Shown: positions 1 to 64,000 of the stretch, one piece after another
Numbering within the stretch: the first letter of the stretch is position 1
How the letters are laid out: each line of letters begins with the position of its first letter
NCBI GenBank assembly: GCA_033182465.1
Contig: CP137322.1
Span: 558,001-622,000 of the forward strand
Source of the DNA: Sanghuangporus weigelae
Taxonomy: Eukaryota; Basidiomycota; Agaricomycetes; Hymenochaetales; Hymenochaetaceae
Length of the DNA: 64,000 nucleotides
Direction of reading: 5' to 3'
The notes under the pieces: generated by a model
Seen by the model: only the letters and a program-made list of their open reading frames with translations
What the model was told of the DNA's origin: nothing
The model's database searches: none
Translations under genes and position numbers: made by a program

Positions 1-503
1 ACTGAGGCGAGTCTTGATATGGACGCATTTGCTCGCTCCGCCATCTAATTAAGCTAAGATGCGTGAACAATTAGTACCAGAGGTTTACTGTGCAATGCAA
101 ATGCTTACTTTAATCCCCAGACATCCAGTGCTCTATCAATGACTTGTACGGAGAAGAAGCCAGTATCGTCCATATTATGACTTCCCGATCTTTGTGCATC
201 GTCCGCATCTAGTGCGTCGTGCTCGAGTGCGTCAAAGGATCGAGCGATTGCTGCTAGATCTGGAGCGGTAAACTGCAATCAAATCACAAGGTTATTCCAT
301 TTTCTCTTTACTGGATACTATATGAGCTGCATACATAGTTTCCCTCTATTTATTGCAAGCAATTAGACGGATGAAGTGTTGAAAGAGAGTATATACTACT
401 ACGTACGAAGCAGTGAGTTGAGAGCATGCTGAGCGCAAAGCATTGAGCCTTCCTGTTGACGCTCATGGTATATTATCGCAGCGAGAGCTTCTAATCCAGC
501 CAT
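1..503 (-). CDS. Josephin-domain (ataxin-3-like) deubiquitinase, 5' part; runs off the window
   Basis: Cysteine protease of the Josephin family, which cleaves ubiquitin chains. Four exons can be joined on the minus strand: 503-407, a micro-exon 345-335 (11 nt), 272-109 and 53-1. The joined protein starts MAGLEALAAIIYHERQQEG and continues through the catalytic-Cys block SMLCAQHALNSLLQGNY, then FTAPDLAAIARSFDALE, NMDDTGFFSVQVIDRALDVW and GLNLIRWRSEQMRPYQD. These blocks match the N-terminal half of the Josephin fold, including the active-site Cys in MLCAQH. The catalytic His and Asn and any UIM motifs lie beyond position 1. The acceptor at 54-55 was preferred over the one at 45-46 because it restores the family residues NLIR before WRSE. 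The start ATG is 202 bp from the divergent ATG27 start. Family assignment is secure; exon 4 is the least certain join. Confidence 0.85.
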
Positions 504-705
504 TTTGTATGTATGATATAAGTAAGTATGTGATGGAGGTCAAGAGTGAAGGAGGTGACGCGTCAACGCAAGGCGAGCCAAAGCGCGAATCAGAATCAGT
601 CCGCGCCAAAGTCACACGCTCAACAAACAGCGCTCACTTAGCAGTGCTGCTGGTATTTCACTCGCTGAACAACGTTGCACTCGACTTTCATCCCTCTTTT
701 CACTA
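504..705. promoter_or_regulatory. Shared divergent promoter region between the Josephin gene and ATG27
   Basis: A 202-bp gap separates two start codons pointing away from each other. No clear TATA box was found. The bidirectional role is inferred from layout alone. Confidence 0.4.
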
Positions 706-1873
706 ATGCTTGCATCTCGAAGCGCCTCTCGGCGTACTTTCATCTCATCTGTCCTCTTTCTCCTCTCAGGCTATCTCTCCCAACAAACACTACCAGTATC
801 AGCACAGCAAAACCCATTCGACTGCCACGTCTCATTCGACAACGGCACAAATTTCGATCTCGCTTCTCTTAGTGGCGAACATGCTGTCACGAGAACACGA
901 GATACGCCTCCTTCCAAGATGACAGATGAAGTACGGTTTGATTTGTGTAATGATTTGGGCAGGAAAGAAGGTGTTGCCGAGGAGGACCAGGTGCGCTTGC
1001 TTTGCTTTCTTGGAAGATATTTTATGTGAATTGGATTCTAACTTAAAGCTGTTCGTGTTATTGTAGTGTGAACAAGGGACGCGAGTGTGTATGACAATGA
1101 CGAACCAGAAGGGTAGCCAAGACGACAGAGTAATCGCAGTCATCCCTCTCGCGGTATCCTCGTCCCTGCAACCGGAAACTACAATTCTAACATGTAAGTA
1201 TATCTTTTCTCTTAATTATTCTCATGCTCAATCAATCTATTCATCGCACCCCCCCAGCACCCAATAAAGGTCTCAACCTCATCTTCCATGGCTCGGGATA
1301 CCCCAAAACAAACCCCATCTCGCAATTCTTCAACCTTACGATATACTGCGACACCCAGCTCCAAGACCCGACTTTCGTTCAATATAACGGCGAACAACTG
1401 AAGGTTGAATGGAGAGCACCTGCAGGGTGTGAAGTCCAGGGTGACAATGACAATGGTGATGGCGATAAGGAGGGAGAGAGTGGGGGAGGAGGGAAGAAGG
1501 ACGAGGAAGTAGGAAGCGGGGTTGGGTGGTTCTTCTTATTGTACGTTTCTTTCTGACTTCCTATCGAACTGACAAGAAACATTTTGTCTAACCAATGCAT
1601 TGTTTTATTTCGTAGACTACTACTCGCGTTCGTAGCGTACTTCATACTCGGGGCGTACTACAACTACAGCACGTATGGCGCTACAGGGTCAGACCTCATC
1701 CCGTACGTTATTTCCTCTGTACGACTTCGCTCTAATCCGATTAAAATTAATGTTTCTTCTTTCGCAGACATCGCGACTTCTGGCGAGAAGTACCGCACGT
1801 CCTTCGAGACATTGCTTCCCATCTCTGCTCTGCATTGCGTCCTTCACCGCGGAATGGATACATCGCAGTGTGA
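706..1873 (+). CDS. ATG27: Autophagy-related protein 27 (Atg27), type I membrane protein
   Basis: Atg27 is a Golgi/endosome/vacuole membrane protein that helps deliver Atg9 vesicles for autophagy. Five exons were joined: 706-990, 1067-1193, 1258-1540, 1616-1702, 1768-1873, with phases agreeing at every join. The product has a signal peptide (FISSVLFLLSGYLSQ, then an alanine-type cleavage region), a Cys-containing lumenal domain (paired Cys in FDCHVSF, DLCNDLG, CEQGTRVC, YCDTQL, GCEVQG), an acidic/glycine-rich spacer, one membrane span (GWFFLLLLLAFVAYFILGAYY) and the characteristic tail YNYSTYGATGSDLIPHRDFW. The YSTYG-to-PHRDFW tail is the most diagnostic segment and is known in the family for sorting. 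The start is the first ATG upstream of the signal peptide. Nothing looks broken. Confidence 0.9.
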
Positions 1874-2781
1874 TTTTTGTCTTTGATCGTACTCTAGAGT
1901 TGCTTTTTATCATTTCCTTTCTCTGACCCTGCATCTCCTGATCTATGATTTCTTTTCGCATGCTCATCGCACGGCTTAGATAGGTCTTTCTGACAATTTA
2001 TTTACCTTTCCTCTGTCCTTCGCTTGCATCTATCCGCTCTCCCTGTTCTGTTCTGTTCCTTTATTTTTTCTTTTGATTGTACTTTCTCTTCGCCCCTCAT
2101 TCTAATACAACTGCACGTCTGTACTCTACGCACCTATGAGCACATACATAATTCACTCCATAGCGCCGAGGGTGGTAATCACGGAGATAATTGCAGACGC
2201 AGAACGGCGAAGAAAGCCTTCAGGTCTATAGTGTCGTTATCATTCAAGATACACTAAGTGAGCTACAATTACAAACACTCCCGTATTAGCGACACCGAAT
2301 ACCGATGCTTGGGGGAGATTGGCCTAATGAAGTCTGGATGCGCTTCTTGGACGCTGGGTTCGGGCTTCTTCAGCTCCTTTGTAGCAGCTGAATATCCAGC
2401 ATCGATCGCGTCACTACAATCTCCAAGTCAACATTCTGCGTTCCATAGTTTCATTACCAGTAGCATGTTGAGACAAATTTGGACTCTTCCGCACGGTCTC
2501 TGGAGAAAGATAGACATTGAATCCAATTCATTTGATAAGGTTGCGAGTTGGAGATGCTTTGATATCCACAAGTCTTATTTCTAATCTGATGATTGAAACG
2601 GAAGAGGGTTTGGGATGTCTAGCCGGAAATCTGCAATTTAAGGAGACTATTCATGGTGGATGGACTCGGAGACAAAGCGACGATCCTCGTCGATCCTGAG
2701 GATCATCTCCTCATCGAAGCACGTGCAGTTCTTGCCGAAAACTTTGGACTTTCCAATTACCAATTACATTGTTGACCGGTC
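1874..2781. other. Intergenic region, no supported gene
   Basis: About 900 bp. Short open frames exist (for example around 2258-2584) but have no recognisable domain and no splice partners. The stretch just after ATG27 is T-rich and probably holds its 3' end. Confidence 0.5.
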
Positions 2782-5700
2782 ATGGCCATACCAAACCGAA
2801 AATACTCCTCGGACGATTCTGACTACGAAGCTTCCGCAGGCTCAAGCCATTGCGTGCCTTCTGACGACGAAGTGGACATCACATCTGCTTTGACTGGAAA
2901 TAAGAAGCCAAAAACTTCAAACAAGAACTACGATGCTGGACTTGAGGTCGACAATGACGATGACTTCGAAGAACTGGAGGCTCTCATCAAAGAATCTGTT
3001 GCGAAGAGAGATAAGAAGGAAGGGACGAAGCTGTTGAAGCAGACAAAGGGGAAGGCGAAATTTATGAAAGGAGAAGTTGGAGGAGGTAGTTTTCAGAGCA
3101 TGGGTGCGTTTTCAAGAACCCTCCTGTTTTCTAGAGATTGATTCAACGTTACACAGGTTTGCATCCGTCGCTTTTGAGATCATTGACTTTGCGAGGATAT
3201 AAAGTCCCGACACCAATTCAACGGCTCAGCATCCCAACTCTTCTAGCCAACCCTCCTCGAGACCTTGTCGGAATGGCGCGCACAGGTTCCGGAAAGACAC
3301 TGGCATACATGATTCCACTTGTGCAGCGCCTCGGTGGGCGCCATGCATCGACCTTTGGAACACGTGCACTCATCCTTGTTCCTGCTCGTGAACTGGCTTT
3401 ACAAGTTCTGAAAGTTGGGAAAGAACTGGCGCGGGGATGGAATGCTTCCGAGGGCGCAGCTCATGTAGGTGACAATGACGATGGGACGGATGCGAACGTG
3501 GGCGCCAGCACAAATGCAAATGGACAAGCTTTGAGATGGGGCATTGTCGTTGGCGGTGAAAGTTTGGATGAACAATTTGAGATGATCACAAGCAATCCAG
3601 ACGTGTTAGTATCGTTCTTTTTATTGCTTTACGCTTATCTAACTAGTAATCAGAGTAATCGCAACGCCAGGACGACTTCTTCATCTTGCCGTCGAGATGA
3701 ACTTGGACCTACGCTCGGTCCAGTACGTTGTCTTTGACGAGGCAGACCGACTATTCGAAATGGGTTTCTCAACCGCCTTGACCGAAGTTCTCCATCGACT
3801 TCCGTCAACTAGGCAAACACTGTTATTCTCAGCGACTCTACCCAAGTCCTTGGTTGAGTTCGCCAAGGCGGGCTTACAAGATCCGAAGCTTGTACGACTG
3901 GATGCGGAGAGCAAGATCAGTAGCGACCTGCGCATAGCGTTCTTTTCTGTCAAACAGGCGGAGAAAGAAGCCTGTCTCCTCGTTTTACTGCGTGATATCA
4001 TCCGCGTTCCGTTCGGCTCACCTGAGGAGACAGACAATGGCAAGGAGAGCGAGAGGAACTCAAAATCCAAGGAGAAGGGTAAGGGTAAAGACGCGCACCA
4101 CGCCGCAGCACACCAAACACTCATCTTCACCGCGACGAAGCATCACGTCGAGTACATCAGCACGCTCCTCACGACCGCGGGATACTCCGTCTCTTTCATC
4201 TACGGACAACTCGACCAAGCAGCGCGTACAGAACAGATGGAGAAATTCCGAAAAGGGCGAACGAACGTCCTTGTTGTTACAGACGTTGCTGCGAGGGGTA
4301 TCGATATACCTGTTCTCGCGCATGTGGTGAACTTTGACTTCCCCGCTGGGGCGAGAGTGTTTGTGCATCGTGTTGGACGGACTGCACGCGCGGGCCGGAC
4401 GGGATGGGCGTGGTCGTTCGTCAGCACGACTGAATTACCGCATTTACTTGATCTGCAGCTCTTCCTTGGTCGGCCATTACGCAGTACAGTTGATGGTTCT
4501 TTAGGAGAGAGCGCGTACATCGACTCGCTCGTACTCGGTGCGTTCCCCCGCTCTACAATCGACGACGAGACGGAGTACATACGCAGCCTAGACGGGGAGA
4601 ACCGGTCTTTGCCTTCACTTCGCGACGTGATGCGGAAGGGACATGGAATGTACGAGCGTAGTCAGGCCAAAGCGAGTCAAGCAAGCTACAAACGTGCGAA
4701 AGAGATGATGCGTTCGGGTCAATGGGGTTTCTCGAATACTACCGGAGAGACAAGCGTCCATCCTGTACTTGGACTTATGCAGGGCACATCGGACGATAAG
4801 GACAAGGAAAAAGAGGAAGAAGCTCGCAGAGCACTTCTGAAAGCAGTCAATGCCTTCTCACCCGCTGAGACGGTGTTTGAGATTGGGAACAGAGGTAAAG
4901 CGACCGGCGCCGCTCTGATGAAGGACCGCAGGAAGGCGTTGGTGAAGGCCAGGGAAAGAGCTGTTCATGCGACCAGTATCGTCCAGGAGGAGATCGAAGA
5001 AGCTCAAAAGTCAAAGCCTGCGGAAGATATCGAAATGGCGGATGAAGATGAAATCGAGGTAAGTCTAGACTTCATTCTAGCGTGTTCGCAGTATGATTTG
5101 AATCTTTGATATCAGGCTGCTTTCGCTTCGGGTCCAAAACATGGCAAGCATCGGGATGAAGAATTTTTCATGCCTTATATCCAGAAGGATGCCATAACCG
5201 AGAAAGGGTATGTTCGGAGCATATTTACTTTCAATTTTCCGATTCGACTAATGCGTGTCTCTCACATTAATCCAGCTACTCACTCAAAGACGGCACGACA
5301 TTCACCGAACAAGCTACATCTCTCACACTCGACTTAACCAATGACGAAGGCCTCTCCTCCCAAACGCGGCGCAACTCACAACTCAAATGGGACCGCAAAC
5401 GTAAGAAATTCGTGAAGGGGAATGGGGAGGGAGCGGATAACGTGAAGATCGTGAAAACGGAGAGCGGGACGCGGTTGCCTGTAACGTACAGGAGCGGGAG
5501 GTTTGAGGAGTGGAAGAAGAAGATGCGGGTGAGCGTTCCGAGAGTTGGGGAGAGGGAGTTGGAAGGGAAGAGTGGCTATGTGAAGGCGCTCGGCGGGAGG
5601 AAATATAAGCATAACAAGGTCATCCCGGCGAAGCCCCTGGACAAGCTTAGCAAGAACTATGAGCGTAAAGTCCGGCAGTCATCCAAAAAGACCCAGGATC

Positions 5701-5939
5701 GCGGTGGTGGAGACGGAGGAGACGAGGGAGGTCCACCGCGCAACAATGTCAGCTCTGCCAAGTCGAAAGACAAGAATGGGAAGGGCGCAAAGAGTCGGTA
5801 CGGTGGTAAGCCTATCGGTCGCGTCAAGTCCGAGCTCAAATCAGCGGAGCAAATCCGTAAGGCAAGGGAGGTTGCGGAGCGAAAGAGGGTGAAGAACGCG
5901 AGGCCGTCGAGGAGGGGCAAAGCGAAGGGGAAGCGATAG
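2782..5939 (+). CDS. DBP10: ATP-dependent DEAD-box RNA helicase Dbp10 (DDX54 type), 60S ribosome biogenesis
   Basis: Nucleolar RNA helicase for large-subunit rRNA maturation. Five exons: 2782-3103, 3157-3604, 3654-5058, 5116-5207, 5276-5939, giving about 976 aa, close to yeast Dbp10 length. Order of motifs: acidic N-terminus; Q motif region GYKVPTPIQRLSIP; Walker A MARTGSGKT; motif Ia PARELALQ; VIATPGRL; DEAD box VFDEADRLFEMGF; motif III LFSATLP; helicase C with VVTDVAARGIDIP and HRVGRTARAGRTG. The C-terminal DBP10CT region includes TRLPVTYRSGRFEEWKKK, and a Lys/Arg-rich tail follows that would suit nucleolar RNA binding. The second intron interrupts the codons just before VIATPGR. A spacer insert rich in Asp/Asn/Gly lies between motifs Ia and GG, about 30 residues long. 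All catalytic motifs are intact. Confidence 0.93.
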
Positions 5940-6898
5940 CGTTAAATACTTACACGCAGTACCTCTTGAAGTTGGCGTTTCATTTACATACGTTTAGTTA
6001 TTGATATGCTACACCAATGTCCTGCTAAGGTGCATAGTAGCGGTGGCACTAGGAAACAACTCATGTAACATCTTCTATCGACCATCATCATACGCCTGAC
6101 CTCGTGATACTTGAAGCGGGTACTTTGACTTTATGAAGGGGTAGACGAGACTTTCTTATTGGCCCATCGTGATCAGTAACCAATTCACCTTTGAAGGCAA
6201 AAAAAAAACTTTGAAGAAATGAGAGCAGCACGTGCCTGAACGAAGAAGGTATCGGGATCGACGAGGATCGTCGCTTCGTTCTGTAGAGTTCCAATTTATG
6301 ATAATTCGAGGATTTATACCCCGCCTGCGGAGGAGACGTCATCTATGCAGTGACGATCGATGACTGACGATTTTGTTCACTTGCGAATTGGTGCGACAAA
6401 GCACCGGTCCCTTCAGATCTTGTACTACATAGTAGTTTCGAGATCGAATCTTTTCTGCCTTTGGCTCAGTGATAATATCGGAATCGATTGCAATCCCGCC
6501 TTGTCGGGATGACCAGGTATTTGCCTATGAAGATTGTTGCGTATGAACAAAGCTTGCAGCATGAAACTAACTGATTCGTAAGTTTGAGCGTATGCATGTA
6601 TGTGGCTTTTATAACTTCAAAACGAACCCGGGAAGGGTAAGTATGGTAGCTCTTCGTAGACTGTTTCTCTTTTGTTGCCATCGCTGGGAAGAAGCTCTGA
6701 GAAAGCGAAGACATCTATGAGGTATTAGAGGTATGCGCGCCTCAGGAAAGATGGCAGGATTTAATATTAATAACAAAATCGTGAATTACGTATGTATAAG
6801 AATTGTGTACAAGTGCATTTCCGCCCTCCAAAGCAAAATGATATTCCCCATCATGCTCTGATCTGCCATCTTCCATCAAAAATCAGTCAGTATCCACT
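5940..6898. other. Convergent intergenic region, no gene seen
   Basis: Lies between the 3' ends of DBP10 and the NIPA gene. Short open frames only, none with a domain or splice partner. An A-run is at about 6201-6210. No tRNA or repeat was recognised. Confidence 0.5.
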
Positions 6899-8652
6899 TC
6901 ACCACTCATCATGATCGTGGTCATGCTCGTGATCCCCGGATTCGCGACGCATAAGACCTCGACCCTCCTCTCCAGGTGTACTCCCAGCTAAGCCCCTCCT
7001 GGCAGGTGTTTCGTCGTCTTTGACAGGATGCGCGGTAGGGGATCCGTCATGCACCGTTGCATCGTCATCTTCCTCGTCGCTGGCGGCTCCGATGTCCCAC
7101 ACCACCGGTTCGTCCGTATCACGATCTTCGCTCCGTCGCAGAGCCTCTCCTTCTGGTGACGACGATCCCTCCGCAGATATAGCACCCGCACCACCTTTCT
7201 TTCCTTTTTTGCGTGCAGCCGGGATTGACGACGCTAGCGGTACGTGTCCCGCTCCGCGGACATTCGGCTTCGAAGTCGGTTCGGGCTTCTTGTGCGTCAG
7301 GAGCACGACGCCGGAGACTAGGACGAGGACGGAGAAGAAGATCAGGAAGAGCGTCCAAGTATGATACCTCTCGATCTCATTATTGAATATCATCGCATCC
7401 AGCGCGCCCGTGCCGGTGTACACGCCGTAAAAGACCGGCACGACGAGCGTGCTGTCGTACACGCGCAGCCCGCGATTGAGGCAGATGATCTGCAGCACGG
7501 CGGTGAGCGCGAGGAGGAGGAAGGTGAGTATGGAGACGAAGGCCGCGAATTGGGAGGCGGAGTGCGGTTGTTCGAGGGCGTAGGCGATGAATTGGACGGA
7601 GGTGCGCGCGAAGACGAGGCACCCGCCCGCGAGACCGCCTCCGCAACATGCCCAGGCGATACCGAGCGTCCAGGCAATCGTCTTGTCATCCTTTGCTGCT
7701 GTCCAGGTTTCAAGACGCTCTGCTAGCCAGCCCATGGCACCCTGCCATAGCAGTGCGAGACGCTTCCTGTCATACCACGGTGTGCGGGCTCGAGATGTAT
7801 CGCTCTCTGCTTGACGGTGGAACGCTTGTGATTGTGCTGCGAAGGGCACGGCGCTGATATCCCCTCGCGCGACAAGCACGCGTTCTAGTTGCGCAGCGAA
7901 GATGTATACGAATGTCAATGTAATCGTCATAGCGATGAAGAACAATATCCAGTTAGCACGCCCCCAGAGTGATTTTAGCAGCTCTAGATCCATCCCGTTC
8001 TCGAGACCGGAATTGATTGAGCCGAAAGCAACAATCCCGACGACGCCGAGAATGACGACGATTGTGCCCTATATTAGTTCAGTTGCAAAGTAACAAGAAG
8101 CAAAGTGCATGTCAGTGAGTATGAGACGATTGACAGGACAGAAAAGAGAGATAGACTCACGTAGATGTCTGTATTCGTCACAGGTGTACCCACCAATAGT
8201 GATGCGAAGAGGAAATTAAAGATGAGGGATGTTGCGCCGAGAGGTGCGACGTATTCGGCGCGTAAATATCGCAGTGCAAGCGTGCTGCCTATTAATTGAG
8301 ATAGTCTAGAGGAGAATGACTCAATATCTCCAGAGTTATGAACGGGTTAAATAAATGTACATGTAAAGTATCATTCCTAAGAGCCATAGAGGTCTTAGCC
8401 AATCTTTCCGTCGTGATGCTTTGGGTATTGCGCTTGTGCGTACCTATGTCAGAGTCACATCTGCTCAGAGATATTGGCACAGACTAATAAAAACCAAAGA
8501 CTAACATGATCTAACTTCGTCAAATTTAAGCCTCCAGCATTGAGGATGGAGGCAAGGAGGACGATGGAGACACCGATGATGAGTGCAACAGCTGGACTCC
8601 CACCCGGAGTTCCTGGAATGTCATGGACATCGTCCTCTTCTATCGTTGGCAT
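6899..8652 (-). CDS. NIPA-type (DUF803) magnesium transporter
   Basis: Polytopic membrane protein of the NIPA/DUF803 family in the drug/metabolite transporter superfamily, known for Mg2+ transport. Four exons on the minus strand: 8652-8506, 8443-8361, 8305-8161, 8068-6899, giving about 514 aa. Family blocks in order: GVSIVLLASILNAGGLNLTK (helix 1), RRKDWLRPLWLLGMILYILS, then QLIGSTLALRYLRAEYVAPL, LVGTPVTNTDIYGTIVVILG, and later helices ending in VVPVFYGVYTGTGALDAMIF and WTLFLIFFSVLVLVSGVVLL. A loop between helices carries about 60 extra polar residues. The C-terminal tail is long, acidic and ends His/Asp-rich (HEHDHDHDEW), which could bind divalent metal, though that is inference. Two in-frame ATGs are possible; 8652 (MPTIEEDD) was chosen, while 8697 would add 15 residues. 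Confidence 0.85.
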
Positions 8653-9201
8653 AGTTTGATTTCCATCCCTAGCTATAAGAAATGATGAGGGAGGCATGTT
8701 GTGGAGTGAGGACAAGCCAAGACCAGTGCACGTGCGCGCATAGCCGACGCAGGATTGGCGCACACCACGTGATGCAACCTTCGTCATGTAGATTACGTCT
8801 GCGATATCCAGCCCAGCATTAATCTTCACTGTCTTTTTTCCCTACTATTTCATTTCTTATCTGACTATACAGTCAAGAGGAAACTTCTCTTTCCAGAGCC
8901 TGCACCTCTTTTTCACTTTTTAATTTCATGTTTTCTTCAAATTGATATACACAAATAACAATCAACATGATGGTTCGGATGAGCACTCCAATCAATGACA
9001 CGTCGTTCCGAGTCAATATTAATCCCCTAGCTTATTGCACAGATTTGACAAAAAAGTCTGAAAAGATTGAATAAAAATATATTTGGTTCTCGGGCCTTTA
9101 ACGCTCAGATAGTCTGATTGGGCTCATGTGACCATGCCCTTGCTGATTGCCGGCACCTGCAGCTAGTATGCCACCTTGACCTCGATCTACCAGCAGACGG
9201 C
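8653..9201. promoter_or_regulatory. Divergent upstream region of the NIPA and DUF1771/Smr-like genes
   Basis: About 550 bp between two divergent starts, AT-rich at 8860-9100. No specific operator or TATA element could be pinned down. Confidence 0.35.
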
Positions 9202-12200
9202 ATGTCTATGCCTCAGGTTTTCTCCATCGGCATCGGTGTCGTCCTTAGAGGCATCATCAACTCCGTTGGTGCACGGAATGACAAGCTAGCCGGCGCGCTC
9301 TCGGGTATTTGGGACGGGATCGTCGCGTACGCGGCATGGCGCACAGACCGCTTGCTAGAACCGACTGTCCTCATCGAAATCATAGTTGGTGTTTGCTTCG
9401 ACGCGCTCTATCATGGAACCCCGGCACGACTCATTTCGCTTGCGCTTGGTACAGTGCTGGGAGTGCTCGTTTCAGACACAGCGGGGTTGCACACACTTTG
9501 GGATGATTTGGGCGAGAACGTGCAGGAGAAGCTCAAGGATCTGGATTTCAGGGATGATCTCGACTCTCCCGATGTGCTCAGTGAGTTCTCTGAGGACGTG
9601 ACAGTCGTTTATGAGGAACGTGCTACTGCACTGAGCCCTCGCACTCGGAAGATGACCACAACAGAATGGATCGCAGCTCAGCGCAAAGCGCGAGAACATC
9701 GTTCCTCCAAATCGGCAACAACTTCCCGGCGTGCGTCTGCGTCTATGAATATCAGCACCGATTTGGATAGGAGTATCTTACTATCGGGCTTTGATACCCA
9801 GACACAGGTGACAACAAGGACGACTCAGACACAGAGTAGTAGAGCGAGACGTGATAGGGAGCTGTTGGAAAGCATGACGCCCCTCCCTCCGCCTTCAGCC
9901 CCTTCTGTGGCAAGGAATACGGATTTTGATATTAATATTGATGTCTTTTCTCCATCAATCGCAACGCGAATATCTTCGCCCACTATCAAGACGGAGATTA
10001 TTGAGGAGCCCTCTGTTCGTGGAACGCACGAGGGTGCAGCTATAAACATTACAAAGGACGCCTCGAAGATCTTTAGTCCTCCGAAATCTCGTACTTCAAG
10101 ATCTCATCGTTCTTCTCGGAGAGAGTCGCTTCCGGCAAGTGTCAAACCAGAATCGACACATCCTGCAGTAGCCCAATCGTTATCTTCGTCTTCGTCGGAG
10201 ACCAAACGTGCAGGACCGACGGGGCTTAATCCACACAACGCCTTCTCTGAGCAGTCGGGACATTCAACCAATCAACATCTTCGTTCGCAGACTCCCAGAT
10301 CCAGACATACACATACAGGAACTGAGCGTACTTCATTTTCTCCCTTCATTCCACCTCGCCCAGCAGACAGTACAAGAGAGCCCACCATTATCTCTGCTCA
10401 TGAGTCTCACAGTGCGCATGTTCTTCCAGAGGATCCCGATCTAGATCATGTCGCAGCGGAGGTGCTGTCTTCCTGGGATGATGGTCTTTATGCGAGATCG
10501 GTACGATCAAAATCTCGGGCGTCGACGCGCCACTCGGAGCGCTTTGTTGAGGAACCATCTGTTCAAGGAACCCAGAGCCGTCATACAACGATACGGTCGG
10601 AAGGCTCGGTACGTCCTGAGAGCAGAGTTGGTGAGGGAACTCAGGGATATGTAGAAAGCAAGGCTAGCCAGAGATACAGCGAAAGACCTGCATCTCGTTC
10701 CCCAGGTCCTGAGGTTATCATCGACTACTCGGGAGAGACAACGCGCATTTACATTCCTCCACCTGCTGAGACAGGTATTAACGTTCGGATTGTACCTCGG
10801 GCAGAAGATACGCAGGCTGATCAGGGCTTATCCGAGGTCGATAACAGTAGGTCGAGCATCGGTCACGACCATAATCATCTGGACGCGAATTATCATTATT
10901 CTGGACAACCCGAGTCTCTTGTTGAGAGTGCTCTTCGCAGCCAGGATGACATTGTATTCATCCCACAATCAATTGGTTCCTTTCCCGAGTTGGAAACCGT
11001 CCCTCCATTCGAAGAACATAATATTCTCGCCACTGTTGACGAAGACGACAGTCACCATTCACATCATTCTCATGCATCGCGTGCCCCGTCTCACGCATCT
11101 CGTGCTGAACTGAGCAGCGACCCTCAGCCACCGTCGATCTTCAAGCTCAAAAGAGCCTGGAGGAGCTCTGGATCTGCACCACCTGCATCTTCGCCGACAA
11201 CTGACTTCGGAGGGGGAGGTCGCGTTCTTGAACCGGACGACCCGCTTCCGGTCTACGTTACTGAGAATGTTGATGATGCATTCTTGGATCCGGCGCACGT
11301 ATACATTGCGAGGTCTCGATCTCCTTCTCGGTCTCCGTCGAGCGTAGGCAACCGACAGCCAGAACACTCACCACATAGGAGATCCCACTCGCAATCTGCC
11401 GCTTCGAGGCACGCGCATAGTCGCAGTCATAGTCACAGTCGCAGTCATAATCATAATAACACACTGGAGTTAGACATGCAAGGCGAGGCCTCCAGTCACC
11501 TTCGTCCGGAAACGAAGACTCCGTCCGTAGAACGGTTCGGTCCTGCACGGTCCCAAACTCAAAGTCGTGATCGTAACTATTCCCGCTCCCGTAGGCAGAG
11601 CGACGCAAGCCACGACAGACGCCATTCAGGGTCTGTAGTCCCCATCGCACGCTCACAAGACCCGCGACAAAGCGCGACGTTTATCGATTCTCCAACCGTC
11701 GACGGGAGCATTCACCGCCCCAGCCCTAATCGGAGCCCAAACGCGAACTCGAATGCGATTGTGAATAACACGGATTTGGCAACGCGCGCGGTGCAGTGGG
11801 AACAGCAAGCGATTGAGATGGATACGCGATGCGAGGCTTTGAGGGTGCAGATACGTGATGCAGAGAGACATGGGCAGAACAGTCTGGTCTTTACGCTGAG
11901 CTGTGAACTTGAGAATGCCGAGCAGCGAGCGAAAAGATTGAGGAGGAGAGCTGAGAGAGCGCAGTTAGCGGGTACGTAGCACATCATCCATCGTGCTCTA
12001 CTTTCTTTGCATCGTCCGTGTCGTGCTAATCTATTAAATGATGATCCAGCACGAGAGGCAGAACATGACGACCGAATAGACGTACACCGGCTCTCCCCAC
12101 TCGACGCATTCCAAGCAGTCAAGAACGCTCTGTACGCAATCCAACAGGAAGGTCGCTCTAAACTTACCGTCGTCGTCGATCACGGGCGGCGCGCTGCTGA

Positions 12201-12415
12201 AGGCTCCTCTGTCAAGAGGCATTACATTATTGATAAAATAACGAAGTGCGTGTACTTTATCTTTGTCTTTTTTTTCTCCTCGATCTGCTGTTTTGTTTTG
12301 GTGGTCACCCGAGTTGTACTAACGCGATGAATTTTGTAGGAAATATCATTTCGACGTACGGTCGGACGAGATGAATCCGAATATTTTGTATATCTTCTTC
12401 CCTCCGAATCCTTGA
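9202..12415 (+). CDS. Large disordered protein with C-terminal DUF1771/Smr-like module
   Basis: Three exons: 9202-11971, 12050-12245, 12340-12415, about 1013 aa. The first ~100 residues are hydrophobic, with candidate membrane segments (VLIEIIVGVCFDALY, LISLALGTVLGVLV). The next ~750 residues are very rich in Ser, Arg, His and Thr, with SRSRS- and SHSRSHSH-type runs near residues 700-770, and look disordered. The end is structured: a helical Arg/Glu-rich segment (QIRDAERHGQNSLVFTLSCE, then AEQRAKRLRRRAE), resembling DUF1771, leads into IDVHRLSPLDAFQAVKNAL, LTVVVDHGRRAAEGSSVKR and PNILYIFFP, which resemble an Smr domain (DxH plus a GRG-like loop, here HGRR). Smr domains bind or cut nucleic acid in other proteins. 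No ATG occurs in frame between 9118 and 9202, so 9202 is the start. The Smr call is moderate; the role of the N-terminus is unknown. Confidence 0.65.
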
Positions 12416-12951
12416 TCTCTTTCACTTTTGAAGACATTGTTCTTGCTTTCTGATTATTTTATTCTTTAACATCATTTCCCTCGCGAGAGTATCTCCAGCG
12501 GTTGTACGCGTATAAGGGCCCTGTGTTTTGTTTCTCCTGTCCGAGCTGTCGCGCATTTGTATAAGTTTTGGTTTTCTTCCTCATTCCCTCGACTTTGTAC
12601 CTTGTACTGTGTTTCTTTGTTATTTGCAGCTCAGTTACGATGCGATCATGGATGAATCCTGTATTTTTTGCGCATTTAGCAAATTGATGTCGACCTGAAG
12701 GACGAGGATGGTGTAGCAAACCCAAACATGATTTATTGTGTCAGTATAGTACACATGCAAAAGATACGATAGTTAGTGTGTATATCCAGTACAGTGGAGA
12801 AGTATTGAGGTGAACAAGTAATGTAGAGTAAAATCAAAAGACGTTATACCCGTCCATCGCAAAAGATAAGTCCCAATGCAATCCGATCCAAAGATGCTTT
12901 CCAGGTTTCAATGATCCTCAAGTTCAAGTTTTAAGTTCAACAACGACGAAG
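12416..12951. other. Convergent intergenic region, no gene seen
   Basis: About 535 bp between two 3' ends. T-rich near 12420-12480. No domain-bearing frame. Confidence 0.5.
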
Positions 12952-14903
12952 CTACACCCTCGGACGCACGACAAAAATCGTATGCTGCCCGCCCGTACAA
13001 ACATCCTCCACAATCCACTTCCACTCCTTCCTCCCATCCTCCGCCAGAACGAGCTCATCAAGCGTCGCGCTCCTCACCCTCCGCGGCGTCTTCTGCTCGC
13101 TCACCTTCCTCCCCAGGCCGAGCTCGCCGACGAGGCCCAGTCCCCAGGCGTAGACGTGCCCCGAGGCGGAGAGTGCGAAGCTGTGTCGCGAGTCGGCGGA
13201 TATGCGCTTGATTGGGTTCGAAGGTGTAGAGCTGGGTAACGTGGAAGATAAGAAAGAGAATGGGGGAAGAGGAGGATCGGGGTTGGATGGAGTCGGTGGT
13301 GGAGGGAAGCGGATGAGTGTAGGCGTGGAGATGCATTTGATTAGTCCTGAACTAGAAGTTGAGATTGACGACTCGCGATCGACCTCGGGATCAGAGGTGA
13401 TGTAGGATATGTATTCCTGAGGGAGTCCTGTTCCTTTAGAGTCTATATCCTGTTGCGCTAGAGCCTTCTGTTGCTCTTGCTGCTGCTGCTGTTGCTGAGC
13501 AAGGGCAACCATCTCTGGATGGTCATCGCCTAGGCCAAGCTCTGAAGCATCACACCTCCCACATCCATACACCGTCCCGTCATTGAGCAAGAACAAGCTA
13601 TGATGTTCCCCTCCGCAAATCTGAACAATTCTCCTCCCATTTCCGAACACCTCCGGATCCAGCGCACTAACACGCATCGGCGACCAGATGACATCTCTAT
13701 CACCTTCATAATCCTCAGGGAACTGAACACCAGTCTGGCGGAACGAGTTCAGCCCCCACGCATAGACGACGCCATTCTCGTCTATCGCGAAAGAATGGTA
13801 CGCGCCAGCAGCGACGTAGACCAGTCGTTGGATTAACAGCCGCGTGGGTACGAGCCCCATGATTTTGTGTCGCTCGACGATTTTGCGCCCCAGTTCGGCA
13901 TGTTGCCCGTTGCCCCAGCAGTACACGACTCCGCGCTCGGAGAGTGCTAGTACGTGGTTGCACCCGCATGCGATTTGGACGAACTTCTCGTCTGCGAGGT
14001 GCGGGATTGGCAAGGGACCGAGTTGGGGAAGAGTTGAACGATCAATATCGTTCTTAGACTTGGACTTTGCCTTCGCCTTCCTCCGCGCTTTTTCCCTCTC
14101 TATGATAGAGGGAGGTCGGAAACCCAGTAGGCCATCAGCTGCCTATCATCACTGAGCACAAAAATTCTCTTTGACATTGGTAAGGTAGACGTACGCGAAA
14201 GCAACCCCAGGCGCGAATGGCGCCTTTGTCGGAGAGCGCGACACTGACGCTATCGCCCGCTGCGACTTGCACGGCTCGGAACTCTGCTTCGACGAGCTTT
14301 GTTATAGGCATCGGTGTGTATTCGAGGATCTCTGGATCGATGAGTTGACCTGGTGCGTCTGGGTCTTCGACGTCGGTCGTTTGACGACCCAGGGCGCCGT
14401 GGTCGTTGACACCCCATGACCAGACCTACAACACGAAAATATTACAAAAACATTAATATCAACCATGAAGCAAAGAAACGAGAACAACGTACCCTACCCA
14501 ACTCATCAATAGCTAGCGAATGCATCCCACCAGCCACAGCACATTCAATCCCTGCGCCTCTTTCAGCACCCAGCATATGGCTCTCGCCCTGAACAGCAAT
14601 TTCAAACCAGACATGGAGCCTGGGTCGATGAAGCTCAGTCATGGCTTCCTCTGTCGAGCCCATCCCGAGCTGGCCGAAGGCGCCAGACCCACAGATAAAG
14701 AGTTGCTTCGCGGGGCGCGGGTGTGAGGCGGGTCGAGGAAGTGTATTCATTGGACGCGGCACATGGCCACTAGAGGCGCTTTGAGAAGTTTTGTGTTCAC
14801 CAGCAATGTCGCCATGGCCGCTCCGAGACCGTTTGTGAGCTGGAGCTTGAATAGCAACCAAGTCCGGAGAAGGAGAATGAGAACGCTTCTGTCGTTTCGA
14901 CAT
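12952..14903 (-). CDS. RCC1: RCC1-family guanine nucleotide exchange factor for Ran (Pim1/Srm1 type)
   Basis: Chromatin-bound exchange factor that loads Ran with GTP, giving direction to nuclear transport. Three exons on the minus strand, all in phase 0: 14903-14493, 14425-14195, 14142-12952, about 610 aa. The N-terminus is basic with nuclear-signal-like KRQKRSHS and HKRSRS. It is followed by seven-blade propeller repeats: LFICGSGAFGQLGMG, AVAGGMHSLAIDELGRVWSW then GVNDHGALGRQT, AAGDSVSVALSDKGAIRAWG, ACGCNHVLALSERGVVYCWG, AAGAYHSFAIDENGVVYAWG, CGGEHHSLFLLNDGTVYGCG, SADSRHSFALSASGHVYAWG and CTGGQHTIFVV. Inserts relative to shorter homologues include a Lys/Arg-rich loop after FRPPSI and a Gln-rich tract (QQQQQQQEQQ) followed by a Ser/Pro-rich loop. 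The gene is divergent from PRM1. Confidence 0.9.
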
Positions 14904-15706
14904 CGAAGAAGACCAGAAAGAGACTCTCCGGCGGAATGGCTTTTAGTACAGAGTCAGAGGCGCTATGAAAGGCAAAGGAGAGACATGGCGGTCAAAGCTC
15001 GAGCCCAAAGAGCAAACAACACTAGTCCAAAAGACGCGCTGGATACGGTGCTATAAATTAGGTAATTTATGACAATTCTTTGTCGCGTTTGTCTGCTTCA
15101 TGCACACGCTCGACGGTATGGAGAGCCCGAAGGACATGGAGGGCGGTGTTGAACAATTATTTTCTCCATTTTACAGAATTTTTAGATGATGAGTTCCCGC
15201 AGTCAAGGTGCAAGCGCAACATTTGTTTGGAGGCACACGTGACCGGTTCTTCGTTGTTCCCATCATCTCAAACTCGTCCAAGTCCCTTCAACCTTATCAA
15301 AGGCAAAGGCAAGAACTTCAGTGATGAGTCTATCGCTGGCTGGGACCTCGGAGTCAAAATCTAATACTCTGAAAGAAATGCTATGAGAAATGCTATGGAA
15401 CGTATCGGACCGGAACTACTCATTCTCATGAACATAGGCGGCGCTTTTGTATTCTTCCTTTTCGGAGAACAATGAACAATAATAATAACAAGCCACAATG
15501 CCTCAAATACTAACAACCATTCTGGCCTTGGCTTACTATCTCTTTTGGCCTTCTCTCGGTCTCTCTGTGTCTCTCTCTGTGTTCTGTCTTTCTTTCTCTT
15601 TCTCTTTTCCTTTCTCTCATCCTCTAAGTTCTGCCAGTGAGGTCGCTGGTCGACTTCCCTTCATCGTCTTCCTGCCCAGCCAGCTGAGCTACCTTGACTA
15701 TAACTG
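14904..15706. promoter_or_regulatory. Divergent upstream region with a strong CT-rich tract before PRM1
   Basis: About 800 bp between RCC1 and PRM1 starts. From about 15540 to 15625 the plus strand is almost pure pyrimidine (repeated CTCTCT and TTTCTC units), a common feature just upstream of fungal transcription or start sites. A short open frame at 15498-15707 lies over this tract and is not credible as a gene. Confidence 0.45.
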
Positions 15707-18700
15707 ATGTCAGCCATCTCGCCGACAACTCGTAGATGGATGTCTCCACCACCTCATTATGACACCCCTCACATCGCTCGTGATGGATCCTCGACGACAC
15801 TAACGCCTTACCTCACGCTCCCGTACATCCTCTCCCTCACATGGCTCGCATACCCCATAATCTCACTCCTCTTCGTTGCCTTCCGGTTGGCCATATCCTC
15901 CGGGTCCGCGCAGGACTCTGTCGAAGACGCCAAGGCCAATTTACTCGCGAGTTGTGCGGCTGCGGAGAAGGCGGCTACAACGGCAGCTAGTCTGCCTAGG
16001 TACATGGCTGTAGGAACGAACAAGACGATAGCTGCCTCTATTAATCTGACGATGAACGCTGCGCGTGCGACGCTGGTCCTCTCGCTCACGATCGTGGAAG
16101 CTATTATCAATTTTGTTATCGATATCTATCGGTCGACTTTCCTCTGTTTCGTCGAGCTTGTCGTCCGTGGTGGCTTGTCCATACTGATCGGTGCTGTTCA
16201 GGAGGTGGGTCTCTCCGTCCGGTTTTTCTCGCCCTGAGATGTACTGATTTCTTGTTAGATTAACGATTTCCTCAGTAGTACTTTCTCAACTATCCGAACA
16301 AGTATCCAGGACAGCATTTCGTCCATCAATTCAGCTATCCAGACCGCTATCAACGGGATCAACGACGTCAACCCGTTCAGCGATATCTCTGCTCCTCAGT
16401 TCGACGTCCCGGACCTGAGCGTTCTCGATAACGTGACGCTTCCGGATTCTGTTCAACAGGCATTGACAAACCTGAACTCGACCTTGCCGACTGTGGATCA
16501 AGTCAGAGATACTATCAAGGATTTGTAAGCACTTCGCAGCTTTTCCGGAGGATATGACATTCTGATTGTTCTATAGTATCAACACACCGTTCGAGGAACT
16601 CAAGGCCGACATCAACAACACGTTCGCAGGATTGGATTACGATCCTCAGGCACTCTTCGTCCCAGAGCAGCAGACCCTCAGCTTCTGCAACGACATGGAC
16701 ACTTCCGTCGTGGACGACCTAGGTCGAGACCTCGTGAAGATCACGAAAATCGGGATCATCCTCCTTGTCGTTCTGGCTCTTTTGCTCTTAGCAGCGCACT
16801 GTGCACTGGAATGGTATAAGTGGCGTTGTTTACAGCAACATTTGGAATATACGCGCCAGGCGTGGATGACGGATCCGACTATGAATAATGCTGTAAGAGA
16901 TGGAGAGCCGCCGACTATGCGGATGACGAATCATAATTTGCTTGTTCTTGCTGGATCACAGCAACATCCTCTCTTAACGCGAATATCGAACCAGCTCGCG
17001 GCGTTATTGAAGCTGACTCCAGCACAACACACGAACCTGCAGTGGTTCTTCCATTATGTCTTCCATCCTCCCGTGCTTGCTGTCTTCTTGATTGGGTTCC
17101 TTGGTTTGCTCTCCGTACAGATTCAGTTATTAGCGATTCATCCAATTGAAGAACGGTACTCGGCGCAAGTCGCTTCCTCGGTGTCGGACTTCTCCAACAC
17201 GATCGCAACGTCCATGAATGCGAGCATGTACAATCAATCGGCATTCTACGCGAACCAAGTCAACACCCAAGTCAACTCAACACAAACGACGATCAACGAC
17301 GGTCTGTTCGGCTGGGTTAACGGGACGACGACGACACTTAACACGACGCTGAACGACTTCTACTCGGACGTGCAGAACGCCATTTCGACAGTGTTTAATG
17401 GGACGGTACTCGAAGATCCGATACAGGAATTCATACGCTGCCTTATCGGAACGAAGGTTGAGGCGATTGAAAACGCGTTGACGTTCTTGCATGATAATCT
17501 CGTCATTAACATCCCGATGATGAATGGTTCCGCTTTGGTGCTGTCGCAGCAAGATGTGGACGAGGCTTCTGCACCTATTGCGGCTGCTGCCGTGGGAGAT
17601 GGTACGGATGACAATCAGGGACTCGTTGGGAAAGTCGTCGCGCGCTACGTCGAGTCTCTCAAGAAGGAAAGGCTTATGTTTGCTGTTTTTATCGCTCTTT
17701 GGGGATTGGTCGTGGTCATCGCGATTCTGATCATTCTGTGGCATTCGTACGTCAAGCCGAGGTTAAACGAGAAGAAAAGGACGAAGTTTAGGAATGAGCA
17801 TCGTGAATTCGCGTCGTTTCTTGCTCCGTATAAGTCTGATGCTGCGCCTGCGCCTGCGTACACTGACTCGAGCACTATTGTGACGGAGAAGAACATTGCT
17901 GGAGTTGGTGCTGGAGCAGGAGAGAAGACATCCCAGCCGGGTGGGTTCTTCAAGTTAAACTTACGTTCACTGACCACGGACCGATCTACGACGTACCCGC
18001 AAGAGCATCACCCTCAGCATTCGTGGGATAGCTTGCTCGACTCGACTGTGGAACGCGACATGAGTAAGTCTAAAGAAGCGCCTTCGGGCACTTCAAGGTT
18101 GATGATGAATATCGGTAAACCGAGGAAGTTGACAGCGATTGGGTCGAAGGCTGGAAGGGAGAGGTTCGTGAGTGATGAGGAGCGTGCTCGAGAACGCGAG
18201 CGGGAAGCTGCCGCTGCTATATCTGGAGATGACGATACGAATGAAGGTGGAGGCTGGATGAAACGTCTTACGAATGCATTCAGCTTCCGTGGCAAGTCTA
18301 CGGGTGAAGACGAAAGCCGGGAGAATGGTGACGACAATGACAGCGACAGCTGGGGCACTACTCAATCGAGTGCAAGCGGGCTTGGCAAACGCAAGCGTCC
18401 AAACCTCACAATCCGCACGAGTCTCTCCAATCAAGCATTCGCCAAGGTCTCTCGAGACCGTCTCCCTACCGCGAGCGAGAACGTCCCTCCACCCTCTACA
18501 GCCCGACCTACAGGCCCGGGGACAAGAATAGCAACAGGAAACCAAACACCGACACAGCAAGGATCTCAAGGTCCGCAAGTGCAGAACTATCCTCCGTCAG
18601 CGTGGAGCGTATCACCTACACCGCGTACGCCCAAGCCGCCGAAGACGCTCCCGTGGTTGCAGATGCATAACCCGGCGAGTACGGCTGGGAAGAGGATGAA

Positions 18701-19406
18701 TAGGGTGAAGTCGCACAAGCCTAGGATTAATAGACGTGGGCCTGGGTTACCCGCTAGTCCGAGACCTGTAGATGCGCAGCATCCTGCGGGCCCGGGGGGA
18801 GGAGGGTTGTTCTCCCCTCGTTCTGCTGGTGGGCCTGGAGCTGCTGGCATAGGAGCGTTCCCGATGCCTATCACTCCCCGCGCAGCTGCAACGGTCACGC
18901 CCGCTGCACAATTACATACGCCCTTCACCGCGCAAACGACTCAAACGTCCCAATCAGGTGTTCCGTCGTATTACTATAACTACTCGTCGTCTTTACCTCA
19001 TTATGCTGGGAGAGAATCTCTGCTTCCTGAGAACCCTTTCTCCGATCCGCGCAAGAAACTCGGTGCAGAAGGACATAGGCGAACGTCGTCTGTGCCTTTG
19101 CAGAATGTCTCGTCTGGAGTAGGGACAACGGCTCCCTTGCGTACGCGAGCGAGACATGGATCTGTGACGACTCCAATAGCCCCGGTCGCAGGAGGGAATT
19201 TAGCTCCGAGTAAGTCCGGAAAGACTGAAGATCCCTTCCGAACGCCATTCGACGATGATGCGCGAGTCATTCCTGAGAACTGGCCTCAGCCGCCCACTTC
19301 TACAGGTATCATGAGTATTGATGTCGGTCCAAGGAACCCAAAGTCTCCGACGACTCCGGGTGCTGGGACTTACTCTGCAAATCCGTTCTCACCTAGGGCT
19401 TTCTAA
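15707..19406 (+). CDS. PRM1: Plasma membrane fusion protein Prm1
   Basis: Multi-pass membrane protein that promotes plasma-membrane merger during mating or hyphal fusion. Three exons: 15707-16204, 16259-16524, 16577-19406, about 1197 aa. Family features: N-terminal LTPYLTLPYILSLTWLAYPI span; an Ala-rich segment before NLTMNAARATLVLSLTIVEA; repeated amphipathic INSAIQTAINGIND-like stretches; the conserved LSFCNDMD Cys block before a strong span (IGIILLVVLALLLLAAHCAL); ALEWYKWRCLQQHLEYTR; further spans VLAVFLIGFLGLLSVQIQLL and LMFAVFIALWGLVVVIAILI. Many NxT/NxS sites lie in the large extracellular loop. After the last span, near residue ~660, there is a tail of about 530 residues that is polar, Pro/Ser/Gly-rich and probably disordered, much longer than in yeast Prm1. 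Family call is strong; the tail has no recognised domain. Confidence 0.88.
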
Positions 19407-19800
19407 CACTCTGATACGTTTCCAATTTACTCCTGACGAATGAAGCTTTATGCCTGACCCAGCTAATGAACTGCACATTTCACACACGGACGAACTTGCA
19501 CTTACATTTCAACAGTCGCCTTCACCTGTACTGTACTTGATTCGCCTTATAAATTCTCTCCCTCTCCTACGTTACGTACTTGTTCAAACTAGTCATTCTT
19601 TTATTCTTCCTCAAACACGCATGGGATTTTCATTGATGTATCATTATCATCATCATCTTATGAAATGTAATCGGCTGCGCCTGATATTGTACGTACTTCA
19701 TGGAGATTTCAGCACAATTCTTTCCTCAGGAGTCTAGTTGAGAAACATGCGAGGAATGAGAACAACGATAATCCTTTCTCTTACCACGCACATGGACGTC
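19407..19800. other. Convergent intergenic region, no gene seen
   Basis: About 390 bp, T-rich, between the PRM1 stop and the GH92 stop. Confidence 0.5.
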
Positions 19801-22800
19801 TCATCGGACAGACGCAAACCCGCCTGTCGACAACGACTCAGGCACACTCCCCGCGCAATCATCTACTTCATTCTTCTCACTCGTCAACGTAATCTCAATC
19901 TCCCCTCCCAATCGGAACGTATCGTAAAAGTCAAAATGACAACGACTGGCCGTCGGAACTCCGTTCACGGTGACGTTCTGCACGTATGCTGCGACATTGC
20001 GGGGGATTGTCTGCTGTACGGAGCGCTGATCGAAGTTGTGCACTGTTACAGTTGTGCTGGTGTTGAGGAAAGTATTGTGAATTGTGTACCTCGGCGTGAA
20101 GGGCGAGAGGATGAGGAGTTGCGAGGTACTTGGGACTGGACGAAGAAGATGCTAAGTCCAAGAACTAATCCTAACTCATACAGAGCAGTACGTACCTGGA
20201 TAGAGACCAAGTAAATGGAAGATGAGAAGGGTCGCCATTGCTGCTTGATCATCATTCCCAGGTAAGCCGGCAGGAGCTGAATAATCAACCCAACTATAAG
20301 CCTAAAGACTCCTGACAACAAACAAAAGGAAACGTACTAATATCGAAGTTAGTAAAGACTACGTCTCGAACTCGGTCGACCGACTTTGTTGGCCTGTTAG
20401 CGTAGTGGTACCCAACAGATGTCTAGAAGCAAGAAGTCAAATCCCTAAATCGTACTTCCTATTTACATTCAGACACAAAAGTCGTACCTGGAAAGACGGC
20501 TCGTTTCCTGCCTGGAAGTAACCCGCTTCGAAGAAGTGATCCACTCGGTTCACGAACGTGTCCTACATATCCGCCCGTCCATTAGCCTATATCATAGAGA
20601 GATGAGAGGACAACAATACTCACATTCCCACCCATAAGCTCAATTAAATGCGCAGTATCATGAGGAGCAAAGAACGAATACTCCCACGAGCTCGACTCAA
20701 AGAAACCATTCTCATTGTTCGCTTGCAATGAGCATGCACGCGACGTAGTGTCCTGAGGTGAGCAATCCGTTGGGTCAAGTTCCACAAAGGTCCCGTTAGG
20801 GAATCGTTTCTCCGCAAACCCCCTGAAGCCATCGCTTCGAACATTGGGGTCCCATACATTTCGATAGGACTAGACCAGAGACGTTGTTCAGCAAACGTCC
20901 ACATAATCAGAAAAACAACTCACAAAGGAGCGGTTGGTATAAGTTTCGACATCCACAGTGTTGTTTAGCAGCAGAGCAACTTGCCGAACACCAAAGTCGT
21001 TAAATGCGTACTAGAAAAGCAATCAGGGTCCGTAATTGATCAATACTATTAGAATAAGGTTACTTACTTCAAGTGTTCTGCTGGCTTCGCGAGTTTGGCG
21101 ACCAGTACTTGACGGGTCAAATACAGCGAAGGGGACGTATCCATATTGTCTATCGATGGTACCAATTTCAGTATCTGATCCATAAACCCACAAATAACTA
21201 GCGATATACGTACTTGTAAACGTCAACCTGCCGTCCATGAATGTTCCACTCAGGCGGACCCAGCTCTGCGTCCGTTTTAGCGGCTGAGTATAGCTCGTTG
21301 ATGTCGACACCAAGTTGAGCCGCCTCGTTGTGATACGTGATTGCGAACTGCGCCACGATATTGTCGCCATTCGAACCTATCAGCGGAAATGCCCGCATTC
21401 AGGATGTGTTACACAGATCTTAATTACGAAATTGAACCAACCTCCTTGAGTCCAACCTGGCAAGTTATTGGATCTGCACTCTGGAAGCCAGCCCGTCTTC
21501 CTCCATCCATCGATATAGTTCTCGACAATCTCAGCAAAGTCAGTCGGTGAATGTAAAGCCATCAATGGATAAAACGTCCGGAACTAACTTGACGTCAGTA
21601 CTTTACTTGCAGCACTCGAAGGATCACTTACTGTATCCCAACTGAAATCCGAAAGTCAAGTACAGTCAACAATGCATTCGCGCTGAAACAGGAGATAAAA
21701 TGCACCTGCAATAAAGAGAGTCGAAATACGGAGAAGTAGTATTCGCAAATGCTCCTTGCGTTTCTCCAGTAGCGTTATTCTTTGGAATACTATTCAGTTT
21801 TCTCCAGTGAATGCATTAGAGAAAGAAGACTCACAGGAGTCAAGAACGATCTATACAAAGACGAATAAAGCATCTCCGTCACATTCGGCGGCGTATTCGG
21901 CACATCGATCTCGATCCTCTTCAACTTATCCTGCCAAAGTGCCTTCGAGCGCGCAACAATCTCTTCAAATGTAGCATCTCCCACTTCGCTTTCCGCATTT
22001 GCGCAAGCTTGGTCTGTAGAGACGAACGAAACTCCCACGCGGATAACGACGATGTCTGTGTTGTCTTCAAAGGAGAAAAATGCTCCGGATTCGTAGGGCG
22101 TGCCGCCGATAAGGTTGACTGAGAGGTTAAGGTGCGTCACTCCGAGTGCCTTTTGGTCCAAGCCAAACCTGAGCAATATCAATGATAAAACGAATTTTGG
22201 AAAAAACGAGGGATTCAATTGATAGTGAATATATTTAGAATCAGACGGAAAAGAATGAAATACAAGAAGACATACGCGTCACCCGTCCACATGCCGAACT
22301 CATCCAGCTTCTGTGTGCCGTTTCCGTTGCTGAGAAGATCGTAGCAAGCGAAAGCTTGATAATGGAAGGAAGGCGGGCCGAAACTACAAAATAACAATAT
22401 AATCCCGTCAGCGCTCTTTCTTCTTCAGAACAGGGCCGGACATACCTAGGGCCCCAAGACCCGCCGACAGTAATCCTTCCAGCCTGTGGGTCAATATCCA
22501 TCGTCCCTCCCGCAAAACTCGCAGGGAGGTCATTTGCAAGATCAAGCACGAAATACGGTTTGTTCCCCGCGGGGAACGTGAATCTCTCAAGCCCGGCCCG
22601 CCGCGTCGACGTGGCCTCCATCTTGATTTCATTATCCATCGTTTGTGCGAAGTATCCTGGAGAAGCATCTGTGCTTCGGCAGAAGACCGGGGATTAGCGA
22701 ATTTCTGGGTTAGCTTGTTGTATGCATGTGGACATGGAGTGCGGCGTGGTGGCACGCTAACACGTAGAAGCGAAGCATGGGATGATAAGAGGATAGAAGG

Positions 22801-23573
22801 ATTTACCATCTGTATTGTTCTTCCGGAACCGCTCACGATCAGCAAGCCGAGTTGTGCAGGTCTGGAATCCGTCGGGACACAGCAGCGGCATGATCTCGAA
22901 GTTCCCATATGAACCTGCATTAAACCTTCAATTCAATCATGAATGGTTGAAGTATGAACCTTCTTAGACTCACCCAAAGAAGATCCAGTTCCGCTATCAT
23001 GAAGCGGACTCAATCCGCGGATTTTCTGAGTCGGATCCGTCACATATCCTTTTCAGCGAATTTCAATTGGATATACTGTACGTCCCGAGCCCCCTGTCCT
23101 CAGTTCAACTTACCTGCCGGAGCATATCCCGTCAGGTCCGTCGAGAACTTGGCCTATTTGACGTCACAGATAAGCATACGTTCCGGTGTAAAGATTGAAC
23201 AACCGAGGTGCCAGCTCACCATGCCGAAAGGCACAGACGCTCCAGGGCTGTACTTCATCAACAGTACTCTCAGCATTTGTTATCAAACGGTACACACCAG
23301 ACATCCCCGAAATTATCTTGATAAACCAAAGTTCAGTGCCATCGTACGGAGGAAGGCCGCGAATGTCATTTGAAAACCTCACTCACCTGTTCCGATAAAA
23401 GGATTGACAAAATCGGTGTAATCAATTTCAGTTGCGTTCCCGACTGCAGCAATAGCCGCCGAGATTCTCCGCTGTACTTCAGGCGAGGGTTGCGCATCCA
23501 CAATAGTCAGTGATGACGAGTAGTAGGAGAGAACCAGGTACAGCGACGTAGACAGAGGCAGAAAGCGACCCAT
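19801..23573 (-). CDS. Glycoside hydrolase family 92 protein (alpha-mannosidase type), secreted, 20 exons
   Basis: GH92 enzymes are Ca2+-dependent exo-alpha-mannosidases. Twenty exons join with consistent phase: 23573-23387, 23316-23298, 23247-23220, 23153-23114, 23048-22974, 22914-22807, 22668-22446, 22383-22276, 22168-21835, 21779-21706, 21641-21632, 21583-21442, 21376-21214, 21149-21068, 21010-20924, 20869-20624, 20562-20488, 20422-20338, 20276-20196, 20135-19801 (about 833 aa). A signal peptide precedes AQPSPEVQRR. Diagnostic blocks: DFVNPFIGTDNFGDVCPGAS then VPFGM; IRGLSPLHDSGTGSSLG; GSYGNFEIMPLLCPDGFQTC; EATSTRRAGLERFTFP; SLYRSFLTPNN; SWDTFRTFYPLMALHSPTDF; YIDGWRKTGWLPECRSNNLP; QYGYVPFAVFD; SYRNVWDPNVRSDGFRGF; WEYSFFAPHDTAHLIELMGG; PAGLPGNDDQAAMATLL. 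Exons of 10, 19 and 28 nt are notable. The start ATG is upstream of the signal peptide. The gene looks intact, and a broken paralog lies upstream. Confidence 0.92.
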
Positions 23574-24644
23574 GTTGAATGAACGCGGGGGAGCTTTGCT
23601 GGCGTACCGTCGCTTCGTCCATCCGGCATTTTATATTTCTCGATGAGGTTCTTAGAGAAGAAATCTAGAAGCATACGCAGCAGCTCCAGCCATCCAGCCA
23701 ATAGATATTAATAATTCGATAGAAAGTCAGATCAGACGAGGACACATCGACCAGAGGGTACACCCATGTGGTCGAAGCGGCACAACAGCACCGAGAGCAC
23801 CGAGCGAAGCTGCAGAGGAAGACAAAGAAGTCAAGGCCATGTAATTCAGAGCGCTTCAAGTAGTCCATGCGAGACGTCGCGTATAATGGAAGTCGAAGCA
23901 GCGGAGATACAGCGTTACAATCTATGCGAACGACATGCGGGAGCGTCACAAGACGCATTTCTTATGGCATAAACGATCGAGTTTGAGTAATTTGTTTGTC
24001 GAGGTAAGCGCAACAAACGCGTTATTTCCACGAAGCACAAGTTCAAAGTCGTTAGAATGTGGTTGGAGGAGATAAAGTAACGGAGAGATGGACTCACATG
24101 ACTTCTACCGAGTCCGCGTCGCCCGAATTCGAATCCCACTCGGACCGCGTTTTGTGCGCTGCGGATCCGTGAGCTACCTCAGTTCTTCATTGTTTCGTAC
24201 ACTCGGGCTTCTTTCGTAGGCCATACCAAAAAGATCCGCAATCGGGAAGGACTTCAACTAATAAGAACAGTCCCAACATGCCCATCTAATGTCTCACCAA
24301 TCTGTGCATGCTAAACCAAATCATAGATTGACTCCGTCCTTCTAAGGGTGTAGAGCTTATGACCCTTGACAGGAAGATTCTCCATCAAAATGTGCAGCGC
24401 TACCAGTTGAAAGTTTCGCTGCGCCGACGGTACATCGATAGCAATTACCAATAAATCGACATATCATGATTTTCTCCACCTTTCCAACAGTATCTGGCAC
24501 GGAATTATGATTGGGTTGTCCGTCACTACACAGCTTATAGTAAATCTGTAAGGCTTTCATCCTGCTCATTCAAACGAAGTCCGTCCCGAACACAAATAAA
24601 AGCGCGAGGCTAGACTCGAATGAATCCCCACCTACAGGCTGTAA
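23574..24644. other. Upstream region of the intact GH92 gene; no gene supported
   Basis: About 1.07 kb between the GH92 start and the broken end of its paralog. Short frames only. The unalignable sequence at 24140-24640 replaces what should be the 3' half of the paralog. Confidence 0.45.
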
Positions 24645-26357
24645 CATGTTCGGTACATCGACCTGTACTCTCCTCAGCTTTTCTTGCCACAAGGCTCACG
24701 AGCGCTCGACGATTTCTTCGAAACTTGCGGCGCCTTCGTCGGATTCGGAATTCGCACATGCTTGAGATGCAGAGACGAAAGAAACACCGACGCGAATAGT
24801 GATAGTGTCTGTGTTTATAATAGAAAAGAGTACACCGGCTTCGTAGGGGATACCTCCGATGAGATTGTTGGTGTAGTTCAGATGCGTTACACCCAGGACT
24901 TCTTGATCTAAACCGTAACTGGATACACGGCATAAAATACCCGCTCCCAAGAATTCATCAGAATGAGACCCAACTTACCCGTCCCCAGTCCACATACCAT
25001 ATTCATCAAGAGTTTGCGAGCTATTCCCATTACTGAGGAGATCGTAACACGCGAAAGCTTGGTAATGATACGAAGAAGGGCCCCAGCTATCAATGAGAAA
25101 CATGAACTGAGACGGACATTCTTTTTTACCCTCTGCATCATGGAAGCGCGGCTCACCTAGGTTCTCAAAAGCCACCAATGGTGACCCTCCCTGCTTGCGG
25201 ATCAAATTCCATCGTCCCTCCAGCGAAGCTCGCTATCATTTGCGAGATCAAGTACGAAGTAAGGCTTGCTTCCTGGAGGGAACGAGAACCTTTCCAGTCC
25301 CGCACGCCGCGTCGACGTCGCCTCCATCTTGTTCTCATTATTCATGGTTATCGCAAAATATCCTGGATAAGCATCTGCATTATTCAAGTTCGTTGAGTAT
25401 ATGTTTGGGTGTAAGCGCGGCGATGGGGTCAGAAAGTGAACAGCATGCAAGCAAAGCGGCTAGGAAACATGGACTGAGATGCTTACCATCTGTGTCATTC
25501 TTTCGAAACCGTTCTCTGGTGTCAAGACGTGTCGTACAGGAGTGGAAACCATCCGGGCAGAACAGCGGCATAATCTCGAAGTTCCCATATGAACCTATAA
25601 TCATCTTAGTGGTACTCTATTCGAGGAAAAGAAGTATTAAAGCTAACCCGTAGACGCTCCCGTTCCGCTGTCGTGTAGGGGACTCAAGCCTCGTATCTGT
25701 TGGGACGCATCTGCAATGTATCCTTTGCGCCGTAAGGACCTTGAACAAGTTACCAAATGCAAATTCTAATTCACCAGCAGGAGCATATCCAGTAAAGTCT
25801 GTTGTGAATTTCACCTATGCGCAATTTCATAATCACCAGCCAGTAAAACAACGGAGCATCTTCCGTGCAATCTCACCATGCCGAATGGAACGGACGCTCC
25901 AGGGATGAGTGCAATCATATTTATGCTCACCTGGGGCAAAACCCTATTTCTGAACCTGAAAAATTGAATCCAGAACTGGAATCCAGCCAATCAGAGGCGA
26001 GCTTTCCAGTTCTGGATCAATTTTTTCAGGTTCGGAAATAGGGTTTTGCCCCAGGTGGCTTGTTTCACATGTCGAAGCACTTACCAGACATTTCCAAAGT
26101 TCTCTTGCGAAGCGGTCTAGTGTACATGACAACAAAGCGCAGACAAGTGATAGGAACTTACCGGTACCAATGAAAGAATTCACAAAAGCTGTGTAATCAA
26201 GCTCAGTTCCGTTCATTGCGTTCGTAGCTGCTTCAATCGCAGTTGAACTTCTGTTCTGAACTTCAGGAGACGGCTGTGCAGTGACCGTAGAGAACTGTAC
26301 GAAGCAAGTTAACCCCAGTGAGATGCATATAAATGGCAGAGATGACAGAGATCCCAT
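24645..26357 (-). pseudogene. GH92 pseudogene, 3'-truncated tandem paralog of the gene at 19801-23573
   Basis: Starts MGSLSSLPFICISLGLTCF, then AQPSPEVQNR and DYTAFVNSFIGT, with the same exon layout as the intact copy: exon 1 26357-26162, the 19-nt micro-exon at 26103-26085, then PGASVPFGM, VKFTTDFTGYAPAG, IRGLSPLHDSGTG, GSYGNFEIMPLFCPDG. Damage visible by comparison: (1) the acceptor before PGASVPFGM reads CAT where the intact gene has CAG; (2) a 130-bp MITE sits in that same intron; (3) after LDLANDS a net 5-nt change shifts the frame; (4) TGG became TGA in the G-G-S-W-G-P segment near 25160; (5) TGA also replaces the AAG codon after EEIVERS near 24700; (6) homology stops after VDVPN at about 24645, removing more than half of the enzyme. 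VNPFIGT also reads VNSFIGT here. No full-length product is possible. Confidence 0.88.
25928..26057. mobile_element. 130-bp MITE with long terminal inverted repeats, flanked by a 3-bp GCT duplication
   Basis: Both ends read CACCTGGGGCAAAACCCTAT inward and stay nearly complementary for about 53 bp, so the element folds into one hairpin with a short loop around 25985-26005. GCT occurs directly on both sides (25925-25927 and 26058-26060) as a candidate 3-bp target duplication. It lies in intron 2 of the GH92 pseudogene. A 3-bp duplication and CAC...GTG ends would suit a CACTA-like parent, but that is inference. Confidence 0.75.
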
Positions 26358-27058
26358 CTTGTCTCGTTTTTTCAGAAATCCAAAGGCTCAAGAGGCGGTT
26401 GTCTGATGTCTGATGTCCAGCCAGCAGAGCTCACCGTCGAGCTCATAGTCTTTATATAGGGTGTCCGATATCTCGCAAAGAGAAAATAAAGCCAAAAGGC
26501 ACCTACCATCCACTAAGGACCAGAAGAAACTCGCGAATCACGGACATTCTTGATAAAAAGGCCAAGAGAGCAAAGCATGTGTGGGCTCATATAAAGTGGC
26601 CGATGTGGTGATCTAGGGAGAAGACAGAAGCACTCGCCTAATAGCAGTGATATTGGGCGATCGGATCATCCAGGATCGTCCGACGGAACGCACCTTATCA
26701 ATGGAAGGCGAAGCAGCGGGCATGTAGAGAGAATAAACAGACAGATGTATCGCAGTATTTCTCTTACGTGCTTGGACCGAAAGAAATGGACGGAGGAGGA
26801 AAGAGTGCACCTACCACGATAAAGGAGCTCTAAAGACGCCGATCGTATATCGTACGTCTTCAATACTTACGTTACGTATCCTAGCATTTCGAAGCTCCGC
26901 ACAGTGCGACACAGGTACACCGTCCGTCTTGCCGGCAATGTCTTCAACAATAAGGTCGAAGTTTGAAGTAAGGTTGTGGAAAATGTAAATAAGAAGTCCT
27001 GTACAAGAGTCGAAAAGTAATGTTATCCGCTTGCGCTTGATCATTCAAGGATTTCAGT
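26358..27058. other. Intergenic region between the GH92 pseudogene start and the paraoxonase-like gene stop
   Basis: About 700 bp. A 77-codon minus-strand frame (27044-26811) has no domain and no splice partner that could be defended. TATATA-like sequence at 26452-26458 may belong to the former GH92 promoter. Confidence 0.4.
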
Positions 27059-28508
27059 TTAAACCGCGACGTCGCACACTGTCAGATGAGGTGCGGCGAT
27101 TCCTGTAAGAGTGTCAAAACGAACCGCAGTTAAGAGAGAGAAGGATCAAAGTCAAAGACATACCGTGCAGGTAAAGTTTCTTGCGTTTTGCATCATAAGC
27201 GACAGAGGTAGAACCGGATGCCAATTCTCCACTGTCTTCAAAGATCTTTTCTACTTTGTATTTCTCGCCGAAGTAACTTCCTTCGCCCTCATTGAGTGTA
27301 ATACGGAGCGCAGAAGATGGCGTCTTGATAGAAGGCGTCTCAAAGTGGACATTGACGAGGTGAAGTGCATGGACGAGACCTGCGCCCCATATTGCCCCAG
27401 TCTGGTCGATTGATAGGTTATCCACGGAGCGTTCTGGGGCATCCAAAAGTCAGCTTTCTCTTCTTGTTTAATTATCAAATATCAATCACCGAGAGGAATA
27501 AGGTCCGTTAGAACAAGCGAATCATCTGTTTGGCGTTCGAACACGTAGATTCTTCCCGAAGTGGAGCTCGCGACGTAGTACTTCCCATCACTTCCGCGTA
27601 CGACTCCATTAGCCCCGACAATGTTGTCCGCTGCGAGCTTGCATCCCTTGTAAGCGTGGCAGTATCCGACGTTAGACCAGCCGAGGTCGAGGAGAGCATC
27701 AATATTTAGCCTTCTAGCCTGTAACTCAAGATCAACAATGTACTCATTGAAATTACGCAAGGCAAAGAAGGCAAAGAGACGCACAAGACTGGTCTTTACG
27801 AATCCGTGATCATTCGTGAAATAGAAGTCCATCTCATCACCCGTCGCCGCAATATCATTGGGAGTCACTATCAGCGGATCCTTAAACGTTGCAATATATC
27901 GCATCGTGTCAGATCCAGGTTTCGTCTCGAAAATCTCCACGACCGAGTCCGCGCCCACTTCTCTCGCGTCTTCTTTCCCTTCAAGCGGTTCTCTATGATT
28001 CACCAAGTATATCAGCAATTCCGACGGATGTTCACGAGAGCGAGCTATGTCCATCCCGTGCAGAGAGAGTCCTCGCGAGAACTTGAAGCCCTCAGTCTCC
28101 AGACGCTTGATACTACAGGTAGACGGATCGAAAAAAGCTACATAGTCCATCGAAGACTTTCCCGTTGCATTCAGCCGGTTCGTTGCGGGAATCCAGTGCG
28201 GACGACTCTGTTGTGTCGAGCATGCCATGTAAAGCAGACCCGTCTCAGGATGCAAAACAATCTCTAGATATGTCAAGTCGCATGAAGCAAGGCGTCAATC
28301 AGATTGGAATCATCGCGACAAGCAAAGAGACGGACGCACTCTCGCAAGCTTGAGCCTCAGGATAGGTCTTACATCGCGTATTGCCTACAGGTCTCACAAT
28401 ACGGCCTTCACCAAGGACCGTGAGCTTTGGCTTGATCTTGAATTGGTAAACGCCGCCAAGGATAGCTGCCACGCCCACAAGGACCGTTAACAGGAATCGG
28501 CCTAACAT
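27059..28508 (-). CDS. Paraoxonase/arylesterase-family calcium-dependent hydrolase, membrane-anchored
   Basis: Six-bladed propeller hydrolase related to serum paraoxonases and SMP-30; activities in the family include lactonase and arylesterase. Five exons on the minus strand: 28508-28340, 28263-27785, 27718-27490, 27433-27164, 27102-27059, about 396 aa. An N-terminal hydrophobic segment (FLLTVLVGVAAILGGVYQF) acts as signal or anchor. Family blocks: CKTYPEAQACEKIVLHPETG, LLYMACST, SLHGMDIARS, PNDIAATGDEMDFYFTNDHG (the N-D-I / N-D-H Ca2+ and catalytic region), NVGYCHAYKGCKLAADNIVG followed by ANGV, SGRIYVFER, VDNLSIDQTGAIWGAG, and the tail GIAAPHLTVCDVAV. The intron 27784-27719 is 66 nt, in frame and without stops, so read-through would insert 22 residues. 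The enzyme looks intact; substrate unknown. Confidence 0.87.
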
Positions 28509-29053
28509 AATCTCCTCGTTATCTGTCTTTCACCTCGACTTCCACTCTTTTCTTGAAGAACGTGGAGGAGAAAGGGACGAAGAAGTAGTCGTTGACGCGA
28601 ACGACACGTCGCCGTATATAAACCTCGGGAGATACGTAGACGAGGCATCATGTGAGAGAGTGAAATCGTCCAACCAGGTCCAACCCTGGTCGACTCGCTA
28701 GTGACGTTGATCCTCACGCCTTGCTAAAGAAGGCAAGGAGCATTCGCTTGGAATAAACCGGGATTGAAAATCATTGAACTCGTATCTCGTCTCCATCTAT
28801 GATCTAAAATCATGAACATTCCAACCACCTTTCTTCACATCACATAAACTCTTGTAGTTACAGATTAAATAGAGTCGCTCTGGAGCGGAAAATACAAGTA
28901 ACGAACGCATACGGTAAATGGTCATCCTATCACTTTTCGTACAAAAAGAACAAATTCTTCTTCAAACACGATAATTGTGCTCAGTACTGATTTCATCGCC
29001 TATTCCAGCACCTTGCTGATATTGCAATTAGTGAAGATCGCAAAACGTGGAAC
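28509..29053. promoter_or_regulatory. Promoter region of the paraoxonase-like gene
   Basis: A TATATAAA-type box is at about 28614-28622, roughly 110 bp upstream of the start on the minus strand. The same promoter block recurs in decayed form at 31330-31530. Confidence 0.45.
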
Positions 29054-30726
29054 TCAAGAGACACAGCTCACCTCGTTGAAGTCAATACTGCTAATGCTAC
29101 CCAAGGTCGCATTTGTACCACCGTTTGCTCCCTTCGCGCCAACTTCCTTCAGATTTATTATAAGCTGGCTACCGAGTACACTCAGAAACACTGGACTCCC
29201 TGTTGCTCTCAAAAGACCTGAGATGAGTGGATTGATATCAAACAAACAGAGCTCCAGTATTTGCAGGACACAGCAGAGGATGACACTATACTCGCGTCAG
29301 ATTCTCTTCAACCCACTGAATTCTAATTGAAATTGAACATATCACTCACAATGCATAGTAAAAAAGCTGATCCTGGACTATGGTGTGGACTAGTTGGAAT
29401 CCTTTGAGTTTCGATGACATTCTCCAGTACTCCGGAATTTTGAAGACCGCGAGTCCCAACAGAATCAATCCATATGTCATAGGTATGGCCCTGCAATTTA
29501 TCAGACAAGGCAGCGATTTTTTGACATGTACCCACCATGAAACGATATCCAACGTTTTGGGGGGATCATTATTACTTCCACAGACGGTGACTCGTTCTGC
29601 AAGACTGAAAAATGCAACTAGAATGCTTCGACTCAGGGGATAGAGTGTGACGAAATGATACAATGCTTTACATTCTTCAACCAGATTTCCATAAATAAGA
29701 ATGCCAAGACCAGCGAGTGCATCGAGTCCGAGCAGTATTTTGAGACTGGCTGATATAATTTTGTCTGAAAGTTCGATGTTCATATGTTCATAAGATACAT
29801 CTGGCTGGCAGAGAAATAATGCACTCACTTTTCTCATAAATTGCCACGACGCGAATAAGCAAGATGTCTGAAATTTCCGAAGATGAAAAATATTGTCCAG
29901 CAGCTGAATGACGCTTGCATACAATCAATCAATACAATAGTAATTAACCCTTATATCTGGATGAGAAAGACTTCAGTGGAACCAAAATTGGGTAACATAC
30001 CAGATAATGTCATTGCCCAAGCCGAGAATTGACCTATGTACGGTCAGTTCGGAAATCTACTCATCTTGCCATAAAGACCTACAGCTGTATAATCAGGTAA
30101 CAAGGATTCGAGATGATCAGAATACCGTATTATCAGATATACGGTAAAGTATAACCATACCTTGCGAAACTTTCTGTGAATCCATCCACTGATGCAAAGT
30201 AAGACTCGATGCTAGATATCTAAGTCATTGTAACATACGAATGATGGTAGAAATAGCAGCTACTAATCCAACCAATCAATTCTGTGTTTTCATGTCAGGA
30301 CCTCCTCGATTTCAACAGCGAATTATCTTGATACCTATTGCAAAATATGTCAAATTTACAAAGCTGTGAGGTGTTTTCTTTGCCATTTCTAAGAGAGTGA
30401 GAAATGTAGGTCGATCGAAAAAGCTCACCCAAATGTATCTTATCTAAAAGCGTGCATACTCAGCATGAAGTTGTTATCTGAATACAACGATAAGTCCATA
30501 CTTCCTTGTCAAGCGAAATGCCTATAGCAACAATAATATTGTAAATGTCCAAATTGTTAATAGAATACATGAAGAGAGCACCTGAATGATATATCAGAAC
30601 TGTTGCAAGAGCCACATTGAAGTATTGCTGAGTGACGACACTAGAAACGACTGATGGCACAAAACTAGGATCAACGGGCTCAGCATCAGAACCAGAGTCA
30701 GAGCGAGGTTGGAGAATGCTAGTCAT
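29054..30726 (-). CDS. DUF6533-family multi-pass membrane protein; exon map incomplete
   Basis: Agaricomycetes carry many such seven-helix proteins of unknown function. N-terminal exons fit well: 30726-30582 (QQYFNVALATVLIYHSG), a 20-nt exon 30521-30502 (GISLDKE) and a 15-nt exon 30443-30429 (IRYIW), which together give the family signature ending LDKEIRYIW. They are followed by KTPHSFVNLTYFAI near 30340-30400. The middle (30300-29930) could not be joined with confidence. Later parts are clear: a segment with ILVAFFSLAERVTVCG and IPMTYGLILLGLAVFKIPEY then VQDQLFYY (29870-29346), and a last exon with PVFLSVLGSQLIINLKEVG and NGGTNATLGSISSIDFNE (about 29304-29054). The 3' end may use a further exon after FNE, since GAG|GTGAGC is a possible donor. 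It may be partly decayed. Confidence 0.6.
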
Positions 30727-31221
30727 GCGGGAACAAATCGAGGTGGGGGGTGACGAACACAAATGCAGAGCAGCCAACGCCTTTAGTACGTAGAGCCGAG
30801 CGAGATTGATCGGAACTTGGACGCCAATTGATCCATGGAATTTACGTTACCCAGAGTACTTGCAGCCGTTCTGAGCAGACACTCGATTTGATAGAAGCAT
30901 GCATGATGTTGTTGCATAGATGAAAGGAATCACCTTGATCCTTGCCAGTAATAAGGCAAACGCGTAACTTAGTATGCCAAAGTAGAAGAGCTCTCGGCCT
31001 GTAGAATCGGTAGACTTGTAGCTCCGAGATATCAACTATGAGGAGTAAGTTTGATATCTGCATTTCTTGAGGAACCATCTTTCTGAGTGATGTACCATTG
31101 TTGTCGTTTCAGATGCAGTTCAGTCGTTGCATGGATTCAAGATGATCCAGATGACCGCTGGACACCACTATGCTGTCCGACCAACGACATCAGTGGACCG
31201 AGGGCGTGACGTTGTTATCTC
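30727..31221. other. Upstream region of the DUF6533 gene, no supported gene
   Basis: About 495 bp. Short minus-strand frames at 30842-31078 contain a hydrophobic stretch but no recognisable family block. Confidence 0.35.
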
Positions 31222-31530
31222 GTGGTCTCACAATATGTCCATCACCAAGGACAGTAAACTTTGGCTCGATTTTGCACTGGGAACGCCTCAACTCGAAGAA
31301 TCGTCACGACGTCTATGAACCGGCTTAACATCATTTCTTCGTTATCTGTCTTTCACCCGACTTCCGCTGTCTTACAGAGCTCGAAAGAGAAAGGAACGAA
31401 GAGACGGCCGTTGACGCAAAAGATACGTTGTATATAAACCTCGGGAAATATGTAGACGAGGCATCATATGAGAGTGAAAACGACCAGCTCGCTGTGGATT
31501 ACGTCGATCTTCACACCTCGCTAAACAAGA
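31222..31530 (-). pseudogene. Decayed duplicate of the paraoxonase-like gene's promoter and first exon
   Basis: Aligns by eye to 28385-28715. Shared landmarks on the plus strand include TCACCAAGGAC, CTTCGTTATCTGTCTTTCAC, TATATAAACCTCGG and GTAGACGAGGCATCAT. The former start reads MLSRF (intact gene MLGRF), but indels and an early TGA end the frame after about 28 codons, and no downstream exons are present. It is a promoter-plus-exon-1 fragment, about 2.8 kb from its source and in the same orientation. Confidence 0.75.
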
Positions 31531-31815
31531 AAAGTGGCAATCTTATTGAAATCGTGGCTACAACTACAACAATCTAAAATCATGTGCACCATTCACGCAA
31601 ACTCTTATGAGAAACTCCGGCGTGGAGAACACTATTCATCAACAGGATCACGTAACGAGGCCATTAATCTGGGGACGAGATACTTTCCAACTACGAACTA
31701 GATACCATTCAAACGCGTGCGTCGAAACTGCTTTGAGGAATGTGAGCATAAAGAAAGACGATTATCTATGTACTCACAATTCAACGGTTCTTAAAATGCT
31801 GGACTGATGGTAGGC

Positions 31816-33357
31816 TTATTGCGCGAACAGAAGATCAATCAACTGGCGCCTTCCTTTAGCGGTCAGCTCAGTCTCGATACATTGCGCCAACTTTTCATTC
31901 TGCAGATGAGGCTTTACCCATCCCTCAGACGTCCTGTTTTCAGATCCTCGAATATCATACCACATAGGAAAAAAATTCTTAATCGCAACATCATTTTGGG
32001 ACTGGAAATAGAGCCAACAACCAATGCACACGAGTTTTGAATTTCCGACATAAGGGAACGCCTGAATTTTGTGGTTCAAGAGATATGCCAGCAGCTGGCA
32101 CGCGGAGTGTGGATTGTGTTTCCCATCGTGATACATGGACATGTCCTTGGTTTTGAATAGACGAAGAAGTTTTGCATGGTATGGTTCGATTATCTCGCTT
32201 GAAGACTCTGGATCTCCTGAGACCGATTCATCATGACCGATTATGGACCAGTCGGCGTCACCGTTCAATATATACGAAAGATCCGAGTCCGTCTGCAAAT
32301 CATATTTCAGGATTCTCTGATGCGCGATTCCGTTTGGGACGATCGTTATTGAGAGTGGCATATGGATGAGAGCATCCATGGAGGAGCTCTGTGAGAGGCG
32401 CAATAGTTCGCGGTACGAACGGTCAAGACTGAAGACCTCGTCCCAGAATCGGCGAAATGCATCTGGAACTCGCACCTGAAAATCATTCTGCACTGCAGAA
32501 AATTTGATGTCAACAGCTGTTCTTCTGCTCGAAGATGCCAAGCACAAAAACTCACGAATAGATGTGCATCTGGAGTAAAACGATGTATCCTCTGCGCTAG
32601 TAAGTGCCATTCTCCCGTTCTCCAAGCGTTCATTGTCCTTAAGTTCAATGTATGCACGGCTCTTGGAAATATGTTGAGCGAGTGCTTGTGCCTTTTCTTT
32701 CCTACCCTGTTCAGAGCCTTCGGACTTGTATTCATCTACTTTAAGATATACGTATCTGAAGAGTAGAAGAAGTTTGACCTCATCCTGAGTCAACCATACG
32801 GACTTCTCGAGATCTCCCGGTCTTGTTATGTATTCCTCTCCATCTTCCACGCCAAAGATGAAGTTCCTCATTGGAGTCGCTATGTCCTTTTCGAAACAGA
32901 CAATCAGACTTTCGATTGAGAAATCGTAGATAAGTCGCAGGAGATCGTCGAGTTTGTCTCTGAGAGTCGAGGACCGGTCCGTAGTAAAGCTAAGCTCCTG
33001 ACCAAGTAAACGATTCTCAGATGCTTCCTTGATTTCCCTCAGACTGCTCCAGACACGCAGCAGATGGTCCTTGGCAGCATCAAGATCTGTGCCGTTGGAT
33101 GAAAATGAAAGGTAAAGATCGAGCCCAGAGTCCGAGACGCGCAATGCGGCTGCGATCTCGTCTTCTTTCTTTGAAACAAGGATATTGGGTATCGCATCAA
33201 GGATCGGGATGATTCGTTGGCCAGACTTGTTTCTGGCGGTGGGATGGAACCGATACGGATATTCTTTCATAGCATCTCGCGGAAATCCAAATTTGACGCC
33301 GTGGACCTGTGAATTCAGGGCCGCGATGAGCTTCTCAGACACAGCAGTGTGCTCCAT
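31816..33357 (-). CDS. Intronless 513-aa protein with a degenerate deaminase-like (OTT_1508-type) C-terminal motif
   Basis: One uninterrupted frame from a clear ATG. Residues 1-400 are mostly helical and charged with no motif I recognise. Near residue 417 comes PHSACQLLAYLL, then AFPYVGNSKLVCIGCWLYF near 435-453. This order (H-x-x-C-Q-L-L followed by PYVGxSKLxCxxC) resembles the fungal OTT_1508-like deaminase family, where HAE and CxxC form the zinc site. Here the Glu expected after HA is not present (H-S-A-C), so the protein may be inactive or the resemblance may be partial. The gene lacks introns, unlike all its neighbours. The assignment is tentative and no function is claimed. Confidence 0.6.
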   Translation of the reverse strand: MEHTAVSEKLIAALNSQVHGVKFGFPRDAMKEYPYRFHPTARNKSGQRIIPILDAIPNILVSKKEDEIAAALRVSDSGLDLYLSFSSNGTDLDAAKDHLLRVWSSLREIKEASENRLLGQELSFTTDRSSTLRDKLDDLLRLIYDFSIESLIVCFEKDIATPMRNFIFGVEDGEEYITRPGDLEKSVWLTQDEVKLLLLFRYVYLKVDEYKSEGSEQGRKEKAQALAQHISKSRAYIELKDNERLENGRMALTSAEDTSFYSRCTSIREFLCLASSSRRTAVDIKFSAVQNDFQVRVPDAFRRFWDEVFSLDRSYRELLRLSQSSSMDALIHMPLSITIVPNGIAHQRILKYDLQTDSDLSYILNGDADWSIIGHDESVSGDPESSSEIIEPYHAKLLRLFKTKDMSMYHDGKHNPHSACQLLAYLLNHKIQAFPYVGNSKLVCIGCWLYFQSQNDVAIKNFFPMWYDIRGSENRTSEGWVKPHLQNEKLAQCIETELTAKGRRQLIDLLFAQ

Positions 33358-33625
33358 CGTGAGGAAGTATCGTAAAGTTTGAAGAATACGAGGCGCGCAC
33401 GTAAAGTCTAACTTATAGTCACGCGTGACTTGTACAGTCTTGTCACTGATTGATGTTATGTAAACGCTTACGTGCTTACTTGCGCAACATACTCAATATG
33501 GCCGAAGTATTACTCTTGCAGATGACGGCTATTCGACATCTGTAAGCTCTTTCGTCTATCACGCTTTACCTCCCAAAACTCTTCAACACCCACAAAGTAA
33601 ATGAAGCAAGACACAGGATTCACTG

Positions 33626-34326
33626 CTATTCGTCTTTGAGGGTCAATTTCTCCATCCTCTTCGCAATATCCCCAACAGCCTCCCACACCTCATCCGTTCC
33701 CTCCCCATTCACCCCAAAATGCTGCTTCTCGAATGCACTCAATGGACCAAGTACATACTCTTTCGCATCCCCTGATCTCCCCACCCCTACCTGAATGCGA
33801 AAGTAGTCTAGAGTGTGGAGGAACTTGTTGACGGATCGGATACCCCTATGACCGTCTGGTTCGCCACCGTATCTGACCCTCAGACGTGCGGGCTGAAGCT
33901 TCATTGTGTCGTGCATGACGATGATGGAGTAAGGTTGTATTCCGGCGTATCGAGAGGCTTTAGCGATGGGCTGGCCTTGGACGTTCATCGGTGGTCCTGT
34001 CAAGACCCAAGGGACATGTGTGAATGTACGGGATGTTGCAGAAACGAAAAGAAACAGACTCACGGGCCTTGAAGAGGTATAAATGTACAGGCTTGTCGTT
34101 GAGAGTCGTCTCGCCGTCTGCAATGAAACCATCCAAACCCGCATTCAAGGTTGGCTTCAAGCCTAGACGTTCAGCAAATGAGTCAAGGATGTAGTGTCCT
34201 ATGCTAATGTGTATAAGAAAGAAATGTTAGTTGGGTAGATGCAGTTTTGTACGCGTACCTATGCCGTGTCCTTGGAAGAGGTAAATTTCCCAGTCCAGTT
34301 AACAATATACGCGGTACGGTGGACAT
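33626..34326 (-). CDS. PTH1: Peptidyl-tRNA hydrolase, bacterial/mitochondrial Pth type
   Basis: Pth frees tRNA from prematurely released peptidyl-tRNA. Three exons: 34326-34259, 34203-34064, 33996-33626, about 192 aa. Motifs: LLTGLGNLPLPRTRHSIGHY, with the catalytic His in RHS (family TRHNxG); ILDSFAERLG; PMNVQGQPIAKASRYAGI (family MNxSG segment); IIVMHDTMKLQPARLRVRYG (family HDDLDLPxGxxR); GHRGIRSVNKFL (family GHNGLRSI); FRIQVGVGRSGDAKEYVLG (family R-x-GIGRP). Several usually invariant residues are changed (N to S after His, HDD to HDT, GHN to GHR), as is common in fungal members. No obvious mitochondrial presequence is visible. Confidence 0.85.
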
Positions 34327-35192
34327 TAGATTCTGGAGAAAAACGAAGAAAGAACATGTAGAACATTACTTGGACCTTTAACAGACTACAATGAACTTTA
34401 CACACCTTTTAAATAGGATATGTAAAAATGAAGAAATTTGCTTTGACTTGAAGAGGATAACGATCACGTTGGCAAGGATGATACGGTTACTGATGGCGAA
34501 CACCGACGCAAAAGGAAGGAAGATCTTCGTCTCGGGTATTAAGAACGGATGTCAGGTCCCGACCAATGAGTCCTTCTGGGGTAGGGACAACGTCAACGCG
34601 GTTGTATCACAGTGGGAAAAGAAAAGCTCACTACGGGAAAGATGATAACCCAAGGGCGCAAAATGTTGGTCATGTGATGCCCGGATGTAGGAAGACCGGC
34701 TCTGTCGTCACTGACCTTGTCTTCTTTTCTCCATACTTCACGCCTTTTGAATTCGTGTTGAGGCATTGTTGCGGCAACGCCAGGGCCTCCGCAATAGTCT
34801 TCCGTATACCAGGAAGTTTCGGATTCTCTGACCTCAAGTCTCGAAAAGCGGAACTTTTTTTGTCTGGTTCTGTTTCCTCATATCGGAGGCAAAAATCCGA
34901 AATCGTCCTAATTCATTTACATCTTATCGTATTGCATGCCAAGTATGTCCTTTGCTTTTGTCTGCTGTATCATCATATTTACTCATTCGCTCCCTCTCCA
35001 TAACCATAAATTACCCAAGCTAATTTGAAATCCACCGGCTCCACTCGATAAGACACCGCCAACGTGCGTGCCAGGTGCAGGTCGGAGAAGAGTACGAGGG
35101 AACGGGAACGTGAACGTGATTTTCAAGTTTTTAGTTGACCTCGGATCTCCTTTCCATACGACCGACCTGCAGGCTTGACATACACCAATACG
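34327..35192. promoter_or_regulatory. Divergent upstream region of PTH1 and the PAQR gene
   Basis: About 865 bp between divergent starts. A 145-codon open frame at 34566-35003 has no domain and low confidence. No TATA box stands out. Confidence 0.35.
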
Positions 35193-37298
35193 ATGTCTGG
35201 GTCTGGGTCTACCGTTTGCCTACTACAAGAGGAGGCAGTCTCCGAGACTCCACTAGATTCGTCATCGTCTCAGTCTCAAATTCTCCTTCGACGAAGACGT
35301 TCGAGTCCAGTTAAGCGGAGACAGTCGGCTCCCCAGAGGCCTCGGTCTTCCTCCGAGTCATCGTCGTGTAATCCCCTTTCTTCGCCCCTCGGAGGGCTGG
35401 ACTCAATGGCGTCGCCCGCGCCGATCCTAGCCTCCGTACGGGTGCTCGTACTCTCGCACTTGGCTGAACTAGAGAGAAGGCTCACCACTTCCAACTTAGC
35501 CCTCTCGTCGCCTACGTCTCCATCCTTTCCAGATTCAGGTTCCGATGATCAGGATCTGGCGTGGTCAGAATCACCAAACAGTCAGGCTCGTGAGGAAGAA
35601 GCAATGTTACCGATGGATGAAGCGCTGCTTAGTTGGGCTCACGACACACTCGACATGCTCCGACGGATTCGCTCAGACGTAGCCTTACATCTTCCGGACC
35701 TACCCTTCGATGCTCAAGTACTCGAGGAGCTTCTCCACACGCACCTGCACGACCTCTCATATCAATCTCTACTCGATGAACTCCGTGCGCATCTGCCTGA
35801 CCTCCCACGTCCGCATATGCCAGAGTTTACACTTTCTGATGTACAAATCCGTTTTCAAGACGTTAGAACACAGATCCGCGAGATGTCTTCATCACTAGAT
35901 TTGAGTCGGCCATTGGACTACCTCCCCGTTCTCTCAGCACATCTCAATTCTCTTCACGCTCGCCTCTCCTCAGCGTCTACCTCGTCGGACTCACCATATG
36001 CTCTCCCTTCTTTACCTACCACAAGTACTTTATCAGAGTTATTGGACAGAGTATTATCATCGGATTTGGTCCCCACTGTTTTGCATCGCGTGGACGGCAA
36101 TGACAGTCCCCTTGAAAAGGCCGCGAAGGAGATGAGCGAGACTTTGAAGAAGTCTTTGGATGGTGCAAAGCTTGTTTCATATGTGGATTTACCCGGGGAG
36201 TGGAGAAGCAATCCGTGGGTATATAGTGGTTATCGGTGCGTACTAGCGATCCTTTGCATTACAGGAAAACGGCGATTGATGTTGTTGCTTTTCGTTAACA
36301 GGTTTATTCCTCTGCATAGATGGCCTGTCATCCTGCTTTCGTTATTCGCTTTGCATAACGAAACTGGTGAGTCCTTCTGCTGTTCAACTTCTGATCATTT
36401 TTTTAAACCAGCAATGATATTGTAGTGAACATTTACACACATATGATACCCCTCGTTCATAATGCAATCCGATTCTTCCCTTCTCTCAACTACGCGTCTG
36501 TACCCGCGGACAGACCAGAGCAAGTATACACAGCATTTGCGATGCTGTGCCTGTTTGGAAGTGTCATCTGGCATACGATGTCGGGTTGTGCTCATCGGGT
36601 AGGGATGGAGCTCTGTGCGAGGTACGCTTCTATTCTATGCCTCGAAATAATCGGTCGATTTATAAGTATGAACATGGTAGGGTTGATTACGTCGGCATTG
36701 GATGGTCGGTCCAATCTCACCTGTTGGCGCGATGACGACATTGACAAAGAGTTTATTGTAGGCTTATAAGCGCTAGCGTCGGGACTGTCGTCTACTACGG
36801 CTTCTCGTGTCACTCCCAGGCTGCGCTCGTATACCTTTCTCTATGCGTAATCACAGGTATTGCAGGGAGTATATTCCCGTTCATGAGATGGTTCAACGAT
36901 CCAAAGTTCAGGGTATGTTCCTCCTAGCCTGGATCTTAATCGACATGCCAACAGTACTCTAGGTCTACCGCATCGCCTTCTTTCTTGGGATGGCATTCAC
37001 AGCTCTCGCTCCGCTCATCCACCTCGCCCATCTTTTTTCCGTCTCAGAAACCCTCTCCTTCATTTCGCCTATCTCATCGTCGCTCCTCTCCTACATCATC
37101 GGCTTGGTATTCTACGCCACTCATGTTCCTGAACGGTTTGTCGCGTTGTACAGCGAGAGGATGGCTCTGTGGACGGATTGGATCGGAGGAGGCTCGCACG
37201 CGATTTGGCATGCGTTCATTGTGCTTGCGATTCATCAGCATAAGTGGGGGATGAGGGAGATGAGGTTGGGAGTTGACGGAGAAGGGTGTTTGATATGA
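35193..37298 (+). CDS. PAQR/hemolysin III-type seven-helix receptor (Izh3-like) with long N-terminal extension
   Basis: PAQR proteins (adiponectin receptor/Izh) are seven-helix membrane proteins with a His/Asp zinc site and proposed ceramidase-like activity. Six exons: 35193-36235, 36302-36366, 36426-36621, 36681-36704 (24 nt), 36762-36912, 36963-37298, about 604 aa. The first ~325 residues are a Ser/Leu-rich, partly helical extension with no known domain. The core begins YVDLPGEWRSNPWVYSGYR, then LFALHNETVNIYTHMIPL (family H-x-E-x-x-N-x-x-T-H), LFGSVIWHTMSGCAHRVG (zinc-binding His), VDYVGIGWLISASVGTVVYY, and the closing GGGSHAIWHAFIVLAIHQHK with two more zinc His. All metal ligands look present. 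The start ATG is 18 nt inside the longest open frame. Confidence 0.88.
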
Positions 37299-37835
37299 GG
37301 CTGAAACTTGCGCTTTTATTTTGCTTCAGCCCTCGAACCTCGATCTGCATTCTTCGTTCTTATTGCGGGATGTCGGCCTTTCAAGGGATAAACATATTGA
37401 ATGGAGGTTCGTGGTGGAGAGGAATTGTTTTCTGTGATACCGAGGACCTTATTTTGCCCCCGGCCCAGTCTTTCGATTTGAAATCTCGATCCGCATGAAG
37501 TGACAAAGTGGGTTCGGATTGGAGGCGCTACTTCCAAACTTGATGGTTTATTCCCAGTTTTCTTTTCTTTTCTTTTCTTTTTTCATAAACGCATATTCAG
37601 TCATTTTCAACTTAGATATAGACACAATTTCGATTCGTCAAATTATTATGTTGGGTATATGAGACGTCGTAAATTTGGAACAGTACTATGCACCGCTGAA
37701 ATAAGCGTCACGTGTTATTTGGTATTCTTTTCGCGTCGGCCTGGTTCTTTGACCAAAATTGATATTTGCTTCTTATTTACAATATCTACTACTTTTTCCC
37801 CCTGAATCCCTTCTGTGGAGTGAGCCTTCATAAGG
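37299..37835. other. 3' flank of the PAQR gene, no gene seen
   Basis: About 535 bp, AT-rich after 37550, including a TTTTC repeat run at 37560-37583. Confidence 0.45.
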
Positions 37836-38456
37836 TAAGGTAGAGGAAGTATAAAGTCGACTAGCTGTCACATGTGACTGATGTCCCTGAGAAACCCTGA
37901 TCTAACCCAATTGGGAGGACCCTAGCGGCAAAAATCTCGAGTTAAAATTTCCCAGATACTTGAAAACCACTGAGACTTCAGCTGTAGTCTGCTGCCGTGT
38001 CTGGAGGTCTCTGAAAAGACTTGTTTTCAGTCTGACTCTCTATTCCCATCACCCACGAAGCCAGCCAGAATTAGTTATTACTAATACGTGTTAGTCATAG
38101 ATAATATTACTATATTTGGGCATATTAGTAATTCGGATCCTTCTGGGAAGCGGCAAAATTCTTGGGTCAAAATTTCAATTTTTTCTTAAACTTCACCAGG
38201 ATGTTGGAAAATAAGTTCTGAGCCATTTAGAATATAAAAATGTATTTTCTTAATTGGAGGACTAATTCTTAATATTTTTGTAAAATAAAACCATACATCT
38301 GTAGGTATTTACAATCTGCAGAGATGTACAGAGGCCAAATTTGTGTTTGTGTGTTGTGGGAGGCTGAATTAAAGTGTTGTGTTGTGATGCCAAATGAGAC
38401 AGGTCAGGGTCATGCGAGTCGTCACAGCTAGTCGAGTTTATACTTCCTCTACCTTA
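37836..38456. mobile_element. Non-autonomous TIR element 1 (about 621 bp)
   Basis: The left end reads TAAGGTAGAGGAAGTATAAA followed by GTCGACTAGCTGTCAC, and the right end is its inverse (GTCACAGCTAGTCGAG, TTTATACTTCCTCTACCTTA) with two mismatches. No coding capacity. The interior is AT-rich with a GGTTTCTCAGGG/GACCCT motif pair near the left end. It abuts element 2 directly. Confidence 0.75.
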
Positions 38457-39077
38457 GGGAAAGTATAAACTCGACCAACCTGTCACATGTGACTGATGAC
38501 CCTGATGAACCCTGATTTAACCCGATTTGGAAGGACCCTGTGGCAAAATCTGAAGTCTGGTTGACCCAACCCAGGACTTTTGTTTTATTTCCCTTGAAAC
38601 TCACATTTTCTAAGCTCTACAAATGTAAATTAGCTTCCTAGAGCTGGTTTGAAGCCTCTGGGAGGCTTCTCTATGCTTTGCTGGACCTTCAAGTAAAACT
38701 ACTTGATTTGGATATGACAAATACATGACAAGTGTATGACAAATGTTAGTTTTACATAATAATTTTGCATATGTAAGCGGCAAAAATGTAAGTCAAAAAT
38801 TTTCAAATTGTGCCAAAACATGCGGAAAAGACATTCTAAGTAACTTTATAAAGTCAGGATTCTTTCCTAAATAGGAAGCTCAAATGACCATATTTTTAGG
38901 AAATAAAACCAACAAAATGTAGGTATGGATCCCCCCTACAAATGTATAGAGTCAGAATTTTCATTTGAGGTGTTGAGTTGTGTGTATTTCCGTTGAGATG
39001 TTGTGGGAGGGTGGATGACCAAAAGAGGTAAGGCACGCCGCGTCACAGTTGGTTGAGTTTATACTTTCCTTACCTTA
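38454..39077. mobile_element. Non-autonomous TIR element 2 (about 620 bp), same family as element 1
   Basis: The left end TTAGGGAAAGTATAAACTCG then ACCAACCTGTCACATG mirrors the right end GTCACAGTTGGTTGAG, TTTATACTTTCCTTACCTTA. Shares with element 1 the sub-terminal CACATGTGACTGATG block and the run of CCTGAT...AACCC...AGGACCCT, but has diverged. No coding capacity. Confidence 0.75.
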
Positions 39078-40507
39078 TGTTGAATTATGTCTTCAAAAAC
39101 CGGGAGCTAAGCGAGCTCGCGTCGATCACCGGCATGACGCGGCAAGGCCGTGGGACTTCCTCACTGAACCATTGGCTTTGCCGATCCCCATTCTTTCACT
39201 TGTCTCCTCCAAGACTGAACCCTGTGATTTCATTCATTCAGCTTGAGTCGTTCAATTCCCCCATCAAAATGGATGGTTATGCTTCTTCATTTCGATCTGA
39301 GATCCAACAACTTGAACTTGTGGCGAGCAAATCTTGCGGCCTTGTTTTCTCTTGGGTGCACTTAAACTTCGGGCCAATGGCTGATGCTTGCAAGAGATAG
39401 AATGCAAGTGGATGGCTTCTAAAGGCAACAGATGGCCCGTTACTTGTGCTCTCTGGCTGAAAAGCAACGAAACTTACTGCTTCCGGCTCAGAGGTATCTC
39501 ATTAAGTGGTTGAATACACGGTGTAGCGCACTGGCTCCTCCTGTGCCAGTACACTCATACTATGGCTCCCTCTTACTGCAGATACCATATCCCAGCACTG
39601 CCGACACCTGAGAGTGTGAGGGCACACTCCTATTGCACTCGGGACATCATTTGAGCACGTATCCATTGATTCCAGCACACGTACTGTACTGCGGCGCCCT
39701 CCTATGACCCAAATCGATCCACCGATGGCTCCCCGACACTCAGACAGGTCCGCCGACAGCTCCTACCCAGCACCAGGCACTATAGGACACATCCCTCAGT
39801 GACTACGTGCCGCCGATCTTATGATTTACCATACGTACAGCCGTGCGGCGACTCTGGATGCCTCCGAGTCGGCCCCCCTTGGCGCCGATCAATGCGGCGG
39901 ACACTCAGACATCCTCAGGTACCCTCGCCGACGCCTCCTACAGCTTACCAAGTAGTCCCCCATTGTCTAGGGAGCTATATATTGTTATATGTGCTTACAT
40001 GCCTCATTACGATGTATCTGCCACCAGTCCGGCAGTCCCCCACAGCACTGCCGCTCCGGCCACTCATATTAGTCACTAGGGATCGCCCACACTCTGTATT
40101 GAGTGCCGCCGATGCATCGGACACCTCAGGGACATCGGCTGATGCGCCCTGTGTCTCATATACGCGATATCAGCCTCCAATCATCGGTTCCGATGTTTCC
40201 CGACTTCCCCCCAACGCGGCGGCCCCCATTAGACCATGTATGGAAGGTAGGCATGTGGTACATCGGCGTGCCAAGCCACCGACTCGCACCGCCAAGCCCA
40301 ACTCCGCCGGCGCCCGTGTTATTGCAGATACTCAATATTTCATGTGATTGGATGCCCCCCTCACGTTGCCGCTCTCAGATTTCATCTGGGCGCTCCGGCA
40401 GCGGCCCTTGGCGACCCAGATGACTCAGGAGATGTTGTCAGACAGTAGGATGTGTCGGCGACAGCAGTAGAGTATATATAGAGCTTATACTAGCTTGTAG
40501 ACGACAG
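39078..40507. repeat. GC-rich, gene-free stretch leading into the inverted 836-bp repeat; unclassified
   Basis: About 1.4 kb. From about 39500 on it is rich in CCGCCGA and TCCGGCA-type words, with many short open frames that are composition artefacts. A TATATATAGAG box is at about 40474. It is continuous in style with the 836-bp repeat, so both may belong to one larger unclassified element. Confidence 0.4.
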
Positions 40508-41343
40508 GATTCCAAGCCTAGCAAGGATTCCAAGAGCATGTACCAGACCGAGCGCTAGAGTTCGAGATATCCCTCACTCTGAGTCTCCCCTCATGTACTG
40601 AGCCTCCCCCTTGACTATATACTATCCTTGACATCTCCTCTTGTTTGACTCCACATTCTACTTGCCTTTGCCGCCTCCGGTACGCCTCTGCCGCTCTGAC
40701 GTTCAGTGAGTGAGTAGGGCTTGGGATTTAACCCTGAGCCTCCTCCCCACACTTTATACCTGTCCGGCGCCCCTCTATTTGACATCGGCGACCCTTCGGC
40801 GACCCAGGCTTCTTATCAGACTCCCCTTCGGCGTCCTTTCCAGCCTTTCACTCCAGTTTATCCCATCTATTGATCTTATACGGTCTTTTCCTTTCATCTA
40901 TCACGTTTACGCTACTTCGGCAGATTTGTGCAGCCTCCCCCTCAATCCGGCACCCCTCTATTCGACGTCGGCGGCCACCTGGCGACCCAGCCTTCCTATC
41001 ATACACCCCTGCAGCGCCCTTTCCAGCCTTTCACTCCAGCTTAGTCCATATATTCATCTTATACGGTCCTTTCTCTCCATCTATTGTGTTTACGCTACGT
41101 CGGCAGCCCCCTGTGATCCCCCCTCTCAAGCGGCGGTCCTGTTATCCTATTCCCTTTATCCAGCGGCATCCCTAGACCCATCCATTACGTCTCCGACGGT
41201 TCCTGGCACCTGCCGGGTAGTAGGTCTTTGAGAGTCTGATAGCGTCGGCATCCCATTTTTGGAGGTCCCTTCATACATTCAGCACCCTTAGTAGGACGGA
41301 CATCTGTAGCACCTTCAGATACGACACCGCCGACCGACAACGG
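40508..41343 (+). repeat. 836-bp repeat, copy A, containing a 183-bp tandem duplication
   Basis: Present again in inverted orientation at 42917-43752 with the same length. Inside, a unit beginning CCGGCGCCCCTCTATTTGAC (40764) repeats at 40947 as CCGGCACCCCTCTATTCGAC, a period of 183 bp, with a partial third unit after about 41100. The open frames over it are low-complexity Ser/Pro/Leu and unlikely to be genes. The following 162 bp (41344-41505) show no feature. Confidence 0.8.
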
Positions 41344-41505
41344 TTGTGCCATCTTGGGATGTGACAATTACAATGGCTATGTCGCAAGAGTTATGATCCA
41401 TCTTGGTAGAATGGAAGGTAATCTCTTGTTAGGGTGACAATCTCGCTATCAGATCAGGTATAGTGTGCGAGGCGAAGGCTGGGTGTCTTTCATAACTTGC
41501 CCAAC

Positions 41506-42917
41506 TGTTAGGGAGTAGGCCCGGAGTTACACCGGTTTGATCCTTTTGCCTAAGCAGCGGTGTGTTGTGCAGAGGTGATCTTATCTACCCACGTCTGGCT
41601 GTACCACGCGGTCCCTTACTAGCCTTCCTAGTCGCGGTCCGAGTTATGGATGCTTTCAGATACGAGGTGATAGTAAAGCAGATTGAGATTTTCAAGAGGC
41701 GTGATAGTACAAAGCACACAGTAATAGCTCGCTGTAGGGCAAGCTTTACACCAGTGTGTTAAGAGGATCGAAAGATGGGGAAATGAGGGCCTAATCCTAC
41801 AACTATTTATGCTCCCAGATATTCCATTTTCCGTCCTATTTCTTACTCATCCTGTCTCCACTTTACTCCACTTTTCTCCACCATTACATCTGTTCCTTTG
41901 TCATCCTGCTGCGCTTTGCTCCACTTTGCTCCAATCTTTGTAAGGTCGTCTCCACTATGACAGAATTCTGTGGAGTTGCTGACTGAGACAATAGAGGTGG
42001 TGTTCCGATGTGGAATGCTCCACTGTCAGTACTCCATAACGATGTCATTGCCGTCATTGAGTGGCATCTTTGCCCTTGGAGTGATGTAGGCTGCTCGGTA
42101 TGTGATTCTTCGGAATTCATCTCGAGGTCCAGCGAGGGTAAGCATAACTCGCACGTCCGTGTTAAGGTGTCGGGTCGGTGTAGAGTATGGTCCAAGGCAT
42201 ATCATGAACTGCATAAGTTCTGCTGGCGGGTTCTGCTGGGTTCTGGTGACTAGCCATGCTTTGCCTTCATATCGTATGTCTCGAATGTAATGCCATATCC
42301 TTCATTGTATAAGGAGTTGTAATTGCTTGGTCTCCAGGTTCGCATCTCTCGGTAAATAAAGGTTTGCCTGTATCGTAGATGCTGGACATGGTGTGTGCAA
42401 CTCTGGTCTATACCATCCAATCATTCTCCAAGTTATCGGGTTCGCGGTTCGAGGGGTTCGAGTTGTGATCGTGAGTTCCTCTCGTTTCTTGGGTACTATT
42501 GGGTTTGGTAGATTGGAATGCATTGTATCTTGAAGGTGTCGCTCGGTTTCGATGTGACAGTCACGCGTACCAACTGTTGCCGTGCATACTATGTAGTATA
42601 CTTCATAAAGGACCATGTAAACTCGTGCACAGACTTGACAGTGCTGAAATGCCAGTGAGGTCTCCATAAACCTTATTAGCCTTTAGCCTTTTAGCATTTA
42701 GGCTTTAGTAGTTGTGCTTCTGGACTTCTAAGAAGTTTGATCGCTTCTTTTGATCGAGGTCGCTCTGGTTGCTTGGTCGGCGGCGTTAGAGTGGTAGTCC
42801 GCGGTAATAGGCGGTCGGCGGTGTTAGCTGTTAGCGGGATTACGTATCCGCTTCGGTGCTTCTAGCGCTCGGGTGGTAGCGGGTTACTGTTGCCTAGGCC
42901 GCTCGATCGCTTGGGCC
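41506..42917 (-). mobile_element. Truncated LTR of the same gypsy family (older, isolated copy)
   Basis: Aligns to the LTR at 43753-45264 from its TGTTAGGG end to the GGGCC at 42911-42917, where similarity stops and the inverted 836-bp repeat begins. About 100 bp of the LTR are missing. It is more diverged than the other copies. Its U3 reading frame (42667-42026) is broken by CGA to TGA in the QRRIWRYI segment. Confidence 0.85.
42026..42667 (-). pseudogene. Decayed copy of the U3-encoded 213-aa ORF
   Basis: Starts METSLAFQHCQVCARVYMVL as in the intact copies, but a TGA interrupts it after LLIQ near 42305. The rest continues in the same frame to the normal end NDGNDIVMEY, so this single stop is the main lesion. 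Confidence 0.75.
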
Positions 42918-43752
42918 CGTTGTCGGTCGGCGGTGTCGTATCTGAAGGTGCTACAGATGTCCGTCCTACTAAGGGTGCTGAATGTATGAAGGGACCTCCA
43001 AAAATGGGATGCCGACGCTATCAGACTCTCAAAGACCTACTACCCGGCAGGTGCCAGGAACCGTCAGAGACGTAATGGATGGGTCTAAGGATGCCGCTGG
43101 ATAAAGGGAATAGGATAACAGGGCCGCCGCTCAAAAGGGGGGATCACAAGAGGCTGCCGACGTGGTATAAACTCAGCCACAGGAAGGTATGAAGCATATA
43201 AGATGAATATAAAGGATAAAATGGAGTGAGTGGCTGGAGAAGGCGCCGCTGGGTCGTCTGATAGGATGCCTGGGTCGTCGGATGGCCGCCGACGTCGAAT
43301 AGAGGGGTGCCGGACTGAGGGGGAGGCCGCAGGAATCCGCCGAAGTAGCGTAAACGCGATAGATGAAAGGAAAAGACCGTATAAGATCAATAGATGGGAT
43401 AAACTGGAGTGAAAGGCTGGAAAGGACGCCGAAGGGGAGTCTGATAAGAAGCCTGGGTCGCCGAAGGGTCGCCGATGTCAAATAGAGGGGCGCCGGACAG
43501 GTATAAAGTGTGGGGAGGAGGCTCAGGGTTAAATCCCGAGCCCTACTCACTCACTGAACGTCAGAGCGGCAGAGGCGTACCGGAGGCGGCGAAGGCAAGT
43601 AGAATGTGGAGTCAAACAAGAGGAGATGTCAAGGATAGTATATAGTCAAGGGGGAGGCTCAGTACATGAGGGGAGACTCAGAGTGAGGGATATCTCGAAC
43701 TCTGGCGCTCGGTCTGGTACATGCTCTTGGAATCCTCGCTAGGCTTGGAATC
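42917..43752 (-). repeat. 836-bp repeat, copy A', inverted relative to 40508-41343
   Basis: Reverse complement of copy A with scattered substitutions, including the two 183-bp units. Its far end stops exactly at the LTR of gypsy copy M, in GGAATC|TGTTAG, whereas copy A continues past GATTCC with CTGTCG in inverse sense, so copy M probably inserted into this repeat. Confidence 0.8.
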
Positions 43753-45264
43753 TGTTAGGGAGTAGGCCCGGGGTTACACCGGTTTGATCCTTTTGCCTAA
43801 GCAGCGGTGTGTTGTGCAGAGGTGATCTTATCTACCCACGTCTGGCTGTACCACGCGGTCCCTTACTAGCCTTCCTAGTCGCGGTCCGAGTTATGGATGC
43901 TTTCAGATACGAGGTAATAGTAAAGCAGATTGGGATTTCCAAGAGGCGTGATAGTACAAAGCACACAGTAATAGCTCGCTGTAGGGCAAGCTTTACACCA
44001 GTGTGTTAAGAGGATCGAAAGATGGGGAAATGAGGGCCTAATCCTACAACTATTTATGCTCCCAGATATTCCATTTTCCGTCCTATTTCTTACTCATCCT
44101 GTCTCCACTTTACTCCACTTTCCTCCACCATTACATCTGTTCCTTTGTCATCCTACTGCGCTTCGCTCCACTTTGCTCCAATCTTTGTAAGGTCGTCTCC
44201 ACTATGACAGAATTCCTTGGAGTTGCTGACTGAGACAATAGAGGTGGTGCTCCGATATGGAATGCTCCACTGTCAGTACTCCATAACGATGTCATTGCCG
44301 TCATTGAGTGGCATCTTTGCTCTTGGAGCGATGTAGGCTGCTCGGTATGTGATTCTTCGGAATTCATCTCGAGGTCCAGCGAGGGTAAGCATAACTCGCA
44401 CGTCAGTGTTAAGGTGTCGGGTCGGTGTAGAGTATGGTCCAAGGCATATCATGAACTGCATAAGCTCTGCTGGTGGGTTCTGCTGGGTTCTGGTGACTAG
44501 CCATGCTTTGCCTTCGTATCGTATATCTCGAATGTAGCGCCATATCCTTCGTTGTATAAGGAGTTGTAATTGCTTGGTTTCCAGGTTCGCATCTCTCGGT
44601 AAATAAAGGTTTGCCTGTATCGTAGATGCTGGACATGGTGTGTGCAACTCCGGTCTATACCATCCAATCATTCTCCAAGTTATCGGGTTCGCAGTTCGAG
44701 GGGTCCGAGTTGTGATCGTGAGTTCCTCTCGTTTCTTGGGTACTATTGGGCTTGGTGGATTGGAATGCATTGTATCCTGAAGGTGTCGCTCGGTTTCGAT
44801 GTGACAGTCACGCGTACCAACCGTTGCCGTGCATACTAAGTAGTATACTTCATAAAGGACCATGTAAACTCGTGCACAGACTTGACAGTGCTGAAATGCC
44901 AGTGAGGTCTCCATAAACCTTATTAGCCTTTAGCCTTTTAGCGTTTAGGCTTTAGTAGTTGTGCTTCTGGACTTCTAAGAAGTTTGATCGCTTCTTTTGA
45001 TCGAGGTCGCTCTGGTTGCTTGGTCGGCGGCGTTAGAGTGGTAGTCCGCGGTAATAGGCGGTCGGCGGTGTTAGCTGTTAGCGGGATTACGTATCCGCTT
45101 CGGTGCTTCTAGCGCTCGGGTGGTAACGGGTTACTGTTGCCTAGGCCGCTCGATTGCTTGGGCCTTTGATAGCTGGCTTGGTTACCGGTCGCGTTTGGAA
45201 AGCTGATCGTGTAGATCTGTTGATCGTGTCAATCCTGATGCGAGTTTTTGAGCGGATCCTTTCA
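43753..45264 (-). repeat. 3' LTR of gypsy copy M (1512 bp)
   Basis: Bounded by TGTTAG...TTTCA, the complement of TGAAAGG...CTAACA. It differs from the 5' LTR of copy P by few substitutions and by one fewer 10-bp AGTAAAGTGG-type unit (about 44105-44125). Confidence 0.9.
44273..44914 (-). CDS. U3-encoded 213-aa ORF in the LTR of copy M, unknown function
   Basis: Intact and identical in translation to the copies at 52470-53111 and 63260-63901. It starts METSLAFQHCQVCARVYMVL and ends NDGNDIVMEY. Basic, no signal peptide, no domain I recognise; CQVC near the start is the only paired-Cys motif. It lies wholly upstream of the predicted TSS in U3, so in the genomic RNA it is carried near the 3' end. 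Confidence 0.55.
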   Translation of the reverse strand: METSLAFQHCQVCARVYMVLYEVYYLVCTATVGTRDCHIETERHLQDTMHSNPPSPIVPKKREELTITTRTPRTANPITWRMIGWYRPELHTPCPASTIQANLYLPRDANLETKQLQLLIQRRIWRYIRDIRYEGKAWLVTRTQQNPPAELMQFMICLGPYSTPTRHLNTDVRVMLTLAGPRDEFRRITYRAAYIAPRAKMPLNDGNDIVMEY

Positions 45265-45388
45265 CTACACCCCCCCTAAGATGAACTTTCGGAGAAATGT
45301 TCATCCTAATCCGTGAGAAAGCTCGGATAAAGGGTCGCCTAGTGATGGTTGATTTTTGCTATCAAGCCATCATCATCTCTGCCCCAAA

Positions 45389-45704
45389 ATGTCGAAAGTC
45401 GCCGCTGCTGTTACTGTTTTTGTCGTTATTGTCGCGATTTTCGGCATAAATCATTGGATTTTGGAGCGTAAAAGGCGTGCTCAGGTAAGTGATGCATGCT
45501 CTGTGCCGTTTCGAGTTGTTAATCATCCTCTAGGAGGCTGACTTCGAAATGCAATCGTTCCAGCGCGATGTTACTACTGTCGCGCTTCGAGTTCACCTCG
45601 CGCTCGGTTATGACGTTGAGGTTATCGATCCAGTCGTCGAAAATGCAGGTATTGCTTCGCAGGAACGTCGTGAAAAGGGTGTCTGGGAAGACATTGACTT
45701 GTAA
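45389..45704 (+). CDS. Antisense two-exon gene of the retrotransposon, 88-aa single-pass membrane protein (copy M)
   Basis: Encoded opposite to gag-pol, 125 bp from the 3' LTR. Exons 45389-45484 and 45534-45704 flank a 49-nt intron with GTAAGT donor, TTAATC branch-like site and CTAG acceptor. The product starts MSKVAAAVTVFVVIVAIFGI (membrane span), then NHWILERKRRAQ (basic stop-transfer side) and a soluble acidic tail containing DFEMQSFQRDVTTVALRVHL and ending REKGVWEDIDL. Positive-inside reasoning puts the C-terminal domain in the cytosol. The same structure, with an open frame and intact splice sites, occurs in copy P. No similarity I can name; not env-like in length. Coding status rests on conservation of frame and splice sites between the two copies. 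Confidence 0.65.
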
Positions 45705-46243
45705 AGGGTGGTGGGAAGGGATATGAATATGAAATGTGCATCATGTAAAGAATATGACGCAATTGAAAGTGATAAGAAAGAAATCATAAAGTCGTTAATG
45801 AATAAGTTTTATACCAATTTGGGAGTGAAGTTCCAGGTGTTTACCTACGGCTCTTCAACCCCCAAATGGAGTTTTTCGAAGAAAGAGTGTAATTGGAGTG
45901 CCTTTCAGCGTGAAGGCACATCCTAGCATGATGCAAGGGAGTGACTTCACGTAAACTTTTGGCTTCTCCGTTGCATAGAGGATAATAAAAGGTAGGCATA
46001 ATTTGCTAATTCGGAGCCGGCACAATAAAACAATATACAAAATGTCTAGGCCCTTGTAGGTTCTTTGACACTTCTGCATAGTGCTTCATTTGTGCTGGTT
46101 GGCCGAATAAGCGTGAAATAAAGAGGTGCATAAAGCATAATTTGGTCGGATGTGACCATAAATATCATAAGGTAAGAATGAAATGCATAATTGACCATGT
46201 CGGGTCACGATATGGGAAAGGGGTTGCATAAAAGAAGAGTTGT

Positions 46244-47320
46244 TTACAAATCTTCGGATTCTTCAGCCTCAGGTGTAGTCTGGGCCGAGTTCGCTGGGGT
46301 ATATAGTTCCCTGCTTTCACCTTCTTCACTTGACTCTGTATCGTCGGAGTGTATGTACATATCCTCCTGTTCCGACATAGTAAGCATCTCGTCCGGCTGG
46401 TAGAGTTCGTTCGGGTACTGGTAGACTGAGATCATCAGATCTTCCAGCAAGGGGTGTCGTGTAGCCTGTAGTTTTTCTCTGGCTTCTTCCTCTCGGTTGT
46501 TGAGTTCCATAAGGTAATGAGGGTCGTAGTTAACCTCTTTGCCTTCGACTACGTGGTGCTCGATGTTGTCGAGTGGTACCTCGTCCGTAGTAGAGTTCCT
46601 CGCTTCAATAACCGTTCGGTATCTCGTTCCTTCGTAATACTTCGTCATGTTAAGTACCGTCATGAACTGCATGGTGTGGGATGCATAGAAGCCCGTCTGG
46701 TCGGCTATGTATATAATGTACTTCATCGCATCGATGCTCATCGGATGATAGTGACTCCATCGCATCATTCGGTTAAGAATTGCGGTAGTCATGTCTCGTC
46801 GGTAGGCGCAAATTTGAATTGCCGAATGATAGATGCCCATGATGTTCTTGTATGTCGTTTCGTGCCTAAAGTCGATCTTGCCTCGGTGTAATGCTTGTGT
46901 TTCGAGTTCGATCGCGTAGGTTAGAAATGCATCATCATTGAGTCGGCGTAATGCTGCGTCTCGAGGGTTACTGAGTTTGAATAACCACTCGTCTGAGTGA
47001 TTCGCCATCATAAGGTGGGGTATTTCGTCTCGGTTGTGGTGGACTGCGTTCCACTTGTCGAATAGATCATCGAAGTACTTCCCTGGGCATAGGGGTACAA
47101 TCTCATCTTCGTAGTTCTCTTCGTTGAATCGGTTGCACAGCTGTGGCCATTGATAACGTTCGGTCGGTGGTCTGAGTGTAAATGTCCATTCTGGTGCATC
47201 TTCTGGTTGACAGAATGCATGTAGCTCGTCGAAGATAGGCATAGCTGAGTAGTGGTTCGTCTGCAGTGAAGTAGAGCTGTTGAGATTCGAGTTGTTGTTC
47301 CTTAGCTCGAAGTTCTCCAT
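46244..47320 (-). CDS. Unknown 358-aa ORF in the env position (copy M)
   Basis: Lies between pol and the 3' LTR in the sense orientation. Starts MENFELRNNNSNLNSS, then MPIFDELHAFCQPED, followed by a mostly helical Tyr/His/Met-rich body (NIMGIYHSAIQICAYRRD, WSHYHPMSIDAMKYIIYIAD) and an acidic Ser/Glu C-terminus. No signal peptide, no membrane span and no envelope features were found, so it is not an env gene by sequence. Copy P differs by one nucleotide near the start, which moves this ATG out of frame there. Function unknown. Confidence 0.65.
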   Translation of the reverse strand: MENFELRNNNSNLNSSTSLQTNHYSAMPIFDELHAFCQPEDAPEWTFTLRPPTERYQWPQLCNRFNEENYEDEIVPLCPGKYFDDLFDKWNAVHHNRDEIPHLMMANHSDEWLFKLSNPRDAALRRLNDDAFLTYAIELETQALHRGKIDFRHETTYKNIMGIYHSAIQICAYRRDMTTAILNRMMRWSHYHPMSIDAMKYIIYIADQTGFYASHTMQFMTVLNMTKYYEGTRYRTVIEARNSTTDEVPLDNIEHHVVEGKEVNYDPHYLMELNNREEEAREKLQATRHPLLEDLMISVYQYPNELYQPDEMLTMSEQEDMYIHSDDTESSEEGESRELYTPANSAQTTPEAEESEDL

Positions 47321-47495
47321 GTTTTATACCATCTTGTTGGTATGTCGGCGATGTCTTGCCTAATTCTTCTATCTCTGCTCTCGCTTTGGTGTGCCACATT
47401 GATGTCATCGCTTGGTAAGGTCATTGGGGACCTTACTCATCGTCTCTATTGTGGATCCATAAGCGGCTCCATCGGGTGGAGTGCATGTGATGCAA

Positions 47496-50400
47496 CTATT
47501 GCCTCATTCGTTTTCGTGCGGCGATCCATTGGTTAAGGTTCGGTGGCTGGATTGCCTGAGGATACTTTTTATGGAATGCTTCGATCATTTGATAGGAGTT
47601 CTTGAGGTTGTCAAGTGGCTCCCATGTTCGCTCCTGGTATCCTTTCCATTGGATAAGGTATTGGACCTTGCTCCGATGACGTCTTGTGTTATGAATTGTC
47701 TCCACTTCGTACTCTGCTTCTCCCTCCACTTCAATAGGTGGTGGTTCATCCAAAGTGGGTCTTCCAGGGTATTCCTTTCGTTTGTAAGGCCTGAGAAGAC
47801 TCGCATGAAACACTGGGTGGATCGGAAGGGTTTCGGGTAAGCGTAATCTGAATGACACTTGTCCGACTGCCTTCTCGACTTTATAAGGCCCTGCCCATTT
47901 CATTGCAAGTTTCTTCGTTGGTTCCAATCGACTGAGATTCCTCATGTCTAGTAACACTTCGTCTCCTGGCTTGTACTCTGGCAGTTTGCCTCGATGCAGG
48001 TCTGCATAAAGCTTCATTGCCTCATTCGCTTGCCTAATCGAATTATAGGCTTCTTGCTGTACTTGTCGAAGCTCCTCTAGGTGATTTATTGCTTCTGGGA
48101 CGTTTGAATCACCGGTCTCCGCAACGTCCAGGTGAGGATGCCATCCATACAGTGTATAGAATGGTGACTGATGTGTAGTACTGTGCTTCCTGTTGTTGTA
48201 GGCGAATTCTGCTATATCGATGTACTCTGCCCAATCTGTTTGTCGGTAGGACACATAGCAGCGTAAGTACTGTTCAAGCTCTTGATTTAGTCGCTCGGTT
48301 TGACCATCGGTTTGTGGATGATACGCTGTACTAGTTTTCCAATCGACATCGATGAGTCTGCAGAACTCCTTGAGGAATTGCGCGGTGAAGTTGCTACCTC
48401 GGTCGGAGATTACTCGTTTAGGGGCCCCGTAGTATTTGAAGACATGTTGGCGGAACAAACGTGCCAACTGCTTAGCATTGGGTATTCCTTGGCAAGGAAT
48501 GAACTTCCCCATTTTAGTGAGTTTGTCCACTATAACGAGTATCGCACTGTAGCCTTCATTGCTGACTGGTAAGTCGGTAATCAGGTCACAGGTTATGGTT
48601 TCCCATGGTTGATGTGGTGCCTCCAACGGTTGGAGCGGCGGATTTCGAAACTGTCGAATCGGTTTTGCACGCTGACATATGTCGCAGGTTGCGGTATATG
48701 CTCGGATCATTTCTTCCATCTTCGGCCAATAGTATGATCGCTTTACAAGCTCTATGGTCTTTTCTGCTCCTGGGTGGCCTGCAAGTTTGTGATCATGGCG
48801 CCTTCGGATTAGCAACGCTCGTAGGTTGGCGGACGGCGGGATATATAATGCATTGGTTACGTAGTGCAAGCCGTTCCTGTAACTGTAGCCGTTGCTCTGC
48901 TTGATCGCCTGAATTTCCTTCTTAGCCTCCTCGGTATTGTAGTTCCTCTTGATCGTTCGGATAATAGGATCAGAGATAGTGACCATTTCAGTTTCTAGCT
49001 TGTATAGACCGTTGATCTCTGTGCGTCGCAATGTTTGTTGCTTGATCGTATCAGGAGGTAATAAGGTAACTCCTAAGTTGTCCTTGTCCTCTGGCATATA
49101 GTCGGATCGTCGTGATAGCTCGTCAGCTTGGTTCTTCTTGCCTGGCCAATGGAGAATCTTGAAGTTATATCGTGATAACTCTAGTGCCCATCTTGCTTGA
49201 CGTCTCGATAGATTCTGAGCTGTCATGAAGTATCGGAGGTTTGCATGATCGCTTCGGATTGTTACTGGTTCTTTGGTTCCCTCCAATAGGTGTCTCCAAT
49301 GCTTGAGTGCTTCCATGATTGCTAGCATCTCTTTGTCATGCGTTGGATAGTTTCGTTGGGTGTTCGTTAGAGTTTTCGACATGAAACCTAAAGGTCTCAG
49401 TTCTCCTTGGTTGTCTTCTTGTTGTAAGACTGCACCAATCGCTACATCGGATGCATCGGTTTCCAATGTATATGATTTGTCTGGCTTTGGCATTGCCAAT
49501 GCGACTTCCATTTCGAATGCCTTCTTGATACTTTCGAATGCCTTATCTTGTGCCTCTGCCCATATGAACTTGCGATCCTTTTTGATAAGGTCGCCAATAG
49601 GTGCGAATGTATCGGCATAGTTCCTGATGAATCTTCGGTAGAAGTTACAAAATCCTTGGAACTTTCGAACTTGTCGTTTCGTCTTTGGCACTGGCCATTC
49701 GTGAATAGCTTTGAGCTTATAAGGATCCATCTGGATGCCTTTCGTTCCTACTACAAATCCCAAGTAGTCGAGCTGGGTTTGGAGGAAGTGACATTTCTCG
49801 ATTTTGAGGTAAATGTCGAGCTCTCGGCATTTCTGTAGAATTGCCCTGAGGAGTTTCCAATGTTCCTCTTCAGTTTGTGCTTGACCAATAAGGTCGTCCA
49901 AATAGTTGAGTGCTTCTTCTGTCCTGAGCCAATATTCGAAGTTGTCATTCATGAATCGTTGGAATACTGCAGGTGAGTTCTTCATTCCAAACATCATGAC
50001 CTTTGGCTTGTAGACTGCATTGCCAACTCGGAATGCTGCCTTCCACTCGTCTCCTTCTCGGATTCGCAGGTTGTTGTAACCTGATCGCATGTCGAGTGTA
50101 AAGAAGAATTTTCCTTTCTCCAGTTTCTCTGGGAGAACACTCATGATCGGTATCGGGTATGGATCTGATACTGTCGTGTCGTTGATGTCTCGGTAATCGG
50201 TTACTGCCCGTGCTCCTCCGTCTTTCTTTCCTACAAAGAAGACTGGTGCTGCTACCGGACATGGTTCATGTGGTTGAACCTTTTCAATCCATCCTTTGTC
50301 AAGTAACTCTTTGACATAAGCATCGAGTGCTGCCTGCTCTTCTCGTGTGAGCTTGATAATAGGCCTTGGTTTCGGTAATGGTACTCCTTCTTTGAGGTTA

Positions 50401-51974
50401 ATCGCCATATCCCATTTCGTATGCTTGGGTAACCTTCTTGACTTGTCAGGATCAAAGACATCTGCGTAGTCTTCTATTTCCTTTGGTAGGAGTTTTCGCC
50501 AATCTCGTTTCTGTGTTCCTAGTAGTCCTTCTGCAGCTGCCTTTTGTTGAGAATACTGCTGGGATACTGAACTCGCTTTGTTCAGAGGCTGTGAGACTTG
50601 GTTCTGCTGCCTTGGTGACCAATTTCGATTGATATCTAGCTCTAGCTTTGCAGCGAGCTCTTCCTTTCTGGTAAGGGTAGCTGGTTGGTTGGTCGTCCTA
50701 AGACTTTCAATGTCTTCTGGCTCTATATCGTGCATAGGAGTGTCTTCTGTTGTCTCCTGCTCGTCTTGCATCTCGATATCGCTTTCGTTGTCTGCCCATC
50801 TTGTACGCTTCGGTGTGGGACTAGCTCCTCGCATTAACGATGCCGTTCTCGGTCGTATAATGCCTGCCACTGGCTTCTCTGGATACCGTGTCTTTCGTGG
50901 TCGTATCCTATACTTCATGCCCGGGTTTTCTTCTGGTGATGGCCAGAGTTCTTCATCTTCCGGCATGTTTTGCCTCAGTGGGTGTATCTTCTGTGGTGGT
51001 TGTTTCTTCCAACGTTTCGGAGAGTCGTTTATTTCCTCCTGTTCGTCTAGGCTATGCTTGCCTGTTACATCTTGTGTTTCACCTTCGGATGTCTGGTACA
51101 GTTGCCGTGCTGGGATCATCCGTCTCGGTATGTGCCTTGGTCGTCGTTGCACTATACTCGTTCCTTGTGGTGCCTGTTTCTTCCATCGCTTGGGAGTGTA
51201 GTTTATTTCCTCCTCATCTCGATGATGCTTGTTTGCCGTTTCCTGTTGTGGCTGTTTCGTTGCAGAGTCTGGTATATTTTCCGTGCTCGGACTCTTCACT
51301 TCTGGCGTCTGTTTTGCCTGTTCCAGTCTTGGTGTTGCTGGTCTGGTTTCCGGCTTCGCTTGTGGCTTCGTTTCGTGAGAGTGTCCGTTGTTGTCTCTCC
51401 TTGGCGCAAATATTATTCCTGGTGCTCCAGAGTGTCGATAGTTGTCTCTGTCCTGAGCCTGTTGCTTCGTGTTATGCCTAGGTCTTGTCTTGTCAGGTTT
51501 GCCTTTCGTTTGCCGTTTCCGTTTGCGCTTCCTGTGCCTTCGCTTCTTGGTAGCTCGTATGACGTTGAGCTCGAATGGTATCGAATTACCATTCCGATTC
51601 CATACTTGATTCTTCCAATCAATTTCGGGATTGACTTTGGCCAAATAGTCAATTCCTAGGATCACTTGATCCTGTCCTGTGGTTGCTACTGCCAACGTTT
51701 GTGGCTGCGGTTTAGGTCCATCAAAAATTAATGTGTAGACCTCGTGCGTGATTGCTCCTCCTTGGTTGGGACTTCCATCCGCATTATTCAAAGGTCGAGG
51801 GTGATCAAGCCTCTTTTTGAATAGGCTGTAGTGTCGTACCAAGTTGGGGTGTATCGTGCTGCATGTAGCTCCGGAATCGATTAACGCTTTGACTGCTAGG
51901 GTCTTTGTTCCAACCTTCACTCGAATAGGTAATCGGGGATGCAATGCTTGTATTGGCAATCGCTTATTGTACAT
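47496..51974 (-). CDS. pol: Pol polyprotein of gypsy copy M (PR-RT-RNase H-IN-chromodomain), 1492 aa
   Basis: Intact frame. Aspartic protease ALIDSGATCSTIHP with catalytic D33. Then a long basic linker (about residues 150-500). Reverse transcriptase with DYRDINDTT, FFTLDMRSGYNN, GMKNSPAVFQRFMND and catalytic YLDD at 691-694. RNase H with TLETDASDVAIGAVLQQ and DKEMLAIMEALKHW. Integrase with an H-H-C-C finger (HKLAGHPGAEKTIELVK ... CDICQRAK) and DD35E core (CDLITDLP, ISDRGSNF, QTERLNQ). A chromodomain at the end has VQYLIQWKGYQERTWEPLDN. About five residues differ from copy P. Both copies look catalytically complete, so this copy was active recently but is now cut off from its own gag and 5' LTR. 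Confidence 0.95.
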   Translation of the reverse strand: MYNKRLPIQALHPRLPIRVKVGTKTLAVKALIDSGATCSTIHPNLVRHYSLFKKRLDHPRPLNNADGSPNQGGAITHEVYTLIFDGPKPQPQTLAVATTGQDQVILGIDYLAKVNPEIDWKNQVWNRNGNSIPFELNVIRATKKRRHRKRKRKRQTKGKPDKTRPRHNTKQQAQDRDNYRHSGAPGIIFAPRRDNNGHSHETKPQAKPETRPATPRLEQAKQTPEVKSPSTENIPDSATKQPQQETANKHHRDEEEINYTPKRWKKQAPQGTSIVQRRPRHIPRRMIPARQLYQTSEGETQDVTGKHSLDEQEEINDSPKRWKKQPPQKIHPLRQNMPEDEELWPSPEENPGMKYRIRPRKTRYPEKPVAGIIRPRTASLMRGASPTPKRTRWADNESDIEMQDEQETTEDTPMHDIEPEDIESLRTTNQPATLTRKEELAAKLELDINRNWSPRQQNQVSQPLNKASSVSQQYSQQKAAAEGLLGTQKRDWRKLLPKEIEDYADVFDPDKSRRLPKHTKWDMAINLKEGVPLPKPRPIIKLTREEQAALDAYVKELLDKGWIEKVQPHEPCPVAAPVFFVGKKDGGARAVTDYRDINDTTVSDPYPIPIMSVLPEKLEKGKFFFTLDMRSGYNNLRIREGDEWKAAFRVGNAVYKPKVMMFGMKNSPAVFQRFMNDNFEYWLRTEEALNYLDDLIGQAQTEEEHWKLLRAILQKCRELDIYLKIEKCHFLQTQLDYLGFVVGTKGIQMDPYKLKAIHEWPVPKTKRQVRKFQGFCNFYRRFIRNYADTFAPIGDLIKKDRKFIWAEAQDKAFESIKKAFEMEVALAMPKPDKSYTLETDASDVAIGAVLQQEDNQGELRPLGFMSKTLTNTQRNYPTHDKEMLAIMEALKHWRHLLEGTKEPVTIRSDHANLRYFMTAQNLSRRQARWALELSRYNFKILHWPGKKNQADELSRRSDYMPEDKDNLGVTLLPPDTIKQQTLRRTEINGLYKLETEMVTISDPIIRTIKRNYNTEEAKKEIQAIKQSNGYSYRNGLHYVTNALYIPPSANLRALLIRRRHDHKLAGHPGAEKTIELVKRSYYWPKMEEMIRAYTATCDICQRAKPIRQFRNPPLQPLEAPHQPWETITCDLITDLPVSNEGYSAILVIVDKLTKMGKFIPCQGIPNAKQLARLFRQHVFKYYGAPKRVISDRGSNFTAQFLKEFCRLIDVDWKTSTAYHPQTDGQTERLNQELEQYLRCYVSYRQTDWAEYIDIAEFAYNNRKHSTTHQSPFYTLYGWHPHLDVAETGDSNVPEAINHLEELRQVQQEAYNSIRQANEAMKLYADLHRGKLPEYKPGDEVLLDMRNLSRLEPTKKLAMKWAGPYKVEKAVGQVSFRLRLPETLPIHPVFHASLLRPYKRKEYPGRPTLDEPPPIEVEGEAEYEVETIHNTRRHRSKVQYLIQWKGYQERTWEPLDNLKNSYQMIEAFHKKYPQAIQPPNLNQWIAARKRMRQ

Positions 51975-52077
51975 CGCTTCACTGGGGTTGAACCCAGGAG
52001 GTTTGAAACACTGGTTGTTGAAACCTTTCTCGTCACCCTTGTCACACTCACATCGCGCAGTCTCGTTCGATGGAGGT

Positions 52078-52119
52078 CTTAATCTTTTCCCTGTTGCTCT
52101 TTACTTGCTAGGGATTTGC
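52078..52119 (-). pseudogene. gag: 3' end of gag of copy M, cut by insertion of copy P
   Basis: Encodes the last 13 codons (KSLASKEQQGKD, stop at 52078-52080), identical to the end of gag in copy P. The GGGAAAA slip heptamer is kept (complement at 52084-52090). The break lies at 52119/52120, equivalent to position 56053 of copy P. Confidence 0.9.
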
Positions 52120-52469
52120 TGAAAGGATCCGCTCAAAAACTCGCATCAGGATCGACACGATCAACAGATCTACACGATCAGCTTTCCAAACGCGACCGGT
52201 AACCAAGCCAGCTATCAAAGGCCCAAGCAATCGAGCGGCCTAGGCAACAGTAACCCGTTACCACCCGAGCGCTAGAAGCACCGAAGCGGATACGTAATCC
52301 CGCTAACAGCTAACACCGCCGACCGCCTATTACCGCGGACTACCACTCTAACGCCGCCGACCAAGCAACCAGAGCGACCTCGATCAAAAGAAGCGATCAA
52401 ACTTCTTAGAAGTCCAGAAGCACAACTACTAAAGCCTAAACGCTAAAAGGCTAAAGGCTAATAAGGTTT

Positions 52470-53111
52470 ATGGAGACCTCACTGGCATTTCAGCACTGTC
52501 AAGTCTGTGCACGAGTTTACATGGTCCTTTATGAAGTATACTACTTAGTATGCACGGCAACGGTTGGTACGCGTGACTGTCACATCGAAACCGAGCGACA
52601 CCTTCAGGATACAATGCATTCCAATCCACCAAGCCCAATAGTACCCAAGAAACGAGAGGAACTCACGATCACAACTCGGACCCCTCGAACTGCGAACCCG
52701 ATAACTTGGAGAATGATTGGATGGTATAGACCGGAGTTGCACACACCATGTCCAGCATCTACGATACAGGCAAACCTTTATTTACCGAGAGATGCGAACC
52801 TGGAAACCAAGCAATTACAACTCCTTATACAACGAAGGATATGGCGCTACATTCGAGATATACGATACGAAGGCAAAGCATGGCTAGTCACCAGAACCCA
52901 GCAGAACCCACCAGCAGAGCTTATGCAGTTCATGATATGCCTTGGACCATACTCTACACCGACCCGACACCTTAACACTGACGTGCGAGTTATGCTTACC
53001 CTCGCTGGACCTCGAGATGAATTCCGAAGGATCACATACCGAGCAGCCTACATCGCTCCAAGAGCAAAGATGCCACTCAATGACGGCAATGACATCGTTA
53101 TGGAGTACTGA
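52470..53111 (+). CDS. U3-encoded 213-aa ORF (5' LTR of copy P), unknown function
   Basis: Open from ATG to TGA with no lesions, same product as in the other two young LTRs. Body contains RHLQDTMHSNPPSPIVPKKR, then REELTITTRTPRTANPITWR, LLIQRRIWRYIRDIRYEGKA and LMQFMICLGPYSTPTRHLNT. No domain recognised. An LTR of 1.5 kb is long for this group, and this frame fills about half of U3. Because it is upstream of the predicted start of transcription, this 5' copy would be expressed only from another promoter. Confidence 0.55.
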   Translation: METSLAFQHCQVCARVYMVLYEVYYLVCTATVGTRDCHIETERHLQDTMHSNPPSPIVPKKREELTITTRTPRTANPITWRMIGWYRPELHTPCPASTIQANLYLPRDANLETKQLQLLIQRRIWRYIRDIRYEGKAWLVTRTQQNPPAELMQFMICLGPYSTPTRHLNTDVRVMLTLAGPRDEFRRITYRAAYIAPRAKMPLNDGNDIVMEY

Positions 53112-53335
53112 CAGTGGAGCATTCCATATCGGAGCACCACCTCTATTGTCTCAGTCAGCAACTCCAAAGAATTCTGTCATAGTGGAGACGACCTTACAAA
53201 GATTGGAGCAAAGTGGAGCGAAGCGCAGCAGGATGACAAAGGAACAGATGTAAAGGTGGAGGAAAGTGGAGTAAAGTGGAGTAAAGTGGAGACAGGATGA
53301 GTAAGAAATAGGACGGAAAATGGAATATCTGGGAG

Positions 53336-53371
53336 CATAAATAGTTGTAGGATTAGGCCCTCATTTCCCCA
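53336..53371 (+). promoter_or_regulatory. Predicted core promoter of the gypsy LTR: TATA-like box and transcript start
   Basis: CATAAATAG at 53336-53344 is followed about 30 bp later by ATCTTTCGATCC (53371-53382), whose complement is the primer-binding site. The start at about 53371 is inferred from this pairing and the spacing. Confidence 0.6.
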
Positions 53372-53643
53372 TCTTTCGATCCTCTTAACACACTGGTGTA
53401 AAGCTTGCCCTACAGCGAGCTATTACTGTGTGCTTTGTACTATCACGCCTCTTGGAAATCCCAATCTGCTTTACTATTACCTCGTATCTGAAAGCATCCA
53501 TAACTCGGACCGCGACTAGGAAGGCTAGTAAGGGACCGCGTGGTACAGCCAGACGTGGGTAGATAAGATCACCTCTGCACAACACACCGCTGCTTAGGCA
53601 AAAGGATCAAACCGGTGTAACCCCGGGCCTACTCCCTAACATT

Positions 53644-53655
53644 GGATCGAAAGAT
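53644..53655 (+). other. Primer-binding site, self-complementary to the predicted 5' end of the transcript
   Basis: GGATCGAAAGAT begins 2 nt after the LTR end and pairs perfectly (12 of 12) with ATCTTTCGATCC at 53371-53382. Tf1/sushi elements prime reverse transcription by folding the mRNA 5' end onto such a site instead of using a tRNA. Confidence 0.7.
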
Positions 53656-53702
53656 CACTCGCTAGTTTTACCACCACCTCTCACGGGCAAGGTTCTTGGC
53701 TA

Positions 53703-54044
53703 GTGTTTTATCGAGGCGAGGACCGTCGACCTCAAGCCCCTATCGACGTCACTAGTTTCGAGACTAGTACCCATATCGAATCCTCAGGACAAGTGCACAT
53801 CCTGGAGAACGACAAACCCGATTCACTTAAATCACACATCTACTATCATAACCCCTACAACGACGAAGTGTACCTAATAGCAAAGGCATCTGGTAGCCCT
53901 GCAGTTGGGAGCACACAAACAACAACCACGAAAGTAGCAGCAGTCCCTTCCACTATTGCTACATTCGACGAGAAAGGAACTACTTGGTTAACAGCACCAA
54001 GGAACAATAACCCTGAAGCATCAGGCGAGAAACGAAGTTCATGA
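53703..54044 (+). CDS. ORF0 of gypsy copy P, upstream of gag, no ATG in frame
   Basis: The frame is open from 53640 to the TGA at 54042-54044 but contains no ATG; 53703 is a GTG. Product contains SGQVHILENDKPDSLKSHIY and NPYNDEVYLIAKASGSP, not recognised. Its stop overlaps the ORF1 start in ATGA. Translation would need a non-AUG start, a spliced leader (a GTAAGG-type donor is present in R near 53527) or it may not be coding. Confidence 0.4.
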   Translation: MFYRGEDRRPQAPIDVTSFETSTHIESSGQVHILENDKPDSLKSHIYYHNPYNDEVYLIAKASGSPAVGSTQTTTTKVAAVPSTIATFDEKGTTWLTAPRNNNPEASGEKRSS

Positions 54045-55075
54045 ACCGATCAGGAAACGCCAACAACAGAAGTAACGGTCATCGAACGAACGAACGGGCG
54101 AACGATAATCAAACGAGGTTCACACCTAGATCCCTCGACGAACGAGTTCAACATATCACCAACAGGCTACGTAGTCTGGAAAGCGATCACGACATACTAT
54201 ACGCGACAACGAACCACAGCATATTGTATCCACCAGTGATCAGAAGGCTACAAGAAAGGGTTGAAAGACTGGAAGAACGAACTGCAAACACGGGGCAGTC
54301 AAACAGTCTACCAACCGGAGCATACGCGACAGCAGTAGGAGATCGATTCGAAGCACTCGAAACAACTACTCGAAGAATTGGAGCACAGGTAGCAGCTCTA
54401 GAGAGATATACTCTGGAATTGGATCGAGCAGCAGGGGCACTCAATCAACGGGTCATAGACGGAAACGGAGTACTTGACCGAGAGCTCAACGCTATCCGGA
54501 ACAGGATTACTGCTCAGGAACAACAACTACAAACGATTGAGACGAGAGTCGGAGAGCTTAACAGGACAGCTCTAGATCAACCAAGGATTGTTCAAGACAT
54601 CCATAACCTGCGAGAAGCCCTACTCCAACTAGGACAAACAATCGAGTCGAGTCAACGCACCTACGCAGCTATACTCACATCGGTACAGACAACCGAAACC
54701 ACCTCGAGGAACATACTCGAACACGCTCAACGAATTCGAGAAGTAGCTCAGGCAGCACAACGCTGGGAATACTTTCTACCAAGAGAGAGAGCCCAACAGG
54801 AACAGAGTTCTGACGAATCAGTGTCCTCAGACGAAGAAGCATCACGAAGGCCATTCTTACTCAGAACCCCACCTCGAACGGTTATTATCCAAGTACCAAC
54901 AGTACCTGCAGTACCAGCAAGTGGTTCAGTAGCAACCCAAGCGCCAGAGAATCCACCACCACCATCCTATTCACCACCAGCAGTGCCCATAAGCACTTAC
55001 GATCATGTCGACAACCGACCAGAAGGTGCAAGCACTGGAGCAGCAACTACAGACTCTTCAGACACAACTCTCTAA
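54041..55075 (+). CDS. ORF1 of gypsy copy P: 344-aa coiled-coil protein upstream of gag
   Basis: Starts MNRSGNANNRSNGHRTNERA. From about residue 35 to 240 it is a heptad-like coiled coil (RLQERVERLEER, VAALERYTLELDRAAGALNQ, AQEQQLQTIETRVGEL, LREALLQLGQTIESSQ), followed by an acidic Ser patch and a Pro-rich C-terminus (NPPPPSYSPPAVP). The last 71 nt overlap the gag start in another frame. Gypsy elements normally begin with gag, so an extra coiled-coil ORF here is unusual. It could be an accessory nucleoprotein or an assembly factor; this is inference. PPPPSY resembles late-domain-like Pro motifs, but only superficially. Confidence 0.6.
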   Translation: MNRSGNANNRSNGHRTNERANDNQTRFTPRSLDERVQHITNRLRSLESDHDILYATTNHSILYPPVIRRLQERVERLEERTANTGQSNSLPTGAYATAVGDRFEALETTTRRIGAQVAALERYTLELDRAAGALNQRVIDGNGVLDRELNAIRNRITAQEQQLQTIETRVGELNRTALDQPRIVQDIHNLREALLQLGQTIESSQRTYAAILTSVQTTETTSRNILEHAQRIREVAQAAQRWEYFLPRERAQQEQSSDESVSSDEEASRRPFLLRTPPRTVIIQVPTVPAVPASGSVATQAPENPPPPSYSPPAVPISTYDHVDNRPEGASTGAATTDSSDTTL

Positions 55076-56093
55076 ACACAGCATCAAGCTTCCGAAGTAC
55101 TATGGCAAGCGAAGCGAAGATATTGATCTGTGGATTAGTCGATGTATCTCGAAGCTGGCACAGCATGGAGTCAAGGATGAGGAGGAGATCGCAAAGAGCC
55201 TATTTGCGGCACTAGAAGGCGACAGCTACGATTGGTTTGCAGAGAAGAATACCCTAACATCATTCGATGCCAATGGGAAACTGAAACCAGTACCTGCGAT
55301 TATCGCTGCAACAAATGGAATGTTCGCATCACTCAAGGACATGCTGAACTGGATGAGGATCCGAGCAGGACATCCGATCATTGGAGAACAGGAAGCCCTA
55401 TTCCAACTACTATGCATCCAGCAGAAAGGAGCAAGCATTAGGGCGTACAACGACGAGTTCCGACGACTCAAAGCACGAGCACCAGACACGATGGATAAGC
55501 AGATGCTCAAGTACATCTATGTCAAAGGACTAGACATGTGGGTCAAACGACGAGTCGAATCTGTACAACCCGACGCTTTCGAGAAGAACGACCTCGATGC
55601 ATGGATGGAATGGACAAGCAACCTAGCAAACTCTGATGCCAGACAAAGGCTCATGGGTAGTCAAACATATACCCCAAGATTCAAATCGAATGGACAGTCA
55701 TCTTTCCGACCACCAGTACAAACAACGAAACGAGATCCAGACGCCATGGATGTAGATGCACTCCGAGGCTTGCCGAAGAAGGGAGGCAAATGCTACAACT
55801 GTGAAAAGTCAGGACATTACGCAAAGGAGTGCAAGGCACCAAGGAAGCAAAAGGGTTCTTCCTCTAAGCGGCCGAAGAAGACTAATGGTGTAAAACGGAG
55901 GACGATGACAACACGAACAATCGATTTCAAGGAAACATGTCCCGATCCACACTGCCGAAGGCCAGTCCACTACGACCATGTAGCATGGGCTAAAGGCGAT
56001 GAATCAGCAGGATGGACTTGCAAGCATGACGAAGAATACCGAAACAACATTCGCAAATCCCTAGCAAGTAAAGAGCAACAGGGAAAAGATTAA
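55005..56093 (+). CDS. gag: Gag of gypsy copy P, 362 aa with zinc knuckle
   Basis: Starts MSTTDQKVQALEQQLQTLQT. Capsid-like helical region with KLPKYYGKRSEDIDLWISRC, LFAALEGDSYDWFA, LLCIQQKGASIRAYNDEFRR and YVKGLDMWVKRRV, matching retrotransposon gag. A CCHC knuckle CYNCEKSGHYAKEC follows at about residue 264, then a basic stretch and a second Cys/His cluster (TCPDPHCRRPVHYDHVAW ... CKHDEEY) that could bind another zinc. Ends GKD just after the slip site. Complete in this copy; in copy M only the last 13 codons are in the window. Confidence 0.9.
   Translation: MSTTDQKVQALEQQLQTLQTQLSKHSIKLPKYYGKRSEDIDLWISRCISKLAQHGVKDEEEIAKSLFAALEGDSYDWFAEKNTLTSFDANGKLKPVPAIIAATNGMFASLKDMLNWMRIRAGHPIIGEQEALFQLLCIQQKGASIRAYNDEFRRLKARAPDTMDKQMLKYIYVKGLDMWVKRRVESVQPDAFEKNDLDAWMEWTSNLANSDARQRLMGSQTYTPRFKSNGQSSFRPPVQTTKRDPDAMDVDALRGLPKKGGKCYNCEKSGHYAKECKAPRKQKGSSSKRPKKTNGVKRRTMTTRTIDFKETCPDPHCRRPVHYDHVAWAKGDESAGWTCKHDEEYRNNIRKSLASKEQQGKD
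56081..56087 (+). promoter_or_regulatory. GGGAAAA -1 ribosomal slippage site at the gag/pol overlap
   Basis: In gag phase it reads G-GGA-AAA, the canonical X-XXY-YYZ form, followed by GAT and the gag stop. The pol frame is open from 56072 and is exactly the -1 frame. The fusion would run through LRPPSNETARCEC and FNNQCFKPPGFNPSEAMYNK into pol. No stimulatory structure was verified. Confidence 0.65.
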
Positions 56094-56197
56094 GACCTCC
56101 ATCGAACGAGACTGCGCGATGTGAGTGTAACAAGGGTGACGAGAAAGGTTTCAACAACCAGTGTTTCAAACCTCCTGGGTTCAACCCCAGTGAAGCG

Positions 56198-59100
56198 ATG
56201 TACAATAAGCGATTGCCAATACAAGCATTGCATCCCCGATTACCTATTCGAGTGAAGGTTGGAACAAAGACCCTAGCAGTCAAAGCATTAATCGATTCCG
56301 GAGCTACATGCAGCACGATACACCCCAACTTGGTACGACACTACAGCCTATTCAAAAAGAGGCTTGATCACCCTCGACCTTTGAATAATGCAGATGGAAG
56401 TCCCAACCAAGGAGGAGCAATCACGCACGAGGTCTACACATTAATTTTTGATGGACCTAAACCGCAGCCACAAACGTTGGCAGTAGCAACCACAGGACAG
56501 GATCAAGTGATCCTAGGAATTGACTATTTGGCCAAAGTCAATCCCGAAATTGATTGGAAGAATCAAGTATGGAATCGGAATGGTAATTCGATACCATTCG
56601 AGCTCAACGTCATACGAGTTACCAAGAAGCGAAGGCACAGGAAGCGCAAACGGAAACGGCAAACGAAAGGCAAACCTGACAAGACAAGACCTAGGCATAA
56701 CACGAAGCAACAGGCTCAGGACAGAGACAACTATCGACACTCTGGAGCACCAGGAATAATATTTGCGCCAAGGAGAGACAACAACGGACACTCTCACGAA
56801 ACGAAGCCACAAGCGAAGCCGGAAACCAGACCAGCAACACCAAGACTGGAACAGGCAAAACAGACGCCAGAAGTGAAGAGTCCGAGCACGGAAAATATAC
56901 CAGACTCTGCAACGAAACAGCCACAACAGGAAACGGCAAACAAGCATCATCGAGATGAGGAGGAAATAAACTACACTCCCAAGCGATGGAAGAAACAGGC
57001 ACCACAAGGAACGAGTATAGTGCAACGACGACCAAGGCACATACCGAGACGGATGATCCCAGCACGGCAACTGTACCAGACATCCGAAGGTGAAACACAA
57101 GATGTAACAGGCAAGCATAGCCTAGACGAACAGGAGGAAATAAACGACTCTCCGAAACGTTGGAAGAAACAACCACCACAGAAGATACACCCACTGAGGC
57201 AAAACATGCCGGAAGATGAAGAACTCTGGCCATCACCAGAAGAAAACCCGGGCATGAAGTATAGGATACGACCACGAAAGACACGGTATCCAGAGAAGCC
57301 AGTGGCAGGCATTATACGACCGAGAACGGCATCGTTAATGCGAGGAGCTAGTCCCACACCGAAGCGTACAAGATGGGCAGACAACGAAAGCGATATCGAG
57401 ATGCAAGACGAGCAGGGGACAACAGAAGACACTCCTATGCACGATATAGAGCCAGAAGACATTGAAAGTCTTAGGACGACCAACCAACCAGCTACCCTTA
57501 CCAGAAAGGAAGAGCTCGCTGCAAAGCTAGAGCTGGACATCAATCGAAATTGGTCACCAAGGCAGCAGAACCAAGTCTCACAGCCTCTGAACAAAGCGAG
57601 TTCAGTATCCCAGCAGTATTCTCAACAAAAGGCAGCTGCAGAAGGACTACTAGGAACACAGAAACGAGATTGGCGAAAACTCCTACCAAAGGAAATAGAA
57701 GACTACGCAGATGTCTTTGATCCTGACAAGTCAAGAAGGTTACCCAAGCATACGAAATGGGATATGGCGATTAACCTCAAAGAAGGAGTACCATTACCGA
57801 AACCAAGGCCTATTATCAAGCTCACACGAGAAGAGCAGGCAGCACTCGATGCTTACGTCAAAGAGTTACTTGACAAAGGATGGATTGAAAAGGTTCAACC
57901 ACATGAACCATGTCCGGTAGCAGCACCAGTCTTCTTTGTAGGAAAGAAAGACGGAGGAGCACGAGCAGTAACCGATTACCGAGACATCAATGACACGACA
58001 GTATCAGACCCATACCCGATACCGATCATGAGTGTTCTCCCAGAGAAACTGGAGAAAGGAAAATTCTTCTTTACACTCGACATGCGATCAGGTTACAACA
58101 ACCTGCGAATCCGAGAAGGAGACGAGTGGAAGGCAGCATTCCGAGTTGGCAATGCAGTCTACAAGCCAAAGGTCATGATGTTTGGAATGAAGAACTCACC
58201 TGCAGTATTCCAACGATTCATGAATGACAACTTCGAATATTGGCTCAGGACAGAAGAAGCACTCAACTATTTGGACGACCTTATTGGTCAAGCACAAACT
58301 GAAGAGGAACATTGGAAACTCCTCAGGGCAATTCTACAGAAATGCCGAGAGCTCGACATTTACCTCAAAATCGAGAAATGTCACTTCCTCCAAACCCAGC
58401 TCGACTACTTGGGATTTGTAGTAGGAACGAAAGGCATCCAGATGGATCCTTATAAGCTCAAAGCTATTCACGAATGGCCAGTGCCAAAGACGAAACGACA
58501 AGTTCGAAAGTTCCAAGGATTTTGTAACTTCTACCGAAGATTCATCAGGAACTATGCCGATACATTCGCACCTATTGGCGACCTTATCAAAAAGGATCGC
58601 AAGTTCATATGGGCAGAGGCACAAGATAAGGCATTCGAAAGTATCAAGAAGGCATTCGAAACGGAAGTCGCATTGGCAATGCCAAAGCCAGACAAACCAT
58701 ATACATTGGAAACCGATGCATCCGATGTAGCGATTGGTGCAGTCTTACAACAAGAAGACAACCAAGGAGAACTGAGACCTTTAGGTTTCATGTCGAAAAC
58801 TCTAACGAACACCCAACGAAACTATCCAACGCATGACAAAGAGATGCTAGCAATCATGGAAGCACTCAAGCATTGGAGACACCTATTGGAGGGAACCAAA
58901 GAACCAGTAACAATCCGAAGCGATCATGCAAACCTCCGATACTTCATGACAGCTCAGAATCTATCGAGACGTCAAGCAAGATGGGCACTAGAGTTATCAC
59001 GATATAACTTCAAGATTCTCCATTGGCCAGGCAAGAAGAACCAAGCTGACGAGCTATCACGACGATCCGACTATATGCCAGAGGACAAGGACAACTTAGG

Positions 59101-60676
59101 AGTTACCTTATTACCTCCTGATACGATCAAGCAACAAACATTGCGACGCACAGAGATCAACGGTCTATACAAGCTAGAAACTGAAATGGTCACTATCTCT
59201 GATCCTATTATCCGAACGATCAAGAGGAACTACAATACCGAGGAGGCTAAGAAGGAAATTCAGGCGATCAAGCAGAGCAACGGCTACAGTTACAGGAACG
59301 GCTTGCACTACGTAACCAATGCATTATATATCCCGCCGTCCGCCAACCTACGAGCGTTGCTAATCCGAAGGCGCCATGATCACAAACTTGCAGGCCACCC
59401 AGGAGCAGAAAAGACCATAGAGCTTGTAAAGCGATCATACTATTGGCCGAAGATGGAAGAAATGATCCGAGCATATACCGCAACCTGCGACATATGTCAG
59501 CGTGCAAAACCGATTCGACAGTTTCGAAATCCGCCGCTCCAACCGTTGGAGGCACCACATCAACCATGGGAAACCATAACCTGTGACCTGATTACCGACT
59601 TACCAGTCAGCAATGAAGGCTACAGTGCGATACTCGTTATAGTGGACAAACTCACTAAAATGGGGAAGTTCATTCCTTGCCAAGGAATACCCAATGCTAA
59701 GCAGTTGGCACGTTTGTTCCGCCAACATGTCTTCAAATACTACGGGGCCCCTAAACGAGTAATCTCCGACCGAGGTAGCAACTTCACCGCGCAATTCCTC
59801 AAGGAGTTCTGCAGACTCATCGATGTCGATTGGAAAACTAGTACAGCGTATCATCCACAAACCGATGGTCAAACCGAGCGACTAAATCAAGAGCTTGAAC
59901 AGTACTTACGCTGCTATGTGTCCTACCGACAAACAGATTGGGCAGAGTACATCGATATAGCAGAATTCGCCTACAACAACAGGAAGCACAGTACTACACA
60001 TCAGTCACCATTCTATACACTGTATGGATGGCATCCTCACCTGGACGTTGCGGAGACCGGTGATTCAAACGTCCCAGAAGCAATAAATCACCTAGAGGAG
60101 CTTCGACAAGTACAGCAAGAAGCCTATAATTCGATTAGGCAAGCGAATGAGGCAATGAAGCTTTATGCAGACCTGCATCGAGGCAAACTGCCAGAGTACA
60201 AGCCAGGAGACGAAGTGTTACTAGACATGAGGAATCTCAGTCGATTGGAACCAACGAAGAAACTTGCAATGAAATGGGCAGGGCCTTATAAAGTCGAGAA
60301 GGCAGTCGGACAAGTGTCATTCAGATTACGCTTACCCGAAACCCTTCCGATCCACCCAGTGTTTCATGCGAGTCTTCTCAGGCCTTACAAACGAAAGGAA
60401 TACCCTGGAAGACCCACTTTGGATGAACCACCACCTATTGAAGTGGAGGGAGAAGCAGAGTACGAAGTGGAGACGATTCATAACACAAGACGTCATCGGA
60501 GCAAGGTCCAATACCTTACCCAATGGAAAGGATACCAGGAGCGAACATGGGAGCCACTTGACAACCTCAAGAACTCCTATCAAATGATCGAAGCATTCCA
60601 TAAAAAGTATCCTCAGGCAATCCAGCCACCGAACCTTAACCAATGGATCGCCGCACGAAAACGAATGAGGCAATAG
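56198..60676 (+). CDS. pol: Pol polyprotein of gypsy copy P (PR-RT-RNase H-IN-chromodomain), 1492 aa
   Basis: Same domain order as copy M: protease ALIDSGATCSTIHP, RT with catalytic YLDD (codons at 58268-58279), RNase H, HHCC/DD35E integrase and terminal chromodomain (here VQYLTQWKGYQERTWEPLDN). The first in-frame ATG is 56198, but the frame is open from 56072, and the likely product is a Gag-Pol fusion made by slippage at 56081. The PR-RT linker is unusually long and basic, with KKRRHRKRKRKRQTKGKPDK near residue 142 and a duplicated motif EEINYTPKRWKKQAPQ / EEINDSPKRWKKQPPQ. The chromodomain places it among chromoviruses, which in fungi target heterochromatin marks; targeting here is inference. 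Confidence 0.95.
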   Translation: MYNKRLPIQALHPRLPIRVKVGTKTLAVKALIDSGATCSTIHPNLVRHYSLFKKRLDHPRPLNNADGSPNQGGAITHEVYTLIFDGPKPQPQTLAVATTGQDQVILGIDYLAKVNPEIDWKNQVWNRNGNSIPFELNVIRVTKKRRHRKRKRKRQTKGKPDKTRPRHNTKQQAQDRDNYRHSGAPGIIFAPRRDNNGHSHETKPQAKPETRPATPRLEQAKQTPEVKSPSTENIPDSATKQPQQETANKHHRDEEEINYTPKRWKKQAPQGTSIVQRRPRHIPRRMIPARQLYQTSEGETQDVTGKHSLDEQEEINDSPKRWKKQPPQKIHPLRQNMPEDEELWPSPEENPGMKYRIRPRKTRYPEKPVAGIIRPRTASLMRGASPTPKRTRWADNESDIEMQDEQGTTEDTPMHDIEPEDIESLRTTNQPATLTRKEELAAKLELDINRNWSPRQQNQVSQPLNKASSVSQQYSQQKAAAEGLLGTQKRDWRKLLPKEIEDYADVFDPDKSRRLPKHTKWDMAINLKEGVPLPKPRPIIKLTREEQAALDAYVKELLDKGWIEKVQPHEPCPVAAPVFFVGKKDGGARAVTDYRDINDTTVSDPYPIPIMSVLPEKLEKGKFFFTLDMRSGYNNLRIREGDEWKAAFRVGNAVYKPKVMMFGMKNSPAVFQRFMNDNFEYWLRTEEALNYLDDLIGQAQTEEEHWKLLRAILQKCRELDIYLKIEKCHFLQTQLDYLGFVVGTKGIQMDPYKLKAIHEWPVPKTKRQVRKFQGFCNFYRRFIRNYADTFAPIGDLIKKDRKFIWAEAQDKAFESIKKAFETEVALAMPKPDKPYTLETDASDVAIGAVLQQEDNQGELRPLGFMSKTLTNTQRNYPTHDKEMLAIMEALKHWRHLLEGTKEPVTIRSDHANLRYFMTAQNLSRRQARWALELSRYNFKILHWPGKKNQADELSRRSDYMPEDKDNLGVTLLPPDTIKQQTLRRTEINGLYKLETEMVTISDPIIRTIKRNYNTEEAKKEIQAIKQSNGYSYRNGLHYVTNALYIPPSANLRALLIRRRHDHKLAGHPGAEKTIELVKRSYYWPKMEEMIRAYTATCDICQRAKPIRQFRNPPLQPLEAPHQPWETITCDLITDLPVSNEGYSAILVIVDKLTKMGKFIPCQGIPNAKQLARLFRQHVFKYYGAPKRVISDRGSNFTAQFLKEFCRLIDVDWKTSTAYHPQTDGQTERLNQELEQYLRCYVSYRQTDWAEYIDIAEFAYNNRKHSTTHQSPFYTLYGWHPHLDVAETGDSNVPEAINHLEELRQVQQEAYNSIRQANEAMKLYADLHRGKLPEYKPGDEVLLDMRNLSRLEPTKKLAMKWAGPYKVEKAVGQVSFRLRLPETLPIHPVFHASLLRPYKRKEYPGRPTLDEPPPIEVEGEAEYEVETIHNTRRHRSKVQYLTQWKGYQERTWEPLDNLKNSYQMIEAFHKKYPQAIQPPNLNQWIAARKRMRQ

Positions 60677-60930
60677 TTGCATCACATGCACTCCACCCGA
60701 TGGAGCCGCTTATGGATCCACAATAGAGACGATGAGTAAGGTCCCCAATGACCTTACCAAGCGATGACATCAATATGGCACACCAAAGCGAGAGCAGAGA
60801 TAGAAGAATTAGGCAAGACATCGCCGACATACCAACAAGATGGTATAAAACATGGAGAACTTCGAGCTGAACGAACAACAACTCGAATCTCAACAGCTCT
60901 ACTTCACTGCAGACGAACCACTACTCAGCT

Positions 60931-61929
60931 ATGCCTATCTTCGACGAGCTACATGCATTCTGTCAACCAGAAGATGCACCAGAATGGACATTTACACTCA
61001 GGCCACCGACCGAACGTTATCAATGGCCACAGCTGTGCAACCGATTCAACGAAGAGAACTACGAAGATGAGATTGTACCCCTATGCCCAGGGAAGTACTT
61101 CGATGATCTATTCGACAAGTGGAACGCAGTCCACCACAACCGAGACGAAATACCCCATCTTATGATGGCGAATCACTCAGACGAGTGGTTATTCAAACTC
61201 AGTAACCCTCGAGACGCAGCATTACGCCGACTCAATGATGATGCATTTCTAACCTATGCGATCGAACTCGAAACACAAGCATTACACCGAGGCAAGATCG
61301 ACTTTAGGCACGAAACGACATACAAGAACATCATGGGTATCTATCATTCGGCAATCCAAATTTGCGCCTACCGACGAGACATGACTACCGCAATTCTTAA
61401 CCGAATGATGCGATGGAGTCACTATCATCCGATGAGCATCGATGCGATGAAGTACATTATATACATAGCCGACCAGACGGGCTTCTATGCATCCCACACC
61501 ATGCAGTTCATGACGGTACTCAACATGACGAAGTATTACGAAGGAACGAGATACCGAACGGTTATTGAAGCGAGGAACTCTACTACGGACGAGGTACCAC
61601 TCGACAACATCGAGCACCATGTAGTCGAAGGCAAAGAGGTTAACTACGACCCTCATTACCTTATGGAACTCAACAACCGAGAGGAAGAAGCCAGAGAAAA
61701 ACTACAGGCTACACGACACCCCTTGCTGGAAGATCTGATGATCTCAGTCTACCAGTACCCGAACGAACTCTACCAGCCGGACGAGATGCTTACTATGTCG
61801 GAACAGGAGGATATGTACATACACTCCGACGATACAGAGTCAAGTGAAGAAGGTGAAAGCAGGGAACTATATACCCCAGCGAACTCGGCCCAGACTACAC
61901 CTGAGGCTGAAGAATCCGAAGATTTGTAA
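60931..61929 (+). CDS. ORF-X of gypsy copy P, 332 aa, unknown protein in the env position
   Basis: Starts MPIFDELHAFCQPED and is otherwise the same as the 358-aa ORF of copy M. The upstream ATG (60858 region, MENFEL) exists but is out of frame because copy P has one extra nucleotide in GAGCTGAACGAAC relative to GAGCTAAGGAAC of copy M. The last residues are acidic (TTPEAEESEDL). No membrane span or signal peptide. The long shared frame suggests a real accessory protein whose true start may be the internal ATG. Confidence 0.65.
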   Translation: MPIFDELHAFCQPEDAPEWTFTLRPPTERYQWPQLCNRFNEENYEDEIVPLCPGKYFDDLFDKWNAVHHNRDEIPHLMMANHSDEWLFKLSNPRDAALRRLNDDAFLTYAIELETQALHRGKIDFRHETTYKNIMGIYHSAIQICAYRRDMTTAILNRMMRWSHYHPMSIDAMKYIIYIADQTGFYASHTMQFMTVLNMTKYYEGTRYRTVIEARNSTTDEVPLDNIEHHVVEGKEVNYDPHYLMELNNREEEAREKLQATRHPLLEDLMISVYQYPNELYQPDEMLTMSEQEDMYIHSDDTESSEEGESRELYTPANSAQTTPEAEESEDL

Positions 61930-62469
61930 ACAACTCTTCTTTTATGCAACCCCTTTCCCATATCGTGACCCGACATGGTCAATTATGCATTTTCATTCTT
62001 ACCTTATGATATTTATGGTCACATCCGACCAAATTATGCTTCATGCACCTCTTTATTTCACGCTTATTCGGCCAACCAGCACAAATGAAGCACTATGCAG
62101 AAGTGTCAAAGAACCTACAAGGGCCTAGACATTTTGTATATTGTTTTATTGTGCCGGCTCCGAATTAGCAGATTATGCCTACCTTTTATTATCCTCTATG
62201 CAACGGAGAAGCCAAAAGTTTACGTGAAGTCACTCCCTTGCATCATGCTAGGATGTGCCTTCACGCTGAAAGGCACTCCAATTACACTCTTTCTTCGAAA
62301 AACTCCATTTGGGGGTTGAAGAGCCGTAGGTAAACACCTGGAACTTCACTCCCAAATTGGTATAAAACTTATTCATTAACGACTTTATGATTTCTTTCTT
62401 ATCACTTTCAATTGCGTCATATTCTTTACATGATGCACATTTCATATTCATATCCCTTCCCACCACCCT

Positions 62470-62785
62470 TTACAAGTCAATGTCTTCCCAGACACCCTTT
62501 TCACGACGTTCCTGCGAAGCAATACCTGCATTTTCGACGACTGGATCGATATCCTCAACGTCATAACCGAGCGCGAGGTGAACTCGAAGCGCGACAGTAG
62601 TAACATCGCGCTGGAACGATTGCATTTCGAAGTCAGCCTCCTAGAGGATGATTAACAACTCGAAACGGCACAGAGCATGCATCACTTACCTGAGCACGCC
62701 TCTTACGCTCCAAAATCCAATGATTTATGCCGAAAATCGCGACAATAGCGACAAAAACAGTAACAGCAGCGGCGACTTTCGACAT
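62470..62785 (-). CDS. Antisense two-exon gene of the retrotransposon, 88-aa single-pass membrane protein (copy P)
   Basis: Mirror of the gene at 45389-45704: exons 62785-62690 and 62640-62470, a 49-nt intron with the same GTAAGT/CTAG ends, product starting MSKVAAAVTVFVAIVAIFGI and ending KGVWEDIDL. Two amino-acid changes from copy M (V to A in the span, V to D in the tail DVE-x-ID), no lesions. The start is 124 bp from the 3' LTR, so a promoter would have to sit between the polypurine tract and this start or inside the LTR in antisense. Confidence 0.65.
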
Positions 62786-62894
62786 TTTGGAGCAGAGATG
62801 ATGACGGTTTGATAGCAAAAATCAACCATCACTAGGCGACCCTTTATCCGAGCTTTCTCACGGATTAGGATGAACATTTCTCCGAAAGTTCATC

Positions 62895-62909
62895 TTAGGG
62901 GGGGTGTAG
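62895..62909 (+). other. Polypurine tract before the 3' LTR
   Basis: TTAGGGGGGGTGTAG directly precedes the LTR TGAAAGG. G-rich primer for plus-strand synthesis; the complement is seen beside the LTR of copy M (45265-45279). Confidence 0.75.
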
Positions 62910-64000
62910 TGAAAGGATCCGCTCAAAAACTCGCATCAGGATCGACACGATCAACAGATCTACACGATCAGCTTTCCAAACGCGACCGGTAACCAAGCCA
63001 GCTATCAAAGGCCCAAGCAATCGAGCGGCCTAGGCAACAGTAACCCGTTACCACCCGAGCGCTAGAAGCACCGAAGCGGATACGTAATCCCGCTAACAGC
63101 TAACACCGCCGACCGCCTATTACCGCGGACTACCACTCTAACGCCGCCGACCAAGCAACCAGAGCGACCTCGATCAAAAGAAGCGATCAAACTTCTTAGA
63201 AGTCCAGAAGCACAACTACTAAAGCCTAAACGCTAAAAGGCTAAAGGCTAATAAGGTTTATGGAGACCTCACTGGCATTTCAGCACTGTCAAGTCTGTGC
63301 ACGAGTTTACATGGTCCTTTATGAAGTATACTACTTAGTATGCACGGCAACGGTTGGTACGCGTGACTGTCACATCGAAACCGAGCGACACCTTCAGGAT
63401 ACAATGCATTCCAATCCACCAAGCCCAATAGTACCCAAGAAACGAGAGGAACTCACGATCACAACTCGGACCCCTCGAACTGCGAACCCGATAACTTGGA
63501 GAATGATTGGATGGTATAGACCGGAGTTGCACACACCATGTCCAGCATCTACGATACAGGCAAACCTTTATTTACCGAGAGATGCGAACCTGGAAACCAA
63601 GCAATTACAACTCCTTATACAACGAAGGATATGGCGCTACATTCGAGATATACGATACGAAGGCAAAGCATGGCTAGTCACCAGAACCCAGCAGAACCCA
63701 CCAGCAGAGCTTATGCAGTTCATGATATGCCTTGGACCATACTCTACACCGACCCGACACCTTAACACTGACGTGCGAGTTATGCTTACCCTCGCTGGAC
63801 CTCGAGATGAATTCCGAAGGATCACATACCGAGCAGCCTACATCGCTCCAAGAGCAAAGATGCCACTCAATGACGGCAATGACATCGTTATGGAGTACTG
63901 ACAGTGGAGCATTCCATATCGGAGCACCACCTCTATTGTCTCAGTCAGCAACTCCAAAGAATTCTGTCATAGTGGAGACGACCTTACAAAGATTGGAGCA
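62910..64000 (+). repeat. 3' LTR of gypsy copy P, cut by the window end (1091 of about 1522 bp)
   Basis: Identical by eye to 52120-53210. It should end at about 64431 outside the window. Confidence 0.92.
63260..63901 (+). CDS. U3-encoded 213-aa ORF (3' LTR of copy P), unknown function
   Basis: Same protein as at 52470-53111. This copy lies inside the genomic RNA, since it is in the U3 of the 3' LTR, and could be reached by a spliced or internally initiated transcript. No domain recognised. Confidence 0.55.
   Translation: METSLAFQHCQVCARVYMVLYEVYYLVCTATVGTRDCHIETERHLQDTMHSNPPSPIVPKKREELTITTRTPRTANPITWRMIGWYRPELHTPCPASTIQANLYLPRDANLETKQLQLLIQRRIWRYIRDIRYEGKAWLVTRTQQNPPAELMQFMICLGPYSTPTRHLNTDVRVMLTLAGPRDEFRRITYRAAYIAPRAKMPLNDGNDIVMEY

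Follow-up and report, generated by a model that had tools for sequence, protein, structure and literature searches.

A family of chromodomain Ty3/gypsy retrotransposons in the fungal genus Sanghuangporus very probably carries an accessory protein gene, which lies antisense between pol/ORF3 and the 3′ LTR. The gene was recognized in a stretch of 64,000 nucleotides from Sanghuangporus weigelae (contig CP137322.1, positions 558,001 to 622,000), hereafter the window, where both copies of the element encode two exons, separated by a 49-nt intron, on the strand opposite gag-pol. Together, the exons specify a protein of 88 amino acids.

The host element and its antisense gene

Two copies of one LTR retrotransposon fill approximately 44-64 kb of the window. 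Copy B (52120 to beyond 64000) sits inside copy A, near the end of the copy A gag, and its insertion is marked by a 5-bp target duplication, TTTGC. The two copies are 99.5% identical over 7952 bp of self-alignment. Copy B is flanked by LTRs on both sides and is organized as follows:

52120..53641, plus strand: 5′ LTR, 1522 bp, TG...CA, delimited by self-alignment
54041..55075, plus strand: ORF0, 344 aa, starting before gag and overlapping it
55005..56093, plus strand: gag-like ORF, 362 aa, with a zinc knuckle
56072..60676, plus strand: pol; RT, RNase H, integrase and chromodomain pass their Pfam cut-offs
60931..61929, plus strand: ORF3, 332 aa, sense, after pol, without a Pfam match
62910..64000, plus strand: 3′ LTR, starting TGAAAGG and running past the window end

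The copy B pol follows the Ty3 order of RT, RNase H and integrase, with the chromodomain at its C-terminus. A protease-like match (gag-asp_proteas, E 1.6e-5) falls just below its cut-off, at 25.9 against 28.2 bits. The pol domains, including the chromodomain, and the zinc knuckle of gag identify copy B as a chromodomain Ty3/gypsy element (chromovirus). All Pfam matches of ORF0 remained below cut-off, the best being a coiled-coil family. ORF3 has 111 matches in the genome, some few of them partial and 104 free of stop codons, and shows a dN/dS of 0.10-0.19 against four copies.

The LTR holds a 213-aa sense ORF (63260-63901, plus strand) without a Pfam match. Its dN/dS amounts to 0.23-0.25 against three old LTR copies (dS 0.62-0.78) and to 0.16-0.46 against three younger ones, with stop codons in five of the six copies compared; a protein gene under selection within an LTR would be unusual. 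Beside copy A, at 40504-43752, additional LTR-like pieces, 94-98% identical to the family LTR, suggest a nest of insertions. An open frame of 558 codons at 31816-33492 (minus strand), in which an OTT_1508-like deaminase domain exceeds the Pfam cut-off, is apparently a host gene.

The antisense gene is composed of the following parts:

62690..62785, minus strand: exon 1 of copy B, 96 nt, 32 codons, with start codon, membrane span and basic flank
62641..62689, minus strand: intron of copy B, 49 nt, GTAAGT...TTAAT...CTAG
62470..62640, minus strand: exon 2 of copy B, 171 nt, 56 codons and stop, acidic tail
45389..45484, plus strand: exon 1 of copy A
45485..45533, plus strand: intron of copy A, 49 nt, same sequence as the copy B intron
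45534..45704, plus strand: exon 2 of copy A

The first-pass annotation had described two exons with identical 49-nt introns, GTAAGT and CTAG sites, an N-terminal span, an RKRR flank and an acidic tail, 88 aa in all, and this description is exact in both copies. Between them, 3 of the 316 nt of the gene differ, resulting in A13V, a silent change in codon 28, and D62V. Judged by hydropathy and charge, the protein has a single hydrophobic span and an adjacent polybasic stretch. The span starts about four residues from the N-terminus (MSKV), reaches a Kyte-Doolittle 19-residue maximum of 2.28 in the window from residue 2, and is followed by ERKRR. Residues 25-32 carry a charge of +3 and residues 33-88 one of -9, and the exon 2 tail includes a conserved NAGIASQE block. 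By the positive-inside rule, the product would span a membrane so that the short N-terminus faces outward and the tail, first basic and then acidic, extends into the cytosol.

A known domain for the 88-aa protein was sought and rejected. Pfam gave nothing above cut-off (best AtPDCT1_2, 14.5 bits against a cut-off of 27), and the lone match of a PDB profile search, erbB-2 at E=0.53, is taken as a chance transmembrane-helix match. An AlphaFold2 prediction from five annotated relatives yielded a weak model (mean pLDDT 63) with a long helix at residues 3-56 and a second helix at 64-79, which gives no function. The antisense exons of copy B are not overlapped by any sense ORF of at least 60 aa that starts with ATG, so sense coding of this kind does not explain the constraint on them. 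Downstream, a 67-aa ORF (62248-62451, minus strand) was considered as a second antisense gene; 17-nt insertions fall inside it in sister copies, and it is probably not a gene.

Conservation and selection across the family

The antisense gene is a standard part of the Sanghuangporus family. That its frame and splice sites are kept in both window copies, as the first-pass annotation had emphasized, is true but proves little, because these copies are nested and nearly identical. A search of the 33.87-Mb genome (13 contigs) with the exon-2 protein returned 109 matches (E<=10), all but one (108/109) without a stop. Among them, 107 are 91-100% identical, and the remaining two are the old copies L009 and L074, each located beside a family LTR. 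The gene was read at 70 of the 109 loci, that is, in 70 fetched entries (69 distinct loci, as L001 duplicates copy B) and in L074. Frequent breakage of the frame or splice sites, as expected for neutral sequence, had been proposed as the observation that would count against a gene; both exons are open at 69 of the 70 loci read, and the proposal of a gene withstood this check. In all 70 fetched entries, both exons are open and the intron borders are GT and AG. The donor GTRAGT is present in 69 of the 70 and in L074; in L020 it is damaged to GTAGTG by a one-base deletion. L074 retains the splice sites, the length and an open exon 1, and has one TGA in exon 2.

Counted over the genome and unpaired by locus, the totals are near one gene per element, with 109 matches for exon 2, 111 for ORF3 and 110 for a hairpin motif of the leader. 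Two ORF3 loci lacking an exon-2 match were inspected, and the gene is absent from both: in L083 an LTR directly follows ORF3, and in L082 the similarity stops before the antisense gene. L081, which has the hairpin motif and no exon-2 match, is a remnant beside an LTR.

As judged from substitution statistics, the spliced frame is under purifying selection of a strength close to that on pol. The oldest copies, L009 and L074, share 65-71% exon identity with the window copy in global alignment. For the 88-aa frame, the first-pass annotation had suggested a dN/dS comparison, which gave approximately 0.2-0.3 when the oldest copies were set against the window lineage (0.21 for L009, 0.26 for L074); these ratios are approximate, as dS exceeds 1 in the window-versus-old pairs. 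The same method gives 0.13-0.21 for pol and 0.10-0.19 for ORF3. Exon 2 alone shows values of 0.155 and 0.171 against the two oldest copies, compared to 0.85-1.93 in shifted frames. The spliced frame is the lowest of the six frames in six of seven pairs, which are non-independent. The exception is L009 against L074, with 0.433 for the spliced frame and 0.345 and 0.428 for two others; both copies are taken to have been decaying since insertion.

Recent copies were examined by comparing 66 near copies with the window copy. This set comprises the 70 entries minus the window copy itself, L001 (the duplicate), L009 (diverged) and L012 (with a different downstream flank). Of the exon changes, 30 are nonsynonymous and 29 synonymous, and none creates a stop. 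Under a neutral model in which mutation types and CpG context are preserved, 41.1 nonsynonymous plus stop changes are predicted, against the 30 observed (P=0.0001); the zero stops alone are non-significant, arising in 5% of neutral runs. Distinct indels number 0 in 267 nt of exons, 1 in 49 nt of intron, 4 in 124 nt of leader, 1 in a 36-nt LTR piece and 28 in 685 nt downstream. A separate count with a majority reference points in the same direction and is not relied on.

Conservation of this kind could also arise if a small Sanghuangporus membrane-protein gene had been transduced in antisense together with its intron, the constraint then reflecting a benefit to the host. The 49-nt intron and the compact, promoter-like leader fit such a captured passenger. 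However, no host locus stood out among the 109 exon-2 matches, for part of which the flanks were read, the totals come to about one gene per element, and old copies decay, with stop codons interrupting pol, ORF3, the LTR ORF and exon 2 of L074. We consider capture from the host unlikely. Because active lineages keep the gene at near-pol constraint while old copies decay, the benefit of an accessory gene of the element most likely goes to the element.

The leader module and the intron

A short module links the start codon of the antisense gene to the 3′ LTR; its features are:

62786..62909, minus strand: 124-bp module from the antisense start codon to the 3′ LTR, candidate promoter and 5′ leader
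62869..62894, plus strand: palindrome GATGAAC-ATTTCTCCGAAA-GTTCATC, directly before the polypurine tract
62897..62909, plus strand: presumed polypurine tract AGGGGGGGTGTAG, judged by its position adjoining the 3′ LTR

The minus strand carries a TATA-like GGATAAAGGG at 62849-62840, some 60 nt upstream of the antisense start codon. Between the window and L074, the module is 92.7% identical, compared to 65.0% for the exons, 72.5% for the intron and approximately 77-79% for the LTR; against L009, its identity is 85.0%. The palindrome has 110 genome matches within 3 mismatches. The 100 matches listed, including those of the two copies in which the gene is about one third diverged, all fit without mismatch a pattern in which two loop positions are degenerate. 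Folding of the 124-nt module as RNA is only mildly better than that of shuffled sequences (z-score -1.77, with 11 of 200 shuffles equally good), and we therefore make no RNA-structure claim for the hairpin. The module may serve both plus-strand priming and antisense initiation, and a host RNA polymerase II promoter within it would drive an antisense mRNA of its own.

If the antisense transcript acted solely as a regulatory RNA that silences or tunes the element, the ORF would be incidental. The 124-bp leader is indeed better conserved than the exons or the intron, and antisense RNAs regulate other retrotransposons, according to the excerpted text of PMC7264820. Such a purely regulatory transcript nevertheless leaves unexplained the codon-position pattern, the dN/dS of 0.2-0.3, the lack of exon indels and the frame kept across the intron, and we regard it as quite improbable. 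An RNA role in addition to the protein is compatible with the data.

The intron offers further evidence on the coding frame. A branch-like TTAAT or CTAAT lies just before the acceptor in the seven introns compared. A functional intron, presumably removed by the host spliceosome, is supported by the conserved splice sites and by the constraint on exon 2 in just the frame into which splicing brings it. Among copies, the intron is 48, 49 or 50 nt long, so that its own frame is not kept. This bears on the notion that the real product is translated without splicing, a protein of some 50 aa that terminates in the frame with the intron retained. From the antisense start, that frame is open for 50 codons, yet exon 2 is constrained in exactly the spliced frame. 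With the intron length shifting by single bases and the constraint following the spliced frame, an unspliced product was rejected as scarcely credible.

Sense retrotransposition removes sense introns only, whereas an antisense intron survives. The first-pass annotation had argued along these lines, and its reasoning is sound by established knowledge: being antisense to the genomic RNA, the intron is never lost at retrotransposition. Protein production would then need a separate transcript, started beside the 3′ LTR by each integrated copy. No intronless genomic copies were found among 100 of the 106 matches (<=3 mismatches) that were listed; the best of these has 2 mismatches, and all are unspliced acceptor sites. 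This is consistent with an antisense mRNA that is not reverse transcribed, from which no intronless copies are expected. As the intron can be spliced only in antisense RNA, one junction read would prove both transcription and strand. The 88-aa gene is small enough for study, and its intron makes antisense expression directly testable.

Relatives and comparison with known systems

A search of 5.77 billion proteins returned eight relatives of 88 or 91 aa, all from Sanghuangporus; none were found outside the genus in this search, which needs shared words, and short genes often go unannotated. P0001 originates from S. weigelae, whereas P0002-P0006 (88 aa) and P0007-P0008 (91 aa) originate from S. 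baumii, where one cluster contains 18 sequences. Compared with the window protein, P0001 is 95% identical, P0002-P0005 are 58-63% identical and P0007 is 49% identical; P0006 is 58% identical to P0001, and P0008 is 91% identical to P0007. The length of the relatives implies the same splicing in their annotations. Public annotation labels them as host 'hypothetical proteins'. They may be ab initio predictions; the S. weigelae annotation paper names AUGUSTUS, GeMoMa and PASA in its excerpted text (PMC10803629).

Among 2000 first-order random sequences of the length of the 980-nt ORF3-LTR region, 24 contain an ORF that spans two exons joined by such splice sites and reaches 88 aa or more, so the bare existence of the ORF is only mildly surprising. 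Least credible of all is a chance ORF in a recently amplified repeat: the 99.5% identity of the window copies and the random rate of about 1% would suit it, but the structure is kept in old copies at 65-71% exon identity, the S. baumii proteins are 47-65% identical to P0001 or P0007 with length kept within three residues, and it is the family-wide conservation and its selection statistics, not the existence of the ORF, by which chance is rejected.

The Sanghuangporus gene is a real gene of the known class of antisense extra ORFs and differs by its conserved intron and its small predicted membrane product. In the available parts of PMC7264820 and PMC11963269, the plant aORF-3R genes of Ty3/gypsy elements are represented by maize Grande gene23, rice RIRE2 and Retand. 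Like the fungal gene, they lie between pol and the 3′ LTR in the orientation opposite to gag-pol, occur in most copies and are conserved like other element genes; Grande gene23 is reported there to be transcribed from its own promoter (PMC7264820, PMC11963269). Their products show nuclear localisation in some cases and a TRP28 domain in Retand, as described in the same excerpts (PMC7264820, PMC11963269), whereas the Sanghuangporus gene contains a conserved intron, and its small product is predicted to lie in a membrane and matches no domain. Neither the main text of PMC7264820 nor that of PMC11963269 uses the word 'intron', and the former, in its available part, calls for a search for antisense and spliced transcripts. 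In position and conservation, the Sanghuangporus gene agrees with the aORF-3R class.

For a fungal precedent, brtn of Boty-like elements, the source is reportedly Zhao et al. 2011. In the excerpted accounts, brtn is an antisense extra gene of Boty-like elements of Botrytis cinerea (PMC7264820, PMC8365987, PMC4227169), and the two genes are alike in belonging to a fungal gypsy element with a chromodomain gag-pol (PMC4227169). The comparison draws on the descriptions in these papers, and the brtn host is an ascomycete. The first-pass annotation was right that antisense ORFs are known in some plant gypsy elements, but had left brtn of Boty, likewise known according to the available part of PMC7264820, unnamed. 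A literature search over titles and abstract openings found no antisense gene of an LTR retrotransposon that combines a conserved intron with a small membrane product.

HTLV-1 HBZ and HIV-1 ASP are antisense retroviral genes, of which HBZ is spliced and ASP is a membrane protein. The Sanghuangporus gene resembles them as an antisense gene of a retroelement; unlike them, it overlaps no sense ORF of at least 60 aa in copy B. None of our searches gave a relation to HBZ or ASP, and no Pfam family, bZIP included, reached its cut-off. A retroviral-type Env is a large glycoprotein in sense orientation, composed of surface and transmembrane parts; an antisense product of 88 aa without a Pfam match above cut-off does not correspond to it.

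Closest in anatomy to the 88-aa protein are the insect sORF2 or FAST-like proteins of Drosophila MDG1 retrotransposons, which, in the excerpted text of PMC11952523, share a short single-pass form, a polybasic stretch just past the span and a cytoplasmic tail. In that text, all sORF2 candidates are sense-oriented and have an N-terminal ectodomain with an amphipathic motif, often with a myristoylation motif MGxxxS/T (PMC11952523), whereas the Sanghuangporus gene is antisense and its product, starting MSKV with about four residues before the span, is without an ectodomain of this type. For these two reasons we do not class it with the sORF2 proteins.

The usual picture of intracellular Ty3/gypsy replication requires no membrane protein, and our results suggest that a basidiomycete retrotransposon family maintains one. 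The function of antisense extra ORFs of LTR retrotransposons is described as unexplained so far in the available part of PMC7264820. We tentatively postulate a membrane-anchored helper, which might recruit a host factor or products of the element to a membrane, or modulate host trafficking or silencing, to the benefit of the element. A far more speculative idea, which we consider very unlikely, is that fungal chromoviruses have a second, antisense spliced unit whose N-out/C-in protein tethers particles to membranes and aids their passage between hyphal compartments or partners. If this were true, the tethering protein would parallel the insect sORF2 helpers, having evolved independently of them and on the antisense strand.
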